64,000 nt of DNA, taken from the NCBI GenBank assembly GCA_016933025.1, contig JAFGBT010000025.1, forward strand, positions 1 to 64,000. Direction: 5' to 3'. Positions 1 to 64,000 of this stretch are shown one piece after another. The notes under the pieces were generated by a model. That model did no database searches. It saw nothing but the letters and a program-made list of their open reading frames with translations, and was not told the DNA's origin. Each line of letters opens with the position of its first letter. Position 1 is the stretch's first letter. Origin of the DNA: Spirochaetota bacterium. Lineage in GTDB: Bacteria > Spirochaetota > UBA4802 > UBA5550. The position numbers were made by a program, and so were the translations under genes.

Positions 1-1
1 C

Positions 2-271
2 TTTTATCTGCCGGACAAACATCGGAAATCAATACGATATTACGGCATATACGCACACAGCATTGAAAAAAAGCTGGAGCAGATAACCCGCAAGACCTGG
101 GCGGCAGCGATCCAAAGCTCGTTCGATAAAAACCCTGAGATATGCCCTGACTGCGGCGCGGAAATGATCGAATCTGTGGTTTTCGCATACGAGGCAGACA
201 GGCAATGGCGTAAGTTGTGGAAGACCCACCTGCTTTACGGCGGCTATTTCAGGATGAAGAGAGGACCTTGA
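2..271 (+). pseudogene. IS91-type transposase, 3' end only
   Basis: The reading frame enters from the left edge and ends at a TGA at 269-271, giving 89 residues. It begins FYLPDKHRKSIRYYGIYAHS and later has a CPDCGAEM zinc-knuckle-like motif, then a basic tail. The order 'R-YYG-x-Y' followed by CPxCG is the usual C-terminus of Y2 (HUH) transposases of the IS91/IS801 type. Only the 3' end is inside the window, so whether the gene is intact upstream cannot be judged. It lies beside the repeat-rich stretch at 272-723, which fits a former insertion site. Family assignment is by motif only. Confidence 0.65.
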
Positions 272-407
272 CGGTTTCATCAACCTGAATTTACCACATT
301 TTCTCCATTCTTCTTTTGCTTTTGGCTACAACCGCTGTTGTTTCAACAGTCGGGAAGGTAGGCCGTGCGCCTCATCCGCGAATTTTCTCCATTTTTTCGC
401 GCAGCGC

Positions 408-528
408 GAAATTTTAACCCCCCTGTCCAGAACTTTTTGCTTGCCAGGGCCCTTCTGATGTGCTAGTACATCTTCAGATAAGAGCCATTGTGTCGCATCG
501 GGCGCTCCCGGTGTTACCGTAGTTTCCT
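408..528 (-). repeat. 121-bp dispersed repeat, copy 1
   Basis: This stretch matches 3164-3284 over its whole 121 bp in the same orientation. Conserved blocks are gaaattttaacccccctgtc, the following cagaactttttgcttgccag, and the distal block ccattgtgtcgcatcgggc with gtagtttcct at the end. The middle can form a small hairpin (GATGT/ACATC, 467-482 region) and the flanks an outer stem (CCCTG/CAGGG). It carries no ORF of its own. It could be a MITE-like or IS-end-derived element. Strand is arbitrary; it is given as minus because the neighbouring ORF stubs run that way. Confidence 0.75.
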
Positions 529-566
529 TGATAGTCGAGCGCTACTATAAAAATACCTTTTTTCAT
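474..566 (-). pseudogene. 30-codon ORF stub running into repeat copy 1
   Basis: On the minus strand an AGGAGG box lies six bases before an ATG at 566. The frame reads MKKGIFIVALDYQGNYG and stops (TGA, 474-476) inside the 121-bp repeat. The start signal is as good as that of any gene in the window, but the peptide is only 30 residues, and from residue 14 onward it is encoded by repeat sequence. The likely explanation is a gene whose 5' end remains and whose body was lost when the repeat arrived. A true small peptide cannot be ruled out. No family is recognised. Confidence 0.4.
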
Positions 567-723
567 GTTATTCCTCCTGAGTTGAAATAGCTAATCCCAA
601 TATATGTAATATCAAGAAATTTTTCTATAAGACCGGTTTGGTTTCGCGGGATAAAATATACATTGTATGTAATTTAATTGTACGTGCCCTTTCTGCGGAT
701 GAAAACCCTGATTCGCATGAAAT

Positions 724-2835
724 TCACTTTTTCTTCAGAACAATCACGGTAAGATCATCTTCCGGGTCCCTGCCGGCGGTAAAAGAAAAAAAATCACCCA
801 TTATGAAATCCAGCACTTCCCCGGCGGTGCCGCCGGGGGCCTTCTTCAACATATGGAATATGCGCTCCTCTCCGTACCTTTCTTCTTTCTTGTTCCTGCC
901 TTCCTCCAGGCAGTCAGTGTAAAGAAGAAGAACATCGTTACTGCCGATATTGAATTTCAATGTCTCGTATTCCCTTTCGAGACCGGCAATACCGATAAAA
1001 TATCCCTTGAAGTCGCTGCCTTTGAGATTTGCAATTTCAATATCTCCCGACCCGGCCCTTCTGACAAGTACATCAGGGTGGGCGGCATTGACATATTCAA
1101 CGGTATCGCCTGAGAACCTGAGGAGCAGGCCGGTTAAATAATTCTCAATCATTCCTATCTCGTTTATTAGTTCCATGTTTGATTTCTCAAGAATGGAATT
1201 GAGCTCCTTGTTCGTCCCTTTCATGAAATTCCTGTGAAATACCGTCCTCGCGATCATGGTTATAAGCCCGGAGGCTATGCCGTGTCCCGATACGTCAAAT
1301 AGCGCAATACCCGTCAGCCTGCCGTTTTCCTCGTAAAAATCATACAGGTCCCCCGACACGCCTGACATCGGCCTGAACAGGTAGGCAACATCCCATTCCC
1401 CGGTGTCGGGGGGGGCCTTGGGAAAGAGCGTCGACTGGATATTGGCGGCCATGCTCATGTCGATAAGCGCCCGCCGGTGCGCCTCCGCAAGCTTCAGATT
1501 CACCGCGGACAGTTCCTCCATGGATGACTGCAGAAGCTCTGTCCGGTCCACCACCTTTTTCTCAAGGTTCCTGTTCATGTCCAACAGCGCGTCGCGCGAA
1601 GCCTGGAGGTCGCGACGCATGATGTTAAGCCTGTCGGCGAGGCTGATGGAGAAAAGGACAACCATGATGACGATCCCGAAATGAACGGTCCACTGGGTGA
1701 AAAAATTCGCGGGCAGCACCCCGAACTGCTTCAGGGCATAGACCACCGCGCTGATTATGACAAAGGAGGCGGCGATCATACCCATCAGGGCCGGCCTGCT
1801 TTTTTCTTTTAGTATCAGTATTACTCCCATAACGGCGATATAGGACAGGGTGATTATTGTTAAAGCCGCGGATACAATGATTATATAAAGGTACGTGCTA
1901 ACCAGGGTAAATAAAGACAGAAGAATGAATAGTATCGCGAATACCATTAACGTGTAATACGTTATTTTAAGATATAGCTTCTTTTTGCTCAGGGACTTCA
2001 GATCAACAAGCTGTGTAACGAACAAACATATGAAGGCCAGCATTAAATTCAGAAAGAACGGCGTGGAATAGGCGGACCACCATGGGGAATCCGGCCAGAG
2101 GTATTGAAACGACGTCCCCGTATGCGTTGAGAAAAACATGAGGGTGAAGAATACAAAGAAAACATAATAGAGGTACTCAAACCTCCGGATAAAAAAGAAG
2201 ACAATGAGGTTGTATAGTATCAAAATGATGATTATGCCATCGAAGAGGAGCAGGAGGTGGTATTCAATTGATGTTTTTTCTTTGAAGGCTTCCGGCGACC
2301 ATATCCTGAGGTGCAGGTTCATGGCGTCCTGCGTGTAAAACCGGGCATAAAAGGTCGCCCTGGTCTTTGACTTTACCTCCAGCGGAAAAACAAATGTCCT
2401 GTTCGAAACGGGGCGCTCTCTGAAGGGCTTTCTTAACCCGGCCTCGATCATTTTATAACCGTTACCCCCGGGCGCATAGAGCCTTATATTCCACATGATG
2501 GCGTCAGCTTCTTCCAGGTAGAAGGCGACATCCCTGTCCGAAATATTTTCGAGAGTGAAGCGCGCCCAGTAAACAGATTTTGTGAATCCGAAACCCAGGT
2601 CTTCCTTCTTTGATTGTTTCCAGTGCGATTGATACTTTTCACTTTTAATGTTATCAAAAGTGAGCGTCCCGCCTGCATCCTCCAGGTATTCCATGTGAAA
2701 CCCCGGGCTTAATTTCGAAAGGGTCTCGTTAATTACAATTACGTCTGAAAATGCGGGTACAGGAACAGTAAGAAAAACCACGGCTGCCAGGACGGTCCTT
2801 GCCATTACTAACAATATTTTTCTGTTTTTATGCAC
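724..2835 (-). CDS. 7TM-DISM sensor with SpoIIE-type PP2C phosphatase
   Basis: This 703-residue protein starts at a GTG with a signal peptide (about 1-30). It then has an extracellular 7TMR-DISM extracellular domain (about 35-185), seven membrane helices (about 190-400), a cytoplasmic coiled coil (about 405-465) and a C-terminal SpoIIE/PP2C domain (about 475-703). The metal-site motifs are present: VSGDLYD, FDVSGHG, and DDLTVIVL near the end. Proteins of this design sense an outside ligand, perhaps a carbohydrate, and dephosphorylate a serine of a STAS-domain anti-sigma antagonist. No partner is adjacent; STAS candidates lie at 10562 and 44433. No clear Shine-Dalgarno precedes the GTG, so the start is moderately sure. 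Confidence 0.9.
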   Translation of the reverse strand: MHKNRKILLVMARTVLAAVVFLTVPVPAFSDVIVINETLSKLSPGFHMEYLEDAGGTLTFDNIKSEKYQSHWKQSKKEDLGFGFTKSVYWARFTLENISDRDVAFYLEEADAIMWNIRLYAPGGNGYKMIEAGLRKPFRERPVSNRTFVFPLEVKSKTRATFYARFYTQDAMNLHLRIWSPEAFKEKTSIEYHLLLLFDGIIIILILYNLIVFFFIRRFEYLYYVFFVFFTLMFFSTHTGTSFQYLWPDSPWWSAYSTPFFLNLMLAFICLFVTQLVDLKSLSKKKLYLKITYYTLMVFAILFILLSLFTLVSTYLYIIIVSAALTIITLSYIAVMGVILILKEKSRPALMGMIAASFVIISAVVYALKQFGVLPANFFTQWTVHFGIVIMVVLFSISLADRLNIMRRDLQASRDALLDMNRNLEKKVVDRTELLQSSMEELSAVNLKLAEAHRRALIDMSMAANIQSTLFPKAPPDTGEWDVAYLFRPMSGVSGDLYDFYEENGRLTGIALFDVSGHGIASGLITMIARTVFHRNFMKGTNKELNSILEKSNMELINEIGMIENYLTGLLLRFSGDTVEYVNAAHPDVLVRRAGSGDIEIANLKGSDFKGYFIGIAGLEREYETLKFNIGSNDVLLLYTDCLEEGRNKKEERYGEERIFHMLKKAPGGTAGEVLDFIMGDFFSFTAGRDPEDDLTVIVLKKK

Positions 2836-3163
2836 TGAAGAATTCCCGGTAATTTAATATAAGGGAAATTACGGCACACCTGCTCCCTGCTATGGGATGC
2901 AATGGGCCGTGTCTGTACCTGAATATTTTCCCGTTACCGGAACATTATAACATCGGTTAGTAAAATTACAAGAAAAAACCATGAACCGTCACGGTTCCTT
3001 CTTTTCCCTGGAATATCAGCGGTACGGAAGGAGTCTGTACCGGGGTTGATGCATTACCTGCCCGCGTTATATGAGAATATCGCTGATTCCGGCATATTTC
3101 TGCATTTGTGCCGGAAGAATTCCATGTTCCCGGTCCGGGTGCCCGGTATTTCTTACAGGGGGG

Positions 3164-3284
3164 GAAATTTTAACCCCCCTGTCCAGAACTTTTTGCTTGC
3201 CAGAGCCCTGCTGATGTGCCATAATCACTGCAGATAAGAGCCATTGTGTCGCATCGGGCACCGCTGGTGTGGCCGTAGTTTCCT
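3164..3284 (-). repeat. 121-bp dispersed repeat, copy 2
   Basis: This is the same length and orientation as 408-528. Blocks identical to copy 1 include gaaattttaacccccctgtc, agaactttttgcttgccag, cagataagagccattgtgtc and gcatcgggc. The differences cluster in the hairpin loop and near the distal end. On the minus strand it directly follows the IS110-like coding remnant and breaks that reading frame. Confidence 0.75.
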
Positions 3285-3419
3285 GGATTTTAATTTAACG
3301 ACATATCCACTGAAATCCACGCATCGCGAAATATGCTTTATTTCGCTTCCCTCTGAATTGCGAACATTGATTGTAGCGTATCTCTTGTGAAGATCGATTC
3401 CATGAAACCGTCTTTCCAT
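3285..3419 (-). pseudogene. IS110-family transposase, N-terminal remnant
   Basis: From an ATG at 3419, with GAGG six bases upstream, the minus strand reads MERRFHGIDLHKRYATINVR and continues for about 22 more residues. The 'xGIDLHKRYxTI' start is the first catalytic segment of the IS110/IS1111 DEDD transposases (the conserved first Asp lies in GIDLHK). Similarity stops at about 3290, where the 121-bp repeat begins; the frame then runs into a stop at 3225. Only about 45 of the usual 330-400 residues remain, so this is a dead fragment. Confidence 0.7.
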
Positions 3420-3546
3420 ATTCAGCCTCACTATCGCCAATATTCCCATTGACAAATGAAAAGCATGGGAGTACCTTGATGAAACTGTGTTGTTTCGTTC
3501 CACTATTCAGCATCGTTTGATACGTGCTAATTTGTTGGTACGAATA

Positions 3547-3617
3547 CGGAAGATGGCCGGCCAAACCTAGATTAGTGGTCGCTCCAACGCCACAGAAAGT
3601 ACGTAGGCCATCTTCCG
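3547..3617. repeat. 12-bp perfect inverted repeat, 47-bp spacer
   Basis: cggaagatggcc (3547-3558) and ggccatcttccg (3606-3617) are exact reverse complements. There is no T-run after the second arm, so this is not a simple terminator. The 71-bp unit could be a palindromic mobile repeat, an IS end pair, or a structured RNA. It sits between the IS110 remnant and a run of short A/G-rich direct repeats (aaaaggggtaa, near 3780-3810). Confidence 0.6.
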
Positions 3618-3821
3618 TTCCCTTTCATGTGTCCCGGGTGATTGAGAACAGAATACAGCCATCTCCCGATTCTTGCAACACAGTATCAGCCTCGTGAGGC
3701 AATCATAACAACCTGGATTTTAAAAAAGAATGGCGGCATCAAGCCCCTCGGCCGCGGCCCTGGCGCTCAATGGGTGAAAAAGGGGTAATATCCTAAAAAG
3801 GGGTAAAAGAAAGGGTAATGT

Positions 3822-3849
3822 AAAAAAGTCAGTCTGACCGACTTTTTTA
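3822..3849 (+). terminator. Rho-independent terminator-like hairpin
   Basis: aaaaaagtc (3822-3830) pairs with gactttttt (3840-3848) around a short loop. The T-run on one side and A-run on the other make it work in either direction. No gene clearly ends here, so it may be left from a lost gene. Confidence 0.5.
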
Positions 3850-3871
3850 AAGAGATACTATTTGCGCCAAA

Positions 3872-3942
3872 AATGATTTCAACATACCTGTCCATAACTT
3901 TTTTTACTTGCCAGGGTCTTGTACCGATAAGACCCATTCCGT
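3872..3942 (-). repeat. Degenerate third copy of the dispersed repeat
   Basis: The blocks cctgtcca, aacttttttt, cttgccaggg and gataagaccc-att recur in the same order as in the two 121-bp copies. The central hairpin segment (about 18 bp) is missing and the distal part does not match. It ends just upstream of the gene starting at 3998. Confidence 0.5.
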
Positions 3943-3997
3943 ACTCTTCGGTGGGCTTATTGGTGGAGAAGATTCCTATATTTTCAAGGAGACCGTC

Positions 3998-4426
3998 ATG
4001 AACAATCCTGAAAAAGCCGTAAGTAATTTCAATAACGGGCTGAACTGCGCACAGGCGATCCTGAAGGCGTACGGCCCCTCATGCGGGCTTGAGGAGAATC
4101 TGTGCGTTCGCATAGCCGCCCCCCTCGGCGGCGGCATAGGCCATCTGCAAGAGATATGCGGCGCCGTGAGCGGCGCGATCATGGTAATTGGCCTGAAGTT
4201 CGGCGAAGGGAGCGAGGACCGTGGAAAGCGGGCCCGCATTAATGATCTTGTGCAGGATTTTGTCAGGGAGTTCACATCCCGCAACAGGTCACACCTCTGC
4301 CGGGATCTTCTCGGCTTCGACATATCGACGCCGGACGGACTCGCGGAAGCACGGAAAAAGGGGATCTTCGGCGGCTGCGCGGAATACGTGCGGATCGCCG
4401 CGGAAATTCTCGAGAAGATGCTGTAG
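3998..4426 (+). CDS. C_GCAxxG_C_C family redox-type protein
   Basis: This 142-residue protein belongs to the family named after its cysteine pattern. Visible here are NCAQAILKAYGPSCG near the N-terminus, the glycine-rich APLGGGIGHLQEICGAVSGA in the middle, SHLCRDLLG, and GGCAEYV near the end. Members are small cytosolic proteins thought to bind metal or take part in electron transfer; the substrate is not known. AAGGAG lies seven bases before the ATG, which decides this start over the longer frame from 3908 that would read through repeat DNA. Three bases separate its stop from the next start. Confidence 0.85.
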   Translation: MNNPEKAVSNFNNGLNCAQAILKAYGPSCGLEENLCVRIAAPLGGGIGHLQEICGAVSGAIMVIGLKFGEGSEDRGKRARINDLVQDFVREFTSRNRSHLCRDLLGFDISTPDGLAEARKKGIFGGCAEYVRIAAEILEKML

Positions 4427-4429
4427 CAC

Positions 4430-5326
4430 ATGGCACTTCGGGACCTTCATGACGGGGCGGGCACGGCCGCCCGGTTCTTCACCGGCTTCACTCCAGCCGC
4501 GCACCGGGGAGCCTCCCGGGACTTTCCGGAAAACACCATCCCCGCGTTTGCCCGGGCGCAGGAGATCCTGCACGGATGTCTCCTCGAGACCGACGTGCGG
4601 CAGACCGCGGACGGACGCATCGTGATCATGCACGACGAGCTGTTGCATATCAAGACAGACGGGAGCGGCCCGGTGCGGGAGCGCGACCTCCCGGCTGTCA
4701 GGGCGCTCGATGCGGGCTTCGGCGTCACCTTTGACGGCGGCGTTACCTACCCGTTTCGCGGCATGGGCTTCCGGATACCTCTGCTCGAGGAGGCGCTCGA
4801 CTCCTTCCCGTCAGCCAGGTTTTCAATTGACATCAAGGACTGCGACACCGGGGCGGCCGAGCGCGTCATTTCGATAATCAGGGAACGCGACGCTGTCCGA
4901 CGTGTCATCATCGGCTCCTTCCATGGCGCGGTCATGAGGCACGTGAGGGAAAAATTCAGGTACGCCTATACCAGCTATGCCAAAAGAGACATCGTCAGGT
5001 TCCTGGCGGCGGTAAAAACAGGGATGCCGCTCCCTTCCGGCAGGCGCGGAGAGGCCATGCTGGTCCCGGAAATGATCGGCGCCGGGGAGAGCGAGTATAC
5101 GGGGAGCGCTTCATTCCGCCGCATCCGTGTCGTCTCGCCCCGCTTTATCCGCAAGGCGCATCGCCGGAGTATACCGGTTATCGCCTGGACGATCAACGAC
5201 CCTGACAACATGCGGCGGCTCATCGAATGGGGCATAGACGGAATCGTCACCGACCGGATCGATATTCTGAAAGAGGTAATGGCGGAGAAGGGCCTGCTGC
5301 CTAATATTTCATTGACAGAAAAATAA
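4430..5326 (+). CDS. Glycerophosphodiester phosphodiesterase
   Basis: This 298-residue TIM-barrel enzyme should hydrolyse glycerophosphodiesters to glycerol-3-phosphate plus an alcohol. The catalytic and metal residues of the family are in place: HRG at 25-27, EN at 34-35, ETDVR at 53-57, HD at 68-69, and the late barrel segments IDIKD, AWTIND and GIDGIVTDR. It has no signal peptide, so it is probably cytoplasmic and works on products of phospholipid turnover. It is likely co-transcribed with the preceding gene (3-bp gap). The ribosome site is weak (GAGAAG, distant), so the start could be a little further downstream, though not past HRG. Confidence 0.92.
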   Translation: MALRDLHDGAGTAARFFTGFTPAAHRGASRDFPENTIPAFARAQEILHGCLLETDVRQTADGRIVIMHDELLHIKTDGSGPVRERDLPAVRALDAGFGVTFDGGVTYPFRGMGFRIPLLEEALDSFPSARFSIDIKDCDTGAAERVISIIRERDAVRRVIIGSFHGAVMRHVREKFRYAYTSYAKRDIVRFLAAVKTGMPLPSGRRGEAMLVPEMIGAGESEYTGSASFRRIRVVSPRFIRKAHRRSIPVIAWTINDPDNMRRLIEWGIDGIVTDRIDILKEVMAEKGLLPNISLTEK

Positions 5327-5375
5327 GCGGCAGGTAGCATACAGACCACAGCCATCATATTGTTCGAGGGACCCC

Positions 5376-6671
5376 ATGTTCTGGAATAAAGATATTGAGA
5401 CCATCGGCCGTAAGGCGCTGGAGGACCTTCAGCTCAAGAAGCTTTCGAAGGCCCTGAAAGACGCGGCGTCGACCCCGTTTTATAACAAGGTTTTCAAGGA
5501 CAATAAGGTCAATGTAGACAGGATAACATCCCTGGATCATCTGAAAGATCTGCCCCTGACCAGCAAGGCTGATCTGCGTCTGAGTTACCCGGACGGCATG
5601 GTGGCGGTGCCGCGCAGGGAGATCGTGCGAATGCACGCCTCGTCCGGCACGACCGGGAAATCGACGGTCATCTTCTACACCGCGAAGGACATAGCCGAGT
5701 GGGCGGACCTGATCGCCCGGAGCATGGTGGCCACCGGCACCACGCCGGACGACGTGTTCCAGAATATGATGGGCTACGGCCTCTTCACCGGGGGTCTGGG
5801 CCTTCACTACGGCGCCGAACGGCTCGGCTGCATGGTGATACCCTCGTCCTCCGGTAACAGCCTCAAGCAGATCCAGCTGATGCAGGATTTCAAAACCTCC
5901 GTCATACACATAACGCCGAGCTACGCGCTCCATCTGGCCGAAGTGGTGGCCGGGCAGGGGGTTCGCCCGCCGGACCTCGGGGTGAAAAAGGCCTACCTGG
6001 GGGCGGAACCGTATTCCGAAGAGACGCGAAACAAATTAGAAGAGCAATGGGGCCTCGACGCCTACAATTCGTACGGGCTCTCTGAGATGAACGGGCCCGG
6101 CGTCGCCTTCGAGTGCGAGAAGAAAAGCGGCATGCACCTCTGGGAGGACTTCTATCTATTTGAAATCATCGATCCGGACACGTGCGAGCGCCTTCCCGAT
6201 GGCGAGGAGGGGGAGCTGGTTATAACGCACATCAACCGGGAGGCCATGCCGATCATACGGTACCGGACGCGCGATCTCACCAGGGTCATACCGGAGCCGT
6301 GTCCCTGCGGCCGGACGCACCGGCGCATCGAGCGGATCAAGGGCCGCACCGACGATATGCTGATCGTTGGCGGCGTGAACGTGTTCCCGTCGCAGATCGA
6401 GTCGGTGCTCATGAAGGTGCCGGAGGTCGGCAACAACTACCAGATCGTCCTTGACCGTCACGAGAACCTTGACCGGCTCCACGTCCGGGTTGAGCTTTAT
6501 TCCAAGATGTTCTCAGGCGACATGAAGGAGCTGAACCGGCTCAAGGAGAGGCTCTCGGAGGAGCTCAGGGCGCTCATAACCGTAAATCCGCGCATCGAGC
6601 TGCTTGAGCCCGGGTCCCTGCCGCCGAGCACGGGGAAGGCGGTACGGGTAATCGATAACAGGAAAATATAG
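5376..6671 (+). CDS. paaK: Phenylacetate-CoA ligase
   Basis: This 431-residue ANL-superfamily enzyme activates an aryl acetate (phenylacetate or an indole/hydroxyphenyl analogue) to its CoA thioester through an acyl-AMP. The phosphate loop MHASSGTTGKSTV lies at 86-98, the adenylate-binding YGLSEMNGPG in the middle, YRTRD at about 305 and the hinge and C-terminal lysine region GRTDDMLIVGGVNVFPSQIE and STGKAVRV near the end. GAGGG precedes the ATG. It is followed nine bases later by a double ACT protein, the arrangement seen beside indolepyruvate ferredoxin oxidoreductases in anaerobes. No ring-hydroxylating paa genes are present, so an anaerobic aromatic amino-acid fermentation role is more likely than the aerobic paa route. 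Substrate is inferred. Confidence 0.92.
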   Translation: MFWNKDIETIGRKALEDLQLKKLSKALKDAASTPFYNKVFKDNKVNVDRITSLDHLKDLPLTSKADLRLSYPDGMVAVPRREIVRMHASSGTTGKSTVIFYTAKDIAEWADLIARSMVATGTTPDDVFQNMMGYGLFTGGLGLHYGAERLGCMVIPSSSGNSLKQIQLMQDFKTSVIHITPSYALHLAEVVAGQGVRPPDLGVKKAYLGAEPYSEETRNKLEEQWGLDAYNSYGLSEMNGPGVAFECEKKSGMHLWEDFYLFEIIDPDTCERLPDGEEGELVITHINREAMPIIRYRTRDLTRVIPEPCPCGRTHRRIERIKGRTDDMLIVGGVNVFPSQIESVLMKVPEVGNNYQIVLDRHENLDRLHVRVELYSKMFSGDMKELNRLKERLSEELRALITVNPRIELLEPGSLPPSTGKAVRVIDNRKI

Positions 6672-6680
6672 GGGGGCAGT

Positions 6681-7109
6681 ATGCCGAAGCAGATATCCAT
6701 TTTCGCCGAGAACAAGCCGGGAAAAATTGAGAAGATTGCGGGCATCCTGGGTGATAACGGCATCAACATGCGGGCCATCACCATATCCGACTCGGGGGAC
6801 TACGGCATCATCAAGATCCTGGTGGACAAGCCGGTGGACGGCTGCAACGCTCTCAAGGCCGCGGGGGTCGCCGCGACCCTGAAGGACATCGTCGCGGTGA
6901 GAATCGACGATAGCCCGGGCGGTCTGCACAAGGCCTCGTCAGTCCTGGCGAAGAACGACATTAATGTTGATGACGCCTACGGGTTTACCATCCGGGGAGG
7001 CAACGAAGCGGTATTCGTTTTCCAGGTGAAGGACGTGATAAAGACCGAGAAGATTCTTGTTGAGGCCGGGTTCGGGGTGGTGGGGGACCAGGAGCTTTAT
7101 CTGCTGTAA
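6681..7109 (+). CDS. Tandem ACT-domain protein
   Basis: This 142-residue protein is made of two ACT modules (about 1-68 and 70-142) and nothing else. The first begins ISIFAENKPGKIEKIAGILG and the second VRIDDSPGGLHKASSVLAKN. ACT domains bind small ligands, usually amino acids, at a dimer interface. Proteins of exactly this size sit next to PaaK-type ligases and are thought to sense an aromatic amino acid or its product. GGGGGG lies four bases before the ATG and the gap to paaK is nine bases, so the two form an operon. Confidence 0.88.
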   Translation: MPKQISIFAENKPGKIEKIAGILGDNGINMRAITISDSGDYGIIKILVDKPVDGCNALKAAGVAATLKDIVAVRIDDSPGGLHKASSVLAKNDINVDDAYGFTIRGGNEAVFVFQVKDVIKTEKILVEAGFGVVGDQELYLL

Positions 7110-7136
7110 TGATCAGCTAAGATTCCCCGGGCAGGG

Positions 7137-8555
7137 TCATATCCTCACCCCTGCTCCGGCTTCGCAGGCGATAAAATCCATGATCCCCTTTTTCTCGATG
7201 ATCATTCCGTAATCGGCAACGATATGAAAGAGAACCCTGCTTTTGATTGTCGCGGTCACCGCGATGCCGGCCATGATCGTCGGCTCAACGCCGGTGCGTG
7301 AAGGATAGACGACGCCGTTCAGACCCAGCCTTCGTGCTGTGTATGAAATTGATATGTAACTGAGCCCGGCAGAGATTTCGGGCGAGATCGAAAAGTGGTG
7401 CCCGATCATGAACCGGTAATTGATGGTGAAGAGCATCGGGGCCATCCATGATTTCCTGACTGATTTTCCCCACCCGGTAAAGTAGAGAAAGCCTCCCCCG
7501 AGCCCCATGTTGAGGCCCCATGCCGGAAAGTTAGCCGCGGTCACGGTGATGAGCCCGCCCCAGCCGGGATGCAGGATTTTCCCCAGGTCGCGCACCGGCA
7601 TGAGGAAGCACCCCCGCGCGGAAACATCAAATTCAATGAGCCTGGTGTTCACGGGGGCGTCGGCGGATTCGACACCGTCGTTGTCGACCGAGCGGACGGC
7701 AAAGTAATGCGTGGTCTTCGGGTCGAGCCCTTTGAGAGTATATTCGCAGCCGTCCGCTTTGCCTGCCAGCGAACGCTTTTCACCAGTCACCCGGTAGATG
7801 CGATAGCCCTTCACCGAACCGTCGGGGTCTATGGCGGGGCGCCAGGTTATACACGCCCCGATTGTTCCCCGGTCCTCCGGGAGCCGCGTGAGCCGTGCGC
7901 CCGGCGGCGGGTCGGGCGGCGTGTTGGTCATTATCTCGATCTCGTCTGTCGGAAGGGACTCGCCGCCCGTGTCATCGATCGCCGTTACCATGATCCTGTA
8001 ACGGGTCTTTTCTTTCAGGCCCCGGATGGTATACGATAGCCATCCGGTTGCTCCCGCCTTTCTGAATTCCGTTTCCGCTATTTCTTTGAAATAGACCCGG
8101 TATCCCCTTGGCGGCTTGTATGGGGGGTACCAGGCTATCCAGATCGAGCGGGTGTCTGCGGTGCCATGCAGGTCGGTCGGATTGGTGCGCGCCATGAACA
8201 GTACTTTTTTCCGGGGGACGGTGTATTCGTCCGGCAGATAGAGATTGTTCCGGAAGGTGTAGGCATCCGCGTTTTCATCCACCAGGTAGGCCTCCAGGGA
8301 CGAGCCGTCGGTGAGGCGCACAACAACCTTGCCCAGATAGATGTCGGTGTACAGGATGCGGAGTACACTGCTGCGGCCGATCATACGCGCTGAGCCATTC
8401 GGCGATACCAGAGTGATGGCGGTACCGGTCTCGCCGGTAATTTTCCCCCTGAGGATGCTCCCATTTTTTAAGAAGACGCATTCGCCTAGAGCGGAACGCA
8501 TCCCCGTGGTCAGTAATATCAGAGCAATTATTAAGCGGGGATATAATGTATTCAT
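7137..8555 (-). CDS. Exported fibronectin-III protein with barrel-like C-terminus
   Basis: This 472-residue protein has a signal peptide (1-24, ending near ALGEC) and two copies of a small beta module ('LKNGSILRGKI...' about 27-68 and 'LTDGSSLEAYL...' about 78-125). Two fibronectin type III domains follow (about 130-215 and 220-310), and a glycine- and aromatic-rich C-terminal part (about 325-472) looks like an outer-membrane beta-barrel, ending in ACEAGAGVRI. The role is unknown; a cell-surface or outer-membrane protein is inferred. It is the last gene of the sigma factor/membrane protein group upstream (93-bp gap) and shares the NGxIxRGxI module with the protein at 8649, which suggests a common binding or assembly function. 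Confidence 0.7.
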   Translation of the reverse strand: MNTLYPRLIIALILLTTGMRSALGECVFLKNGSILRGKITGETGTAITLVSPNGSARMIGRSSVLRILYTDIYLGKVVVRLTDGSSLEAYLVDENADAYTFRNNLYLPDEYTVPRKKVLFMARTNPTDLHGTADTRSIWIAWYPPYKPPRGYRVYFKEIAETEFRKAGATGWLSYTIRGLKEKTRYRIMVTAIDDTGGESLPTDEIEIMTNTPPDPPPGARLTRLPEDRGTIGACITWRPAIDPDGSVKGYRIYRVTGEKRSLAGKADGCEYTLKGLDPKTTHYFAVRSVDNDGVESADAPVNTRLIEFDVSARGCFLMPVRDLGKILHPGWGGLITVTAANFPAWGLNMGLGGGFLYFTGWGKSVRKSWMAPMLFTINYRFMIGHHFSISPEISAGLSYISISYTARRLGLNGVVYPSRTGVEPTIMAGIAVTATIKSRVLFHIVADYGMIIEKKGIMDFIACEAGAGVRI

Positions 8556-8648
8556 GGCCCCGCCGTGCCGAAAGAGATGATCGCCGATAAACGGCGGTCT
8601 TCCAGGCCTGCCGCCATGATCCAGCGCACTAATGGCGTCCGCATACGA

Positions 8649-9161
8649 TTATTCCCCGGTTTTCAGCGGCTTGACCATCTTTATCTGGTTCCGGGGGACC
8701 TGAACGATTCCACGGGTGGTAAGAATTTCATAGCTCGCCCCCCGGGAGATGATGGCGCCGCGGATGATTTTACCGTTGTAAAGGATGATCTGGTCGACCC
8801 ACTTGTAGCGCGCCCGGATATCTTCGAGCGTGATGGCCTCCCTGCCTGACGGCTGTTCAAGGCGGCTTACACGGACGGCCTTCACGGCGCGGTAACCGCC
8901 GTAGGCAAGGGAGCCGGCAAGGGCGCACGTCAGCAGCGTCTTGAGGATGACTCCGATGCCGGCTTTCTTAACCGCGAAATAGAGGGAAAGGTAGAGACCG
9001 TAGAGAGCGCTGAAGGCCCCGACGGTTTTCAGGACGCGCTTAAGAATTTTCCGCTTCGACGATATGATGGCGTCCCGGTCTTTCGGGGATATCGGCCGGG
9101 TGAGTCGGTATTTTTCCAGCAGCTTTTCGATGAGCAGTGTTTCCTGATTTGATTTCTTCAT
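8649..9161 (-). CDS. Two-helix membrane protein, candidate anti-sigma factor
   Basis: This 170-residue protein overlaps the stop of the ECF sigma gene by four bases (ATGA), implying translational coupling. A charged cytoplasmic N-terminus (1-40) is followed by two membrane helices (about 41-62 and 70-92). A C-terminal segment (about 118-165) carries ILYNGKIIRGAIISRG and VQVPRNQIKMV, the same small beta module as the next gene's N-terminus. There is no ZAS zinc motif (HxxxCxxC), so it is not a classical anti-sigma factor. Position and membrane topology make a sigma-regulator role likely but unproven. Confidence 0.6.
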   Translation of the reverse strand: MKKSNQETLLIEKLLEKYRLTRPISPKDRDAIISSKRKILKRVLKTVGAFSALYGLYLSLYFAVKKAGIGVILKTLLTCALAGSLAYGGYRAVKAVRVSRLEQPSGREAITLEDIRARYKWVDQIILYNGKIIRGAIISRGASYEILTTRGIVQVPRNQIKMVKPLKTGE

Positions 9162-9691
9162 AACAGATCCTCTATACGGGTAATGCCCCGTTCCTTCAGG
9201 TGCTCCAGTATACGCCGTGAAACCTGCTGATACCTGTAGTGCGCCTGCCGCTTCGTGATACCCAGGTGCGTGGCCGCCTCTTCATACGTGTAATTATTGA
9301 TCGCTATGAGATCAAACAGGATTCTCTCCTCCTCGTCCCGGTAGTTTTCACTGTTCTCAATGGCTTCGTGTATTACGATGCGGACGTCCCTGAAGCCGTT
9401 CTCGAAGGCGAGATGGATGTCATCCTCGATGTTGCTGATGTCAACGCTGTCCGGATCCGAGCCCTCCTTATTACGATAATAATTTGATATGCAGAATTTC
9501 ATGGCGCCGAAAAGCCAGCTCCTCGCGTCCCGCACTTCGTCGAATTTTCTGTAGTAGTTGACGAAGATTTCGTGGCATATATCCTCGGCGTCCTCCCTGT
9601 TGACCACCCTGCTGTAGAGCGCGTTCAGGATCAGGGGATAAAAATCGCTGTATGATTTCCTGAATGCGCGGTCTTTTTTCGAGAACAGCAT
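9158..9691 (-). CDS. ECF-type RNA polymerase sigma factor
   Basis: This 177-residue sigma-70 family protein has region 2 at about 14-80 (NREDAEDICHEIFVNYYRKF, SWLFGAMKFCISNYYRN) and region 4 at about 123-168 (YTYEEAATHLGITKRQAHYR, the helix-turn-helix). The spacing and small size fit extracytoplasmic-function factors. An AAGGAG box lies ten bases before the ATG. It heads a minus-strand group with the membrane protein at 8649 and the exported protein at 7137, which may be both regulator and target. It is divergent from thioredoxin. Confidence 0.9.
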   Translation of the reverse strand: MLFSKKDRAFRKSYSDFYPLILNALYSRVVNREDAEDICHEIFVNYYRKFDEVRDARSWLFGAMKFCISNYYRNKEGSDPDSVDISNIEDDIHLAFENGFRDVRIVIHEAIENSENYRDEEERILFDLIAINNYTYEEAATHLGITKRQAHYRYQQVSRRILEHLKERGITRIEDLL

Positions 9692-9879
9692 CCCCTCGAT
9701 GCTCCTTTATGTAGTAGTGAAATTTTATTGGAACGTACGAAAAAAATCCGCCGGGAGGCGTTTTTCTATTTATTTTCCGAACCCGGCAGAAATAGAACAT
9801 AATCATTGGACTGTCCACTATTTTTTGGAATCCCCAAATTTTTAGTCTATTAAATGTGATAAAAAAATCGATTCCGTAC

Positions 9880-9908
9880 TTGACACGGGCATAAAAAATT
9901 GTTATTTT
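9880..9908 (+). promoter_or_regulatory. Sigma-70 promoter for thioredoxin
   Basis: TTGACA (9880-9885) and TATTTT (9903-9908) are separated by 17 bp in an AT-rich stretch, giving a leader of about 55 nt before the trx start codon at 9972. The rest of the 9692-9971 gap shows no gene. Confidence 0.6.
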
Positions 9909-9971
9909 AGATAAAATTAAAATACTAAATAATTGTCCGGCAGTGCCGGTAATTATACAAACGAGGGTACA

Positions 9972-10325
9972 ATGGAACATTTGACAAAAGATGCGTTCAA
10001 AGAAAAAATTTTTGATTTTGAAACGAATTCTGAGTGGAACTATAAGGGAGAACTGCCGGCTATAATAGATTTCTATGCCGATTGGTGCGGTCCGTGCAAG
10101 ATGGTCGCGCCGGTTCTAACGGAGCTTGCTGATGAATACGCCGGCAGGATCAATGTTTACAAGGTCAACACCGATCAGGAGCCCGAACTCTCCGGCGCCT
10201 TCGGTATCCAGAGTATCCCGAGTATCCTGTTTATCCCGGTCGGAGACCAACCCCAGATGGCCGCGGGCGCCCTCCCTAAAAAGGCTTTTCAGGATATTAT
10301 AAGGGACGTCTTGAAGGTTAATTGA
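9972..10325 (+). CDS. trxA: Thioredoxin
   Basis: This 117-residue single-domain protein carries the WCGPCK active site (FYADWCGPCKMVAPV) and the cis-proline loop QSIPSILF. It is a general cytosolic disulfide reductant that would be recharged by the thioredoxin reductase at 33437. The start is set at the ATG after gagggtacA; the longer frame from 9933 lacks a ribosome site. The stop is followed by a dispersed repeat (10370-10508), so it is probably monocistronic. Confidence 0.93.
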   Translation: MEHLTKDAFKEKIFDFETNSEWNYKGELPAIIDFYADWCGPCKMVAPVLTELADEYAGRINVYKVNTDQEPELSGAFGIQSIPSILFIPVGDQPQMAAGALPKKAFQDIIRDVLKVN

Positions 10326-10369
10326 GCATAATGCAGATTCGACTTTCCCATTGGCCTGTATTATTGTTT

Positions 10370-10508
10370 GTCATCGCGAGCGCACCCTTCGACGGAGTTT
10401 ACCCCGAGCGAAGTCGAAGGGCTCAGGGCGACATATCACATGTCATGCCGAGCGTAGTCGAGGTATGCTTCGTCGCCCTCATGAAGAATGAGGGCTCCTC
10501 GCAATGAC
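10370..10508. repeat. Dispersed palindromic repeat (GTCATCGCGAG type)
   Basis: The element is bounded by gtcatcgcgag (10370-10380) and ctcgcaatgac (10498-10508), near-perfect inverted ends. Inside is a second pair, cccttcgac (10385-10393) with gtcgaaggg (10413-10421). The spurious translation of such units gives 'PERSRRAQGD', a common artefact in genomes carrying them. The inner CTTCGAC/GTCGAAG motif recurs at 30148-30178. No protein should be called here. Confidence 0.75.
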
Positions 10509-10561
10509 TCTTCACATGGATTCTTAGTTCTTGATTAATTAAAAAATAGTGTCAAAAATGG

Positions 10562-10939
10562 TCAGGATCCGAACTCTTCCTCGAATTTCTCCCCCGACAT
10601 GATGGTAAAGAATTTATTCAGTGTCATGAGGTCGAAGGTGTGTTGAATGGCGGGGCTCAGATCGAAGAAGATGAGCCGGGTATTGAATTCCTTGGTTTTT
10701 CTCAGGAACTTAACCAGGGAAGCGATGGCGGTGGAGTCAAGACCGGCCAGGTCGCTGCACCTGATTGCGATCAGTTCGGGGCGCATGTTCAGGATTTCAC
10801 TCAACACCGATTCCATTTCCTGTATGTTGCCGATATTCCATTCGCCCGAGGCGTTGATAATAATCTTGTTGCCTTGTTTCGTGTAGGATATGTTCTCCAT
10901 GGATTGAATGTTAGCAATCTCGTTTATTATGTCAAACAT
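10562..10939 (-). CDS. STAS-domain anti-sigma factor antagonist
   Basis: This 125-residue SpoIIAA/RsbV-like protein has the core of a STAS fold: KIIINASGEWNIGN, the phosphorylation loop AGLDSTAIASLVKFL and LIFFDLSPAIQHTFDL. The serine in LDST is the usual phosphoacceptor. In partner switching, the unphosphorylated form binds an anti-sigma kinase, and a SpoIIE phosphatase (three are in this window) reverses the phosphorylation. No kinase is adjacent. The start is uncertain: the ATG at 10939 and another 13 codons in (MENISYTKQG) are both weakly supported. Confidence 0.82.
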   Translation of the reverse strand: MFDIINEIANIQSMENISYTKQGNKIIINASGEWNIGNIQEMESVLSEILNMRPELIAIRCSDLAGLDSTAIASLVKFLRKTKEFNTRLIFFDLSPAIQHTFDLMTLNKFFTIMSGEKFEEEFGS

Positions 10940-11023
10940 ATTATGCGCGAAAGAGTTGTAGGTTTTGGCAGGGCGACAGCGCGAGCAAGGCTTTCCGTTC
11001 CCGCATGAGGCCGAACATCCTCG

Positions 11024-11761
11024 CTAGTGTTTTTTTATCTCGATAACAGAGCAGAGCTTTCCGTTGACGTCCGAGCCGGATTTCGGGTTATACCTGTCCG
11101 GCACCCATTCCCCGTCGATGATGTACTGGTACCGATAGACTCCCGTATAAAGCTTCTTGCGCAGCCGCCAGATGCCGTCGCTTCCTCTGGTCAGGAGGTC
11201 GTGTTCCGGGTTCCAGTGGTTGAAGTCTCCGACCAGCGAGACCATGCTCGCGCCGGGCCGGTAGGTCCGGAACTCGATCGTGGCGCGGTCGATCCTGCGC
11301 CATGATACCAGCTTTCCCTCGGCGCGCACGCCCGGCTCGGCCACGGAAAGGTACGAGCCCATTCTGTCGTCTATCCGGTCTGGATTCAGCGGATCCATGA
11401 TCCAGATGCCGTCTACGAGGTATTTGTATGTGATACGCCCGGCCTTTCTGCCCGCCGGCACGAAGTAATACCAGATGCCATTGTCGCTTCGATCCATCGG
11501 TATTTCCTTCCACCCTGAGAAACTTCCGGCTATGCTGACCGATCTGGCGCTTCTGCTGCGGTAGGTGAAGAGGACTCCATCGGAGCTTAAGGTACTCTGG
11601 CCTACGCGGTGGCCGGTCCTGATCATCCTCACATTCCGAGGGGCATCGGCCTGCTTCAGGAGCTTCAGGTTATTGTAATAGAGGGTATTCAGGGCTCCGT
11701 TATCGTAATTGAAAGCAAGCAAAAGCAGCGGCGCCATGACGGAAAGGGATTTAAAATTCAT
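11024..11761 (-). CDS. Exported protein with two CBM48/E-set glycogen-binding-like domains
   Basis: This 245-residue protein has an N-terminal hydrophobic signal (about 1-17). It then has two immunoglobulin-like E-set modules of the AMPK/CBM48 type: about 65-145 (SVSIAGSFSGWKEIPM, YKYLVDGIWIMDP) and about 160-243 (MVSLVGDFNHWNPEHDL, YQYIIDGEWVPDRYNP). The aromatic residues used for glucan binding (W in SGW and NHW, and the Y/W in YLVDGxW) are kept in both. No catalytic domain is attached. It may bind an alpha-glucan or serve as a structural module outside the cytoplasm. It lies 84 bp upstream of the STAS gene on the same strand. Confidence 0.75.
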   Translation of the reverse strand: MNFKSLSVMAPLLLLAFNYDNGALNTLYYNNLKLLKQADAPRNVRMIRTGHRVGQSTLSSDGVLFTYRSRSARSVSIAGSFSGWKEIPMDRSDNGIWYYFVPAGRKAGRITYKYLVDGIWIMDPLNPDRIDDRMGSYLSVAEPGVRAEGKLVSWRRIDRATIEFRTYRPGASMVSLVGDFNHWNPEHDLLTRGSDGIWRLRKKLYTGVYRYQYIIDGEWVPDRYNPKSGSDVNGKLCSVIEIKKH

Positions 11762-12094
11762 AAATTAAGAACCTCTGAACCCTACGGAGATAATCGCTTC
11801 AAGGTGCATCTAATCAGCAAATCGTCTATTTTCGGGCAATACATTAAAATTAATTGTCTGTTATGTTATGCATTTCGCCGATTTGATCCGGCGGCCGTGA
11901 TAAACTGGTTGATTTGTTCACTAAATATGTCGATAATCGTAGGAGAAATATTTATATTAATATTATTGAATATGCGACCATTCACTCCAGCCGGCCGGCA
12001 ATTATTGAACGGTCCGCCGTGAGCGGATGGAAAAATTGATTGATTTTTTATTAAGCGGACGATACAATCTGATTATGTCGCTTAAATTCCCTTG
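11762..12094. other. Intergenic region, AT-rich
   Basis: This 333-bp gap between divergent genes shows no ORF of note. The only signal found is a promoter-like pair near its right end (12040-12068). Confidence 0.5.
12040..12068 (+). promoter_or_regulatory. Sigma-70-like promoter before the TPR gene
   Basis: TTGATT (12040-12045) and TACAAT (12063-12068) with exactly 17 bp between them. The predicted transcript would start about 20 nt before the ATG at 12095 or about 41 nt before the one at 12116. Confidence 0.5.
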
Positions 12095-15000
12095 ATGGCG
12101 GTGTTTGGACCAGATATGGCTGAACAGGAAGAAATATCATACACCCCTGAAGAGCTTGAGGAAATCGACCGGATCGTCGGCATTGTCGAAAGGAGCGGGA
12201 GAAAGACCTTTACCGTAAAGGAATCTGCGCCCGAGCCGGCCGCTGTTGCCGTCGCGGAAGAGCCTGTCGAGGAGGAGCCTGCCGCAGAGGTTGCCGCCGA
12301 AGCCGGAGAGGAAGAATTCCATGCCGCACCTGAAAGCTTCAGCGAGCCGGAAGATCTGTCGCTGCCTGCCATGGACCTCGATGGCCTGACAAGGAAGGAA
12401 GAGCCGCCTGTCCCGGAAGCCCCGAAGAGGAGGGAGGAGGGCGCTCCCATCGAGGATATTACCGGCCTTATTCATGAAGTGGCTGAGGAGTTTCCCGAAG
12501 TAGGGGAGGAAGCCGCGCCTGAGGAGATTGAAGAAATCGCGCCGCCGCCTCCTTTCGCGAGAAAAGCGCCCCCTGCCCCCGAGGAGAAGCCCGAGGCCCT
12601 CACCACGCTCGATGAGCTTGATCATCTGACCTCGGAAGAACCTGAATCGCTTGATACCAGCGAGATAGCGCCGGCCGACGAGTTTGTCAGCGCGATGGAA
12701 CAACCCCCGCCCCGGGAATCCCGCCGGATAGAGGAGCCTGCTGTCGCAGAGGAGTTCGACCTGTCCGAGCCGATCCTCGAGGAGCCCGGCCCGATAGAGG
12801 AGATGGCCGCGCCGCCGGCGCCGGCCGAGAAGCCGGGTGAAGCCGTGAGCCTCGGGAAGGAATTCGAAACCGATATACCGGATCTTTCTGAAATTTCGTT
12901 CGAGGAAAAAGCGATGCCAGAAGCCCGGGAAGCAGAGATCCCGGAGATAGATATCGGCGGTCCCCCGCCTGCGGCCACGATGCCCCCTCCTGAGGAGATG
13001 GCAATGCCTGAACCGGAACTGGATGAGCTGACCGATGAGGACCTCGCCGGGATCAAGGGAACTGATGATTTCAAGGTTGAACAGCCTTCGAAGGATATTA
13101 TCACAGAGGTAAAGAAGAAAGAGGCCGCCCGCGAGGCCGCGGTTGAGGAGATGTCTCTGGCTGAAGCCGCTCCCGTCCAGGAAGAGGAGTCGTTCGAGGT
13201 CGAGATGCTGGAAGAGGAGCCGAAGCCGACAAAGCCGTCGGCGCCCTCCCGCCCGTCCGCGCCGGAACCGCAGGGGGGCGGTATCGAACTTACGGACCGC
13301 GAATTGCTTCGTCTGAAGAGGGCCATTCTTTTGTTCAACCCCGCCGTTCGCAACGCGGTCAAAGACGCCGTGGTCAACGATCTCATGCCGGCAAGGGAAA
13401 CCAGCCAGCTGATCAGCATGATCCTCTCCGGGAGGGCGGAAGGCGACATCCACAAGTTTCTGGAATCAAAGCTGGGCAGGAAAATACCGTTCGTAGCGGA
13501 AAAGCCGACCGCCGCGCGGCGAGTGATAACCTCCCGGCCCGAATATTCTACAGCGGGCAGGGAGCGGCAGAAAAGGCTTCTTGCCATTACCAGGGTATTC
13601 GGTATCGCCGCCGCCGCCGCGTGTGTGCTGGTGGTCGTCGGGTATCAGTTTATCTACAAGCCATACGCGGCGAAGCGCATGATCCGGCAGGGCACGGCGC
13701 TCATACGCGAGAGCGGGAACTATCTCAAGAAACCGAAGGACTACGCTCAAGCGGAGAAGATATTCCGCGACGTTGATGAAAACTATATCAAGGATTTCGC
13801 GTTCGGCTATCTCGAGTATGGCCGCGCCTACTTTGACAGGAAAGAATACGCTTTTTCAGTCAATAAGCTGAACAGGATATACGGGATACAGGATAAAAAG
13901 AGGAGGGCGATAGATCTGGACCTCCTGAACAGCCTCGGATATTTTTATGCCAGGGTATCGCCGGAATACTATAATACCGTTCGACTCAACATCAACCGCT
14001 GGTACTACCCAGACAGCAAAAAGAAGAGGGAAGAGTGGTCCCAACTCGATGTCGCCATCGAATTCTACCGGCGGGTGCTCGCGAGGGAGAGGGATAACGT
14101 CACCGCCCTCTACGGCATAGGAAATGCCTACTATTCCCGGGGGCAGTATATCAAGGCAAAGAAATACTACGAAGACATTGTTGGCCTCGAACCTGATTCG
14201 GCGGTAGGATACGCCGGCCTGATGAACCTCTATATTGAGCGCGACGTCTTCGTGCAGGTGATTGACGTTCACGCCAGGCTCACCGAGAAGAAAATGCTCC
14301 CGGAGCTCCCCTCGGCCCTCCTCGCCAAGCTTGCCGGATATTACCTTGACAAGCAGAAGTCCGCCACCGCAAACGTGCGCGTCGATTACGGAGTCCAGTC
14401 CCCCGGTTTCAAGGATATTGACGACAACATCTACCCGGCAGTTTACGCGGTTCTCAACGCCCTCAACAAACGCGACAAGGAGTATCCGCCGCTTCACCTG
14501 CAGTACGCGCGGCTTAACAAGATGCAGAACAACCTGAAGGTGATGAGAATCCATCTGGATAAGGCCATCGAGCTATCAAGGAAAAACTATAACGCTGATT
14601 ACTTCGGGGCACTGCATCTGATGGGCGATTATTACTACAGCGTCAAGGAGCCGGTCAAGGCCTACGAGACCCTGAACAGGGCCATCAGGGCGGCGGGGAA
14701 TCCGCCCGATTTCACCCGTGACGATTTTTACAGGGAAACCGAGAGTACGGGTAAGTCGTACGCACTTCTGGGGAATATCTTTTACTATTATTTTGACAGG
14801 GTGAGGATGCGCTACGGAGATCTCGAAGACGACGAGGTCGACCAGGAGGCGGAAAAGCTGGCCAACTACCAGATCGCGCGGGATAAATACGAGAAGGCGA
14901 TCGACGAGGGATTTGAGTCTCCCGAGGTTCACTATAACCTCGGGCGGGTCTATTACCTGAACAGGCTGTACCGCAAGGCCCTGGACCAGTGGCTGAACCT

Positions 15001-15421
15001 GTATGATGATTTCACGGAGAATCCCGAGCTCATGTTCGCACTGGGCAATGCCTTCTATCACATGGGCAATTATGACGCCGCCAGGGGCGAGTACATGAAG
15101 CTGATCTCGGCGTATGAATATGATCTTGACCGGATGAAGATAGCGCGGCGAGACCTTGAGGGACATGTCAAGCTCATCACCTATCTTTCCGGGGCCTACA
15201 ATAATGTCGGCGCCGTATACCAGGTGAAGAACAACGAGGCGAAGAGCGAGATCAGCTACTGGAAGGCGATCGACTATGCCCAGCGCATTGACAGCGACAA
15301 TGAGATCGCCCGCGTCAACATGGCGAGGTCATTCAGACAGACCGGCGGATCCGGCGAGCCCATCCTTGACGAATCGATTCCGTTCAGCATGGACAGGTAC
15401 CGCGAGGATATGAGGAACTGA
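12095..15421 (+). CDS. Large single-span TPR protein, FlcA-like (periplasmic flagellar collar)
   Basis: This protein has about 1108 residues. The first ~400 are acidic, proline-rich and low in complexity. A compact helical segment follows (about 410-475, LTDRELLRLKRAILLFNPAV). Then come one membrane helix (about 500-522) and a C-terminal half of about ten TPR repeats (570-1090). The layout of a disordered cytoplasmic or N-terminal part, a single span and external TPRs matches the spirochaete flagellar collar protein FlcA (Borrelia BB0326 type). That name is an inference from architecture. No clear Shine-Dalgarno exists; the ATG at 12116 is an alternative start. No flagellar gene is nearby. 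Confidence 0.6.
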   Translation: MAVFGPDMAEQEEISYTPEELEEIDRIVGIVERSGRKTFTVKESAPEPAAVAVAEEPVEEEPAAEVAAEAGEEEFHAAPESFSEPEDLSLPAMDLDGLTRKEEPPVPEAPKRREEGAPIEDITGLIHEVAEEFPEVGEEAAPEEIEEIAPPPPFARKAPPAPEEKPEALTTLDELDHLTSEEPESLDTSEIAPADEFVSAMEQPPPRESRRIEEPAVAEEFDLSEPILEEPGPIEEMAAPPAPAEKPGEAVSLGKEFETDIPDLSEISFEEKAMPEAREAEIPEIDIGGPPPAATMPPPEEMAMPEPELDELTDEDLAGIKGTDDFKVEQPSKDIITEVKKKEAAREAAVEEMSLAEAAPVQEEESFEVEMLEEEPKPTKPSAPSRPSAPEPQGGGIELTDRELLRLKRAILLFNPAVRNAVKDAVVNDLMPARETSQLISMILSGRAEGDIHKFLESKLGRKIPFVAEKPTAARRVITSRPEYSTAGRERQKRLLAITRVFGIAAAAACVLVVVGYQFIYKPYAAKRMIRQGTALIRESGNYLKKPKDYAQAEKIFRDVDENYIKDFAFGYLEYGRAYFDRKEYAFSVNKLNRIYGIQDKKRRAIDLDLLNSLGYFYARVSPEYYNTVRLNINRWYYPDSKKKREEWSQLDVAIEFYRRVLARERDNVTALYGIGNAYYSRGQYIKAKKYYEDIVGLEPDSAVGYAGLMNLYIERDVFVQVIDVHARLTEKKMLPELPSALLAKLAGYYLDKQKSATANVRVDYGVQSPGFKDIDDNIYPAVYAVLNALNKRDKEYPPLHLQYARLNKMQNNLKVMRIHLDKAIELSRKNYNADYFGALHLMGDYYYSVKEPVKAYETLNRAIRAAGNPPDFTRDDFYRETESTGKSYALLGNIFYYYFDRVRMRYGDLEDDEVDQEAEKLANYQIARDKYEKAIDEGFESPEVHYNLGRVYYLNRLYRKALDQWLNLYDDFTENPELMFALGNAFYHMGNYDAARGEYMKLISAYEYDLDRMKIARRDLEGHVKLITYLSGAYNNVGAVYQVKNNEAKSEISYWKAIDYAQRIDSDNEIARVNMARSFRQTGGSGEPILDESIPFSMDRYREDMRN

Positions 15422-15430
15422 ACGGGTACT

Positions 15431-15892
15431 TCACTTTTTTTTCTTGCGGAGCGTCCACTTTAAAATCGCGTATTCAAACCCGTCAACGAGAACGTTGAAA
15501 GAAGCGTTGTTTATGTTTTCCGAAAGGGAATGGACCTTCCATAATTCAGCGCCGTCCGTAAATATTATCGTGACCTCCACGTCGGTGCTGGTTCCCCGCT
15601 TTGAATCGAGAATATCCGCATGAAAATCGACCAGCTTTACCCGGGCAATCTCGGGGAAGAGGGGGATGAGCCCTTTTTTGAGTACGTTGGCCAGGGCGTC
15701 GACCGGTCCCGCTCCGTTCGAGGCTTCATGAATAACCCGGTTGTTGGCCTCGATCTGAACGGTGGCCTCGGGATCGACTCCATTGTCGATAAGCCGGTAT
15801 CCATCCACGATTCTGAACGGCGCCCTGTATTTTTTCAGCGAGCGGGCAATGGCAAGGACTTTTGTGGCGTCTTCAATTTCGTAGTTAAGCAT
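15431..15892 (-). CDS. Orphan LeuA/CimA-type allosteric (regulatory) domain
   Basis: This 153-residue protein corresponds to the C-terminal regulatory domain of 2-isopropylmalate or citramalate synthase without the catalytic barrel. Diagnostic segments are ATVQIEANNRVIHEASNGAG, PVDALANVLKKGL, VKLVDFHADILDSKRGT and NINNASFNVLVDGFEYAILK. In the full enzymes this domain binds leucine or isoleucine and dimerises. A free-standing copy may sense a branched-chain amino acid or regulate a separately encoded synthase. AGAGGGGG lies eight bases before the ATG at 15892; the GTG nine bases upstream would overlap it. It is the last gene of a minus-strand trio and converges on the FlcA-like gene nine bases away. 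Confidence 0.85.
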   Translation of the reverse strand: MLNYEIEDATKVLAIARSLKKYRAPFRIVDGYRLIDNGVDPEATVQIEANNRVIHEASNGAGPVDALANVLKKGLIPLFPEIARVKLVDFHADILDSKRGTSTDVEVTIIFTDGAELWKVHSLSENINNASFNVLVDGFEYAILKWTLRKKKK

Positions 15893-15907
15893 GATCGGCA
15901 CCCCCTC

Positions 15908-16396
15908 TTATCGTATGATCTCCCCCGTTCGCGGGGATATTTTCTCAGCCTTTCCTGATTCGTATGTCAGCAAGATCCGTTCTGCGCGGAAGCTGTACTC
16001 GCACAGGTCTTCGTCCACCCGGTGATACCATGTTTTTTCTCCGTCTGACCGATCAACTTTAAGCAGATAGAACTCCTTTTTCTCATCAGCGAAGATAAGA
16101 TAGAGAAAACCGTCATAGATAATCTGAAAATAGGCCTTTCCGGGTATGAACCATGCAGTGGCTCCCGTTGCTTTATTCAGAGCGAGATAGTAGCCCCTGT
16201 TGTCGGCCGATTCGCAGGAGAGATAGTACTTGGACGAATCCTCGATGAGATTGTCTATCTGGTTGACGTCGGTTAATTTTTTTATCCAGAGATTTCTATT
16301 CTCTTTTGATTCCCTGCAGAGTAATATTGATTTGCCGCTGTCGAAGCAGAGGGTGCGGTCGCCCACCTCGAATGTTTGAGAATAGGTTTTATCCAT
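15908..16396 (-). CDS. Unrecognised protein, PQQ/propeller-like repeats
   Basis: This 162-residue protein has no signal peptide. It contains repeated short beta stretches ending in patterns such as LALNKATGATAWFIPG, LLKVDRSDGEKTWYHRV and KISPRTGEIIR. These resemble the 'LDxxTGxxxW' blades of PQQ-type beta-propellers. Three or four blades are visible, too few for a closed propeller unless it oligomerises. It sits nine bases after the cytidylate-kinase-like gene and 15 bases before the LeuA-domain gene, so the three are likely one transcript. Function unknown. Confidence 0.6.
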   Translation of the reverse strand: MDKTYSQTFEVGDRTLCFDSGKSILLCRESKENRNLWIKKLTDVNQIDNLIEDSSKYYLSCESADNRGYYLALNKATGATAWFIPGKAYFQIIYDGFLYLIFADEKKEFYLLKVDRSDGEKTWYHRVDEDLCEYSFRAERILLTYESGKAEKISPRTGEIIR

Positions 16397-16405
16397 CTAT
16401 TCCGT

Positions 16406-17119
16406 TCAGTGCGAACTATTAAGATTCATTCCCTCGATAATGAGATTGGCGACTCCGCTTACCGGTGTATTGGCAAGGTTGATGACCAGATCGTAATTGT
16501 GAGGATCGGTCACGTCGAAATTAACGTATTCCTTGATATAGTTCGCCCGACGCGCGGTGTTTTCGATTACCAGTTTTTCTGCCTCTTTTCTCGATACATT
16601 TTTGAGCTTCATCACATTTCTGGTTTTAAAATTCATCGGGGCAATGAGCATGACATGGTATCCGCCCTTCATCCCGCGGGTAATGACGTTCGACGCGCGG
16701 CCGACGATGACCACGTTGCCGTTGGCGGCGAGAAGACGTATGGTCTGCGCCAGCTTCTGGTATACCGCGATCTGGGGCGGAAGCTTGCTGAAGAGGTTTT
16801 TCAGTATATCGGTCATGTCTTTCTGCGCGTCATCCGTCAGTGTCCTCACCAGGTGTGAGGAAAGGTCCATCTCTTCCATGACCCTGTCGAGCACCTGCCT
16901 CTCGTAGGCGGCCCAGAGCGGCTCTGGAGTCTTATCCGCGCCGTTCAAGGTCTTGATGACTTCTTTCGCTATCTGGTATCCGTTGCAGCCGTATTCCCGG
17001 GATATCGTCAGGAACTGCCGGGGGCTCGGGGATTCGAACGGTTCTTGCAGGGTATGTTTCTGAAGCTGCCAGTATTTCACCTGGGAGTTTATATATTTAT
17101 CGAGGGCCGGTTTCTTCAT
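16406..17119 (-). CDS. Cytidylate kinase-like family protein
   Basis: This 237-residue protein matches the cytidylate-kinase-2-like family. It has ITISREYGCNGYQIAKEV (the P-loop region in its altered form), WAAYERQVLDRVMEEM, VVIVGRASNVITRG and RRANYIKEYVNFDVTDPHNY. In this family the normal GxxGxGKS loop is replaced by SREYGCxGxxIA, and the real substrate is not established; nucleotide phosphorylation is inferred. AAGGAG precedes the ATG by eight bases. It is the first gene of a trio with a possible propeller protein and an orphan LeuA domain. Confidence 0.85.
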   Translation of the reverse strand: MKKPALDKYINSQVKYWQLQKHTLQEPFESPSPRQFLTISREYGCNGYQIAKEVIKTLNGADKTPEPLWAAYERQVLDRVMEEMDLSSHLVRTLTDDAQKDMTDILKNLFSKLPPQIAVYQKLAQTIRLLAANGNVVIVGRASNVITRGMKGGYHVMLIAPMNFKTRNVMKLKNVSRKEAEKLVIENTARRANYIKEYVNFDVTDPHNYDLVINLANTPVSGVANLIIEGMNLNSSH

Positions 17120-17296
17120 CGTATCAACTCCTTATTCATCGTACACATATGGCACTGTTTGTAAATAAAAAAATATTCGACTATCGCTCCGCTTGATTTG
17201 TCCGGACCGACATCCCAATGCATGAAAAACTGTAGTTGCTTATCTGGTAAATTTTTGATGCTGCTTATGTTGAAATTTATATTAGGGTGTAAAATA

Positions 17297-18175
17297 TCAA
17301 GAACTTTTCTCCGATTTTTTTTGTAAATTTTTCAGCGTGCCGATCCTTTTCCCCATCCTGATTGTTTGCCCCGGCTTGAAATCATCGAACACGATCGCAT
17401 TATTCTGGAAGAGGAGAATGACGGTCGACCCGAGGTGAAACGCGCCCACCTCGTCGCCGGCCCGGATCGGCGTACGCGCCCTTTCTTCAAAAAAGACTTC
17501 CCGCGCCCGCCTGAACGTCCTGTTGGTGCGTGTGTCGCAGTATGACAGGGTGATCCGGCCCACGTTCATCGCGCCAATCTTGCATACTCCCACCAGCCCG
17601 GCCTGTGATTCGATGTAGGTGATGATTCGCTCGTTTTTCACGTAGAGGCCTTTCAGGCCTTTCACCATCCAGTCCTGTACGGTGAAGAGCGTCCCCGGCA
17701 GGTTGATATATCCGGTAACGACGCCGGAGACCGGGGCGTGGATCCGGTGGTAATCGCCGGGCGAGAGGTAAAGAGTCATGAAGGACCCCCACAGGAATTT
17801 TCTGTAGGTGTCGGAAGGGATCAGGTGCTGAAGGGAATACTCTATTCCTTTTGCCTGGATGAGGGTGCTCTCCCGTATTTCGCCGAGCTGGTCTATACGG
17901 CCGTCGACCGGGGAAAGGGCGGCGGTTCCGGCATCGTCCAGCGGATGCGACCCCTCTTTCAGCCTCCGCGTGAAGAATTCGTCGAAAGATTTGAAGCCGC
18001 CGGGGGGAATGATATGTTCATCTTTCACGCCATATACCCTGCTGTACTTTCGAATTATGATATTCAGGACCGTTCTCGGCAGCGGGATTCTGGCGATGCA
18101 TCCGATGATTCTTGATATCAGGCTTTTTGGAATGATCCGGTATATAAATATAACCAATGATTTTGAGCTGTTCAT
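17297..18175 (-). CDS. psd: Phosphatidylserine decarboxylase proenzyme
   Basis: This 292-residue enzyme converts phosphatidylserine to phosphatidylethanolamine at the inner membrane. Family motifs are FDEFFTRRLKEGSHPLD, ALSPVDGRIDQLG, the HRIHAPVSG block and the self-cleavage LGST (in GAFHLGSTVILLF). The serine of LGST becomes the pyruvoyl cofactor of the alpha chain. The ATG at 18175 follows GAGGTG with six bases between; the longer frame to 18268 has no ribosome site and would overlap the divergent yidD region. Confidence 0.94.
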   Translation of the reverse strand: MNSSKSLVIFIYRIIPKSLISRIIGCIARIPLPRTVLNIIIRKYSRVYGVKDEHIIPPGGFKSFDEFFTRRLKEGSHPLDDAGTAALSPVDGRIDQLGEIRESTLIQAKGIEYSLQHLIPSDTYRKFLWGSFMTLYLSPGDYHRIHAPVSGVVTGYINLPGTLFTVQDWMVKGLKGLYVKNERIITYIESQAGLVGVCKIGAMNVGRITLSYCDTRTNRTFRRAREVFFEERARTPIRAGDEVGAFHLGSTVILLFQNNAIVFDDFKPGQTIRMGKRIGTLKNLQKKSEKSS

Positions 18176-18333
18176 GAAGGCACCTCGTATCTGTTGAGGG
18201 TAATGACTGGCCTCTCCAAAAGAAGATTCGATAATACATTCGAATAAACACCAGGCCGGACGTGTCAAGTAATATAATGATGTTCCATAAACTATATCTT
18301 GACTTTATGAATAGATTGAGCGATGATAGGATC

Positions 18334-18735
18334 ATGAAAATATTCGCTCTATTATTGGTGATCTTCCCGCTGGTGTGCATCACGCCCGCCGCCGGAGAGT
18401 GCTTCAAGCCGTGGGACGCAGCCGTTGCTGTGGGCGACGAGGGCCTTGCTGATGCGGTTCCGGGTGCGCCTCAGGCCGGCAGCGGCTACGGACGGGGAGT
18501 CTACGACGCCGTCAGGGGAGGAGCCATCCTGCTTATAAGAATCTTCCAGATATGGATATCGCCACAGGACGGTCCTAACTGCCGATTCAGGCCCGTCTGC
18601 AGCGCCTACGGGAAAATCGCAGTTGAGAGATACGGCGCCTTTCTGGGCGGCGTTCTCGCTGGTGACAGGATATTGCGGTGCAACCCCTTCTCAAAGCCGG
18701 GTGACGACCCGGTACCGGATTCTTTAGAAAAATGA
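18334..18735 (+). CDS. yidD: YidD membrane-insertion factor with N-terminal signal extension
   Basis: YidD is normally a 70-85-residue cytoplasmic amphipathic protein that helps YidC insert proteins. Its core is seen at about 65-130: AILLIRIFQIWISPQDGPNC, RFRPVCSAYGKIAVERYG and RILRCNPFSKPGDDPVP, with the three conserved cysteines. Here it is preceded by a hydrophobic segment (1-20) that looks like a signal peptide ending near PAAGE, plus a glycine-rich linker. Export or membrane anchoring of YidD would be unusual. The start is unsure: no strong ribosome site, and an upstream ATG at 18307 or 18262-region codons are possible. Its stop overlaps the next start by four bases. Confidence 0.82.
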   Translation: MKIFALLLVIFPLVCITPAAGECFKPWDAAVAVGDEGLADAVPGAPQAGSGYGRGVYDAVRGGAILLIRIFQIWISPQDGPNCRFRPVCSAYGKIAVERYGAFLGGVLAGDRILRCNPFSKPGDDPVPDSLEK

Positions 18736-19619
18736 ATTCATTCAGATTATTTTTTATCATAATGATTCTGCTGTCCCTGCCGGCCGTTGCGGCGGACAGG
18801 GGGGAGTTCATCAGCAGACAAAAAAAATTCATCCGCGAGCTTTTTAGCGAAAAGAGGTATTTTGATGCCATTGCCGAGACACGGAGGCTTATCGCCCACG
18901 GCCATGGCAGCCGGATGCGGGACGACTGTAATTTTTTCATCAATGTGAATTATTACCTCGGCGGACAGTACAAAACGGTGGTGAACAATATTGCCGGCAT
19001 GCCCGTCCCGCCAGACACCAGGAGTGCCGTGCTCCTGTCGCAGTCATACCTGAGGCTTGGCATGAACTCGCGCGGTCTTGGCGCAATACGGGGGATCGGG
19101 TACGATTCGGTATCAGGGCCAGGCCGATACCCTCTACTGGCGAGAAAGGCAGAGGCCTACATCGCGTGCGGCATGTACCGGGAGCTGCTGGAGGAGATTC
19201 GGGAGGCCGAGGGATATCTCCCCGGGCATGATACGCTTGCCATGCTGCGCGAAGAGGTGGAGCGATATCGGCGCGCGACGCGGGTGTCGGCACCGCTTGC
19301 CGTCGCGCTGTCGGTCTTCATCCCCGGCGCCGGCCAGATGTACGCCGGCAAATACCTGTCCGGGGTCCTGAGCTTCGTCGGCGTGGCCGCGACGGCCGCG
19401 GGCGCTTTCCTGCTGTACCGGCAGGGGAGTAAAGACCTGTCGTTTACCTGTATCTTTTTTTCATCTGTGTTTTATCTCGGCAACATATATGGCGCTTACA
19501 ATTCGGCGCGCCATGCAAATGAAGAGCGGGAAATAACGTTCCGCGACTCGATGAAGCGCGGATGCGTTCCTGCCTATGATCCTGTACCAGATCTGGAGGG
19601 GAACCGCGCCATGCAGTAA
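18732..19619 (+). CDS. Exported TPR-like protein with C-terminal membrane domain (copy A)
   Basis: This 295-residue protein has a signal peptide (1-20), a helical TPR/Sel1-like region (25-185: RYFDAIAETRRLIAHGHGS, LLSQSYLRLGMNSRGLGAI) and a C-terminal domain with two to three membrane helices beginning AVALSVFIPGAGQMYAGKYL (about 193-270). The 'PGxGQxYxGxxxxG' turn is typical of DUF5683/TM2-like membrane domains. It overlaps yidD by four bases. The next gene is a clear relative. Together with YidD this suggests a membrane-protein assembly or envelope role; no biochemical function is known. Confidence 0.72.
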   Translation: MNSFRLFFIIMILLSLPAVAADRGEFISRQKKFIRELFSEKRYFDAIAETRRLIAHGHGSRMRDDCNFFINVNYYLGGQYKTVVNNIAGMPVPPDTRSAVLLSQSYLRLGMNSRGLGAIRGIGYDSVSGPGRYPLLARKAEAYIACGMYRELLEEIREAEGYLPGHDTLAMLREEVERYRRATRVSAPLAVALSVFIPGAGQMYAGKYLSGVLSFVGVAATAAGAFLLYRQGSKDLSFTCIFFSSVFYLGNIYGAYNSARHANEEREITFRDSMKRGCVPAYDPVPDLEGNRAMQ

Positions 19620-19660
19620 CGCTCCGCCGGTTCCTATTCATTGTGCGAGGACGAGGCTGA

Positions 19661-20518
19661 TTGAAAAAAATAATCCTGGCGATATGTATAAGCACGGCGG
19701 GATGGACGGCGGCCCGCGCCGGCGGCGATGACATACTGCTCATGGCCGAGCGCTTTTATTCCGCCGGTGATTATTATTCGGCCATAACCGAGGTCATGAG
19801 ATACCAGTGCCTGTTTCCGTCAGGCCCGCTCTATTCCCGGAGCATGCTGTTGATGGGCAAAGCCTATTTCAGGGGCGGGAATTATCAGGCGGCCGCGGAC
19901 GTCTTCACCCGGTGCCATCGTGAGTTCACTGCGCGCAGGGACGGGGAAGAGGCGCTCTACCTGGCGGGTTTTGCCTCACTCGCCGGGGCTGCGCCGCTGG
20001 AATGGATGAAGTCAGCCGACCTCTATCGGGTTACCTACCCGAAGCCGCTGTTTGCAGAGGAGCTGGACCGCGACGCCTGTTTTGCCTCGGCGCTCGGCAT
20101 GGACCTTGCCGGGGCAATGCGCGAGGTCAGGAGATACCGGGGGCTTCACGGGCGCGGGAAATACCGTGAGGAGGTCGGGCGGCTTGAAGGACTCGTTTGC
20201 GAGGAAACCGGGCGGCCCCGGCGGCACCTCTGGCTGTCGGTCCTGGGGTCGGTCTTCGTCCCCGGCTTCGGGCATTTCTACACGGGCAACTACGCTGCCG
20301 GGTTCCTCACACTTTTTACCAACGCGTTCTTCTCGTTCATGATCTATAACGGCTACCGGCTCCATGACACCTTCCAGATGGTGTTCTTCGGCATCGCTGA
20401 GGCGATTGTTTACCAGTATAATATATTCGGCGCCGTGCGGGCCGCTGACGAATATAACGGGAAGCGCAACAGGGACTTTTTCAAGAGGGTCCGCCTGGAG
20501 ATGAGCGTGCCGTTTTAG
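19661..20518 (+). CDS. Exported TPR-like protein with C-terminal membrane domain (copy B)
   Basis: This 285-residue paralogue-like protein has the same design as the preceding gene: signal peptide (1-20), helical repeats (28-160: AERFYSAGDYYSAITEVMRY, LMGKAYFRGGNYQAAADVF) and a C-terminal membrane part with GSVFVPGFGHFYTGNYAAGF. It starts at a TTG eight bases after GAGG, 41 bp after the first copy. Outside the PG-x-G-x-x-Y-x-G turn and the TPR spacing the two are much diverged, so the duplication is old. Confidence 0.72.
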   Translation: MKKIILAICISTAGWTAARAGGDDILLMAERFYSAGDYYSAITEVMRYQCLFPSGPLYSRSMLLMGKAYFRGGNYQAAADVFTRCHREFTARRDGEEALYLAGFASLAGAAPLEWMKSADLYRVTYPKPLFAEELDRDACFASALGMDLAGAMREVRRYRGLHGRGKYREEVGRLEGLVCEETGRPRRHLWLSVLGSVFVPGFGHFYTGNYAAGFLTLFTNAFFSFMIYNGYRLHDTFQMVFFGIAEAIVYQYNIFGAVRAADEYNGKRNRDFFKRVRLEMSVPF

Positions 20519-20681
20519 AGGGTCGGCGCGCCGGCTGTTTGAAATTATCGTTGACGCGGCGGATGAATCCTGGAAAAATTTATCCTGAGTACCAGATGGA
20601 GACTGCGGCCGCATGCGGGAAGTCATACGGCATCCCAGCCCGGCGCTGCCACCGAGAAATCAGAAGCGAGAGTAGAGTCAA

Positions 20682-22691
20682 ATGTCAAACACAAAGGTAT
20701 ATATCATCCTTGCCGTGATAGCGTTGATGTCGATTGCGCTGCGCGTTGAGCACTACCGGGAGATGAAGGCGAATAATCCCATTTTTAACTATCCCATAAT
20801 CGATTCCAAGGAATACGTCGCGACCGCCAATCATCTGTACAAAAAGAGCTGGCTCGGGGGAAAGGAGCCGTACTATCATCCCCCCCTCTACCCCTATTTC
20901 ATTGCCGCGGTATCCTCAGTTTCCGGCGGGAAGGCATATCACGTGAAATGGGTCCAGATCGCTTTGGACACCCTGAATGTTATTTTGATATTCCTGGTCG
21001 GGTCCATGGTATTCGGACGCGCCATAGCGCTCCTCTCCTCCGGAGGATACGGGCTCTACCTGCCTGCAGTCCAGTATAGCTCGGAACTGCTGCCCCCTAT
21101 TCTCCTGATATTCCTTTTCCTTCTCGGATTGTACTTGATACTTAAATACGGCGAGTCGGGCAACACGGATCGAAAGGGGATGATATGGGCGGCATCCGCC
21201 GGAATCGTGTTCGGGCTTCTTGTCCTGACACTTCCCAATTTCCTGATATGTGTCGTTATCATTGTCGTCTGGATGATGGTATACGGGCCCGGTACGACCC
21301 GGCGAAAGGCGGAGAGTGCGGCTTTATTCGGGGCCTTTGTCCTGTTCTTTGTGCTCCTGACCACGGCAAGGAATTATTACGTATCGAAGGACCCGATACT
21401 GATATCGACGAACGCGAGCATCAACCTGTATATCGGGAACAACGAGGACATCAACAGGACCGTCTCCATACGGCCCGGCAGGCAGTGGGAGCGGTTCACC
21501 CAGTATCCCTATGAAACCGAGAGGATCACCAATGACCGGGAGGAAAACTGGTTCTGGTACAAACAGACCTTCAAATATATTTTCAGCCATCCATTCGACT
21601 GGCTCCTTCTCACGCTAAAAAAGACGGTTTTGTTCTTCAACTCGTATGAATATCCCCGCAATTTTGATAACGCTTTTTTCGCCGAGTTTACTCGTCTCTC
21701 CCGAATGCCATTTGTAAATCTGAGAATAATAATGCCGCTGGGGCTCTGCGGCATGATCTTCGCCCTGTTCAGGATTAGAGAGAAGCGGAACGCGGATTAC
21801 ATCAGGCTGCTGCTCCTGGTATTTGCCGGATATGCCGCCTCGATTATACTCGTTTTCATAGCCGGGAGATACCGGCTGCCGGTAATCCCCATACTCATAC
21901 TCTTCGCGGCCTATACGATTGTCAGTATCGTCCAGGACATCAGGGCGAAAAATCATACCATGAACGCGGTCCGGCTTGCTGCCATAGGAATTCTCGTTCT
22001 TCTGACGCTGCCGAAATTCTTCGAAAAGAGCTATCCGTACACGATCCCCAGGAGCGAGAGCTATGCTCAGATAGCGACAACGCTGCAGGGTTACGGGAAG
22101 AAGCGGGACGCGTGGATGTATTACCAGAAGGCATTGAAAGAACCGGTTGATTTATATACGGACGACTTGTATGTCAGTCTCGCTTATTTTTATATTGAAG
22201 CAAACGCTATTGAAAAGGCCGTAGAGTATTTTAAAAAGGCATACGAGCTGAACCCGAAAAACCATTACGCTCTCAACAATATCGGGTACAATTATCAACG
22301 CAATGGCGAGTATGCAAAGGCGATACCTTTTTATAAAGCGGCAACCAACGCGGCTCCTTATCATGACATTGCCTATACATATCTATCACAGTGCTATTTG
22401 CTTTTAAAACAGGAAGAAGAGATATTAAAGGTGCTCGTGTCATTTTATGCCCGTTGTCCTTCACCCCATCCAACCATCAACTACGATTTGGGTCTGTTTT
22501 ACAAGGAAATCAGGAAGGACTGTAAAAAGGCCATTTTCTATTTCCGGGAATCGCTGCGGTATCCGCAGGGTCTTCCACCGGTGAAGGATATATATGACAA
22601 GATGCATGAATGTGAAAAAAATCAGAATGCCGATGCAAGAGCCGGGAGTCTACGCACGTCGACTCAGTCGGGTTTTCCGGTAATAAAATGA
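20682..22691 (+). CDS. GT39-like membrane glycosyltransferase with C-terminal TPRs
   Basis: This 669-residue protein has a first membrane helix (5-22), a periplasmic loop with the acidic motif IDSKEYVATANHLYK and HPPLYPYFIA, and then about ten membrane helices up to residue ~450. These features fit the GT-C fold of ArnT/PMT-type enzymes, which use a polyprenyl-phosphate sugar donor and an aspartate in the first loop. The last ~190 residues contain TPR repeats (AYFYIEANAIEKAVEYFKKA, NNIGYNYQRNGEYAKAIPFY). Acceptor unknown. It follows the TPR/membrane pair at 163 bp and may form part of the same envelope cluster. Confidence 0.8.
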   Translation: MSNTKVYIILAVIALMSIALRVEHYREMKANNPIFNYPIIDSKEYVATANHLYKKSWLGGKEPYYHPPLYPYFIAAVSSVSGGKAYHVKWVQIALDTLNVILIFLVGSMVFGRAIALLSSGGYGLYLPAVQYSSELLPPILLIFLFLLGLYLILKYGESGNTDRKGMIWAASAGIVFGLLVLTLPNFLICVVIIVVWMMVYGPGTTRRKAESAALFGAFVLFFVLLTTARNYYVSKDPILISTNASINLYIGNNEDINRTVSIRPGRQWERFTQYPYETERITNDREENWFWYKQTFKYIFSHPFDWLLLTLKKTVLFFNSYEYPRNFDNAFFAEFTRLSRMPFVNLRIIMPLGLCGMIFALFRIREKRNADYIRLLLLVFAGYAASIILVFIAGRYRLPVIPILILFAAYTIVSIVQDIRAKNHTMNAVRLAAIGILVLLTLPKFFEKSYPYTIPRSESYAQIATTLQGYGKKRDAWMYYQKALKEPVDLYTDDLYVSLAYFYIEANAIEKAVEYFKKAYELNPKNHYALNNIGYNYQRNGEYAKAIPFYKAATNAAPYHDIAYTYLSQCYLLLKQEEEILKVLVSFYARCPSPHPTINYDLGLFYKEIRKDCKKAIFYFRESLRYPQGLPPVKDIYDKMHECEKNQNADARAGSLRTSTQSGFPVIK

Positions 22692-22769
22692 AAAGATTTT
22701 TGTGATCCGGCGGATTTCAATTGCCGAAACAGCCGCGGAGGAGTATACTCAATACTAGAGGGTTGGCGA

Positions 22770-23450
22770 ATGGACGATTTCCTTGACGACAGCGGGGAAC
22801 CGCGCAGGGCCGGCGGCAGTGAACCGGATACCGAGGACGGCCTGTACAAGACCCAGATCATTGATTTTGACGAGCTTCTCAGAAACAACGACCTTGAAGC
22901 GGTGGCTATGCGCCTCTCTGAGGGATCTCTGGAGATGGCCGACTTCATGCGGAAGGACATTATCGACCGGTTCCTGGATTTCGTGTATTTCAAGGTCTCG
23001 ACCGGCAACGTGGATATACCCAGCTTGGCATATCCTACCAAGCGGATGCTCGACAACGAGCTTGAAAAAAAGGTGATTGAGGTGATCAATGTCCACCTCT
23101 ATCCTGAAATCATTTTCCGCCTACTCAAATTTTTCACGCGGAACGTCCACGACAGCGATACGAACCTCTACATCGCCAACCTGATTTATTCCGCGGACAT
23201 CATCAAGGCGATCTACGACACCTACCGGATGTTTAAAAAGGACATCTTCAACGCCGACCGCGATCGGAGAACGCTTAACGTAAAGCGAATTCAGCAGTAT
23301 TCGCCCCGTTCGGACAACAAGCTTTCATCACCCCTGGACACCGCCGCCCGGTTGAAATATGTGCTCGAGTTTTTCCTGGTGAAGTATAACCTGACCGATC
23401 TGTATACCCGGGAGGACATTTTCCTTTCGGCAAGAGAGGATACGGCTTAA
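22770..23450 (+). CDS. Unrecognised 226-residue cytosolic protein
   Basis: This protein has no signal peptide or membrane helix. It has an acidic N-terminus (1-35), then a predicted all-helical body (LLKFFTRNVHDSDTNLYIAN, LKYVLEFFLVKYNLTDLYTR). GAGGG precedes the ATG by eight bases. Its last four bases overlap the end of the convergent gene at 23447, leaving no room for a terminator. Function unknown. Similar helical proteins in the convergent operon suggest related roles. Confidence 0.7.
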   Translation: MDDFLDDSGEPRRAGGSEPDTEDGLYKTQIIDFDELLRNNDLEAVAMRLSEGSLEMADFMRKDIIDRFLDFVYFKVSTGNVDIPSLAYPTKRMLDNELEKKVIEVINVHLYPEIIFRLLKFFTRNVHDSDTNLYIANLIYSADIIKAIYDTYRMFKKDIFNADRDRRTLNVKRIQQYSPRSDNKLSSPLDTAARLKYVLEFFLVKYNLTDLYTREDIFLSAREDTA

Positions 23451-23911
23451 TATTCCCGGTAGTCCTTGATCTTTTCCACTACGTCTTCCGGGTTTCGCTG
23501 CACCTCGTTGATGTAGATATTCTCAAAACGCTTCGAATCTTTAAACATTGTTTCATTGAAACGAGGGTTATAGGTGCGTATCAGCCAGAACATGATGTCC
23601 TGCATGTCCTGCATGTTGCCTTCGTCGACAATCGTGTACTTGTAGTAGAGCCTGGTAAGGTCCATCTCCTTGATGATATCAGGGTGGCGCGTTGTGTAGG
23701 GGTCCATAAACTTTTTGAAACCGACCCGGCAGCCGTCCCGGTGGCAACTGTAGAAGAGGAGGTAGTCCAGCCTTGACTGGCTGTAGTAATTGAGGGAAAT
23801 TATTCCCGGAAGCTCCGGCATTTTTCTCATCGCCTCGAAGCGGTCATAAGGGTAGATCGGCGACCATGCCAGGGTGTAATAGACCTCTCTTCCGATTACT
23901 GTTTTTTTCAT
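23447..23911 (-). CDS. Unrecognised 154-residue protein
   Basis: This small soluble protein is rich in aromatic residues (REVYYTLAWSPIYPYDRFEA, LFYSCHRDGCRVGFKKFMDP). The pattern 'YxLAWSPIxPYDRFEAMRKMPELPGI' suggests a compact alpha/beta domain in which an isoleucine-rich strand follows a Pro-rich turn; no family is recognised. Its start overlaps the stop of the Lon-N-domain gene by four bases, so it is translated with it. Confidence 0.7.
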   Translation of the reverse strand: MKKTVIGREVYYTLAWSPIYPYDRFEAMRKMPELPGIISLNYYSQSRLDYLLFYSCHRDGCRVGFKKFMDPYTTRHPDIIKEMDLTRLYYKYTIVDEGNMQDMQDIMFWLIRTYNPRFNETMFKDSKRFENIYINEVQRNPEDVVEKIKDYREY

Positions 23912-24507
23912 ATGGCCATTTCTTTCCTTTTTTTTGTGAGCCTTCGTATGAGGGCCTCCAGTTCTGATATCAGCAGGAGCGCCCGCCTGTGTGCGTCAGT
24001 GATGTTGTATAGCCGCCGCCTGGTCCGGAAATTCATGATAAAATAGTTCGCTATAAAATCGGTCATCTGGTTCAGGTCGACGATGTAATTGAGGAGTTTG
24101 ATCAGCTTGTCAGATTCCTCGACATTGATAAGGAAAATTAGCTCCTGGGATCTTTTCCTGAGCTCATCCATGACGGATTCGTTCTGTTCGGTCTTTGACG
24201 GCGAGATGAATTCAAACTCGGCATGCCTGTATTCGACCAGTTTTTTCAGTTTAACCCTCTCGAGGCCTTTCAGCATTATTTTTATCATTTTTTTGTCAAT
24301 TTTCGCGTCGAGGACTTCGGAAAGAGTCGCGAGCTTGTTCCGGTAAAAAATGAGGTCAAGCGTCGAGCGGATGGCATACGCCAGGATCCGATCACCCTTC
24401 CGGATTTCCCCGGACTCTTCCGTCTGCTTTACAAAAACGGCCAGCGTGCAGTACGGGAATATGACCTTTCTTTTCAGATAGAATATTTTTAACCTGCGTT
24501 CTTGCAT
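23908..24507 (-). CDS. Protein with lone Lon-protease N-terminal domain
   Basis: From the ATG at 24507 the protein is 199 residues. Residues about 5-100 resemble the LON substrate-binding domain: KIFYLKRKVIFPYCTLAVFV, RKGDRILAYAIRST, the 'GTvA' equivalent KLATLSEVLDAKI and IMLKGLERVKLKKLVEY. The rest is helical and charged; no AAA+ or protease part follows. The frame is open up to 24651, but the 48 extra codons have low third-position GC (about 40%, against roughly two thirds in neighbouring genes) and no homology, so the shorter start is preferred although it lacks a clear ribosome site. It could be a substrate adaptor. Confidence 0.68.
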   Translation of the reverse strand: MQERRLKIFYLKRKVIFPYCTLAVFVKQTEESGEIRKGDRILAYAIRSTLDLIFYRNKLATLSEVLDAKIDKKMIKIMLKGLERVKLKKLVEYRHAEFEFISPSKTEQNESVMDELRKRSQELIFLINVEESDKLIKLLNYIVDLNQMTDFIANYFIMNFRTRRRLYNITDAHRRALLLISELEALIRRLTKKRKEMAI

Positions 24508-24652
24508 GTCTTTTTGAAGCCGCACTGACAGTAGTTCGATAACACCTACCTGACCCCGCCATGCCGCAGACCGCGGAGCATATAACAATTTCCCGCAGGC
24601 TGTTACGCCTGCAAGTAAAATTTTTCCGGCGGTTCCATATTCTTCACGCACG

Positions 24653-25999
24653 TTACTGGGCCTTGATCCCGCCCGTCCTCGCTATCACGCGTATAAAGAA
24701 AAATCCGAAATTGGTGAGATTTTCGCCTTCCCTGAGGTATATCCGCTTGATGATGAAGGCGCACGCGAATTTTTTCATGTCCAGGCTTTTTATTATTTTA
24801 AAGAGCGAGCTGAAGCTCTCCTCGAAATATATCTGGAAGATCTGGCTCAAAAACTGGTCTATCTGTTCCTGGTTGCTTCCGGTGTAGAATTTCGAGAAAG
24901 ATTCCTTACGGTCGTAGTAAAGGAATTTTTCGGTGAAAGTCTTAATGCCGTAGTCCTGCGCCAGAAGATAGCCCCCCACGTTGAGCACTTCGTCGCACAG
25001 CTTGGTCATGTCGGTTCTGAGCTTGTATGCCTGGAATAACTGCGCGGTCTTTTCCTTGATCGATTCTTCGGGTATAGACCTTATGGCGTTCTGCTCAGTC
25101 GGATCGAATATCCTGGAAATGATTTTTTCAATAAGTACCCCGTACTGCTTGCCGAAGGGCGTCAGCATCATTCTGTCGGTAAACGTCTCGGCCCTGTTGT
25201 TGCGGGCCGAGTAATCGCTGAAAAGACCGGGCTCGCTTTGCGATAGCTCCCTTGATGCCTGCATCCGGTTATACATAATAGCGTGGAGCTTGTCGAGCGT
25301 CTCCTTGACGCTGTTTCCAATTTCCTTGAGGGAGAGGCGCCTCTCTTTTTTCAGGAGAAGTATCTTTTTTTTTGATGGATCGTCTTCATTAAAAAAGAAT
25401 TTCATGTACGTGCGGTCGTTCCAGAACTCGGGCTTGTCGAGGAGCGTGGTATATGCGTCATGAAGAGAGGCTGCGATGATGCCGTGCTGCGCTTTGGTCG
25501 ATATGGCGAGGTCCATTTCTTTCATGTCGGCGAATGTCTTGACATGTCCGCGCAATTCGTTCAGCGGGATGGCCAGGGTGGTGTTGTTTTTGCTCATGTT
25601 AACGTTGTACTGCTGGACCTGGTGGGTGAGCCGGTTTTCGATAAGGTTTTTCAGGTTGATATACGACGAGCTGTTCTCGGGGTTTTCGACATCGGAAAAA
25701 ATTAATGAAATATATTCCAACTCGAGGTCTTTCGATCCCTTAAGCGCCAGGTTGTAGATGCGGGTAATGGCCTGGATCTCCTCCAGTAATTTGACAACCT
25801 TGTTCGTCTGGTTGCTGTTCAGGCGGAAGTTGAAGTTTATTATGCCGGATATCTTGCCTTCGCTGATAATTTCCGCGTAATCGGTCAGCTTGTTGATTAT
25901 TTTATTGAATGTGTTATAATCGATAAAGTCGTTTATCTGGGCGAGCAGGGTATCAATGCTCTCGTTGAACGAATCGTCGCGTTTTGTTTCAATGGCCAT
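24653..25999 (-). CDS. Unrecognised 448-residue helical protein
   Basis: This is a long soluble protein with no signal peptide. It is rich in helix-forming and charged residues (MKFFFNEDDPSKKKILLLKK, SPEERR-like patches), with asparagine- and serine-rich turns in the first third. No catalytic motif is seen. It is the first of three co-directional genes (24653, 23908, 23447) with overlaps or near-overlaps, so it probably works with the Lon-N-like protein. Such conserved but unnamed helical proteins are common in spirochaete genomes; this is an inference from the setting. Confidence 0.7.
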   Translation of the reverse strand: MAIETKRDDSFNESIDTLLAQINDFIDYNTFNKIINKLTDYAEIISEGKISGIINFNFRLNSNQTNKVVKLLEEIQAITRIYNLALKGSKDLELEYISLIFSDVENPENSSSYINLKNLIENRLTHQVQQYNVNMSKNNTTLAIPLNELRGHVKTFADMKEMDLAISTKAQHGIIAASLHDAYTTLLDKPEFWNDRTYMKFFFNEDDPSKKKILLLKKERRLSLKEIGNSVKETLDKLHAIMYNRMQASRELSQSEPGLFSDYSARNNRAETFTDRMMLTPFGKQYGVLIEKIISRIFDPTEQNAIRSIPEESIKEKTAQLFQAYKLRTDMTKLCDEVLNVGGYLLAQDYGIKTFTEKFLYYDRKESFSKFYTGSNQEQIDQFLSQIFQIYFEESFSSLFKIIKSLDMKKFACAFIIKRIYLREGENLTNFGFFFIRVIARTGGIKAQ

Positions 26000-26244
26000 G
26001 CTGTTATCCCCGTTATTCCCGGCATCATTCTACATGGATTAATATCTAATGTAAACAAAAAAATGAGGTATTTCCCTAAAACCAAGGGGGCCAATTTTTA
26101 TTTAAAAATAAAAAAATATGTGCGCTCCACGTCTCAATTTGTTATTGACTTTTATTGTTTTTATACAAGATAGTCACCGTTGATTCATTAAAAAAGGTAT
26201 GCAGGTCCTTATCTGAGATCAACCCGTCACTCGCGCTGTGCCCC

Positions 26245-27945
26245 ATGAATAATCGGAAAAAAATACTAATCGTTGAAGACGACCCCCCCTCGGCGCTGGT
26301 TCTCTCGCAGATGCTGAACAAGGAGGGCTACTTTTTGTTCGACCCGGTGGATAGGGGAGAGGACGCCATCCAGGCTTCCTTCGATCTGTCGCCCGATCTG
26401 ATCCTCATGGATATAACCCTGAAGGGAGATGTCGACGGCATAACGGCCGCCCTGAAGATCAGGGAGAAGCGCAGCATACCGGTCGTTTATATCACGGTCA
26501 GCAGGGACGAGGAAACCATACGAAGGGCAAAGGAGAGCCTTCCCTCCGGGTACCTGTTCAAGCCATATGACAAGCACGCGGTCTGCGCCGCGATTGAGAT
26601 GGCACTATACCGGTCCGACAGCGACCGTCTATTACGTGAAACCGGGGATCGTGACAGGTCGATGATCGAGAAAGCGCCGGATATCATGTTTATGATCGGC
26701 ATGGATGGCGGCTTTCCGAGCGGGGAGGATGAGCGCACGGCGGGTCCTGTCTGGAGTGAACGGGTGCAGGAGAAGGCGTGGCCGTCGGTACGCGCCGCAA
26801 TGGAAGGGCGGACCATGTCGGTCTTCGAATATGCCCTGGCGCGCAGGGGCAGGACCGCATACTATGAGGCCCGCATTACGCCGGCGGGGGCCGACCGGGC
26901 GCTGGTTGTCGTACGCGATGTGACAGCGCGGAAGGCCGACGATGACAGTACGCGCAGGGCCCGTAAAGTGCTTGAATCCCGGCTGAGAAGTCTGAATGAG
27001 GAGCTTGCATCAACGCGAGCGAGCCTTGAGCGCGAGGCCGAAATTCGCGTAGAGATGGAGAGAAGAATTGCAATGCAGGAAGCGCGGGATAGCCTTGAAA
27101 GGTCAAGCCGGATGACCGGGAAGAGCGAGGCCGAGTGGAACGAATGGAAGGACAGGATGAAGGAGCGGAACATGTCACGGACCGACAAGTCTCTCTTCAA
27201 GAACATACATGGCAGCTTCACCAGGGGGGCAGGGTTCGGCGCCCTGATAGGCCTTATCGATACGATGATATCGGATGCGGAAAAAGAGGGGGAGCGGCGG
27301 ATCGTGGACGGACGGCTCGTCGACATGATCCAGAATAACGTGAATATCATCAAGGACGCGTTCAAGACATTCAGCAGCATCGACTGGATCATCACCAACG
27401 AATTTCAGCTTCAGAAGACCTCTCTCTCGGAGCTGTATGAAAACGTCAAGGCGGTCATCAGCAGGGTCGAGGAATACGCCGGCATCAATAATAACCGGAT
27501 TATCATTAATGAATTCAACGGCCGCTTCGGGAAGCTATCGGTGAACCTTAACAAGGATTATTTTACCAGGGCTGTTTACGAGGTGTTGATCAATGCGCTG
27601 AAATTCTCGAGGAAGAACACCTTCGTTATCGTGTTCGTGAATGTGGAGGGCAGGGACGCTCTGCTTTCTGTCATCAACGAACCGGAAAAGGGCGGCGCCG
27701 GCATAGTGGGAATCCCGGTCGAGTACGAGAAGGTGGTGTTCGAGCCGTTTTTTCGGCTCGCCGAGAGGGCTCACGAGGAGTATAACACCCTTGAGTTCGG
27801 CCTGGGCCTCACGCTGGTTGAAAAAATTATAGCGAGGCACGGCGGGGTGGTCGAGGCGCGGAACATCATTGACCATTCTGATACACGGCGGGAATCACAG
27901 GTCAAGGTCAGCCTCTCGGTAAGGCTTCCCCTTGCTGAGGGATAA
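26245..27945 (+). CDS. Receiver-PAS-histidine kinase hybrid with variant H-box
   Basis: This 566-residue cytosolic protein has a receiver domain (about 5-122; acidic pair EDD 11-13, phospho-Asp in LILMDITLK at D56, Lys in LFKPYDK), a degenerate PAS-like stretch (about 130-230, ending VVVRDVTARK), a coiled coil (about 235-305), a dimerisation region and a C-terminal HATPase_c (about 435-566; N-box EVLINALKFSRKN, G2 box FGLGLTLVEKII). The usual HExxxP H-box is replaced by NIHGSFTRGAGFGALI. The start is placed at the ATG just before the receiver; the frame continues upstream only to a TTG at 26155. No ribosome site stands out. Confidence 0.82.
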   Translation: MNNRKKILIVEDDPPSALVLSQMLNKEGYFLFDPVDRGEDAIQASFDLSPDLILMDITLKGDVDGITAALKIREKRSIPVVYITVSRDEETIRRAKESLPSGYLFKPYDKHAVCAAIEMALYRSDSDRLLRETGDRDRSMIEKAPDIMFMIGMDGGFPSGEDERTAGPVWSERVQEKAWPSVRAAMEGRTMSVFEYALARRGRTAYYEARITPAGADRALVVVRDVTARKADDDSTRRARKVLESRLRSLNEELASTRASLEREAEIRVEMERRIAMQEARDSLERSSRMTGKSEAEWNEWKDRMKERNMSRTDKSLFKNIHGSFTRGAGFGALIGLIDTMISDAEKEGERRIVDGRLVDMIQNNVNIIKDAFKTFSSIDWIITNEFQLQKTSLSELYENVKAVISRVEEYAGINNNRIIINEFNGRFGKLSVNLNKDYFTRAVYEVLINALKFSRKNTFVIVFVNVEGRDALLSVINEPEKGGAGIVGIPVEYEKVVFEPFFRLAERAHEEYNTLEFGLGLTLVEKIIARHGGVVEARNIIDHSDTRRESQVKVSLSVRLPLAEG

Positions 27946-28058
27946 CGACTTTTCTTCCGTACCGACCGTCCGAAGGGAAAAGCGCGCCCCGGGAATTATA
28001 TTTTTCCTTGAACATGTCGGACCCTTGTGTAGTATGTCCACGTGATGTGGGATGCGGC

Positions 28059-28730
28059 ATGATACTTCGTGTTGAGCAGATTGTAAAAGAATATCGGATA
28101 GCAGGCGTGAAGAGGCGCGTCCTTGACGGTATCGATATGCTTCTTACAGCGGGGCAGATCTGCTCGATCACCGGGACCTCGGGGTGCGGCAAGACCACCT
28201 TCCTGAACGTCATCGCGGGTATAGCGTCCCCCGACGGCGGGTCGGTGTATATAAACGACCGCCGGATGATCTACGTACTGGATTTCCTGTCGTCGCGGCG
28301 GCGGAACCGGGAGATCGGTTTTATATTCCAGACGTTCCGCCTCCTGAACGACGAGAGCGTTATTTCAAACGTGCTTCTTCCCGCGAGGATACGCGGCAGA
28401 GTCAACAGCGAGATCCGTGAACGCGCCGACGAAATACTCGAGCGGCTGAAGATATACAAATACCGGAAGACAAGGGCGGCCGTTCTGTCAGGCGGGCAGA
28501 AACAACGGGTCGCCATCGCGCGAGCCCTGGTGAACCATCCGGCCCTGATACTGGCGGACGAGCCGACGGCGAACCTCGACAGGAAAACATCGCGGGAGAT
28601 ATTCGACATACTCCTCGGGTTGAAGGAGGAGGGGAAGGCGGTCCTGCTTGTCACGCACGACCAGTTTATGCATGATGAGTCCGACCTCCTCTATATAATG
28701 GAAAACGGAAGGTTGAGGTGCCTGGTATGA
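28059..28730 (+). CDS. ABC transporter ATP-binding protein (LolD/MacB type)
   Basis: This 223-residue ATPase has Walker A GTSGCGKTT, the Q-loop FIFQTFRLL, signature LSGGQKQR, Walker B ALILADEPTANLD and the switch histidine VTHDQ. The size and the 'ADEPTANLD' form fit the MacB/LolD/FtsE group, which drives mechanotransmission or lipoprotein release rather than classical transport. The start is taken at the ATG 28059 (ILRVEQIVKEY), since the longer frame from 28008 contains a cysteine-rich tail unlike the family. The stop overlaps the permease start (ATGA). Confidence 0.92.
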   Translation: MILRVEQIVKEYRIAGVKRRVLDGIDMLLTAGQICSITGTSGCGKTTFLNVIAGIASPDGGSVYINDRRMIYVLDFLSSRRRNREIGFIFQTFRLLNDESVISNVLLPARIRGRVNSEIRERADEILERLKIYKYRKTRAAVLSGGQKQRVAIARALVNHPALILADEPTANLDRKTSREIFDILLGLKEEGKAVLLVTHDQFMHDESDLLYIMENGRLRCLV

Positions 28731-29986
28731 TCCAGAGACTATACCTCATCCTGAAAGAGATAGCGGGGGGCAGGTTCATAAGCGTCATCGTGCTTCTCTC
28801 CGTGATGCTGTCGGTTTTTTCCGCAGGGCTCTTCCGTGTCGTGGGTGATAGCCTCGCGCACTACGTTGACCGACGCTTCGCCTCGTCCATCCCGCCCAAT
28901 ACCATACGCGTTTCGACCAGGCAGCCGCGGTCGCTTTTTATCTTCGAGGTGGACAGGCCGAAAACAACGGCGATTACCGACCGGACCATCAGAAGGATCC
29001 GGGGCATGGGCGGAATATCCGACATACTGCCGGTCTCCGCGCTCAAGATCCCGATACAGGCCAGGGTTTCCTACATGGGCTTCAACTACCGCACCGATAT
29101 TCTGGCCTTCGGCGTGCCGCAACGGCTCGTGGCGGCGGAGCTGGCGGGCAAGCGCTATCGCTCAATCTGGAGGGACCCGGCGAGGGAAAAGGTGATCCCG
29201 GTCCTGATTCCGAGGAACATCCTGCATTCATTCAACGACGGCATGGCGGCGCCCAACGGGATCCCGCGCATATCAGAGCGGGGTGCGGTCGGCTTCGGAT
29301 TCCGCCTCCGCATGGGGAGGTCGAGCATCAGGACCCTCCAGGGCTATGAGGAGTCCGACGCGGTCGTCGCCGGATTCACGGACCAGGTGGACTCCTTCGC
29401 GCTCATCCTGCCGCTTGACCTGGTTGTCGGTTACAATAAAAAATTTATAAAAGATTACCGGGCGGAATACCAGTACGCCTACGTGAAGGTGAAAGACCAT
29501 CCGACACTCCTGCGCGTGTCTGATAAAATACGCGCGATGGGCCTGGTGGTGGAGGCCGAAAAGGGATTATCGAGGCAGATCGTCAGGCTCAAGGAGGCCA
29601 TCGGTCTCCTCGTCAGCGCGCTGCAGGCGATCATTGTCGTCATCGCAATAATCGCCATATCCTTCGCGACGGTGATAGCGGTGCTCAACCGGCTTGAGTA
29701 CTACCGCACCATGCGCGTTATCGGATCATCGCGGTTATTCCTCACAACAGCGGTCACGATAAAATACTCGCTCATCGGGTTCGCCGGGGCCTGGTGCGGC
29801 GTGAAACTCCTTCAGCTCGCATATGTCCGCGCCGCTGAATATTTTCACCTGACCGGCATCGCCCTGCCGCTTTCGGTGCCTGAAGAAACCTTCCGTGCCG
29901 TGCTGATATACGGCGCGCTGATACCGGTCCTCTCCACCGTTCCAGCGCTCGTGAGGCTGTACGCAAAGGGGCTGAGCAGGGATTGA
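28727..29986 (+). CDS. ABC transporter permease, FtsX/MacB family
   Basis: This 419-residue protein has one N-terminal membrane helix (about 15-40), a large periplasmic domain (about 45-285) and three C-terminal helices (about 290-320, 340-362, 385-408). This is the four-helix FtsX/MacB topology. GAGGTG lies seven bases before the ATG, which overlaps the ATPase stop by four bases. The pair probably extracts or moves a lipid-linked substrate at the envelope. No third (membrane-fusion) component is adjacent; the downstream region is a repeat cluster. Confidence 0.85.
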   Translation: MIQRLYLILKEIAGGRFISVIVLLSVMLSVFSAGLFRVVGDSLAHYVDRRFASSIPPNTIRVSTRQPRSLFIFEVDRPKTTAITDRTIRRIRGMGGISDILPVSALKIPIQARVSYMGFNYRTDILAFGVPQRLVAAELAGKRYRSIWRDPAREKVIPVLIPRNILHSFNDGMAAPNGIPRISERGAVGFGFRLRMGRSSIRTLQGYEESDAVVAGFTDQVDSFALILPLDLVVGYNKKFIKDYRAEYQYAYVKVKDHPTLLRVSDKIRAMGLVVEAEKGLSRQIVRLKEAIGLLVSALQAIIVVIAIIAISFATVIAVLNRLEYYRTMRVIGSSRLFLTTAVTIKYSLIGFAGAWCGVKLLQLAYVRAAEYFHLTGIALPLSVPEETFRAVLIYGALIPVLSTVPALVRLYAKGLSRD

Positions 29987-30027
29987 CGGTTAATACTTGT
30001 TTGATTGATCTGTGGCAGTTTCATAGC

Positions 30028-30192
30028 AAATCCCCCCGACCCCCCAGCGGGGGGCATAAATAACATGTATATGATACCTTCTCCCCTCCCCCCGTGGGAG
30101 AGGGGAAGGGGGTGAGGGCAGTCCCCCTCCGGGCGCTGCACTGAGCCCTTCGACAAGCTCAGGGCAAGCCTGTCGAAGTGGGATTTAGGGGG
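30028..30192. repeat. Composite intergenic repeat cluster
   Basis: A G/C-run-rich block is bounded by aaatcccccc and a later gggatttaggggg. Inside are ccccccagcggggggc and a hairpin from cccctccccccgtgggagaggggaagggggtgagg (30074-30118). Then comes CTTCGACA (30148-30155) with TGTCGAAG (30171-30178), related to the inner arms of the 10370 element. It fills most of the gap between the permease and plsC and is non-coding. Confidence 0.65.
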
Positions 30193-30234
30193 CTTGAAGG
30201 GATGACGCCTTTATGAAATACCCGAGGTATTAAC

Positions 30235-30975
30235 ATGCTTAATTGGCTGATCGTCTGCTACTATCTGGCCTTCTTGGGCATCTCGTCCGCGGTTTTTTTT
30301 GTCGTCGCGATAGTCCTCTGGGCCGTCACCCGTCCGTTTGACCGGCGTCTTCGGCTGCTCCACCTGTTCACCTGCGCCTGGGCCTCGCTCTATACGATAA
30401 TCGTGCCGAATGTGACCGTGAAGGTCGAGGGGAGGGAGAAGATACGGAAAGACGCCGTGTACATGGGCGTGTCGAACCACCAGTCGCTTCTGGACGTCCT
30501 CATGATTTTCAGGGTGTTTTTCCATTTCAAGTGGGTCTCGAAGATAGAGATATTCTGGATTCCCTTCATAGGTTGGAACATGATGCTGAACCGCTATGTG
30601 AGCCTGAAGAGGGGAAAGAAGAGGAGCATCGAGAAAATGATGAAGACCTGCGAGGAACGGATCGACGAGGGGAGCTCGGTCTTTTTTTTCCCCGAGGGCA
30701 CCCGTTCCGAAGACGGCGTGATGCGGCAGTTCAGGCCGGGGGCATTCGCCCTGGCGAAAAATAAAGAGGTGCCGATACTTCCAATTGTATTCTCGGGGAC
30801 GGCCACGGTGCTGCCCAAGCACACGCTCAGGTACGGCGGGCCCCGGACGATTTACATCAGGGTACTTGACGAGATACCCTTCAGCGCGTTCGAGCGTTTC
30901 ACCGCCGAGGAGACCGCTGAGATGGTCCGGGAAATCATGGCCCGCGAGCTTGACGAGTTGAATAAACTTTCCTGA
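30235..30975 (+). CDS. plsC: 1-acyl-sn-glycerol-3-phosphate acyltransferase (copy 1)
   Basis: This 246-residue PlsC-family enzyme acylates lysophosphatidate in phospholipid synthesis at the inner membrane. The N-terminal helix (about 10-32) anchors it. The catalytic NHQSLLD (HX4D) and the substrate motif FFPEGTRS are present, followed by VPILPIVFSGT. GAGG precedes the ATG by seven bases. A second, clearly related copy lies at 31553, the two separated only by a phosphoribosyltransferase gene. Confidence 0.92.
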   Translation: MLNWLIVCYYLAFLGISSAVFFVVAIVLWAVTRPFDRRLRLLHLFTCAWASLYTIIVPNVTVKVEGREKIRKDAVYMGVSNHQSLLDVLMIFRVFFHFKWVSKIEIFWIPFIGWNMMLNRYVSLKRGKKRSIEKMMKTCEERIDEGSSVFFFPEGTRSEDGVMRQFRPGAFALAKNKEVPILPIVFSGTATVLPKHTLRYGGPRTIYIRVLDEIPFSAFERFTAEETAEMVREIMARELDELNKLS

Positions 30976-31001
30976 CCGGCCGGCAACGAGTGGGGTATGC
31001 G

Positions 31002-31427
31002 ATGAACAGCGTGATGATCGACATCGACCGCTTCCGGGAGCTCTGCTACCGCCTGCTGGAGTATGTCCGAGGCGGCGGAAAAAAATACGGCGCGGTGCTC
31101 TGCCCTCTCCGGGGCGGTTTCTACCTCTCGCATTTCATGAGCAGGCACCTCGGAATACCTATGGAGTATATACAGATTTCATCGTATGATAAGACCGAGC
31201 GGAGGGAGATCGCGGTGGGAATACGCTCCGACCTTAATGGCGACTTCTTTCTCCTGTGCGACGACATCTATGACAGCGGACGCACGATCAGGACGATCCA
31301 TTCGCTGTATCCCCATGTCCGTTTCGATACCGTCTGCCTAGTATCCAAAGAAATGGATGCCCCCGTGTTCGCCGGGCTTTACGTCCCGCCGGATGTGTGG
31401 GTCAATTTTTTCTGGGAATCCATGTAA
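31002..31427 (+). CDS. Phosphoribosyltransferase-family protein
   Basis: This 141-residue protein is shorter than purine phosphoribosyltransferases but has the PRPP-binding loop FFLLCDDIYDSGRTIRTIHS and the upstream CPLRGGFYLSHFMSRHLGIP. Both match the type I PRTase fold of the xanthine/hypoxanthine or GPT type. Substrate unknown. It is sandwiched between two plsC copies with a 26-bp gap to the first, and it has a GGGG ribosome site seven bases before the ATG. A link to lipid metabolism is not obvious. Confidence 0.82.
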   Translation: MNSVMIDIDRFRELCYRLLEYVRGGGKKYGAVLCPLRGGFYLSHFMSRHLGIPMEYIQISSYDKTERREIAVGIRSDLNGDFFLLCDDIYDSGRTIRTIHSLYPHVRFDTVCLVSKEMDAPVFAGLYVPPDVWVNFFWESM

Positions 31428-31481
31428 TGCCGTTGTGGCCGCCCGAACGGGGCGCTTGGGGCATTATTTTCAAAAATTACA

Positions 31482-31510
31482 TTGACGAAATACACCGGTA
31501 TCAGTGTACT
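31482..31510 (+). promoter_or_regulatory. Possible promoter before second plsC
   Basis: TTGACG (31482-31487) and TGTACT (31505-31510) with 17 bp spacing, in the 125-bp gap before plsC copy 2. The match is moderate. Confidence 0.35.
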
Positions 31511-31552
31511 ATTGTTTCACGGCCATTATCGATATTATAAGGATACCTGAAT

Positions 31553-32302
31553 ATGTTAAACCGTTTCGTCTCGTATCTGTTTTTATTCATCGTTGGGATC
31601 ACGTCGATCCCCTTCTACCTTATCGCCCTCATCCTGAGAGGCGTGACCTATCCCTTTGACAGGCGCCTCCGCCTCCTGCACCTGTTCACCTGCTTCTGGG
31701 CCTCGTGCTACACCTGGATCATGCCGCCCTGGAGGATCAGAATCGAGGGGAGGGAGAAGGTAAGGAAAAACGTGGCCTACATGATAGTGTGCAACCACCA
31801 GTCGCAACTCGATATCCTCGTGGCCTTCCGCCTCTTCTTCCATTACAAGTGGGTGTCGAAGCTTGAGATATTCAAGGTGCCCCTCATCGGGTGGAACATG
31901 ACGCTCAACCGCTACATCAAACTGAAGCGAGGGGATAAAGAGAGCATCGAGCAGATGATGAGCGACTGCGAGGAGCGTATCGACGAGGGGAGCTCGGTCT
32001 TCTTCTTTCCCGAGGGAACCCGTTCGCCAGACGGGAGGGTGAAGGATTTCAAGCTCGGCGCCTTCCAGATCGCCAAGAAGAAAAAGATACCGATCCTCCC
32101 GGTCGTCGTCAGCGGGACCAACAAGGCCCTGCCGAAATACAGTATGAATTTTCACGGCATCCAGAAGATTTTCATGAAAGTCTACGACGAGATCCCCTAC
32201 CAGGCCTTTGAAAAGCTGTCTGTCGAGGAGACCGCGGCCATGGTGAGGGAGCTCATGATACAAAAACTGAAAGTGTTGGACGAATACACACTGGGAGCAT
32301 AA
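31553..32302 (+). CDS. plsC: 1-acyl-sn-glycerol-3-phosphate acyltransferase (copy 2)
   Basis: This 249-residue protein is a close relative of the 30235 gene (shared blocks RRLRLLHLFTC, EERIDEGSSVFFFPEGTRS, GWNMxLNRY). The NHQSQLD and FPEGTRS motifs are intact, so both copies should be active. Differences lie in the first helix and the acceptor-side loops, which may give different acyl or lysolipid preference. Three bases separate it from the DUF362 gene, with which it is probably co-transcribed. Confidence 0.92.
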   Translation: MLNRFVSYLFLFIVGITSIPFYLIALILRGVTYPFDRRLRLLHLFTCFWASCYTWIMPPWRIRIEGREKVRKNVAYMIVCNHQSQLDILVAFRLFFHYKWVSKLEIFKVPLIGWNMTLNRYIKLKRGDKESIEQMMSDCEERIDEGSSVFFFPEGTRSPDGRVKDFKLGAFQIAKKKKIPILPVVVSGTNKALPKYSMNFHGIQKIFMKVYDEIPYQAFEKLSVEETAAMVRELMIQKLKVLDEYTLGA

Positions 32303-32305
32303 TCC

Positions 32306-33370
32306 ATGAAGGAAAAGGTCTATTTCCTGCCGGTATCCGACCCAGTTGACGACAGGGTGGCGTGCGCGCAGTTACGGGACCTCATCCTGACCCGGGACCT
32401 GATCGGGTTCGTTGGGGAAAAGGACATGGTGGCGGTGAAAACCCACTTCGGCGAGGGGAAAAAGACCGGCCATGTGCGCGCGGCATATTTGAACATGATC
32501 GGGGGGCTGATACGGGAGAAAAAGGGCCAGCCGTTCCTTACCGAGACACAGACACTCTACAAGGGAAACCGCACCAACGCCGTATTACACCTGAATCACG
32601 CGGTCGCCCAGGGCTACGGGTATAGCGAGACCGGCATGCCCATCATCATGGCGGACGGCCTCTTTGGAGACGAGGAGACGGAAGTGGCCGTGCCCGGCAA
32701 GATTTACGACTCGGTGAAGCTGGCATCCGGCATCGTGAAGGCGAACGGCATCGTCGTCGTGTCCCACTTCACCGGCCACCTGGCGACCGGTTTTGGCTGC
32801 GCCCTCAAGAACATGGGGATGGGATGCTCGAGCCGTCGGGGAAAAATGATCCAGCACTCCACGGCGAAGCCGAAGATTAAGGCGAAAGCGTGCACCCGTT
32901 GCGGCGCCTGCGTCGAGTGGTGTCCGCAGTCCGCGATCATCATGCAGGAGAAGAGCGCCCTGATCGACAGCTCAAAATGCATCGGCTGCGGCCAGTGCCT
33001 CGCGGTATGCCGTTTCGACGCGGTGGCGTACAACTGGGGCGCAACCTACGAAGATTTACAGAAAAAGGTGGTGGAACACGCATGGGGCGTCGCGCTCGGC
33101 AAGAAGGAGAGGATGATCTGCATCAATTTCCTCACCCGCATCTCGAAGGATTGCGACTGCATGACCTCCTTCGAGACAATCGCGCCCGACATCGGCATCC
33201 TGGTCTCCCGCGATCCTGTTGCCGTGGACGCGGCGTCGCTTGACCTGGTGGAGGAGCGCGCCGGTGCAAAGCTTTCGTCCCTGGCCCACAATATTCCGTA
33301 CCGGTTTCAGATTGATTATGCGCGGGAGGTCGGTTTCGGCAGTGGCGTGTATGAATTGATTAATGCATAA
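32306..33370 (+). CDS. DUF362 protein with two 4Fe-4S clusters
   Basis: This 354-residue protein has a DUF362 N-terminal and C-terminal part (MVAVKTHFGEGKKTGHVR, VVVSHFTGHLATGFGCALKN, VSRDPVAVDAASLDLVEERA). Inserted between them is a ferredoxin module at about 195-250: CTRCGACVEWCPQSAI and CIGCGQCLAVCRFDAV, eight cysteines in the 2[4Fe-4S] pattern. Cytosolic, no signal peptide. It is presumed to be an electron-transfer protein of unknown partner. Its neighbour thioredoxin reductase suggests a redox context. Confidence 0.9.
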   Translation: MKEKVYFLPVSDPVDDRVACAQLRDLILTRDLIGFVGEKDMVAVKTHFGEGKKTGHVRAAYLNMIGGLIREKKGQPFLTETQTLYKGNRTNAVLHLNHAVAQGYGYSETGMPIIMADGLFGDEETEVAVPGKIYDSVKLASGIVKANGIVVVSHFTGHLATGFGCALKNMGMGCSSRRGKMIQHSTAKPKIKAKACTRCGACVEWCPQSAIIMQEKSALIDSSKCIGCGQCLAVCRFDAVAYNWGATYEDLQKKVVEHAWGVALGKKERMICINFLTRISKDCDCMTSFETIAPDIGILVSRDPVAVDAASLDLVEERAGAKLSSLAHNIPYRFQIDYAREVGFGSGVYELINA

Positions 33371-33436
33371 TGATGTATACCACTCTTCACAAGTGGATTA
33401 TTAACGAAACTATCTGGAAGGGTAAAGGTAAACACC

Positions 33437-34417
33437 ATGGAATTCAATCTCTCTGCAGGAATGTTCTCATCGGAAGAGAAGTTCAGTCCCCTTGATACCG
33501 CGAAGACTTACGACGTCCTGATTCTGGGAGGCGGGCCGGCCGGCCTCACGGCCGCTGTCTACTGCATGCGCAAGGGTGTGTCGACCGGCATCATCGTCAA
33601 GGAAATCGGCGGTCAGGTGGCGCTGACCGCCGGCATTGAGAACTACATGGGCTACCGCCACATCAACGGCGTCGAGCTTGTCGACAAGTTCAGGGAGCAG
33701 GTCGTCCAGTTCGGCATTGACTATGACGAGGGAGCTTCTATCGCGTCCATTGAGGCGGGTGAGGTCAAGAGGGTCAAGCTCGAGGACGGAAGGGTCTTCT
33801 CAGCGAGGGCGCTCATTGTCGCAACCGGCAAATCGTGGCGCAAGCTCGAAGTCCCGGGCGAGGAGGAGCTCACCGGCCTCGGCGTGGCCTACTGCACGAC
33901 CTGTGACGGGCCCTTTTACACCGGGAAGGACGTCATAGTGGTAGGCGGCGGTAATTCCGGTCTGGAGGCAGCCATAGACCTTGCGCGGATCGCCTCCTCT
34001 GTCACGGTAGTGCAGTTCCTCGACCGGCTCACCGGCGACAGGATCCTTATCGACAAAATGAAGGGCTTCGAAAACGTCCGGGTTCTGTACGAAACGGAGG
34101 TGACATCCATCAACGGAAGCGAAGAGGTGGAATCAGTATCCGTCCGGAACCGGAAGAACGGGGCTGTGGATGAAATACACGCCAAGGGGATTTTTATCGA
34201 GATCGGGCTGGTACCGAACAGCGGCTTTGCGAAGGGTTTCCTGAAACTCAACGAGGCAGGAGAGATCATGGTGGACTGCGCGTGCCGCACGAGCGTCCCC
34301 GGCATATTCGCGGCCGGCGACGTGACCGACGTCCCGTTCAAGCAGATAATAATCGCGGGCGGCGAGGGGGCCAAGGCCGCGCTCTCCGCGTGCAATTACG
34401 TTTTACAAAAATCTTAG
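33437..34417 (+). CDS. trxB: Thioredoxin-disulfide reductase
   Basis: This 326-residue flavoprotein uses NADPH to reduce thioredoxin-type proteins. FAD-binding GGGPAGLTAAVY (31-42), the redox pair C153-TTC-D (AYCTTCDGPFY), NADPH-binding GGGNSGLEAA (about 175) and the C-terminal GIFAAGDVTD are all present. It is slightly long at the N-terminus (about 24 extra residues). The next gene is a two-domain disulfide reductase with a probable selenocysteine, a likely substrate. A perfect 24-bp palindrome overlaps its stop codon. Confidence 0.95.
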   Translation: MEFNLSAGMFSSEEKFSPLDTAKTYDVLILGGGPAGLTAAVYCMRKGVSTGIIVKEIGGQVALTAGIENYMGYRHINGVELVDKFREQVVQFGIDYDEGASIASIEAGEVKRVKLEDGRVFSARALIVATGKSWRKLEVPGEEELTGLGVAYCTTCDGPFYTGKDVIVVGGGNSGLEAAIDLARIASSVTVVQFLDRLTGDRILIDKMKGFENVRVLYETEVTSINGSEEVESVSVRNRKNGAVDEIHAKGIFIEIGLVPNSGFAKGFLKLNEAGEIMVDCACRTSVPGIFAAGDVTDVPFKQIIIAGGEGAKAALSACNYVLQKS

Positions 34418-34439
34418 GCGGCGTTGCGCAACGCCGCCT
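34416..34439. repeat. Perfect 24-bp palindrome overlapping trxB stop
   Basis: aggcggcgttgcgcaacgcc followed by gcct is its own reverse complement, running from inside the TAG stop to 16 bases before the next start. No T-run follows, so it is not a standard terminator; it would form a very stable RNA hairpin just ahead of the gcaggagg ribosome site of the selenoprotein gene. Confidence 0.75.
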
Positions 34440-34455
34440 GCGCAGGAGGTTTTCT

Positions 34456-35100
34456 ATGGCACTATTCGATGAAAACGTCAAGCAGCAGATATCAGGCATT
34501 CTCAAGAACATGAAAGGCCCGGTCAACCTGGACTACTTTACCCAGGAGTTCGAGTGCGCCGCCTGCCGCGAGACCCACTCCTTCGTTGAGGAATTCGCAA
34601 AGCTATCAGACAGGATAAAGCTGTCGATTGATGACTTCCAGAAGGACCGGGCGGCCGCCGACGGCCTCCATATCGACAAGATCCCCGCCATCGCCATAAA
34701 AGACGGTGAAGGCAATGACACGGGCATCAGGTTTTACGGCCTGCCCGGCGGATACGAGATCAACTCGTTTATCGGCAGCGTGCTTGAGGTCTCCGGGCAC
34801 CGGGAGCCTCTGAAAGAACCGGCTGCCTCCCGGGTCGCCGCCGTAAGCAGGGACGTTCACATACAGGTGTTTGTCATGGCCACCTGACCCTACTGCCCCG
34901 GTGCCGTGAGCACCGCCCACCGTCTTGCACTTGAAAATAAAAATATCAGGGCCGACATGGTTGACTCCGCCATATTTCCCCACCTGGTCCAGAAATACCA
35001 GGTGAACGGCGTGCCGAAGATTATCATAAACGAATCGATAAGCATGGTTGGGGCACAGCCGATCGAGAAATTTCTGGATGAGATCGAAAAAATCAGGTGA
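34456..35100 (+). CDS. Probable selenoprotein: two-domain thioredoxin-fold disulfide reductase, Sec144
   Basis: Read through the in-frame TGA at 34885-34887, this gene encodes 214 residues with two thioredoxin-fold domains, like the archaeal/bacterial PDO and 'glutaredoxin-like' proteins. Domain 1 (about 5-115) has a CAAC pair (C34, C37) and a cis-proline loop DKIPAIAI. Domain 2 (about 133-214) has VFVMAT-(TGA)-PYCPGAV, where relatives have a CPYC active site, then VNGVPKIIIN with the cis-proline. The TGA thus occupies the attacking cysteine, and C147 is the resolving residue. Homology continues without a break after the TGA, ending at TGA 35098. A SECIS-like hairpin follows the codon. GCAGGAGG precedes the ATG. 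It is likely recharged by the adjacent TrxB. Automatic annotation would cut it at 34887 and perhaps call a second GTG-started gene at 34906. Confidence 0.85.
34885..34920 (+). promoter_or_regulatory. UGA codon with bacterial SECIS-like hairpin
   Basis: After the TGA (34885-34887) the RNA can form a perfect 6-bp stem CGGTGC (34899-34904) / GCACCG (34910-34915) with the loop CGTGA. The apical loop begins 17 nt after the UGA and has a G in its first two bases. This fits the published bacterial SECIS consensus (loop 16-37 nt after UGA, stem of at least 4 bp, a G among the first two loop bases). It lies inside the coding sequence, as bacterial SECIS elements must. Confidence 0.75.
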
Positions 35101-35131
35101 TGTCCCGGGCCCGGCAGCCCACCTTTTATGC

Positions 35132-35195
35132 TTGACAATATCCGGGATAACGGGAATTTAACCGTATGGTTAATAATATTAAGCGTGCGGTTAAT
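35132..35195 (+). promoter_or_regulatory. tetR promoter with palindromic operator
   Basis: TTGACA (35132-35137) and AATTTA (35155-35160) at 17 bp form a promoter. Directly over the expected start is TTAACCGTATGGTTAA (35158-35173): TTAACC and GGTTAA arms with a 4-bp centre. A further half-site cggttaat lies at 35188-35195. This is probably the self-repression site of the TetR protein that starts at 35198. Confidence 0.6.
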
Positions 35196-35197
35196 AC

Positions 35198-35980
35198 ATG
35201 AGGCGCAGGAAGAGGAACAAACAGCCAGAGACGCATTCGAAGGAGCGTATCTTACGCTCGGCAAAGGGTGAGTTCTCAGAGCGCGGTTTCAGCGGCGCGC
35301 GCATGTCAGCCATCGCGAAACGGGCTGCGGTAAACAAGGCCCTCATCCACTACTATTTCAAGGACAAGGAGACGCTCTACCTTGAGGTGCTCACCCGGAT
35401 TTTCCGCGGCGGCGACGAATCTTTTCCCATCCCGGAATACATGGGAAAGTGGCGCCTCACGCCGTCGCAAAAGCTGTACGTAATCATATTCTTTATGGTC
35501 AACATATTCCTCAAGGCGACGGACCCGGACGCCATGCGTATCATTTTCTGGGAAGTGGCCGAGGGCAAGCGCTACCTGGATTCGCTGATCATGGAATACA
35601 GCATGCCGCGCCAAAAAATACTGCACGCCGTGGTGAAGGAGGGCATCGAGTCGGGAGAATTCGAAACAGATTTTCCGGATCTGGCGGCGGCGAATCTCAG
35701 CACCTTTATCTCTTTCTATTCAATCAACAAACAATTTCACGCGGGAAAGCCTCTCTTCAAGGAGCTGTACGGCGACGCCACGGATGATGATGCGTTTAAT
35801 TTCGTGCTTGAGAACGTGTTCAAGTCGCTCAAGCCTAAGGGCAGGAAGCTCGATGTCCCTGCCATTCCCGAAGATTTAAACAATATCCTGGACGAGGTTC
35901 TCAGGATACTCATTGAGAAGCAGGATGAGGGAGTGAACGAGGAAGTGTTTAAACGCATTGAGGCTGTCCTGCGTCAATGA
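35198..35980 (+). CDS. TetR/AcrR-family transcriptional regulator
   Basis: This 260-residue protein has an N-terminal TetR helix-turn-helix (about 12-60): SKERILRSAKGEFSERGFSG, then MSAIAKRAAVNKALIHYYFK. The ligand-binding helical domain is longer than usual (to 260), with an extra C-terminal stretch (about 205-260). It lies directly after a palindromic operator. A TolC-family gene starts 27 bases downstream, so it likely represses an efflux or export system including that gene. Confidence 0.93.
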   Translation: MRRRKRNKQPETHSKERILRSAKGEFSERGFSGARMSAIAKRAAVNKALIHYYFKDKETLYLEVLTRIFRGGDESFPIPEYMGKWRLTPSQKLYVIIFFMVNIFLKATDPDAMRIIFWEVAEGKRYLDSLIMEYSMPRQKILHAVVKEGIESGEFETDFPDLAAANLSTFISFYSINKQFHAGKPLFKELYGDATDDDAFNFVLENVFKSLKPKGRKLDVPAIPEDLNNILDEVLRILIEKQDEGVNEEVFKRIEAVLRQ

Positions 35981-36007
35981 CGAGATATTTAGCTTTAGGA
36001 GTTTGAT

Positions 36008-37666
36008 ATGAACGGCACGATGACACGGGGAATTTTGATTGCATTGCTTGTCTTAATGGTCCCCGGCGCGGGCGCTCAGCAGGCGTATGATAAATCTTCT
36101 CCGGACAAGAACGGAACAGAGAAGACCGCCGTACCGGACGCTGCGGAGCGTGCGAAGAGGGAGAGCAGACAGATGAAGATCGAGCTGTCTGACGAGCCGG
36201 CACTCGTACTCGGGTCGATGAAAATTACCATAGGCCAGGCGATAGAGTGGGCCGTGAAGCAGAATTTCGACATGCTCTCGGTGAGCTATGACGTGGCGAT
36301 GGTCGATTCCATGTACAACCAGTTTCAGAAGAAATTCGCGCCGGTGCTCGCTGCGGAAGCCGGGGGCGCCTACAAGGAGTTCACGCCCTCCGAAAAGTCA
36401 TTTGCCGGACGGAACGTGCTGAAGGCCGATGGGAGCCTGTCGATCTACAAGAATTTTTCGTCGGGCACCACGCTCATCGCGGGTCTCTCGCATGAATATG
36501 ACGATTTCGCCCGGAGCAAGACCGGGTCGGGCATGCTGTTTTCGGGCATGCTGGGGCCGGACAACATGCACAAGCCGACCGTCTTCATTTCAATCCAGCA
36601 GGAGTTACTAAAGAACGCATTCGGGATCAACGACCGCCAGGTCGCGAAGATACTGAAGAACGCCTCGACCATGCAGAAAGAGGGGATCGTGTTCCAGCTT
36701 TCCCTGGTCGTCGTCGGCGTTATCGGCGACTACTGGAGCACGGTGATGGCCAAGACTTCCCTGGAAAACGCGGAGCTCCAGGTGCGGGAGACGAAGAAGG
36801 TGCGGGACATCACCGCCCGCAACGCGGCCTACGGGCTTGCGGACGATTACACATTGAACCTCTACAATTCGATGCTCGCGGGCGCGGAGGCAAAGATGGC
36901 GATGATTCGCCAGAAATACCGGATGTCGCTCAGAGAGTTCCTCACCACGATAAACGTCGACGAGAACATGGAAGTGAGCGGGACAGCGGTTTTTTCCAAC
37001 AAGTACCCTTCAATCAATATCGAAGAATCCCTTAAAACGGCATACGACAGGCGGGCGGATTACAAGATCGCGCAGATGAGCCTCGAGAACGCGAAGATGA
37101 GTGTGAGAATCAATGAAAACAATTCTCTCCCGGCCCTGACTGCCGTGATAAATGCCGCGTCGATCGGGGAACAGAGAAATTTTGCCGGCGCCATGGGAGA
37201 GGTCGCGAGCGTTGAGTATCCCGCGATCGAGGGAAAGCTCAAGATGACTTATCCGATCGGGGACAAGGGACTGTACACGGACGAGAGGAACGCCCGTTTC
37301 AAGCTGAAGCAGGCGCAGATACAGCTTGATAAGTACCGGCGGAAGGTCAAGGATGACGTCATGAACGCCGTGGAATCCATCGAATCGACCTACCGGATGT
37401 ACCAGAAGGCGATGGAGGCGCGAAAGCAGTCGGAGCTCTTCTACAAAGGCATGTTGAGGGACCTCAGACTCGGCCGGCTGAACTCCGCCATCGTGATCAA
37501 CGGCCTCAACGCACTGGTGCAGAGCCGCGAGGGCGAGCTCCAGGCCCTGGTGGGCTATAATCTGTCCCTTCTGATGTACGACGTGGCAAGGAACGAGCTT
37601 TTCAGCAAGTACAAGATCGACGTGGACAAATACATACCTAAAGACATAAAGAAGACGTCGCGCTAG
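36008..37666 (+). CDS. TolC-family outer-membrane protein
   Basis: This 552-residue protein has a signal peptide (1-24), a charged linker and two outer-membrane-efflux (TolC) repeats. The helical segments ITIGQAIEWAVKQNFDMLSV, VRETKKVRDITARNAAYGLA and the C-terminal MNAVESIESTYRMYQKAMEA are typical of the periplasmic tunnel helices. It is probably the outer-membrane channel of a tripartite pump or type I secretion system. No fusion protein or inner-membrane pump follows; the next gene is a signalling phosphatase 223 bp away. GGAG lies seven bases before the ATG. Confidence 0.85.
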   Translation: MNGTMTRGILIALLVLMVPGAGAQQAYDKSSPDKNGTEKTAVPDAAERAKRESRQMKIELSDEPALVLGSMKITIGQAIEWAVKQNFDMLSVSYDVAMVDSMYNQFQKKFAPVLAAEAGGAYKEFTPSEKSFAGRNVLKADGSLSIYKNFSSGTTLIAGLSHEYDDFARSKTGSGMLFSGMLGPDNMHKPTVFISIQQELLKNAFGINDRQVAKILKNASTMQKEGIVFQLSLVVVGVIGDYWSTVMAKTSLENAELQVRETKKVRDITARNAAYGLADDYTLNLYNSMLAGAEAKMAMIRQKYRMSLREFLTTINVDENMEVSGTAVFSNKYPSINIEESLKTAYDRRADYKIAQMSLENAKMSVRINENNSLPALTAVINAASIGEQRNFAGAMGEVASVEYPAIEGKLKMTYPIGDKGLYTDERNARFKLKQAQIQLDKYRRKVKDDVMNAVESIESTYRMYQKAMEARKQSELFYKGMLRDLRLGRLNSAIVINGLNALVQSREGELQALVGYNLSLLMYDVARNELFSKYKIDVDKYIPKDIKKTSR

Positions 37667-37889
37667 CCCGCACCGGCGGCCCGGTTATGGGAATGAAGGG
37701 TCATGAGATACCGGCCAGGCCAATAGTATAATCGCCAGCATAGTCGGCATTCTTGCAGATGTGTTCTCCTCAGGTTGTATCGAGTAACATCTTCATAGTC
37801 CAATCTTTAATTATTTGACGATTTTAATGTACGATGATATACTTGTAGTATCGTCTCTATTCGATTGTATTTTATAAAACAATAAAACA

Positions 37890-39950
37890 ATGAAGATTCA
37901 TAAAGATCTCAAGGGCAGAATAAGGAAATATTTTGGCGCCCTGAAATCAGTACCACCCAAACTCCGCGGCTTTATTGATGACATTAATAATGATTATTAC
38001 CGAATTTCTGAGAGAACAGATGATACTCTTGGGGATGCCAATCTCTTCCGCCTCCTGTCCAGGAACGTTACGGATGTCATCTGGACCATGGATCTTCTGC
38101 TCAGACTCCAGTACGTTACCCCGTCATGCCGGGTGCTGACCGGCTATACCCCTGACGAATTATTGAAAATGACGCTCGAAGAGTTTGTGACTCCCGAGAC
38201 GCTGAAACTCTGCTATACCACCTTGCTGAGGGAGCTTGATAATCAGAGGACCGGCGGGCAGGACTGGCGCAGGCCCGTCTTCCTTGACTGCCAGTTTCGG
38301 CGCAAGGACAGCACCCTTATATGGGCCGAGATACGGGTCGCCTTTATCATGGAAGGCAACCGGCCGAAAGGAATCATCGGCGTCTGCAGGGACATCTCGG
38401 CCCGCCGCGAAATGGAAGAGAGGCTCAGGCAGAGCGAGGAGCAGTACCGCTCCATACTGGAGACCATCGAGGACGGCTATTATGAAGTCGATCTTGCCGG
38501 GAGATACGTTTTTTTCAACTCGGCCTTCTGCCGGATGATAGGATATACGCCGGATGAGCTCATGGGAATGAGTTTCAGGCAGATTGTGCCGGAAGAATCG
38601 CATAAAAAAATATTCAAACTCTACAATAAACTTTACACTGAAGGGGTGCAGGAGCGGCTGACGAGAAGCCGATATATCCGCAAGGACGGCGTCGTCCGGC
38701 ACGCCGAGGGTTCTATTTCGCTCCGGTTCGACTCCGAGGGGAACAAAATCGGCTTCTGCGGAATCATAAGAGATATTACCGATAAGATCGCAATGGAGGA
38801 TTCTCTGCGCCAGAGCGAGCAGAAGTGGCGAAGCCTGTACAACAGCATTCCCGGCGGCAGCTTCGTAGTCGACAGGAACCGTATCATTACCGACGCCAAT
38901 GCCATTACCTGCATGATCGCCGGGTATACCTACGGCGAGCTGGTCGGGGAGAAATGCAGCATTATCTGCCAGGAAGATCCGGAAACCTGCACCTGCCCGA
39001 TAGCCGGGGAAAACAGTGAAAAGGTCGACAACGTCGAATCAGCGCTGAAAACGAAAGACGGAAGGATTATTCCGATTATTAAGAGCGCCCATCGGATGAG
39101 GAGCGGTGAAGAAGAAATGGTACTGGCGAATTTTCATGATATCAGCCGAATGAAGGAGATCGAAGAGGCGCTCCGCACGAGTGAGGAAAGTTTACGGAAA
39201 AGGAATGATGCGATCGAGAAGGACCTGCTGACCGCCCAGCTTATCCAGCGTTCCCTCCTCTCGGTGAACCTGCCGAAGCTTGAATGGGTCAAGGTCGATT
39301 ACCGCTATCTTCCTCTTGACGCGGTGGGCGGGGATTACTTCTCATTAACCCAGCTCCGCGAGGGCGGGATGGGCGTATTCATCGGCGACGTGTCGAGCCA
39401 TGGCGTGACCGCCGCGCTCTTCCTCTCGCTGGTGAAGGCGACGTCGGAGCGGATCTGCCGCGACCACGCCCTTCAGCCGCTCCAGTTCGTAAACATGCTC
39501 AACGCTGAGCTCTACAACAACATGCCGCTGAGCTTCCTCACGGCAACCTACGGCGTGTTCGGCGTCTCCTGTAACGGCGTTACGCCGTTTACCTTCAGCT
39601 CGGCCGGCCACCCGTATCCGATCCTCTTCAGGGCCGATGCCGGAACGGCCGAGTACGTCCGGTGCAAGGGGACCCTCATCGGCATGTTCGAGCAGCTCGA
39701 TTTTCATGAGACGACCGTCCACTTGATGAAAGGTGACCGGATATTCCTCTACACGGACGGGATCCCGGAAACCGTAAACGAAAAAAAAGACCTTATCGGA
39801 TACGAGCGGCTCCCCGAATTAATCAGGGACTGCAACAGCGAATCTCTGGAGGAGACGCTGGATAATATAATTGGCGAGATCAACGCATTCAGGGGCGGGG
39901 CCGGTCTCTGCGACGACATCGTGCTCCTCGGCTTTGAGGTTATCGGCTGA
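37890..39950 (+). CDS. Triple-PAS SpoIIE-type phosphatase
   Basis: This 686-residue cytosolic protein has three PAS domains (about 50-175, 188-300 and 312-430; each ends in a PAC-like stretch such as GIIGVCRDISARREME). A short coiled coil (about 430-455) leads to a SpoIIE/PP2C domain (about 460-686). Metal motifs VGGDYF, IGDVSSHG and DDIVLLGFE are present. PAS domains probably sense redox state, oxygen or a small ligand; the third contains several cysteines (CSIICQEDPETCTCP), which might bind metal or heme. The output should be dephosphorylation of a STAS-type antagonist. No ribosome site is evident at this start. Confidence 0.9.
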   Translation: MKIHKDLKGRIRKYFGALKSVPPKLRGFIDDINNDYYRISERTDDTLGDANLFRLLSRNVTDVIWTMDLLLRLQYVTPSCRVLTGYTPDELLKMTLEEFVTPETLKLCYTTLLRELDNQRTGGQDWRRPVFLDCQFRRKDSTLIWAEIRVAFIMEGNRPKGIIGVCRDISARREMEERLRQSEEQYRSILETIEDGYYEVDLAGRYVFFNSAFCRMIGYTPDELMGMSFRQIVPEESHKKIFKLYNKLYTEGVQERLTRSRYIRKDGVVRHAEGSISLRFDSEGNKIGFCGIIRDITDKIAMEDSLRQSEQKWRSLYNSIPGGSFVVDRNRIITDANAITCMIAGYTYGELVGEKCSIICQEDPETCTCPIAGENSEKVDNVESALKTKDGRIIPIIKSAHRMRSGEEEMVLANFHDISRMKEIEEALRTSEESLRKRNDAIEKDLLTAQLIQRSLLSVNLPKLEWVKVDYRYLPLDAVGGDYFSLTQLREGGMGVFIGDVSSHGVTAALFLSLVKATSERICRDHALQPLQFVNMLNAELYNNMPLSFLTATYGVFGVSCNGVTPFTFSSAGHPYPILFRADAGTAEYVRCKGTLIGMFEQLDFHETTVHLMKGDRIFLYTDGIPETVNEKKDLIGYERLPELIRDCNSESLEETLDNIIGEINAFRGGAGLCDDIVLLGFEVIG

Positions 39951-40004
39951 TAAACGAGGCCCGCTGACGCGATACGCCATCCATTAATTCTGCGGAGGTA
40001 GAAT

Positions 40005-40652
40005 ATGAAAAAGAGTGTTGCCCCGGCGATTTTAGCGGCAGCGGTTATCTGCCTTTTTTGCGGCAGGGATAACACCGGATCATGTTGCGCCGGGGTCGCG
40101 CCCGCTAATGAGGGCGCGCGGGCGTTAACAGTCTGTATCGCCGCCGCAGAATCGGAGCTTGAAGCGGAAGGGTCGAATGCGGACAGGACCGGCTATGCCG
40201 GGCCGGCGAGAGAGATCAAACCGGAGCGGGTTGATCCAGCGACAGGGGACTCGGGCGGCACACGGTATTCCTCCGGGCGTAACGCTCCGTCCGGTTCGGC
40301 CGCCGCGCGGACACCCGAGGCGTCAACAGCCAAAAAGAGCGGGCGGGCTTCAAAGTCTGTGACAGCGGCATCGGATTCAGACGCTTCGCGCAAAACGGCG
40401 GCCGATACGGGGCCTTCGGCGGAGAGGAGCCCGGATAAAACCAGCGGCGTAAACGGGGCGGGGGCGAAGGAGACGGCAGGAGGCATGGCGGCGTCGGAAG
40501 CGCGGGACAACAAACAAGGTGCGCCGGCGACGCGCAAAGAGGAGAACGTCTCAGAAGATAATGAAGATTCAATGGCCGGCACCAGAGAGAAGTACGCGGC
40601 TCCGGAAGGCCTGCTCGCCAAGCCGAGGGTCGACCCCCCGGAAGTGAAATGA
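40005..40652 (+). CDS. Low-complexity probable lipoprotein
   Basis: This 215-residue protein has a signal sequence whose end, AAVICLFCGRDN, could be a relaxed spirochaete-type lipobox (modification at the Cys of LFCG). The remainder is almost wholly Ala/Ser/Gly/Glu/Lys-rich and likely disordered (EARDNKQGAPATRKEE). No fold is recognised. GCGGAGG lies seven bases before the ATG, so translation is credible, but GC-rich low-complexity frames can be spurious. It converges on the phosphatase gene at 40653 with no gap. Confidence 0.55.
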   Translation: MKKSVAPAILAAAVICLFCGRDNTGSCCAGVAPANEGARALTVCIAAAESELEAEGSNADRTGYAGPAREIKPERVDPATGDSGGTRYSSGRNAPSGSAAARTPEASTAKKSGRASKSVTAASDSDASRKTAADTGPSAERSPDKTSGVNGAGAKETAGGMAASEARDNKQGAPATRKEENVSEDNEDSMAGTREKYAAPEGLLAKPRVDPPEVK

Positions 40653-42095
40653 CTACTTGCGCTTCAGGATGACGATCGTGGCGTCGTCTTTCAGACGATA
40701 GTTCCTGATTTCGCCGAGGAGTTTGTCTTTTATAAGATTGACATCGCCTGACGATTTGCAATATTTCTTGAATATGTTTGCGAGTTGGTCCTGGCCGAAC
40801 ATTTTTCCTTCGGCGTCCACCGCCTCGGTGATGCCGTCCGTGAAGAGGAAGAGCACATCCCCTTTTTTCATATTAAACGAATCGTCGTCGCACATGCCGT
40901 CGATTTTTTCCAGCAGGCCGATCCACATGCCGCGCGTCTCCACGAGCTCAACGCGCTTCTTGAGATTGCGGTAGACCATCATGTCCTGGTGCAGGCCGGA
41001 AAAGACGAATTTTCCCCTCTCCTCGCAGGCGAGCACGGTGATGGTCATGTATTTTTTTTCGCCGAAGCGCTGTATGTTCCTCGATATGACGTGGTTGATG
41101 GTGTTCAGCAGCCTGGTCGGGTTCTGTTTAGGGTATTGTCTCAGGACCGTCTGGATGGAGGTCTGCACCATCATCATCACGAGGCCGGCCGAGACCCCGT
41201 GACCGGAGACGTCGCCTATCACGATCCAGTTTTTGTTTCCCACGTTGATGATGTCATAGTAGTCCCCCCCGACCTCGTCGGCGGGGATCATGGTGGCGGT
41301 GATATCATATCCTTTGATTGACGGGGCCTCCGGCAGGAGTATCGTCTGTATCTTGCGGGCAAGCTCCATCTCGCCCCAGAGGGCCTCCATCGCCTTTGAT
41401 AGCTTTTCGTGGGACTCGTTGAGCTGATCGCGCTTCACAAGAAAATTGAAGCTCACAATGCCGAGGACTATCACCAGAAACCCGAGGAAGATAAAGGTGA
41501 CCCCGGTGTTCTGCAGCACGCTTTTGATCGACACGTTGATGCTCATCGTCTCTTCTGTCTGTTTCCTCATCTTTTCCCTGAGAAGGTTGCTCAACTCCGT
41601 ATCGATTGACGAAAAAACTTTCAGCATCGCGTTGCCGTAAAACGTCCCCTGGTCCACGTACGCGTTCGCCACCTCGATCCCGACTTCATAGTAGGTATTG
41701 ATGGCGACGTCGATCTCTTCGATTTTCTTGATCTCGGCCGGATCATCGGCAAACATTTTTTTCAGGTTATCAATCTCCTTGAGGGCCTGCTGGTAATAGG
41801 CTTCCGCCTCTTTAAAACCGCTGTCGTAGCCCTTTTCGTTGCGGGTCGCGCCGACATAGTAGAGCCACTTCTGCATGTTCATGACGTTCCGCTCGAGCCG
41901 CACATATGCGAACGCGCCGGGAAGGGTTGTTTCAATGGCGTGGTTCGCCCTGTTCGCGTTTTTGCCGGTCACTACCGCTTCAATGATGAAGAACGCGAGG
42001 ATGGGAATCAATATCGCGGCGGTTATTGTTACGATTTTCCTGTATTGTATGAAAAAGTTTTTCATGCTGACGATGTATGATTTGATATCCTTCAT
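40653..42095 (-). CDS. Membrane-bound SpoIIE-type phosphatase
   Basis: This 480-residue protein has an N-terminal membrane helix (about 18-42), an extracytoplasmic four-helix sensor (about 45-195), a second helix (about 197-220), a coiled-coil linker (about 222-260) and a PP2C/SpoIIE domain (about 265-480). Motifs are VGGDYYDIINVG, IGDVSGHGVSAGLVMMMVQT and DDATIVILKRK. AGGAG lies eight bases before the ATG at 42095; the longer frame to 42176 would start without a ribosome site. It is the third SpoIIE-type phosphatase in the window and differs in its sensor. Confidence 0.9.
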   Translation of the reverse strand: MKDIKSYIVSMKNFFIQYRKIVTITAAILIPILAFFIIEAVVTGKNANRANHAIETTLPGAFAYVRLERNVMNMQKWLYYVGATRNEKGYDSGFKEAEAYYQQALKEIDNLKKMFADDPAEIKKIEEIDVAINTYYEVGIEVANAYVDQGTFYGNAMLKVFSSIDTELSNLLREKMRKQTEETMSINVSIKSVLQNTGVTFIFLGFLVIVLGIVSFNFLVKRDQLNESHEKLSKAMEALWGEMELARKIQTILLPEAPSIKGYDITATMIPADEVGGDYYDIINVGNKNWIVIGDVSGHGVSAGLVMMMVQTSIQTVLRQYPKQNPTRLLNTINHVISRNIQRFGEKKYMTITVLACEERGKFVFSGLHQDMMVYRNLKKRVELVETRGMWIGLLEKIDGMCDDDSFNMKKGDVLFLFTDGITEAVDAEGKMFGQDQLANIFKKYCKSSGDVNLIKDKLLGEIRNYRLKDDATIVILKRK

Positions 42096-42414
42096 TGGCA
42101 TGACTCCTGATGGCGCATTTGCCGGCCGCATGACGCGCAAGCGGCCTGGATTACCGGCAGATGATTGACGGTGCATTATATTATTTTATCAACGATTAAA
42201 AATCGAGATAGTCAATTATTTTTTCTGTATTATTGTTGACAATTGAATATTTTTATACTATCAACTCAGTGCAGGAACGGCATGTTGAGAGGTAGATAAC
42301 CCCGATTGGTCGGCGACCAGGAGGGCGACATATATCCCTGCCGCGTATATGCCGTAATAATTCAATAGAGTAAAGATTTCCCTGTCGAAATTCAATTAAT
42401 GCAGGAGGGAGTTC
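42096..42414. other. Intergenic region between divergent genes
   Basis: This is a 319-bp AT-rich gap with no ORF of note. A TTGACA (42236-42241) with TATCAA (42259-42264) at 17 bp could be a promoter for the porin; TATACT at 42254 is an overlapping alternative -10. The leader would be about 145 nt. Confidence 0.4.
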
Positions 42415-43887
42415 TTGAAAAGTAAAAGATTGATATCCTTGCTGTTGGCCGCGCTCATGCTTGCCGCGTTTCAGGTTTATGCGAAAGATAAAAAAGGAAA
42501 AAATACCGAAGAAAAGATGGATCCGACGGAACTGGATGAGGTGGAAGAACCTTCTTTAGTAAGAGAACAGAAATTTCATATATCGGGTTTTATAGACTTT
42601 CAGTTTCAGTATTCCATGCTGGAATCCAACAAGAACCCCGCTAAAATATATCTAAAAACTCAAAAGCATTTTACCGTGAGCAATTTGAACCTCTATTTAA
42701 AGTTCAACGTAGCCAGGGGCTGGGAGGTATTCAGCGAGATACGGTTTTTATATGTGCCGGAAGGGATGAAAACCCCGTGGTCGGACGTTTCAGATCCCAC
42801 CGTATCCGTACTTCCCCAAAAGATCCTGTTCTATCCGGTGGATACAAGTTTTTATGACAACAACGTTGTCATGGGCAAGTACGGCTCTATTGGCATTGAG
42901 AGGGCGTATATTGAATGGAACCGGCATGATTTCGCGAAAATCAGGGCGGGTCATTTTCTGTCCCCGTATGGGATATGGAGCCAGGACCACGGCGCGCCGG
43001 TCGTGACCTCGATCCGCACGCCGGTCATCGCTGCCGCGCCGGTGCCCTTAATTGGCATGCCGCGGTCGCAGACCGGCCTGGAGTTCCTGGGCAAAGTAAA
43101 TATTCCAGGCATCAATACGCTCTTTGAGTATGCGATATATGGAACCAATGGAAATTCAGTGGATGCCGCCGTCGCTAATGAACATAATTCAGGTTTCAAT
43201 TATGGCGCTTTTCTGAATTTTAAGCTTCCTTCCATACAAAAAACAACTGATATAGATTTCGGCGGCTCAGCCTACCGGGGGGAGAGGGTCTATCCCTTCT
43301 ACCAATATTCGGTTCCGCTTTTCATCCTGGGCCCTGAAGGCTTTATGAGCATGAACCCCTATTTCATACCGATGCTCGACAAGTATAAAATCCGACAGAC
43401 GGACACGATGGCAATGGCGCATCTGAGAATTGCCTTCAATAATCTGCCTGCGGACAGCACCATTATACTTCAGGGAGAATATCTGCAGGCGTGGGTCCAT
43501 GAATATGGGCTCGGAAGCCTGGTTGGTCTTTCAGGATTCGTAAAACGGCCGGAAAATTATTTATATTATATGACATACGGCCAGTTTGAGTGGCAGTTTA
43601 TGGGATGGCTCACGCCCTATTTCAGATATGAATATGTGCAATTTACCAGTTCCGATACCACGCTTACCGCACAAGGAAAAAAATTTCATCTTTTTATAGG
43701 CGGCTTAAATATACGGATCATTCCGGAGGTAGTGCTCAAGCTGGAGTATAACTACACCATGCTCTATAATGCGAGTAACCTTCTTGCCATCACTGACCCG
43801 ACGGATATCGCGAATTCCAAAATTTTTCCATACAAAACGAACAACAATATCCATCAGGTCCAGGCATCTCTTTCGGTGGCATTTTAG
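42415..43887 (+). CDS. Outer-membrane porin-like barrel
   Basis: This 490-residue protein has a signal peptide (1-23, ending QVYA), a charged linker (24-50) and then alternating beta segments typical of a 16-18-strand barrel (FHISGFIDFQFQYSML, NLYLKFNVARGWEVFSEIRF). It ends in the C-terminal aromatic signature HQVQASLSVAF (final Phe). It resembles the 'porin / OprP-OprO-like' group, and the next gene is a phosphate-binding-like protein, so phosphate or another anion may be its substrate. It starts at a TTG six bases after GGAGGGA. Confidence 0.82.
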   Translation: MKSKRLISLLLAALMLAAFQVYAKDKKGKNTEEKMDPTELDEVEEPSLVREQKFHISGFIDFQFQYSMLESNKNPAKIYLKTQKHFTVSNLNLYLKFNVARGWEVFSEIRFLYVPEGMKTPWSDVSDPTVSVLPQKILFYPVDTSFYDNNVVMGKYGSIGIERAYIEWNRHDFAKIRAGHFLSPYGIWSQDHGAPVVTSIRTPVIAAAPVPLIGMPRSQTGLEFLGKVNIPGINTLFEYAIYGTNGNSVDAAVANEHNSGFNYGAFLNFKLPSIQKTTDIDFGGSAYRGERVYPFYQYSVPLFILGPEGFMSMNPYFIPMLDKYKIRQTDTMAMAHLRIAFNNLPADSTIILQGEYLQAWVHEYGLGSLVGLSGFVKRPENYLYYMTYGQFEWQFMGWLTPYFRYEYVQFTSSDTTLTAQGKKFHLFIGGLNIRIIPEVVLKLEYNYTMLYNASNLLAITDPTDIANSKIFPYKTNNNIHQVQASLSVAF

Positions 43888-43897
43888 GAGGCCGGCA

Positions 43898-44332
43898 ATG
43901 AAGAATAAATTACAATTTATTATAATCGCGTTGGCATTGTTCTCATTGTTCGTAATGGAGAATCATTTTGCCCTGCGCGGCCAGGGAGACGAAGTGGTCC
44001 CGATCATTAATAAAAGCCGGAAATCAATAAGCGCCGTTGAGCTGAAACGCATATTCACCGGAGATATGACGAATTGGCCGAACGGCGGCTCGATCCGGAT
44101 ACTCATGAATAAGGACAAGATTGTTTACGAAGAGTTCGCGAAAAACTACCTCGGCATGTCTATGAAACGGGTCGAAAACCTGTGGGTCCTCAAGAAGGTC
44201 CGCGACGGCATAATTCCGCCGCGGAAAGTATCGAGCGTGGTCATCAAGTCGATGGTATCCCGCTCGTCGGATTTTATCGGGTTTGTCAGGCGGTCGGAAT
44301 TGGATGAAGACATAAAAGTCGCGACTGAATGA
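43898..44332 (+). CDS. PstS-like phosphate-binding protein, single small domain
   Basis: This 144-residue exported protein has a signal peptide (about 1-27) followed by one lobe of a PstS-type periplasmic binding fold (VVPIINKSRKSISAVELKRI, FTGDMTNWPNGGSIRI, SSDFIGFVRRSEL). Real PstS proteins are about 330 residues, so this is a half-size relative of the kind often seen beside phosphate-selective porins. GGAGG lies seven bases before the ATG; 10 bp separate it from the porin, so the two are co-transcribed. Confidence 0.8.
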   Translation: MKNKLQFIIIALALFSLFVMENHFALRGQGDEVVPIINKSRKSISAVELKRIFTGDMTNWPNGGSIRILMNKDKIVYEEFAKNYLGMSMKRVENLWVLKKVRDGIIPPRKVSSVVIKSMVSRSSDFIGFVRRSELDEDIKVATE

Positions 44333-44377
44333 TATGATGTAAGCGGCCCGGCGATCTGCCGGTTGTATCTGAGCACA

Positions 44378-44405
44378 AAAGGGGACGGGTTGAACCGTCC
44401 CCTTT
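44378..44405. terminator. Bidirectional terminator
   Basis: aaaggggacgg (44378-44388) pairs perfectly with ccgtccccttt (44395-44405) around a 6-base loop. It lies between the convergent genes ending at 44332 (+) and 44433 (-) and can serve both. Confidence 0.8.
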
Positions 44406-44432
44406 CGCGTCTCTGCCCAGAATGCCGGACCG

Positions 44433-44783
44433 CTACACCCCCTTCAGGGTGATGTTTTTCATGTTTTTCACTATGGTCTCAAGCGCTTTGAATGACGCAG
44501 ACTGCCACTTCGAGTTCTTGTCGAATGTAATGGTCGTTTTAACGCCGCTTTTATCGAGATCGCTCACCAGATCGACGATGGGAGGGACCGTCGACGAATT
44601 GATGTATTCCAGCTTTTCAAACTGCACCAGCAGCTCCTTGCCCTTGAATTTATCAAGTATCTGCTTGAAATAGGGAGTAATGACCGCCGAGGGATTCTTC
44701 GACTCGCTCTTGCCGGTCCAGGTCACCACGTTTTTGCCGCCCTCTGTAAAAATTATTTCAAGCTCGTTCTCTTTTAAATTCAT
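44433..44783 (-). CDS. STAS-like signalling protein
   Basis: This 116-residue protein has a STAS-type strand-helix order. Its loop with the conserved serine is LEYINSSTVPPIVDLVSDL, followed by TTITFDKNSKWQSASFKALE. The double serine in NSST is the likely phosphoacceptor. This subtype (short, ending in a helix after 'KALE') resembles proteins that pair with SpoIIE phosphatases and sensor kinases. It is a candidate substrate for the phosphatases at 37890 or 40653. GAGGAG lies about eight bases upstream of the ATG. Confidence 0.65.
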   Translation of the reverse strand: MNLKENELEIIFTEGGKNVVTWTGKSESKNPSAVITPYFKQILDKFKGKELLVQFEKLEYINSSTVPPIVDLVSDLDKSGVKTTITFDKNSKWQSASFKALETIVKNMKNITLKGV

Positions 44784-44831
44784 TCTGTGTCTCCTCGTGA
44801 AAATGAAATGATTATTTGATATCCCGGGCCG

Positions 44832-46331
44832 TTACTTCAGCTCCGTGAGACGTCTATCGCAATTATTTTTTCCCAGCTCCGACCGTGCCTGGATGTAGAG
44901 CGGCTTTGCCATCAGGTACATTTTCCGCGCAGTTTCATGCCGCTTCGTGTACAGCGCCACATCGCCCAGGCTGTAAACGCAGTTCGCCTTGCCGAGGATC
45001 GATCCGGCCTGGCGGTACAGTTCCAGGGCGTCCCCGTAGAGCTTTGCAGCCGCTTCATACGATGCTCTGCGTAGCTGTATGTCGCCCTTCATGTGCAGGC
45101 AGTTGGCCTCGCCGAGCGTTGAATCCGCCGCGCGGTAGAGGGCGCGCGCCGAGGTAAAGCGGCCGTCCGCCGCTCGAAAGTTGTCACCGTAGAAGTATAG
45201 CTCGCCGATGCGGTACACGCAGTTCGCCTCGCCGATCAGTGATTGAGCCGCGCGGTAACGATTCATCGCCTCACGGTAGAGCTTCTCCGCGGCGCCCGTG
45301 TCGTCTTTCGCGCGCGCCAGGTCGCCCAGCCTCATCAGGCAGTAGGCTTCTCCCTTGAGGGATTTCACCTGTCGGTAGAGGGCGAGCGCCTTCATAAAGC
45401 GGTCGCGGGCGTCGTCATTGTCCTTCGCCCCGAAGGAGAGCTCTCCAAGCATTTTCAGGCAGTTCGCCTCGCCCAGCGGCGAGCCAGACTTCGAATAGAT
45501 ATCGAGGGCCCGCAGGTAGTGCCCGCGAGCGGCCACGGGCCGGGCGGTCTGGAAGGCGGCGTCGCCCATCCGCTTGATGCAGTTCGCCTCGCCCAGGTGC
45601 GACCCGAGCTTTCTGTAGAGGGGGAGTGCCTGACCGTAGAGCGCTTCGGCCTTTGGGTGGTCCCCTACCTGAAGCGCAAGGTCGCCGAACCGCTTCGTGC
45701 AGTTTACCTCGCCGAAGAGGGACCCGCCCCTACGGTAGAGGGGGAGGGCCTCCCTGAATTTTCCTTCCGCGGCGGCATAGTCGGAACGGCGGAACGCGAC
45801 ATCCCCCTGACGGTTGATGCAGTGCGCCTGCCCGAGTATGCTCTGCTCGTCCCTGAACAGCTCCCGGGCGGACGCAAACGCCCGGTCGGCCTCGGCGTAC
45901 CGGTAGCGGTAATCCAGTTCGATATTGCCCCGCGCGTACACGGCCGTCGCGGCGCTCATCTTGAGGCCTTTCGATCGGGCAAGTTCTTCGAGCACCCGGG
46001 TCATCCGGATGCCGGCATCATCGGTATAATTGCTTTCAAGCGCAGCGGCGTATGCGACGGCGTTCGAGATCCACCGCGCGGAAATTACCCGGCTGTTTTC
46101 TTCGGCGAGCTTCTTCCGCTCCTCGGAATTGTTGGCATGGGCGAGTTTTTTCAGGAGGTCGACGTCCCCGGCGCCCCATGCCCGTTCCTCGGATCCGTAT
46201 CCCTGCATACACACGCCGCAGAGCAACACGACCGCGAGTATTGTCCTGTGAACCGCGGCATTTCTCGTGGGAGAGATGGTGTTGATCATTGTCCAGCTCA
46301 TGGAAATAAATTCAGCGGCCACCTGGTTCAT
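44832..46331 (-). CDS. Exported protein with eight 40-residue TPR repeats
   Basis: This protein has about 499 residues. After a hydrophobic signal-like segment (about 25-48) and a 100-residue lead-in come eight near-perfect 40-residue repeats of the form 'GEANCxxxxGDxAxxxxDxxxAxxxYxxALxLYRxxGSxL' (about 160-490). The cysteine of G-x-A-N-C is kept in nearly every repeat. These are TPRs of the LGN/rapsyn-like geometry, which form a curled helical array for peptide binding. The repeats are similar in protein, but the DNA differs. The start is uncertain: a TTG at 46334, this ATG, and two later ATGs are all in frame and none has a good ribosome site. Confidence 0.72.
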   Translation of the reverse strand: MNQVAAEFISMSWTMINTISPTRNAAVHRTILAVVLLCGVCMQGYGSEERAWGAGDVDLLKKLAHANNSEERKKLAEENSRVISARWISNAVAYAAALESNYTDDAGIRMTRVLEELARSKGLKMSAATAVYARGNIELDYRYRYAEADRAFASARELFRDEQSILGQAHCINRQGDVAFRRSDYAAAEGKFREALPLYRRGGSLFGEVNCTKRFGDLALQVGDHPKAEALYGQALPLYRKLGSHLGEANCIKRMGDAAFQTARPVAARGHYLRALDIYSKSGSPLGEANCLKMLGELSFGAKDNDDARDRFMKALALYRQVKSLKGEAYCLMRLGDLARAKDDTGAAEKLYREAMNRYRAAQSLIGEANCVYRIGELYFYGDNFRAADGRFTSARALYRAADSTLGEANCLHMKGDIQLRRASYEAAAKLYGDALELYRQAGSILGKANCVYSLGDVALYTKRHETARKMYLMAKPLYIQARSELGKNNCDRRLTELK

Positions 46332-46334
46332 CAA

Positions 46335-46643
46335 TGAAGGTTTTTAATCTATAATTGGCGTTTTGTCTATACATTTTTCAATAAGGTAATGCGAGATTAT
46401 CCGTGAATCAACTGCGAAATATGAAGTATTGAATAATAGAATATAAATCACGGTATAGGTGTTGATGGCTAAAAAAATGCATGTCAGTCCTCTATAAATA
46501 ATACTCATATTACAAAAAAAGTATCCTATTTTTTTCTAAAAATGTTGAAAATTTATGGCATTATCGCTATTTTAATATATTATGTCTCATAAGGCCGGCT
46601 GCGCTGCGCGCCCCCATTATTGAGCCGCGACGGAGGTCCGTTC
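46335..46643. other. AT-rich intergenic region
   Basis: This 309-bp gap holds no convincing gene, hairpin or repeat. A short frame beginning atggctaaaaaaatg near 46464 ends within 11 codons. AT content is well above the coding DNA. Confidence 0.5.
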
Positions 46644-46859
46644 ATGAAACTTGAAGAATGCAAGAAGTGCCAGTACCATTATAAATTGCAGCGGGATGAT
46701 ATACTGTGCGAATTTAACGGCGGCTTTAATTACCGGGTTATAACACATGATAAAAAGGGGGCCCCGGTTGTCGTCGGGTGTCCCCTTGAAATACCGATCG
46801 CGAAGAAAGACTCGTCGATCGTTGCGAACAATATGAAATTCCTTGTCAATATATCGTGA
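46644..46859 (+). CDS. Small cysteine-containing protein
   Basis: This 71-residue protein has a CKKCQYHY motif at the N-terminus and further cysteines at about positions 27 (LCEF) and 50 (VGCPLE), a pattern able to bind one zinc or iron ion. CGGAGG lies eight bases before the ATG, so it is probably translated. No family is recognised. It converges on the giant kinase gene 40 bp away. Confidence 0.7.
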   Translation: MKLEECKKCQYHYKLQRDDILCEFNGGFNYRVITHDKKGAPVVVGCPLEIPIAKKDSSIVANNMKFLVNIS

Positions 46860-46898
46860 TTCGTTCCCGTTATTTCCCGGACAACTGGAGGAGACCGG

Positions 46899-49800
46899 TC
46901 ATTCCGAGTGCATTACCCTGTTGATTACCGCTTTCAGGTCCTCTATACGGTACGGCTTTGCAACGACGTCGGTGAAACCGTACTTAGAGAAGTTCGCCAT
47001 GACCGGGTCGTTTGAATAGCCGCTCGAAACAATTGCCTTGACATGCGGATTCAACTCCCGGATCCGCTGGATGGTCTCCTTGCCCCCCATTTTCCCCGGC
47101 ACCGTGAGGTCCATGATGACCAGGTCATAGGGATTGCTCTCATTTATCGATTTCCGGTACATCTCGATCGCTTCCTCGCCGTGCAGCGCGTAGTCGGCCT
47201 TCATGCCGAGATGGGATATCATGTTGCCGGCCACACGGAGAACCACCTCGTCATCATCCATGATAAGGATCCTACCGGCTGGCAGGCGGCTCTTCTGATC
47301 CCGTGCCTCGCTGACCGAAATTTTTTCCTTGGACGAGGGGAGGTAGATGATGAAGGTCGTGCCTGTCCTGGGCTCCGATTCGAAGCTGATATGGCCGCCG
47401 TGCCTCTTGATGATGGAATAGGAGACCGTGAGACCGAGGCCGCTCCCGTTTTCCTTGGTCGTGAAATAGGGATCGAAAATATATTTCTGGTTTTCAATCG
47501 GAATGCCCTCGCCATGATCGGATATCTGTATGCGTATATAATGGCCCGGCTTGAGGGGAAGCCTGCTCCATTCGTCCATCACCTCGTTCTTGGCCCTGAC
47601 CTCGATGGCGCCCCCCTCTTTCATTGCCTGCATGGCGTTGATCACCAGGTTGTGAATGACCTGGCTGATCTGGCCCTCATCGATCTCGGCGTTGCGGAGG
47701 TCGTTCTGGATGGAGTAGATGCAGACGACGTTAGAACCACTCAGCGCAAAGTCGATGGTCTGCCGCAGCAGGTTCTTGATGGATACCGTTTTCTTGATCG
47801 GCGCCCCACCCTTGGAGAAGGTGAGGAGCTGATGGGTCAGATCCTTCGCCCTGAGCGAAGCGTTTTCGGCCTCGGCGAGTATCATGAAGTTCTGGTCGTC
47901 TCGGGGTATATTGAGCCTGGCCAGGGAGATATTCCCGATGATCGCGGTGAGAAGATTGTTGAAATCATGCGCGATGCCGCCGGCGAAAACCCCGAGCGAT
48001 TCTATTTTCGACGCCTTCAATAAATCCTCTTCCATGCGCTTCCGTTCGGTTATGTCGGTGAAGAGGCCGAAACTCCCGGCGAAATTTCCGTCTGCGTCAA
48101 ATATCGGGCGGGGAGATACAAGAGCCGATATGGTTAAACCGTATTTGCGCTCCAGGTCGATTTCATACGGCTCGTGCTCTCCCCTGCGCCGGCGCATGAG
48201 CTGCTGTTTCAGCACCGCCTTGCTCGTCTCTGTAAGGAGCTTCTCCAGGGGAAGCCCGAGTATCTCCTCACGGTCGTACCCGATCATGTCGCAGAAGCGG
48301 CTGTTGACAAAGGTGAGTTCCCCCAGGTCGTTGAGTACGCATATCCCCTCGTTCATGGATTCAACCACCAGGCGGTAGCGGTCTTCGCTGTCGCGCAGGG
48401 CGGCCTCGGCCTTCCAGTGCTGGGTGATCTCCTGGGTGAGCTTGTCGTAGAGCTGCGCTATTTCGAGCGAGATGGCGGCCTGCGCCGCAAGGAGGCCGAG
48501 GATCTCCACATGGTCAGACGTGAATGCGCCAGGCAGGATCCGGTTCTCCAGGTAGAGTATCCCGGTCAGCCTGGTGTGCCGCACCACCGGAAGACAGAGC
48601 ACCGAAACCGGCCGGCTGTCGGTGAGATACTCTTCGAGCGGCAGGCTGTCCTCGCTCCGCACGTCATGAATCAACAGGTGTTTTTTCGACCGCATGACGA
48701 AGTTAACGATCGGGACCAGCAGATCCTTTTTTGCATTCAGAGGCGTCGTTTTTACCACGGTCCTCACTTCATCAGTCATGACGGTTTCGGCGACAATGGA
48801 TGCGTCGGGACCGTCCACCGTGATGAAATAGCCCCGATCGGCCCCGGCATTCTCAAGAGCGATTTTCATAAGTTTTTTTAACAGGTCTTCGGTGATGATT
48901 TCGCTTGAGATGGCCTGCAGTGAATTAACGATGCTCGCGTAGTTCAGGTAACGTGCGGCCGCCGCCTCCGCAGACGTCGGTTCATGCAGGTAGGCGGTCC
49001 GCTTCAATTCGATATCGGCAACCTTCGCGTCGGCGCCCCATTCCCGGTAACAGCTTCGCGCCTGGCTGATGTGGGCCTTTGCCGATATGTCATTCCCGTA
49101 ACGTATATGGAAATCCGCGAGCCGTTCGCAGATGATGCCCTCATGGTTGATATAGCCGTTTTTCTGCGCCTGCCTGAGTGCCTCCCCGTAGCACTGGAGC
49201 GCGGCCATGTCGTTTCCGCGGACCAGCAGGAGTTCCGCCTGTAAAAGATGGTACAGATGGAGAAAATTCTCCGGACAGCTCTCAGCCCATCGCCGGAACA
49301 GCGACACGCTTTTTTTTAGAAACGGGACGTATCTCCTTCGCTCTTTCGGCGACAGCCTTGAGAAGCATCCCGCGATTGCAAGGGAAAAATAAAGATGGTA
49401 TTCCGATATATGGATCACTGCATATAAAAACTTATCGACATCATGCCGCATTATAGCCGCGAGACGGATCGTTTTCTCTGCATCTCCGAACATATACGAC
49501 GATATCATCTCGGTAAGATAATACAGATATCTGATATATTTGTTTTTCCCGGCGCGCTCCAGGAGGGCCGGTTCGTCGATCTTCCCGCCAACAGGCCGCG
49601 CTTGGTCCGGCGGCTCTCCCTTCAGGCGATGGATCAGAAGGTAGAAGATGTTGAACATGTCGCGGGCCATGCTGAAGCGCGTAAGCTTGATGAAGTTCAG
49701 GTGTGTCTCGTATATAAGGATGAGGGAGTTAATGTCCTTCCCCTTCCGTGTCGAATGGCTGAGGATGTTCGCTATGGCCTGGCTGGTGAACAGGAAATCC

Positions 49801-52800
49801 CCGGTTGATATCCCGGCCTGCAGGGCGGTGGTGAAGTGCTCGATGTATTCGTTGAATGGCCGTTTCCAGCAGGCTATCGTCGCCCCGAAAAGATGGTGTA
49901 TCCTGGCCTTCATTTCGGCGTCATGGAACTTCTCGTTCAGGGCCAGCCCCAGTCTTCCGTACTCGTAGGCCCGGGCATAATCCCCGAATCTGTTTCCGAG
50001 AACCGCGCCGTAAATGACATAGGCGTAGGGCGCGTACCGGGAGTTCCCGTACCTCAGGGTCATATTGATCAGGTTCAACGCCAGCAGAAGTATCAGCCTC
50101 AGGTCCTCAATTTTATTGGAGCAGTATGCCGGTACTGTTATTTTTACCATGATGTCCATTAGGCGGAGAATATTCCGGTTCTCTATGGGCGGTAATGACA
50201 GGAGTTCGTCCAGGCTCTTTTTTTTCAGGGCTTTGCCGGTGAAATACAGACGCGCGATGAGCGACGGCATCCACGGATTACGAGGCACTTTAAGATTGAA
50301 GGTGCGAAGGGTCTTGAGGCCAAGCTCTATCGCCTCTTCAACCCTGTTTTGGTGGCTCCGAAGCACGATGAGAAGGCTGTAAATTTTCGACCTGTCGGCG
50401 TCGGTGCGGGCGTGCGAGAGGAGGCTTCTAAATATGGATTCGTCGCCGGGGATGATGCCGGCGAGGAACTGGCACTCGGCCTTTTCCAGGTAAATCGTGA
50501 AGGCAAGCTCGTATTTTTTTTCCCACACCTTCTCGGGGAGGAGTGCGGCGGCGCAGTCAAGGTATTTCACCGCCGAGGCGTATGCGGAGGTGAGCTTCGC
50601 CCTGGCCGCGGCCGTCATATTCATCTGCACAACTTCCCGGCGTTCTTCGGGATCAGTGACGAGCTCGAGGCTCTGGTTGAAATAATCGACTATGGCGAAG
50701 ACTTTTTCCGGAGCCTCCACCACGGCCTGGTTCCTGATGAGCGATTTCCCGATCCGGTAGTTCAGCACGCGCCGCTCACCGACCGGCGTTATGGAGAGGA
50801 CCGATTCGTGTATCCGGTCGTGGGAAAAGGCGTAACCGGGCGGCGACGATATAATCAGTTCGTTCTGGATCGATTCGTTCAGGTCAATAATGACGTCGTT
50901 GACGGGCCTGTCGCAGACCTCGGAAAGGACCTCGGGGCTGAAACGGTTGCCGATGATGGCCGCGATTTTCAGGATTTCCCGGGATTCGTTCCTCATGCGG
51001 CTGATACGTTCGATCATCAGCTCGATGACGTTGTCCGTGGCCTGCATTCTTTTGATGCGCTCAAGGTCCCATCTCCATCCTTCGCCTCCGGTATGTGCAA
51101 GGATCCCGTCTTCATGGAGACGCTTGAGGAATTGCTTGAGAAAGAATGGATTGCCCCCGGTTTTCTGGTAAATGAGGCCTACCAGGTCGCGGCAGGCGTC
51201 GGCTTCGGTGTCGAGCGTGTCTATGATAATGTCGGTCACGTCTGAAAGCGGAAGCGGCTCAAGCATTATGGTACTGTATTCCACTCCGGACGACTTCATA
51301 CCGGCGATCAGCTCCCCGACGGGATGACCGTCCGTTATTCCGTCGTCACGGTACGATCCGATGAAAAGAATGTGCGAAAGCCCGGGATCAGCCGCCAGTA
51401 TCCTCAGGAGGCTGAGGCTCGCCGAGTCGGCCCACTGGAGGTCTTCCATCGCGAGGACAAGGGGGTGTTCTTCCCCGGCAAACACGCCGATGAATTTTTT
51501 CATCACGAGGTTGAAACGGTTCAGCGATTCCTCGGGTCCGGCGGCTGGCAGCGGCGGCTGGCTTCCGATAATCAACTCCGCCTCGGGTATCATGTCTGTA
51601 ATGATTTTACCGTTTGACCCTAGTGCGTCCCGAAAGGACGATTTCCACGACTGCATGCGCTCTTCGCTTTCGGACAGAATCAGCCTGATGAGGTTCCGGA
51701 ACGCGTGGATAAAGGCGCTGAAGGGCCTGACACGGTCCATGCGCTGGAATTTGCCAGATGCGAAATAGCCCCGGTGGCGGGTCACTGGCCTCTGCAGCTC
51801 GTGTATCAGCGTTGATTTCCCTATGCCGCCCCACCCCGACACCATGAGGAAGCGGGTGGGGCCCTTCAGGATCTCTTCGAACAGGGACATGAGGAAGTCG
51901 ATCTCATGTTTCCTGCCGTATATTCGCTGCGGGATCATGAACCTGTCGTGGATGTCCTGCTCGCCGAGGCTGAACGTTTCGATTCTCCCGCTTTTTTTAA
52001 TCTGCCGCATGCATTCCTCGAGGTCGGCGATAAGACCCCGGGCGCTTTGGTAGCGGTTCTCTGCGTTTTTGGCGATCATCTTCATGATAATTTTTGAGAT
52101 GACCGCGGGGATATCATCCTTGACTGCGGTCGGCGGCTGCGGCTGCCGGGCCATGTGCGCGTGCAGGATCTCGAGCGGGTCGGTGGATGGAAACGCCGGC
52201 TGGCCCGTGAGTACCTCGTACAGCGTCATGCCGAGGGAATAGAAGTCCGACCGGTGGTCTGTCTTCCTGTTGGTGCGGCCCGTCTGTTCCGGCGAAATAT
52301 AGGGGAGGTTGTTCATGATGACGTCGGGGTTGTAGATTTCCTCCGCTTTACAGGCGGTGGCCGAGCTGAAGCCGAAGTCACGGATTTTAACGATCCTTGT
52401 CTCAGGATTTATGATGATGGAGCCGGGATTGATGTCCGCATATAGGATGTTATGGCTGTGGATCCGGTCAAGGCCGCGCGCTATCTGGATTGCGATATCG
52501 AGGAGCTCCCGGTTCTGTATCTTTTTTTGCAGAGCATAGTGGCGGAGAGAAATGCCCGGCGGGTTCTCGGTGAAGAACATGATACCGTTCCAGTTCTGAT
52601 CGCGGACCTTTTCGCTGCCGTATACGGCAGCAACGTGGTCGGACTCTATCAGCCTCGCCTGCTCGAATTCATAGGTGAGTTGGACGATATCTGAAGTGGT
52701 CCAATTTTCGAAGGGGAAATATTTGATGATGACCGGCCTGCCGGTCAGTGATTCAATGCCGGAATAGGTGAGATACCGTGAGCCACGGTATATTTCCTTG

Positions 52801-52829
52801 ACGTTGTCATAACCGTTGATGATTATCAA
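46899..52829 (-). CDS. Giant Ser/Thr kinase-AAA ATPase-GAF-PAS-histidine kinase-receiver fusion
   Basis: This 1976-residue cytosolic protein has the following domains: Ser/Thr kinase (about 8-275; ATP-site K36 in PVIIKYF, catalytic D132 in YADINP, DFG 151-153), AAA_16 ATPase (about 300-580; Walker A SGWGGIGKST near 332, LVLAMEDLQWADSASL), a long TPR-like helical region (about 720-1290), GAF (about 1320-1470), PAS (about 1495-1610), HisKA (about 1625-1690; GGIAHDFNNLL), HATPase_c (about 1715-1840; GSGLGLTVSYSI) and a receiver (about 1852-1976; phospho-Asp near 1907 in VIMDLTVPG). All catalytic residues seem to be present, except that HRD is replaced by YAD. It starts at a TTG after AGGGGGCGGGG. 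It integrates kinase, ATPase and phosphorelay outputs; input unknown. Confidence 0.92.
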   Translation of the reverse strand: MIIINGYDNVKEIYRGSRYLTYSGIESLTGRPVIIKYFPFENWTTSDIVQLTYEFEQARLIESDHVAAVYGSEKVRDQNWNGIMFFTENPPGISLRHYALQKKIQNRELLDIAIQIARGLDRIHSHNILYADINPGSIIINPETRIVKIRDFGFSSATACKAEEIYNPDVIMNNLPYISPEQTGRTNRKTDHRSDFYSLGMTLYEVLTGQPAFPSTDPLEILHAHMARQPQPPTAVKDDIPAVISKIIMKMIAKNAENRYQSARGLIADLEECMRQIKKSGRIETFSLGEQDIHDRFMIPQRIYGRKHEIDFLMSLFEEILKGPTRFLMVSGWGGIGKSTLIHELQRPVTRHRGYFASGKFQRMDRVRPFSAFIHAFRNLIRLILSESEERMQSWKSSFRDALGSNGKIITDMIPEAELIIGSQPPLPAAGPEESLNRFNLVMKKFIGVFAGEEHPLVLAMEDLQWADSASLSLLRILAADPGLSHILFIGSYRDDGITDGHPVGELIAGMKSSGVEYSTIMLEPLPLSDVTDIIIDTLDTEADACRDLVGLIYQKTGGNPFFLKQFLKRLHEDGILAHTGGEGWRWDLERIKRMQATDNVIELMIERISRMRNESREILKIAAIIGNRFSPEVLSEVCDRPVNDVIIDLNESIQNELIISSPPGYAFSHDRIHESVLSITPVGERRVLNYRIGKSLIRNQAVVEAPEKVFAIVDYFNQSLELVTDPEERREVVQMNMTAAARAKLTSAYASAVKYLDCAAALLPEKVWEKKYELAFTIYLEKAECQFLAGIIPGDESIFRSLLSHARTDADRSKIYSLLIVLRSHQNRVEEAIELGLKTLRTFNLKVPRNPWMPSLIARLYFTGKALKKKSLDELLSLPPIENRNILRLMDIMVKITVPAYCSNKIEDLRLILLLALNLINMTLRYGNSRYAPYAYVIYGAVLGNRFGDYARAYEYGRLGLALNEKFHDAEMKARIHHLFGATIACWKRPFNEYIEHFTTALQAGISTGDFLFTSQAIANILSHSTRKGKDINSLILIYETHLNFIKLTRFSMARDMFNIFYLLIHRLKGEPPDQARPVGGKIDEPALLERAGKNKYIRYLYYLTEMISSYMFGDAEKTIRLAAIMRHDVDKFLYAVIHISEYHLYFSLAIAGCFSRLSPKERRRYVPFLKKSVSLFRRWAESCPENFLHLYHLLQAELLLVRGNDMAALQCYGEALRQAQKNGYINHEGIICERLADFHIRYGNDISAKAHISQARSCYREWGADAKVADIELKRTAYLHEPTSAEAAAARYLNYASIVNSLQAISSEIITEDLLKKLMKIALENAGADRGYFITVDGPDASIVAETVMTDEVRTVVKTTPLNAKKDLLVPIVNFVMRSKKHLLIHDVRSEDSLPLEEYLTDSRPVSVLCLPVVRHTRLTGILYLENRILPGAFTSDHVEILGLLAAQAAISLEIAQLYDKLTQEITQHWKAEAALRDSEDRYRLVVESMNEGICVLNDLGELTFVNSRFCDMIGYDREEILGLPLEKLLTETSKAVLKQQLMRRRRGEHEPYEIDLERKYGLTISALVSPRPIFDADGNFAGSFGLFTDITERKRMEEDLLKASKIESLGVFAGGIAHDFNNLLTAIIGNISLARLNIPRDDQNFMILAEAENASLRAKDLTHQLLTFSKGGAPIKKTVSIKNLLRQTIDFALSGSNVVCIYSIQNDLRNAEIDEGQISQVIHNLVINAMQAMKEGGAIEVRAKNEVMDEWSRLPLKPGHYIRIQISDHGEGIPIENQKYIFDPYFTTKENGSGLGLTVSYSIIKRHGGHISFESEPRTGTTFIIYLPSSKEKISVSEARDQKSRLPAGRILIMDDDEVVLRVAGNMISHLGMKADYALHGEEAIEMYRKSINESNPYDLVIMDLTVPGKMGGKETIQRIRELNPHVKAIVSSGYSNDPVMANFSKYGFTDVVAKPYRIEDLKAVINRVMHSE

Positions 52830-53098
52830 CCCCGCCCCCTGCTCAAGGGTAATCGAGTCATGAACGGCGGCCGTTGCCCGGTTGGCACAACAGGATCACT
52901 GTACGACGATTCCCTCAGCTTATAGTATATTCATAAAAAAAAGTTCCTCGCTCGTCAACTTATTACTTAATCCATCGCTTTTTTTCAATAAAATAATGCA
53001 GCCCCGGGTGCCTCAGCACGCCTGGAGATGATGTTTTTTTCTTGATTTTATCCGTATCTGGTTTAGACAGAGGGAATATAAATCCTGAAGGTAAAATC

Positions 53099-53605
53099 AT
53101 GAAATTTCTTTGTCCGGCCGTTGCGGTAATCGTGGCGCTCTCCGGGTGCGGGAGACTGATCAAGGTTCCCGAACAGGAGCGCGTCATTCGTCAGGTCTTC
53201 GAAGTCAGCTCCACGAAGAGCGAGATATATGATAGGGCCCTTGAATGGTGCGCAAAGAAACTCGCGACAGTGAATGACAGTATTATCGTGAAGGACAGGG
53301 GAAAGGGAAAGATAATTGGGAGAGGAACCGGAAAATATTCCGAATATTTTAATTTTCTGGTCGACCGTGAATTCAGCTACAACATTACCATCGAGACGAA
53401 AGACAACCGCTTCAGGGTTACCTTTGACAATTTTATCGTATATTATGACGAGCGTCAGCTCAAGTCAACCACGGCGGAATTCAAGTTTGAGATCGATAAG
53501 ATCAGAGGAAAGCTGGAGCCCCTCATGGAAAACCTCCGCGATTACGTCTCCCGCGGCGTTAAGAAAAACGAAGACAAGAAGGAAGAGAAAGAGGAGGATT
53601 GGTGA
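53099..53605 (+). CDS. DUF4468-like lipoprotein
   Basis: This 168-residue protein has a signal peptide with a standard lipobox, VALSGC (Cys17 or so), so it is probably lipid-anchored. The body (about 30-135) matches the DUF4468 beta-strand pattern (VFEVSSTKSEIYDRALEWCA, GKIIGRGTGKY, FRVTFDNFIVYYDERQ). The last 20 residues are a Lys/Glu-rich tail (KKNEDKKEEKEEDW). Function unknown. GAAGG lies eight bases before the ATG. Confidence 0.78.
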   Translation: MKFLCPAVAVIVALSGCGRLIKVPEQERVIRQVFEVSSTKSEIYDRALEWCAKKLATVNDSIIVKDRGKGKIIGRGTGKYSEYFNFLVDREFSYNITIETKDNRFRVTFDNFIVYYDERQLKSTTAEFKFEIDKIRGKLEPLMENLRDYVSRGVKKNEDKKEEKEEDW

Positions 53606-53622
53606 CAGGCCGGCCGGCCCTG

Positions 53623-54213
53623 TCAGAGAGAGAGAATTTTCCCGAGAAACAACTCCATGAACTTCTGATCCTGCATCCCGCTGAGGTCTCGGTGCCTTTC
53701 CGATCCGAGGCGTATCAGTTCCTCTCCGCACTGGCACCTGAAGTCGTTTTCAGCGGCGTCACGGTGGCAGTAGTATTTTCTTTCGCTTTTTGGGTTATTA
53801 AAATAATCGTTCAGATAGTTGTCGATAAGGTCTTTTTTTCTATTATTCACGATGTCTTGGCTCAGGATTATCGCCTCCATATTGCCCTTCTGGCAAGTTA
53901 TGAGCCGGGAGTATTCCTCTTTCTGTACCGATGAGAGGACCTTCTTGATATCCTCCTCGCAGACTTTTTTCGCGCATTCTTCCTTTGTGTAGTATTTCGA
54001 TAATTTGATGGCGCCGTATTTGCCGCCAAGGTATTTCCCGTATACGAAAATCTTCTGCTTGATTGATTCGAAGCAGATGTAAATGGCGCCTTCATTGGTG
54101 TCCGACACGAAGGATGTGAGATAATCCATTTCCCTGCCGCATACGGTGCAGTATACTGTGCTCGGGCTCCGGTGCAGTTCTTTTTCAGAGGGACATGGTT
54201 TTATTTCATGCAT
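53623..54213 (-). CDS. Unrecognised protein with zinc-ribbon-like cysteines
   Basis: This 196-residue cytosolic protein has three cysteine pairs: CTVCGREM at about 23, CAKKVCEED at about 78, and CHRDAAENDFRCQCGEELIR near 150. These could form one or two zinc sites. The rest is helical and charged. GGAG lies seven bases before the ATG. It faces the DUF4468 lipoprotein gene tail to tail with an 18-bp gap. No family is recognised. Confidence 0.65.
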   Translation of the reverse strand: MHEIKPCPSEKELHRSPSTVYCTVCGREMDYLTSFVSDTNEGAIYICFESIKQKIFVYGKYLGGKYGAIKLSKYYTKEECAKKVCEEDIKKVLSSVQKEEYSRLITCQKGNMEAIILSQDIVNNRKKDLIDNYLNDYFNNPKSERKYYCHRDAAENDFRCQCGEELIRLGSERHRDLSGMQDQKFMELFLGKILSL

Positions 54214-54390
54214 GATCGGGCTCCGTGAAATTTGGTGTCAGAGTAAAAATTGAACATGATGTTTAGATAACCGTCCAGCCGGTTTGTGTCAAGAATTATT
54301 CATCCGTGAATATGGCATTATCCGGTTATAGTTTGCATTTCATCAGTAAGTAAGATGGAAGTTTTTTCAAGAGGGCCTGCTTCGGTGACC

Positions 54391-54852
54391 CTATCCTATA
54401 TGCGGCATCAGTGTCCATTTTATAATCCATGTGCCGGTATCAGGATGGATGTCGAGGCATACTATGCCTCCATTCTGGAATCGGAATACCGGGGTGCCTT
54501 CGGAACCGGTAATCAGATACGATGTCAGCTTCTCCATGAACGGCAGGTGGCCAACGTACATGATATCCGCCGAGGCGTCTATTCCTGCGGCGAAACGGAT
54601 GACGTCGTCGCCAGGGTCCATGCCTGATACAGCTGCCGGGCTGACGCGGGGGGCGAGGGTTTCGGCGAAAATCATCGCGGTCTGGGACGCCCGTTTCTTG
54701 CCGCTGTGGATGACAGCGCTCACCTTCACGCCGTATCCCCGCGCAACGGCGGCGATCCGTTCCACTTCGGCGAGGCCGTCATCGGTGAGGCCCCGCTCGG
54801 GGTCGATCTCCGCGGGATGAGCCTTTCCATGCTGGACGAGGTAGAGCGCCAT
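54391..54852 (-). CDS. sixA: SixA-type phosphohistidine phosphatase
   Basis: This 153-residue histidine phosphatase superfamily protein has a catalytic start MALYLVQHGKA, the variant QHG in place of RHG that is typical of SixA. It also has KRASQTAMIFAETLAP and the second histidine in MYVGHLPFMEKL. SixA removes phosphate from HPt or similar phosphohistidines. It is downstream of a receiver-GGDEF gene and a small conserved gene on the same strand (12-bp gap), consistent with a role in phosphorelay signalling. Confidence 0.9.
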   Translation of the reverse strand: MALYLVQHGKAHPAEIDPERGLTDDGLAEVERIAAVARGYGVKVSAVIHSGKKRASQTAMIFAETLAPRVSPAAVSGMDPGDDVIRFAAGIDASADIMYVGHLPFMEKLTSYLITGSEGTPVFRFQNGGIVCLDIHPDTGTWIIKWTLMPHIG

Positions 54853-54864
54853 TCATGCTCCCGT

Positions 54865-55188
54865 TCAGTATTCGATTTTAACTATATGGTTCGAGGCGTC
54901 CTGGATGATCCGGATGCCGATGTTCTTTAACAATGACTGTTCGAGCTCGTATTCAAGCGATGAACGCCATTTGTTAAAAGCGACGGCCGGCATGTATTTT
55001 TTCTGGAACGAGAGGCTCAGATAGCTATCGGTGACGGTCATCAGGAATTTTTTTTCAGACCGTGCCGGGCCGCCCATGGTTATTTCAAGCGTGTCGAACG
55101 ATTTATCCAGCGGACGGACATCAATGATTTCCATACCAATCGTCTTTGAAAGCACGCCGATTACCTTCATGTGATCAATTGCGGGCAT
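54865..55188 (-). CDS. Unrecognised 107-residue protein
   Basis: This small soluble alpha/beta protein (MKVIGVLSKTIGMEIIDVRP, EKKFLMTVTDSYLSLSFQKK) starts at an ATG that overlaps the stop of the receiver-GGDEF gene (TAATG), with AGGA just upstream, so it is translated by re-initiation. No family is recognised. By position it belongs with the diguanylate cyclase and SixA. Confidence 0.7.
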   Translation of the reverse strand: MPAIDHMKVIGVLSKTIGMEIIDVRPLDKSFDTLEITMGGPARSEKKFLMTVTDSYLSLSFQKKYMPAVAFNKWRSSLEYELEQSLLKNIGIRIIQDASNHIVKIEY

Positions 55189-56120
55189 TACATCCTGGCA
55201 TGCAGCTTGTTGCGGTACATCGCCTCGTCCGCGCGTGCAATGAGCTCGTCGAGTTCAACCGGACTGGCGGGTTCGAATTTCACAATTCCCCAGCTCATCG
55301 AGAGCATGTACTGGTGCTCTGCGGTTTTATTGTAGTCATTGACGTTCAGCCTGATCCTTTTTTCGATCGGGGCGATATCAGTGCATTCGGCGTTTATCAT
55401 CAGCACCACGAACTCGTCTCCGCCCCAACGCGATACGATATCCGAAGCGCGGAAAATGTTTTTTAGCAGGCCCGTCGTTGCCCTGATCGCGTTGTCTCCG
55501 GCGGCGTGACCGAAGACATCGTTGATGTTTTTCATCTGGTCAATGTCGAAAAATGCGAGGAGCATGGATTTACCGGTCCTCTTGGCAATGTCGAACTGCT
55601 GACGCGCGAGATGGTAAAAGCCGCGCCGGTTATAGACACCGGTGAGCTCGTCGACAAGGGAAATCTCTTCCAGCCTCTTCTCGATGTCCCTGCTTCTGAT
55701 TAATTCGCGGGTGAGCATCTGGTTCTTTTCATGAAGGTATTGCTCGAAGCGGTGCCTGTGCCGCGTCAGCTCCATTACGATGTTCAGCTCCTTGCCCCGG
55801 AATGGTTTCAGTATATAGCCGTATGGAATTTGCGTGGTAGCCCGCTCGATGATGCTGCCCTCGGAGTAGGTGGTAAGAAAGATGATAGGTATGTTGTGCT
55901 CGGTCCGTATCTTTTCGGCGGCCTGGATGCCGTCAATGTCGCCCTTGAGGATGATGTCCATGAGTACGACATCGGGTTTTTTTTCTTTAACGGCCTCGAA
56001 GGATTCCTCGGCAGTGGCTACGGTATCCACGACCTGGTAGCCGAAATTCTGGAGGGTCACGCTGATATCCTGCGCTATCAGGGCCTCGTCTTCTACAATT
56101 AAAACCCTGTAGTTATCCAT
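55188..56120 (-). CDS. Receiver-GGDEF response regulator (diguanylate cyclase)
   Basis: This 310-residue protein has an N-terminal receiver (about 4-120; ED pair in IVEDEAL, phospho-Asp in VVLMDIILKGD, Lys in YILKPFRG), a coiled coil (about 122-150) and a GGDEF domain (about 150-305). The active site RWGGDEFVVLM is intact and is preceded by RASD, the RxxD product-inhibition I-site, so c-di-GMP synthesis with feedback control is expected. It heads the operon with 54865 and sixA. The input kinase is not adjacent. Confidence 0.93.
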   Translation of the reverse strand: MDNYRVLIVEDEALIAQDISVTLQNFGYQVVDTVATAEESFEAVKEKKPDVVLMDIILKGDIDGIQAAEKIRTEHNIPIIFLTTYSEGSIIERATTQIPYGYILKPFRGKELNIVMELTRHRHRFEQYLHEKNQMLTRELIRSRDIEKRLEEISLVDELTGVYNRRGFYHLARQQFDIAKRTGKSMLLAFFDIDQMKNINDVFGHAAGDNAIRATTGLLKNIFRASDIVSRWGGDEFVVLMINAECTDIAPIEKRIRLNVNDYNKTAEHQYMLSMSWGIVKFEPASPVELDELIARADEAMYRNKLHARM

Positions 56121-56254
56121 GACTAAATTGTGCCTTTAGAAAAAACCGAACAGCCGGTTTTTATATATACTATAAATTCATAATATGCGAAGCATTTGTC
56201 AACGAATTTATAAAAAAAGAATACTGGCAGTTTGGTTTTTTTATCATGAACGAT

Positions 56255-56884
56255 TCAGGATTTGAAATTTTTTTTACGGGCTTTTTTCCCCATTTTGTAT
56301 AGTTTTGGAGATTGCTTGATAATTTTATCAAAAAGGACGTATCTGGCGTTGATGTCAAGCTTTTTGAATTCCTCGGGATGAAGGATAATTTCGCGTAAAA
56401 GGCGCCCGGGACTTGTCGTTTCTGGATTAAGCTCGGCGACGGTTTTGTAATTTCCTTTCTTTAAAAAGCGGACCACAGCCTCAGAGCATGTCAGCTTCCA
56501 GGGGCTATGATTGATATTGAGCGTAAACCTGTTTTTATACCACAATGACAGCAGGCTTTTAATACCGATAACTATCGCACTCCGGTAATTGTATTTTGTC
56601 CCGAGACGCTTCGAGATATTGCGGAGTGAAGCTTCAAGAGGGCCGGACTTCGGCCGGAATTCCGCGACGAGGATATTTTCCCTGTTCCATCGCTTCCACG
56701 GGCGGATTTCGAAGCCCCAGGCCTCGGCCTGCATGACCATCCGCATGCCGAGGGCGGAGTCGTTGAAGGCTATGAAGGAGTGGCTGCATGACGACCGTGT
56801 GAGCCATCGGATAAATGCCGATGTAAACTTATTGGTGGTGGAAAAACCGACCGTGATATTATAGCCATCGCTTGTTGTGCTCAT
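56255..56884 (-). CDS. Permuted NlpC/P60 (YiiX-like) papain-fold protein
   Basis: This 209-residue protein has the circularly permuted papain order: the histidine comes first in SCSHSFIAFND and the nucleophile cysteine later in WKLTCSEAVVRFLKKG. Between them are VMQAEAWGFEIRPWKRWNRE and RLGTKYNYRSA. Such enzymes (YiiX/YebB type, DUF830) are thought to cleave amide or thioester bonds in lipids or peptidoglycan. No signal peptide is seen. The C-terminal tail is very basic. It is divergent from the HtrA region. Confidence 0.75.
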   Translation of the reverse strand: MSTTSDGYNITVGFSTTNKFTSAFIRWLTRSSCSHSFIAFNDSALGMRMVMQAEAWGFEIRPWKRWNRENILVAEFRPKSGPLEASLRNISKRLGTKYNYRSAIVIGIKSLLSLWYKNRFTLNINHSPWKLTCSEAVVRFLKKGNYKTVAELNPETTSPGRLLREIILHPEEFKKLDINARYVLFDKIIKQSPKLYKMGKKARKKNFKS

Positions 56885-57155
56885 TATTGGTACCCGCTTG
56901 TATCCGGTTCTTTATCAGACGGCTTCTCCGAAAACCGCCGGGCCAATTGTATACGCCCCCATGCATGTATGCAAGAAAAATTGGGAAATGAAAGGTGTAA
57001 CTTTCTTCTGGTTCGAAGTACTGCATCATATGTACGGAGTAAGGCGTTTCCCGTGGTTATTGTTCGCGGTGCTTTCCGGAAAAAAGTATTTAAGGCATAG
57101 CGCCAGACCCCGGAAATTATTGCGGAAGATGACATTCTTCTATCGGAGGAAACAT

Positions 57156-58298
57156 ATGAAAAGGTCGCGAATGCCGGCGCTGTTTGGTTTGCCGGCGATA
57201 AGTATTTTTTTAATTGTCACGCTGTTTTGCTCGAGCGGTGATAAAGGTCTGCTGGGCGCTTCGGGTGAGTCGCCCCTGAGAAACGGGGACAAGGTGGCCG
57301 ACGCCGTTAAGGTGCAGGAGACGTTTCGCACGATCTATGAAATAAACAGTCATAAGGTGGTGTACATTAGCACAGAGCAGACAGTAAAGCTGCAGCAGAA
57401 TCCTTTTTTTAACGATCCGTTTTTCAGGCAATTTTTCGGAAACCCGGGGCAGGGCCGGCCCCGCACCCAGAAGAGGACCGGCCTCGGCACGGGATTCGTC
57501 CTTTCAGAGGACGGATATATCTGCACCAACCACCATGTTGTGGCCGGTGTCGACAAGGTGAAGGTCAAGGTCGATACAATAACCTATGATGCCGTTGTGG
57601 TCGGCTCTGACGAACGGACTGACCTCGCCCTGCTGAAGATTAAACCGAAGGAAAAGCTCGAGCCGGTATTTCTGGGAGATTCCAATACGGTACAAGTCGG
57701 GGATTGGGCCATTGCCATAGGAAATCCCTTCGGCCTGGACCGCACCTTCACCGTTGGGGTTGTGAGCGCGGTGGGAAGAAGGGACCTGGATCTCATGGGC
57801 GGCTCGCAGACGCATATTCAGACCGACGCCTCAATCAACCCGGGAAACAGCGGCGGTCCCCTCCTGAATGTCTATGGCGAAGTGATAGGCATCAACCGGA
57901 TGATCTACTCGCAGACCGGCGGCAACATCGGCATCGGATTTGCCATACCTATTAACACGGCCAAGGCTGTGCTGGATCAGTTGAAGCAGCACAAGAAGAT
58001 CAAACGGGGCTATATCGGTGTTCAGATAGTTCCCCTGACGGAAGAGTATGCAAAGGAGCTTGGCCTGAAGAGCAACGATGGGGCGCTTGTGGGGCAGGTT
58101 GTCGATGGGAGCCCGGCCGAAAAAGGAGGGGTGCAGGTTGGCGACGTGATTCTACGCGTTAACGATATTAAACTAAAGGATTTCGGGGATCTCGTTGAAC
58201 AGGTGGAAAAGACGGTTATAGGGAAGACAATCAAGATTGTGGTCTGGCGGAATAAGTCAAAAGTGAGCCTTTTTATCACAATTGGCGAGAGGCCATAG
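57156..58298 (+). CDS. HtrA/DegP-type serine protease, probable lipoprotein
   Basis: This 380-residue envelope protease and chaperone has a catalytic triad H127 (TNHHVV), D156 (ERTDLALL) and S232 (NPGNSGGPLL), and one PDZ domain (about 275-375, GYIGVQIVPL). The N-terminal signal ends in LIVTLFCSSGD, with a possible relaxed lipobox at C25, as in spirochaetes. One PDZ rather than two places it with DegS/HtrA-short forms. ATCGGAGG lies seven bases before the ATG; the frame extends upstream to 56877 but without homology. A perfect 18-bp-stem terminator follows. Confidence 0.93.
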   Translation: MKRSRMPALFGLPAISIFLIVTLFCSSGDKGLLGASGESPLRNGDKVADAVKVQETFRTIYEINSHKVVYISTEQTVKLQQNPFFNDPFFRQFFGNPGQGRPRTQKRTGLGTGFVLSEDGYICTNHHVVAGVDKVKVKVDTITYDAVVVGSDERTDLALLKIKPKEKLEPVFLGDSNTVQVGDWAIAIGNPFGLDRTFTVGVVSAVGRRDLDLMGGSQTHIQTDASINPGNSGGPLLNVYGEVIGINRMIYSQTGGNIGIGFAIPINTAKAVLDQLKQHKKIKRGYIGVQIVPLTEEYAKELGLKSNDGALVGQVVDGSPAEKGGVQVGDVILRVNDIKLKDFGDLVEQVEKTVIGKTIKIVVWRNKSKVSLFITIGERP

Positions 58299-58330
58299 CT
58301 GAGGCGTAGCTATTGGCAAGGTGTCAGAGT

Positions 58331-58382
58331 AAATCATACTATTCTGAATTTTCTTGATTTTTTGTTCAGAATAGTATGATTT
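58331..58382 (+). terminator. Strong hairpin terminator after htrA
   Basis: aaatcatactattctgaa (58331-58348) pairs perfectly with ttcagaatagtatgattt (58365-58382) around a 16-base AT-rich loop, followed by a few T residues. It ends the htrA transcript 32 bp after the stop region. Confidence 0.8.
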
Positions 58383-58425
58383 TTATGGAAATTCTTAAAA
58401 ATTATAAATTTTTTTATATCACCCC

Positions 58426-58454
58426 TTGACGATTGACAAAAGCCTTTATATATT
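58426..58454 (+). promoter_or_regulatory. Promoter of hsp20
   Basis: TTGACG (58426-58431) and TATATT (58449-58454) with 17 bp spacing; transcription would begin near 58461, just ahead of the CIRCE element. A second TTGACA at 58433 has no well-placed -10. Confidence 0.6.
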
Positions 58455-58468
58455 ATGCTTAGAGATTG

Positions 58469-58495
58469 TTAGCACTCAATTAGAATGAGTGCTAA
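58469..58495. promoter_or_regulatory. CIRCE operator (HrcA binding site)
   Basis: TTAGCACTC - 9 bp - GAGTGCTAA matches the CIRCE consensus at all 18 arm positions. It lies 30 bp before the hsp20 start codon. HrcA, not in this window, should repress hsp20 here. No second CIRCE is seen before dnaK. Confidence 0.95.
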
Positions 58496-58524
58496 CAGAA
58501 GAGAGCTTAAAAAGGAGGCTTCAT

Positions 58525-58959
58525 ATGAGATGGGGATTAACAAAATGGGATGGTTCAGATCTAACTTCAAACAGCGTTTTTGATGATCTGTTTAGAATGG
58601 TCCCGGTGGATGTTAACGGGTACACGCTTAATCCGAGAATTGACGTACATGAAGATGAGAAGGGCTTTTACATCAAAGCTGAAATGCCGGGACTTGAGGA
58701 AAAAGACATCAATGTAACGTTGAAAGATAGAGTGCTGACCATCAGTGGTGAGAAGAAGGAAGAGAAGAACGAGAAGAACGAAAAGCGTGAGTACTATTAC
58801 AGCGAGCGCAGGTTCGGTTCCTTCACCCGGACTATTGCCCTGCCAGAGAGAATAAAGGGCGATGCGGTAAAAGCTCACTACAGGAACGGGATTCTTGAGA
58901 TAGAACTCCCGAAAGATGAAGCATCACAGCCCAAGAAAATCAATATCTCTGTAAACTAA
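58525..58959 (+). CDS. hsp20: Hsp20-family small heat-shock chaperone
   Basis: This 144-residue holdase has a short N-terminal arm (1-38) and an alpha-crystallin domain (about 40-135; INPRIDVHEDEKGFYIKAEM, DRVLTISGEKKEE, AHYRNGILEIELPK). A C-terminal tail carrying KKINISV supplies the I-x-I/V motif used for oligomer contacts. AAAGGAGG is seven bases before the ATG at 58525; the frame from 58489 begins inside the CIRCE element. It is under HrcA control and ends before a terminator, so it is a single-gene unit. Confidence 0.95.
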   Translation: MRWGLTKWDGSDLTSNSVFDDLFRMVPVDVNGYTLNPRIDVHEDEKGFYIKAEMPGLEEKDINVTLKDRVLTISGEKKEEKNEKNEKREYYYSERRFGSFTRTIALPERIKGDAVKAHYRNGILEIELPKDEASQPKKINISVN

Positions 58960-59039
58960 TTGGGCTGTATGCCGATTTCCAGCTCCGGCTGGGGATGGAT
59001 TGACTGATAGAGAACAGGATTATAAGTAACAGGAACGGG

Positions 59040-59078
59040 CCCGGCCTTGTATCAAGACGAAAAGGCCGGGTCTTTTTT
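59040..59078 (+). terminator. Terminator between hsp20 and dnaK
   Basis: cccggcctt (59040-59048) and aaggccggg (59062-59070) form a 9-bp stem followed by tctttttt. It ends the hsp20 transcript and lies only 16 bp before the dnaK start codon, so dnaK either depends on read-through or on a promoter overlapping this region. Confidence 0.75.
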
Positions 59079-59093
59079 CAAAGGAGGAAATAT

Positions 59094-61034
59094 ATGAGCA
59101 AGATTATTGGAATAGACCTGGGTACGACCAACTCCTGCGTGGCGGTGATGTCAGGAGGGGATCCGGTTGTCATACAGAACTCCGAGGGCCAGCGGACCAC
59201 GCCGTCGATTGTCGCCTTTACCGACAGGGGCGAGCGGCTCGTGGGACAGGTGGCCAAGAACCAGATCATCACCAACCCGACGAATACCATCCGCTCCATC
59301 AAGCGGTTCATGGGGAGGCGGTTCGACGAGGTCAAGGACGAGATCAAGATGGTCCCGTATCAGGTTGTCGGCGATGCGGGCGGGGTCAGAGTAAAAACGG
59401 CTGACGGTGAGTTTACTCCACAGGAGATCTCGGCGCGCACACTCCAGAAGATGAAGCAGACTGCGGAGGACTATCTGGGAGAGAAAATCACCCGGGCGGT
59501 CATTACTGTGCCGGCATACTTCAATGACGAGCAGCGCCAGGCGACCAAAGACGCCGGGCGGATAGCCGGGCTCGAGGTTGAGCGCATCATCAACGAGCCG
59601 ACTGCCGCGGCGCTCGCCTTCGGCATGGACAAGAAAGGGAAGAGGAACCAGAAGGTCGCAGTGTACGACCTGGGAGGTGGAACCTTCGATATATCCATTC
59701 TGGAGCTGGGGGACGGCGTGTTTGAGGTCAAGTCCACGAACGGGAACACCCACCTGGGCGGCGACGATTTCGATCAGCGCGTCATCCAGTGGCTGATTCA
59801 GGAATTCAAGAACCAGACCGGGATTGACGTGTCCGGCGACAAGATGGCGCTGCAGCGTCTCAAGGAGGCGGCGGAGAAGGCGAAGATCGAGCTGTCGAGC
59901 AAGTCGCAGACCGAGGTCAATATCCCCTTCCTGACGGCGGATAAAAACGGGCCGCGGCACATGCAGCTCGCCATGACCAGATCGAAGCTGGAACAGCTTA
60001 TCGGCGACCTGATCGAATCGACGAAGAGGCCCTGCGTGCAGGCGCTTGAAGACGCCGGGCTGACCGCCGGCGACATCGACGAGGTGCTGCTGGTGGGCGG
60101 ATCAACGAGGATCCCCGCGGTGCAGGAACTGGTTAAGGCCATATTCGGCAAAGAGCCGAACAGGAGCGTCAACCCCGACGAGGTCGTGGCCATGGGCGCG
60201 GCGATACAGGGCGGCGTTCTGGCAGGCGATGTCCATGACGTCCTTCTGCTTGACGTGACCCCGCTGTCGCTCGGCATTGAGACGCTGGGCGGCGTGATGA
60301 CCAGGCTCATCGAGCGAAATACCACGATACCGACGAAGAAGAGCCAGGTGTTTACTACTGCCGCGGATAACCAGCCGGCGGTATCGGTCCACGTGCTTCA
60401 GGGCGAGCGTGAGCTCGCGGCGCACAACAGGACCCTGGGGAGGTTCGAGCTCACGGGGATTGCCCCCGCGCCGCGCGGCGTTCCCCAGATAGAAGTCGCT
60501 TTTGACATCGACGCCAACGGCATCGTGCACGTGTCTGCCAAAGACATGGGTACCGGCCGCGAGCAGAAGATCCGGATCGAATCGTCCGGCGGGCTGAGCG
60601 AGGAGGAGATCAAGCGGATGGTGAATGACGCCGAATCGCACTCAGAAGAGGACCGGAAGGCCCGCGAGCTCATCGAGGCCAGGAACGAGGCGGACACGCT
60701 GGTGTACGCGGTCGAGAAGACTCTCAGGGAAAACGGCGACAAGGCAGACCCGGCCGAGAAAAGCCGGATCGAGTCGGAGATCGCGGCCCTGAAGCGAGCC
60801 ATGGAGGGGAGCGAGGCTGAAGCCATCAGATCGGCGAAGTCGAGGCTCGAGCAGGCGGCCGGTGAGTTCGGCAGCAGGCTCTACCAGCAGGCATCGCAGC
60901 AGCCTGGCCCGCAACCCGGACCCGATGCGTCGGGGCAGGACGGCGGTTCCTCGCATGGACCGGAGCAGAATTCCGGCGACAGGGTCTACGACGCGGAATA
61001 CGAGGTCGTGGACGACGAGCGCAAAGCCGGTTAA
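59094..61034 (+). CDS. dnaK: Chaperone DnaK (Hsp70)
   Basis: This 646-residue protein has an ATPase domain (1-385; [44 protein letters not shown]), the linker [10 protein letters not shown] and a substrate-binding domain with lid (390-610). The C-terminal tail is Gln/Gly/Pro-rich ([16 protein letters not shown]), ending [14 protein letters not shown], close to the usual EEVD/K region. AAAGGAGG lies seven bases before the ATG. No grpE or dnaJ is adjacent in this window, unlike many genomes. Confidence 0.97.
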
Positions 61035-61061
61035 CATAGATGTAGATGTCCCAGGAAGAAG

Positions 61062-61090
61062 GGCCCGCGGATCAGCCGCGGGCCTTTTTC
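61062..61090. terminator. Terminator for dnaK overlapping convergent gene end
   Basis: ggcccgcgg (61062-61070) pairs with ccgcgggcc (61076-61084), followed by tttttc. The stem contains the stop codon (61072-61074) and last codons of the convergent gntR-type gene, so both messages end in the same hairpin. Confidence 0.8.
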
Positions 61091-61875
61091 TTTTGTGATG
61101 ACTTTGCCTTCATTCCCTGCCGGATTTTTTTCCTGAACCGCGACAGGAGCTGACGGTATTCTTCGGCGCCAATGACCGCGTCCTCTATGGTTCCCGTGGA
61201 ATATTTCTGAAGCAGGGTAATTTTCGCAAGAACGTGCTCTTTTTTCTCCTGCCTGCTCAGGAAGCGCACGATGATCCGCAGCATCTTTTCCCTTACCGGC
61301 CGGGATGAATTATAGAGGAGCATGAGTATCATGTTATTCGCGATGCGCGCCATCATGTCCTGGTTTTCGATTTCATAGGCAACGATCTTTTCATCATTGT
61401 TGATATGTTCCAGCTCCTCTTCGAGAAGGTTCATCATGTTTTTCAGGTCGCGCGGCGAAAACTTTTTCGAGGCGAGGATAACCGTCTGGGGAAGAAACAT
61501 CTCCCAGAACTCCCAGACCTCATCCAGTAGGTATTCATCGAAAAGAGTGACGCCGCGTTCATCGCCCTTCCCGTGCATGATGAGCATCCTCAAAAAATCG
61601 AGGCCCGCGTTCTGCATGTAATCGTTCACGTATATTCCGTCGCCCTGGATGATCTCAAGGAGCTGCATGGCTTCGAGCTGTTTCAGGGCGACCCGGAGGG
61701 ACGTCCGGTCGATTTTCATTTCCAGCGCGAGTTGTTTTTCCGTGGGAAGCTTGGCCCCGGGCTTCAGAACGCCGGAAAATATTTTTGACATGAGGCCAGC
61801 GGCAACAATTTCATGGCGCTGCCGGATTTTCTTCTGCGGCCTCTTTTTTCCTCGGTCTGAACTGTTCTTCTTCAT
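61072..61875 (-). CDS. GntR/FadR-type transcriptional regulator
   Basis: This 267-residue protein has an N-terminal winged helix (about 18-85; MSKIFSGVLKPGAKLPTEKQ then LALEMKIDRTSLRVALKQLE) and a C-terminal all-helical FadR/FCD-like ligand domain (about 100-245). The N- and C-termini are lysine-rich. It is divergent from the TPP-dependent enzymes at 62072 and 63942 and likely controls them through the palindrome at 61921-61951. The start lacks a strong ribosome site. Confidence 0.9.
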   Translation of the reverse strand: MKKNSSDRGKKRPQKKIRQRHEIVAAGLMSKIFSGVLKPGAKLPTEKQLALEMKIDRTSLRVALKQLEAMQLLEIIQGDGIYVNDYMQNAGLDFLRMLIMHGKGDERGVTLFDEYLLDEVWEFWEMFLPQTVILASKKFSPRDLKNMMNLLEEELEHINNDEKIVAYEIENQDMMARIANNMILMLLYNSSRPVREKMLRIIVRFLSRQEKKEHVLAKITLLQKYSTGTIEDAVIGAEEYRQLLSRFRKKIRQGMKAKSSQKKKARG

Positions 61876-61892
61876 GCGCGTAAGTTTTTAAC

Positions 61893-61960
61893 TTGACAAA
61901 ATAATCACGGAATATAAATTGATTAAATCAATTAATAATATTGATTTAATCTTTTGTCAA
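61893..61960. promoter_or_regulatory. Divergent promoters with palindromic operator
   Basis: Minus promoter: TTGACA (complement of 61955-61960) and TATTAA (complement of 61932-61937) at 17 bp. Plus promoter: TTGACA (61893-61898) and TAAATT (61915-61920) at 16 bp. Between and over them lies gattaaatcaa (61921-61931) / ttgatttaatc (61941-61951), a perfect 11-bp inverted repeat with a 9-bp centre, probably the binding site of the GntR-type regulator, able to block both promoters. Confidence 0.7.
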
Positions 61961-62071
61961 CAGAAAAATACAGGGTTTGCGGTAAAAAATCGGCGTTCTG
62001 CCGGAACAAAAGCATATTTGAGAATTTTCAACGACCTTCCATCATCAATTGCCATTACGAAGGAGGCTCCT

Positions 62072-63931
62072 ATGAACAGACCCGTCCGCACAATAAAGAA
62101 AGCCAGAGCGTCAAAAGTCATGAGCGGAGCCGGGCTTCTCGTAAGAACGCTCGCCGACTGCGGCGTCGAGTTCATCTTCATGGAAGAACACCCGGATACC
62201 GAACCGGTCCGCGATGCCGCGCTGAGACAGCGGGGCCTGAAGGTGATCCATCCGGTGAGCGAAACAAGCTGTGTGCCCATGGCGGACGTCTGCTCCCGGT
62301 ACACCGGCAGGCCGGTCGTGGCCCTCACGGCCGGAGGGGGGCACTGCCTTAACCAGGTCATGGGCATGACTACAGCATGGGGAGATAAGTCGCCGGTCAT
62401 ATCAATCGGCATAGCGAGGAGCCGGGGTGCGGGAGCGTCGCCGGTGTTTGATCGCGAGCGCACCGATCCATGCGAAGTTTTTTCTTCCATATCCGTGTAT
62501 CATGAAACCGTGAGGGCTTGGAGCGACATGCGCGAAATCATCTGCCGCGGCGTGAGGGAGTCCCTTTCCGCAAAGGGGGGGACGGTACACATAGAGATTC
62601 CCATCGATATTATTGAATCGACCGGCTCACTATCCAGTGACGCCTCGCCCGGCGATACCGAATGTTTCGCGCAGGTGCAGGCTCCGGTTCGAGCCGAGGA
62701 GAAAAAGATTGATCAGGCGGTCGACCTTCTCCTCAGGGCGAAGCGGCCGATGATTTTTGCGGGCGGAGGCGCGGTAAGGGCAGGCGCCGCACAGCTGGTA
62801 AACGATTTGGCGAGGAAGGCTGGGATACCGATACTATCGAGCATGGGCGCTATGGATGTTGTCGATCCTGCAAATCCGATGTACGTCGGACCTTCGAGCT
62901 ATCTTGCCGGAGAGGCGTTCCATTACGCAATAGAGAAAGCCGATGTGGTCCTGGCAATAGGCGCCTGCTTCGGCGGACTTGACGGGTTCGGCCTGCCGCC
63001 CCTCTGGTCGGGTAAAATCAAGTTCATACAGGTCAACATTGACCCGACGTATATCGCGTTTAACCCCGGCGCGGAGATTGCCATTGTCGCCGACGCCCGC
63101 GAGACAGTGAATCAGCTGATGGAGCGGATTGAAGCAGTATCCTCCCGCCTTCCTGACTGGACCTCGTGGGTCTCTTCGATCAAGCGGAGGTACCACGGCC
63201 ATGTTGAGCGGGTCGCCTGCGAAGCGAAGAATCATAAGAGCAAGAACGGGAGGCTGCATCCGGCTGCCGCGGTGCTCGCGGTGCTCGACAGAATCGTGGC
63301 TTCCGATGCCCTGGTATGCGTCGATGGCGGGAACACCCCGCTCTGGGCCGGAATGTTTGCCAGCGTCAAGGGGCCCCGGCGTGTCTTCTTTCCAACCGGC
63401 ATGGCGACCCTGGGCGTGGGCATACCCATGGCCCTGGGACTCAAGACGGCGGCCGGGAACAGGCGGGTCATTCTCTTCACCGGGGACGGCTCGCTGCTCT
63501 ACAACATTCAGGAGCTGGAACTTATTAAGAGGTACAACCTGCCGATCATTATCGCGGTGAATAACGATTCAGCCTGGAACATGATACGGGCCGGCGAGAT
63601 CATGCTCCACCGGTGCGTCGGCACGGCGCTTCCGGAGCAGGACTACGCGGCGGTGGCGGAAAGTTACGGCATACCGGCCAGACGCATCTCATCTCTCGAT
63701 GAAATACCGGCCGCGCTGGACAAGGCGTTCTCCTCGAACGGGCCGATGCTCTTTGATATAGCGACCGACAATAACGTGTATCCGGATTCGCTCGCCAGTT
63801 TTATACGGGTGGAGTTCATGGGATCGCTTATGCCGCAGCCGCTCAAGAAGATGCTGAATTTTTACCAGAATGAAATTAAAATCGGCCGGAACGTTATTAA
63901 TATCATGAAATATTTAATGAAGACGATGTAA
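62072..63931 (+). CDS. Thiamine-pyrophosphate-dependent enzyme (acetolactate synthase-like)
   Basis: This 619-residue protein has the three-domain ALS/benzoylformate-decarboxylase fold: PYR domain (about 15-190; VSETSCVPMADVCSRYTGRP with the catalytic Glu), central domain (about 210-345; AKRPMIFAGGGAVRAGAAQL) and PP domain (about 390-580; GDGSLLYNIQELELIKRYN followed by NNDSAWNM, the Mg-TPP site). Whether it makes acetolactate or decarboxylates another 2-oxo acid is unclear. AAGGAGG lies six bases before the ATG at 62072; the frame to 61919 overlaps the operator and is not used. A second TPP-enzyme gene follows after 10 bp. Confidence 0.88.
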   Translation: MNRPVRTIKKARASKVMSGAGLLVRTLADCGVEFIFMEEHPDTEPVRDAALRQRGLKVIHPVSETSCVPMADVCSRYTGRPVVALTAGGGHCLNQVMGMTTAWGDKSPVISIGIARSRGAGASPVFDRERTDPCEVFSSISVYHETVRAWSDMREIICRGVRESLSAKGGTVHIEIPIDIIESTGSLSSDASPGDTECFAQVQAPVRAEEKKIDQAVDLLLRAKRPMIFAGGGAVRAGAAQLVNDLARKAGIPILSSMGAMDVVDPANPMYVGPSSYLAGEAFHYAIEKADVVLAIGACFGGLDGFGLPPLWSGKIKFIQVNIDPTYIAFNPGAEIAIVADARETVNQLMERIEAVSSRLPDWTSWVSSIKRRYHGHVERVACEAKNHKSKNGRLHPAAAVLAVLDRIVASDALVCVDGGNTPLWAGMFASVKGPRRVFFPTGMATLGVGIPMALGLKTAAGNRRVILFTGDGSLLYNIQELELIKRYNLPIIIAVNNDSAWNMIRAGEIMLHRCVGTALPEQDYAAVAESYGIPARRISSLDEIPAALDKAFSSNGPMLFDIATDNNVYPDSLASFIRVEFMGSLMPQPLKKMLNFYQNEIKIGRNVINIMKYLMKTM

Positions 63932-63941
63932 GGAGGAAGTC

Positions 63942-64000
63942 ATGGCGACATATCTCGGAGCTGACCTGATTGTTGAGACCCTTGTGCGCGAAGGAGTGCG
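63942..64000 (+). CDS. Second TPP-dependent enzyme, 5' end only
   Basis: The frame begins MATYLGADLIVETLVREGVR after AGGAGG and runs off the window. The 'GADLIVETLVREGV' start is the standard N-terminus of acetolactate-synthase-like proteins, so this is a probable co-transcribed partner or paralogue of the preceding gene. Only 19-20 residues are visible. Confidence 0.75.
   Translation, partial: MATYLGADLIVETLVREGV

Follow-up and report, generated by a model that had tools for sequence, protein, structure and literature searches.

A window of 64,000 nucleotides from the draft genome (55 contigs) of an uncultured Spirochaetota bacterium (GenBank assembly GCA_016933025.1, contig JAFGBT010000025.1) contains, at positions 34456-35100 of the forward strand, a gene that encodes a 214-residue protein with two thioredoxin folds when its in-frame TGA (34885-34887) is translated as selenocysteine (Sec, U) at residue 144. 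The TGA lies inside VFVMAT-U-PYCPGAV and coincides with the first Cys of the C-terminal CPYC site; beyond it the frame remains open for 70 codons and ends at a TGA stop at 35098-35100 (MALFDENV...VFVMAT-TGA-PYCPGAV...GVPKIII...EKIR-TGA). The initial annotation had described the interrupted CPYC site, the GVPKIII loop with the in-frame continuation to a normal stop and an intact N-terminal CAAC pair, and all of these were indeed found, the CAAC motif at residues 34-37 (34555-34566). Ordinary gene callers would truncate the gene at the internal TGA. The terminal stop is also TGA, and no SECIS-like hairpin was found after it; in the remaining five Sec forms of the same order, the stop is TAA or TAG. 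A scan of the window for other genes with an in-frame TGA yielded only what by eye appeared to be shadow frames or ordinary stops.

When the TGA is translated as Cys, the product matches the NCBIfam profile TIGR02187, named PDO_seleno_TRX by NCBI, with 242.9 bits (cut-off 185) and over its full length (residues 6-212 on profile positions 2-208 of 209). Each thioredoxin fold carries one redox motif (CAAC at residues 34-37 and UPYC at 144-147), which is the two-motif arrangement of this family. The relatives of solved structure that were found by sequence are the archaeal protein disulfide oxidoreductases (PDOs) 1j08 and 1a8l and the N-terminal domains of AhpF; UPYC aligns with the CPYC of the archaeal PDOs, and CAAC represents a second, ordinary site. 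CxxC is retained at the latter position by most homologues, the Hydrogenibacillus homologues L098 and L099 being examples that lack it. Taken together, the sequence data make it very probable that the gene encodes the selenocysteine form of a protein disulfide oxidoreductase (Sec-PDO).

This Sec-PDO is a further member of a selenoprotein family that has been known since 2004. The family, with its motif listed as UxxC, is credited to the prokaryotic selenoproteome paper of that year by PMC13188914; it was counted in 2006 (PMC1794560) and is also covered in PMC9312934, and a 2024 paper reports it from Asgard archaea as well (PMC11227280). Like the Sec-PDOs of Carboxydothermus hydrogenoformans and Symbiobacterium thermophilum, the protein belongs to the family by curated score and carries the Sec motif UxxC, but unlike in those reports the host is a member of an uncultured Spirochaetota order. 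For Treponema denticola, the spirochaete included in the 2006 tabulation, the family has no entry (PMC1794560). The archaeal PDOs, including that of Sulfolobus solfataricus, share the two thioredoxin folds with a CxxC in each and differ in having Cys in the C-terminal site, where Sec is predicted here.

Selenium machinery and the exchange of Sec and Cys

The genome encodes the machinery for Sec insertion, the absence of which was to count against the Sec reading in the initial annotation. On contig C27, a tRNA-Sec gene with anticodon TCA (74.3 bits) precedes selA (491 bits) and selB (322 bits). selD (372 bits) is located on contig C50 and has an in-frame TGA of its own in SSSG-U-AAKIG, at the position that is occupied by Cys or Sec in selenophosphate synthetases. 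The selD gene (L118, C50:101565-102491) adjoins a cysteine-desulfurase-like gene. Both tRNA-Sec and selB score over the cut-off in all six Sec-PDO genomes of the order, this one included. In G029, a relative of G034 and G037 that has the Cys form, selB did not reach the cut-off, and the top-scoring tRNA-Sec candidate only just exceeds its cut-off (47.5 bits). Sibling genomes, too, have second sites that score at this level, in addition to a 72-bit gene; we therefore read G029 as lacking a Sec system.

An alignment with homologues, which the initial annotation had suggested as a check, showed a TGA or a Cys codon at the active-site position in 107 of 108 loci (TGC in 47, TGT in 41 and TGA in 19; Cys thus in 88), counts that overstate independence as some loci represent one genome fetched from two sources. 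The remaining locus, from a Chloroflexi relative (L111, near 3400), has the Asp codon GAC in place of Cys or Sec. TGA is found at the identical codon in a genome of the same genus (G004, locus L019; 79% identity) and at the same codon in other lineages as well. On a tree of 98 distinct proteins, 17 of them with Sec, the Sec state requires a minimum of 10 changes, and the starred branches force at least 7. Within the order, Sec forms occur at three places (G000, the genome studied here, with G004; G022 with G035; and G034 and G037), each near Cys relatives. The region downstream of the TGA is under purifying selection as judged from the comparison with G004 (dN 0.076, dS 1.02). The same site is also TGA in L115 (3-368), which lies on a short contig assigned to a Poseidoniales archaeon, either truly or by mis-binning. 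Two further loci that had been flagged as containing one TGA, L021 and the second G005 copy, were set aside: their active site reads TGC or TGT, so that the flagged TGA lies elsewhere, in L021 at the ordinary terminal stop.

Three other readings of the TGA were considered, and each of them is very improbable. That it stems from a sequencing or assembly error, or from a mutation that turned an ordinary Cys protein into a pseudogene, might be suspected for a draft genome, the more so as a single base separates TGC from TGA. This reading is disfavoured because independent genomes share the TGA at the same codon, by which it is largely refuted; it also fits poorly with the selection acting on the 3' part of the frame and with the TGAs at catalytic Cys sites in other genes of the genome. 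If the TGA were instead a true stop, the product would be a single-domain protein of 143 residues, with the downstream part untranslated or forming a separate gene. An ORF with a GTG start is indeed open from 34906 to 35100, but its start is located 3' of the active-site codons, so that the resulting fold would lack catalytic residues, and the junction of the two parts coincides precisely with the Cys position in full-length relatives, which makes a genuine stop hardly credible. There is equally little room for decoding as another amino acid, whether through a non-standard genetic code or through a near-cognate tRNA. The open frame alone is compatible with this as much as with Sec, but the genome has a full Sec system, its putative TGA sites fall on redox-active Cys positions, and relatives exchange the TGA with TGC or TGT only, bar the single GAC.

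The hairpin downstream of the TGA

The Sec reading is complemented by a hairpin (34899-34915) in which a 6-bp stem (CGGTGC/GCACCG) encloses the loop CGTGA (34905-34909). The distances from the TGA are 11 nt to the start of the stem and 17 nt to the loop, exactly as given in the initial annotation, where the hairpin had been matched to the bacterial SECIS consensus. That match holds against the published bacterial SECIS (bSECIS) model (PMC13188914), which specifies a loop of 3-9 nt, a stem of 4-16 bp, a G in the first two loop positions, a distance of 16-37 nt between UGA and loop and an energy of -7.5 kcal/mol or lower: the hairpin has a 5-nt loop, 6 bp, a G at loop position 2, a distance of 17 nt and an energy of -8.7 kcal/mol. 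A search of the window against Rfam gave no match.

The stability of the hairpin taken alone lies within chance expectation (fold z-score -0.37), a stem of at least 6 bp arises in that zone in 15% of synonymous recodings, and thermodynamic stability was accordingly rejected as proof of a SECIS element. It is the conservation of the hairpin that argues for more than chance. Stems of at least 6 bp were found in 13 of 17 distinct TGA sequences versus 17 of 80 Cys sequences (p = 2.6e-5 by Fisher's test, uncorrected for relatedness), and the longest identical DNA run shared with G004, G001 and G022 falls on the hairpin; outside it, only about half of the synonymous codons are kept in comparison with the same three relatives. 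Each of the six Sec genomes of the order contains a hairpin that satisfies the bSECIS rules, for instance a related 7-bp hairpin with loop AGTT in G034 and G037, and no hairpin meeting the model was found in the near Cys relatives G042, G041, G029, G025 and G002. In L023 (G035) one stem pair has changed from T-A to C-G on both sides, but the evidence from covariation is thin, as this single two-sided change among six sequences with little variation was equalled in 88 of 500 shuffles.

G001, a member of the same genus that has TGC at the active site (L020, 1501-2139), retains the identical SECIS-like hairpin. On the basis of the sequences, this hairpin is probably a SECIS relic left after a change of TGA to TGC, and the reverse order, from Cys to Sec, is less likely.

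The neighbouring flavoprotein and possible electron flow

The gene directly upstream (33437-34417, forward strand) encodes a TrxB-like flavoprotein with a CTTC site. The initial annotation had called it thioredoxin reductase, which is right as far as the resemblance to TrxB goes, but the C-terminal, reductase half of AhpF (profile positions 206-514) scores better, with 387.6 bits versus 306.1 bits for TrxB, both values being below the curated cut-offs for full-length proteins. The AhpF model TIGR03140 describes a fused polypeptide with a cut-off of 502.9 bits; here the two parts are found in two genes that score 106 and 387.6 bits. Judged by sequence, the gene pair thus looks like one that works as AhpF does, without being classed as AhpF. 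AhpF and its homolog TIGR03143 consist of the same parts, a PDO-like domain and a thioredoxin reductase (TrxR)-like flavoprotein, and differ from the situation here, where the parts are separate genes, the PDO part carries Sec and the N-terminal CxxC is present. The fusions occur in both orders, PDO-TrxR in AhpF and TrxR-PDO in TIGR03143, and both profiles align to both proteins. Moreover, tblastn searches showed that the PDO gene of nearly every orthologue in the order is immediately preceded by a flavoprotein gene.

The mechanism that we propose builds on the open frame, the Sec machinery, the Cys/Sec exchange, the hairpin and the gene pairing, all of which were seen at the sequence level. 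SelB and tRNA-Sec would insert Sec at the UGA at 34885, and the hairpin just 3' of this codon would act through SelB as a bacterial SECIS element. The resulting protein, with two thioredoxin folds, an N-terminal CAAC and a C-terminal Sec-Pro-Tyr-Cys, would form an unfused AhpF-type pair with the upstream flavoprotein. NAD(P)H would reduce FAD and then the Cys pair of the flavoprotein, this pair would reduce the Sec144/Cys147 selenenylsulfide, and the selenol could subsequently reduce protein disulfides or oxidised peroxiredoxins. A flow of electrons from NAD(P)H via FAD and CTTC to Sec144/Cys147 is supported by the gene pairing and by the fusions in both orders, and we consider the flavoprotein to be the probable electron donor of the Sec-PDO. 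A role for another reductase, or a function of the Sec-PDO as an oxidase or isomerase with the neighbour not being its main donor, has some appeal because the nearest Sec relative (L019 in G004) and most homologues outside the order have no TrxB beside the gene, so that the pairing is not obligatory; since nearly every orthologue in the order shows the close pairing and fused homologues exist, we regard it as unlikely.

That the substrates of the Sec-PDO are protein disulfides or oxidised peroxiredoxins is possible, although we hold this with less than even confidence. The PDO of Sulfolobus solfataricus is reduced by NADPH-thioredoxin reductase and reactivates peroxiredoxin (PMC7278568), and since it passes electrons to peroxiredoxin, the peroxiredoxins of the present genome are plausible clients. 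Four of its AhpC-TSA family genes, L130 (C19:75984-76373), L131 (C44:191028-191423), L132 (C45:21655-22029) and L133 (C47:27504-27875), are interrupted in frame by a TGA where the peroxidatic residue is expected; the motifs in this set are FVUPTE, FVUATE, KLUIRE and FFUPFC. Of the four, L131 is clearly a PrxU, with 419.9 bits (cut-off 270). In three of the four genes a hairpin below -7.5 kcal/mol lies 17-25 nt away, and that of the fourth is weaker (-5.1). The window itself contains a weak partial AhpC-TSA match below the cut-off (10002-10187; 24.5 bits).

Among the 59 genomes searched, the L130-type Sec-peroxiredoxin was found only in G000 and G004, both of which have the Sec-PDO, and it is 91% identical between the two. 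At least one Sec-peroxiredoxin is present in all six Sec-PDO genomes of the order versus 15 of the 28 Cys-PDO genomes, a co-occurrence that is suggestive only (p = 0.04, uncorrected for relatedness). A tandem selenium relay, from the split AhpF-like flavoprotein via the Sec-PDO to Sec-peroxiredoxins, is a speculative extension of the proposed mechanism that these sequences would allow. According to a paper cited in PMC9312934 ('Tandem use of selenocysteine'), a selenoprotein glutaredoxin is reported to serve a selenoprotein MsrA.

To the known family, the present case adds an uncultured Spirochaetota order as host, the split-AhpF pairing in that order and a probable SECIS relic. The occurrence of Sec and Cys forms in close relatives, together with the hairpin of G001, makes the switch from Sec to Cys directly traceable.
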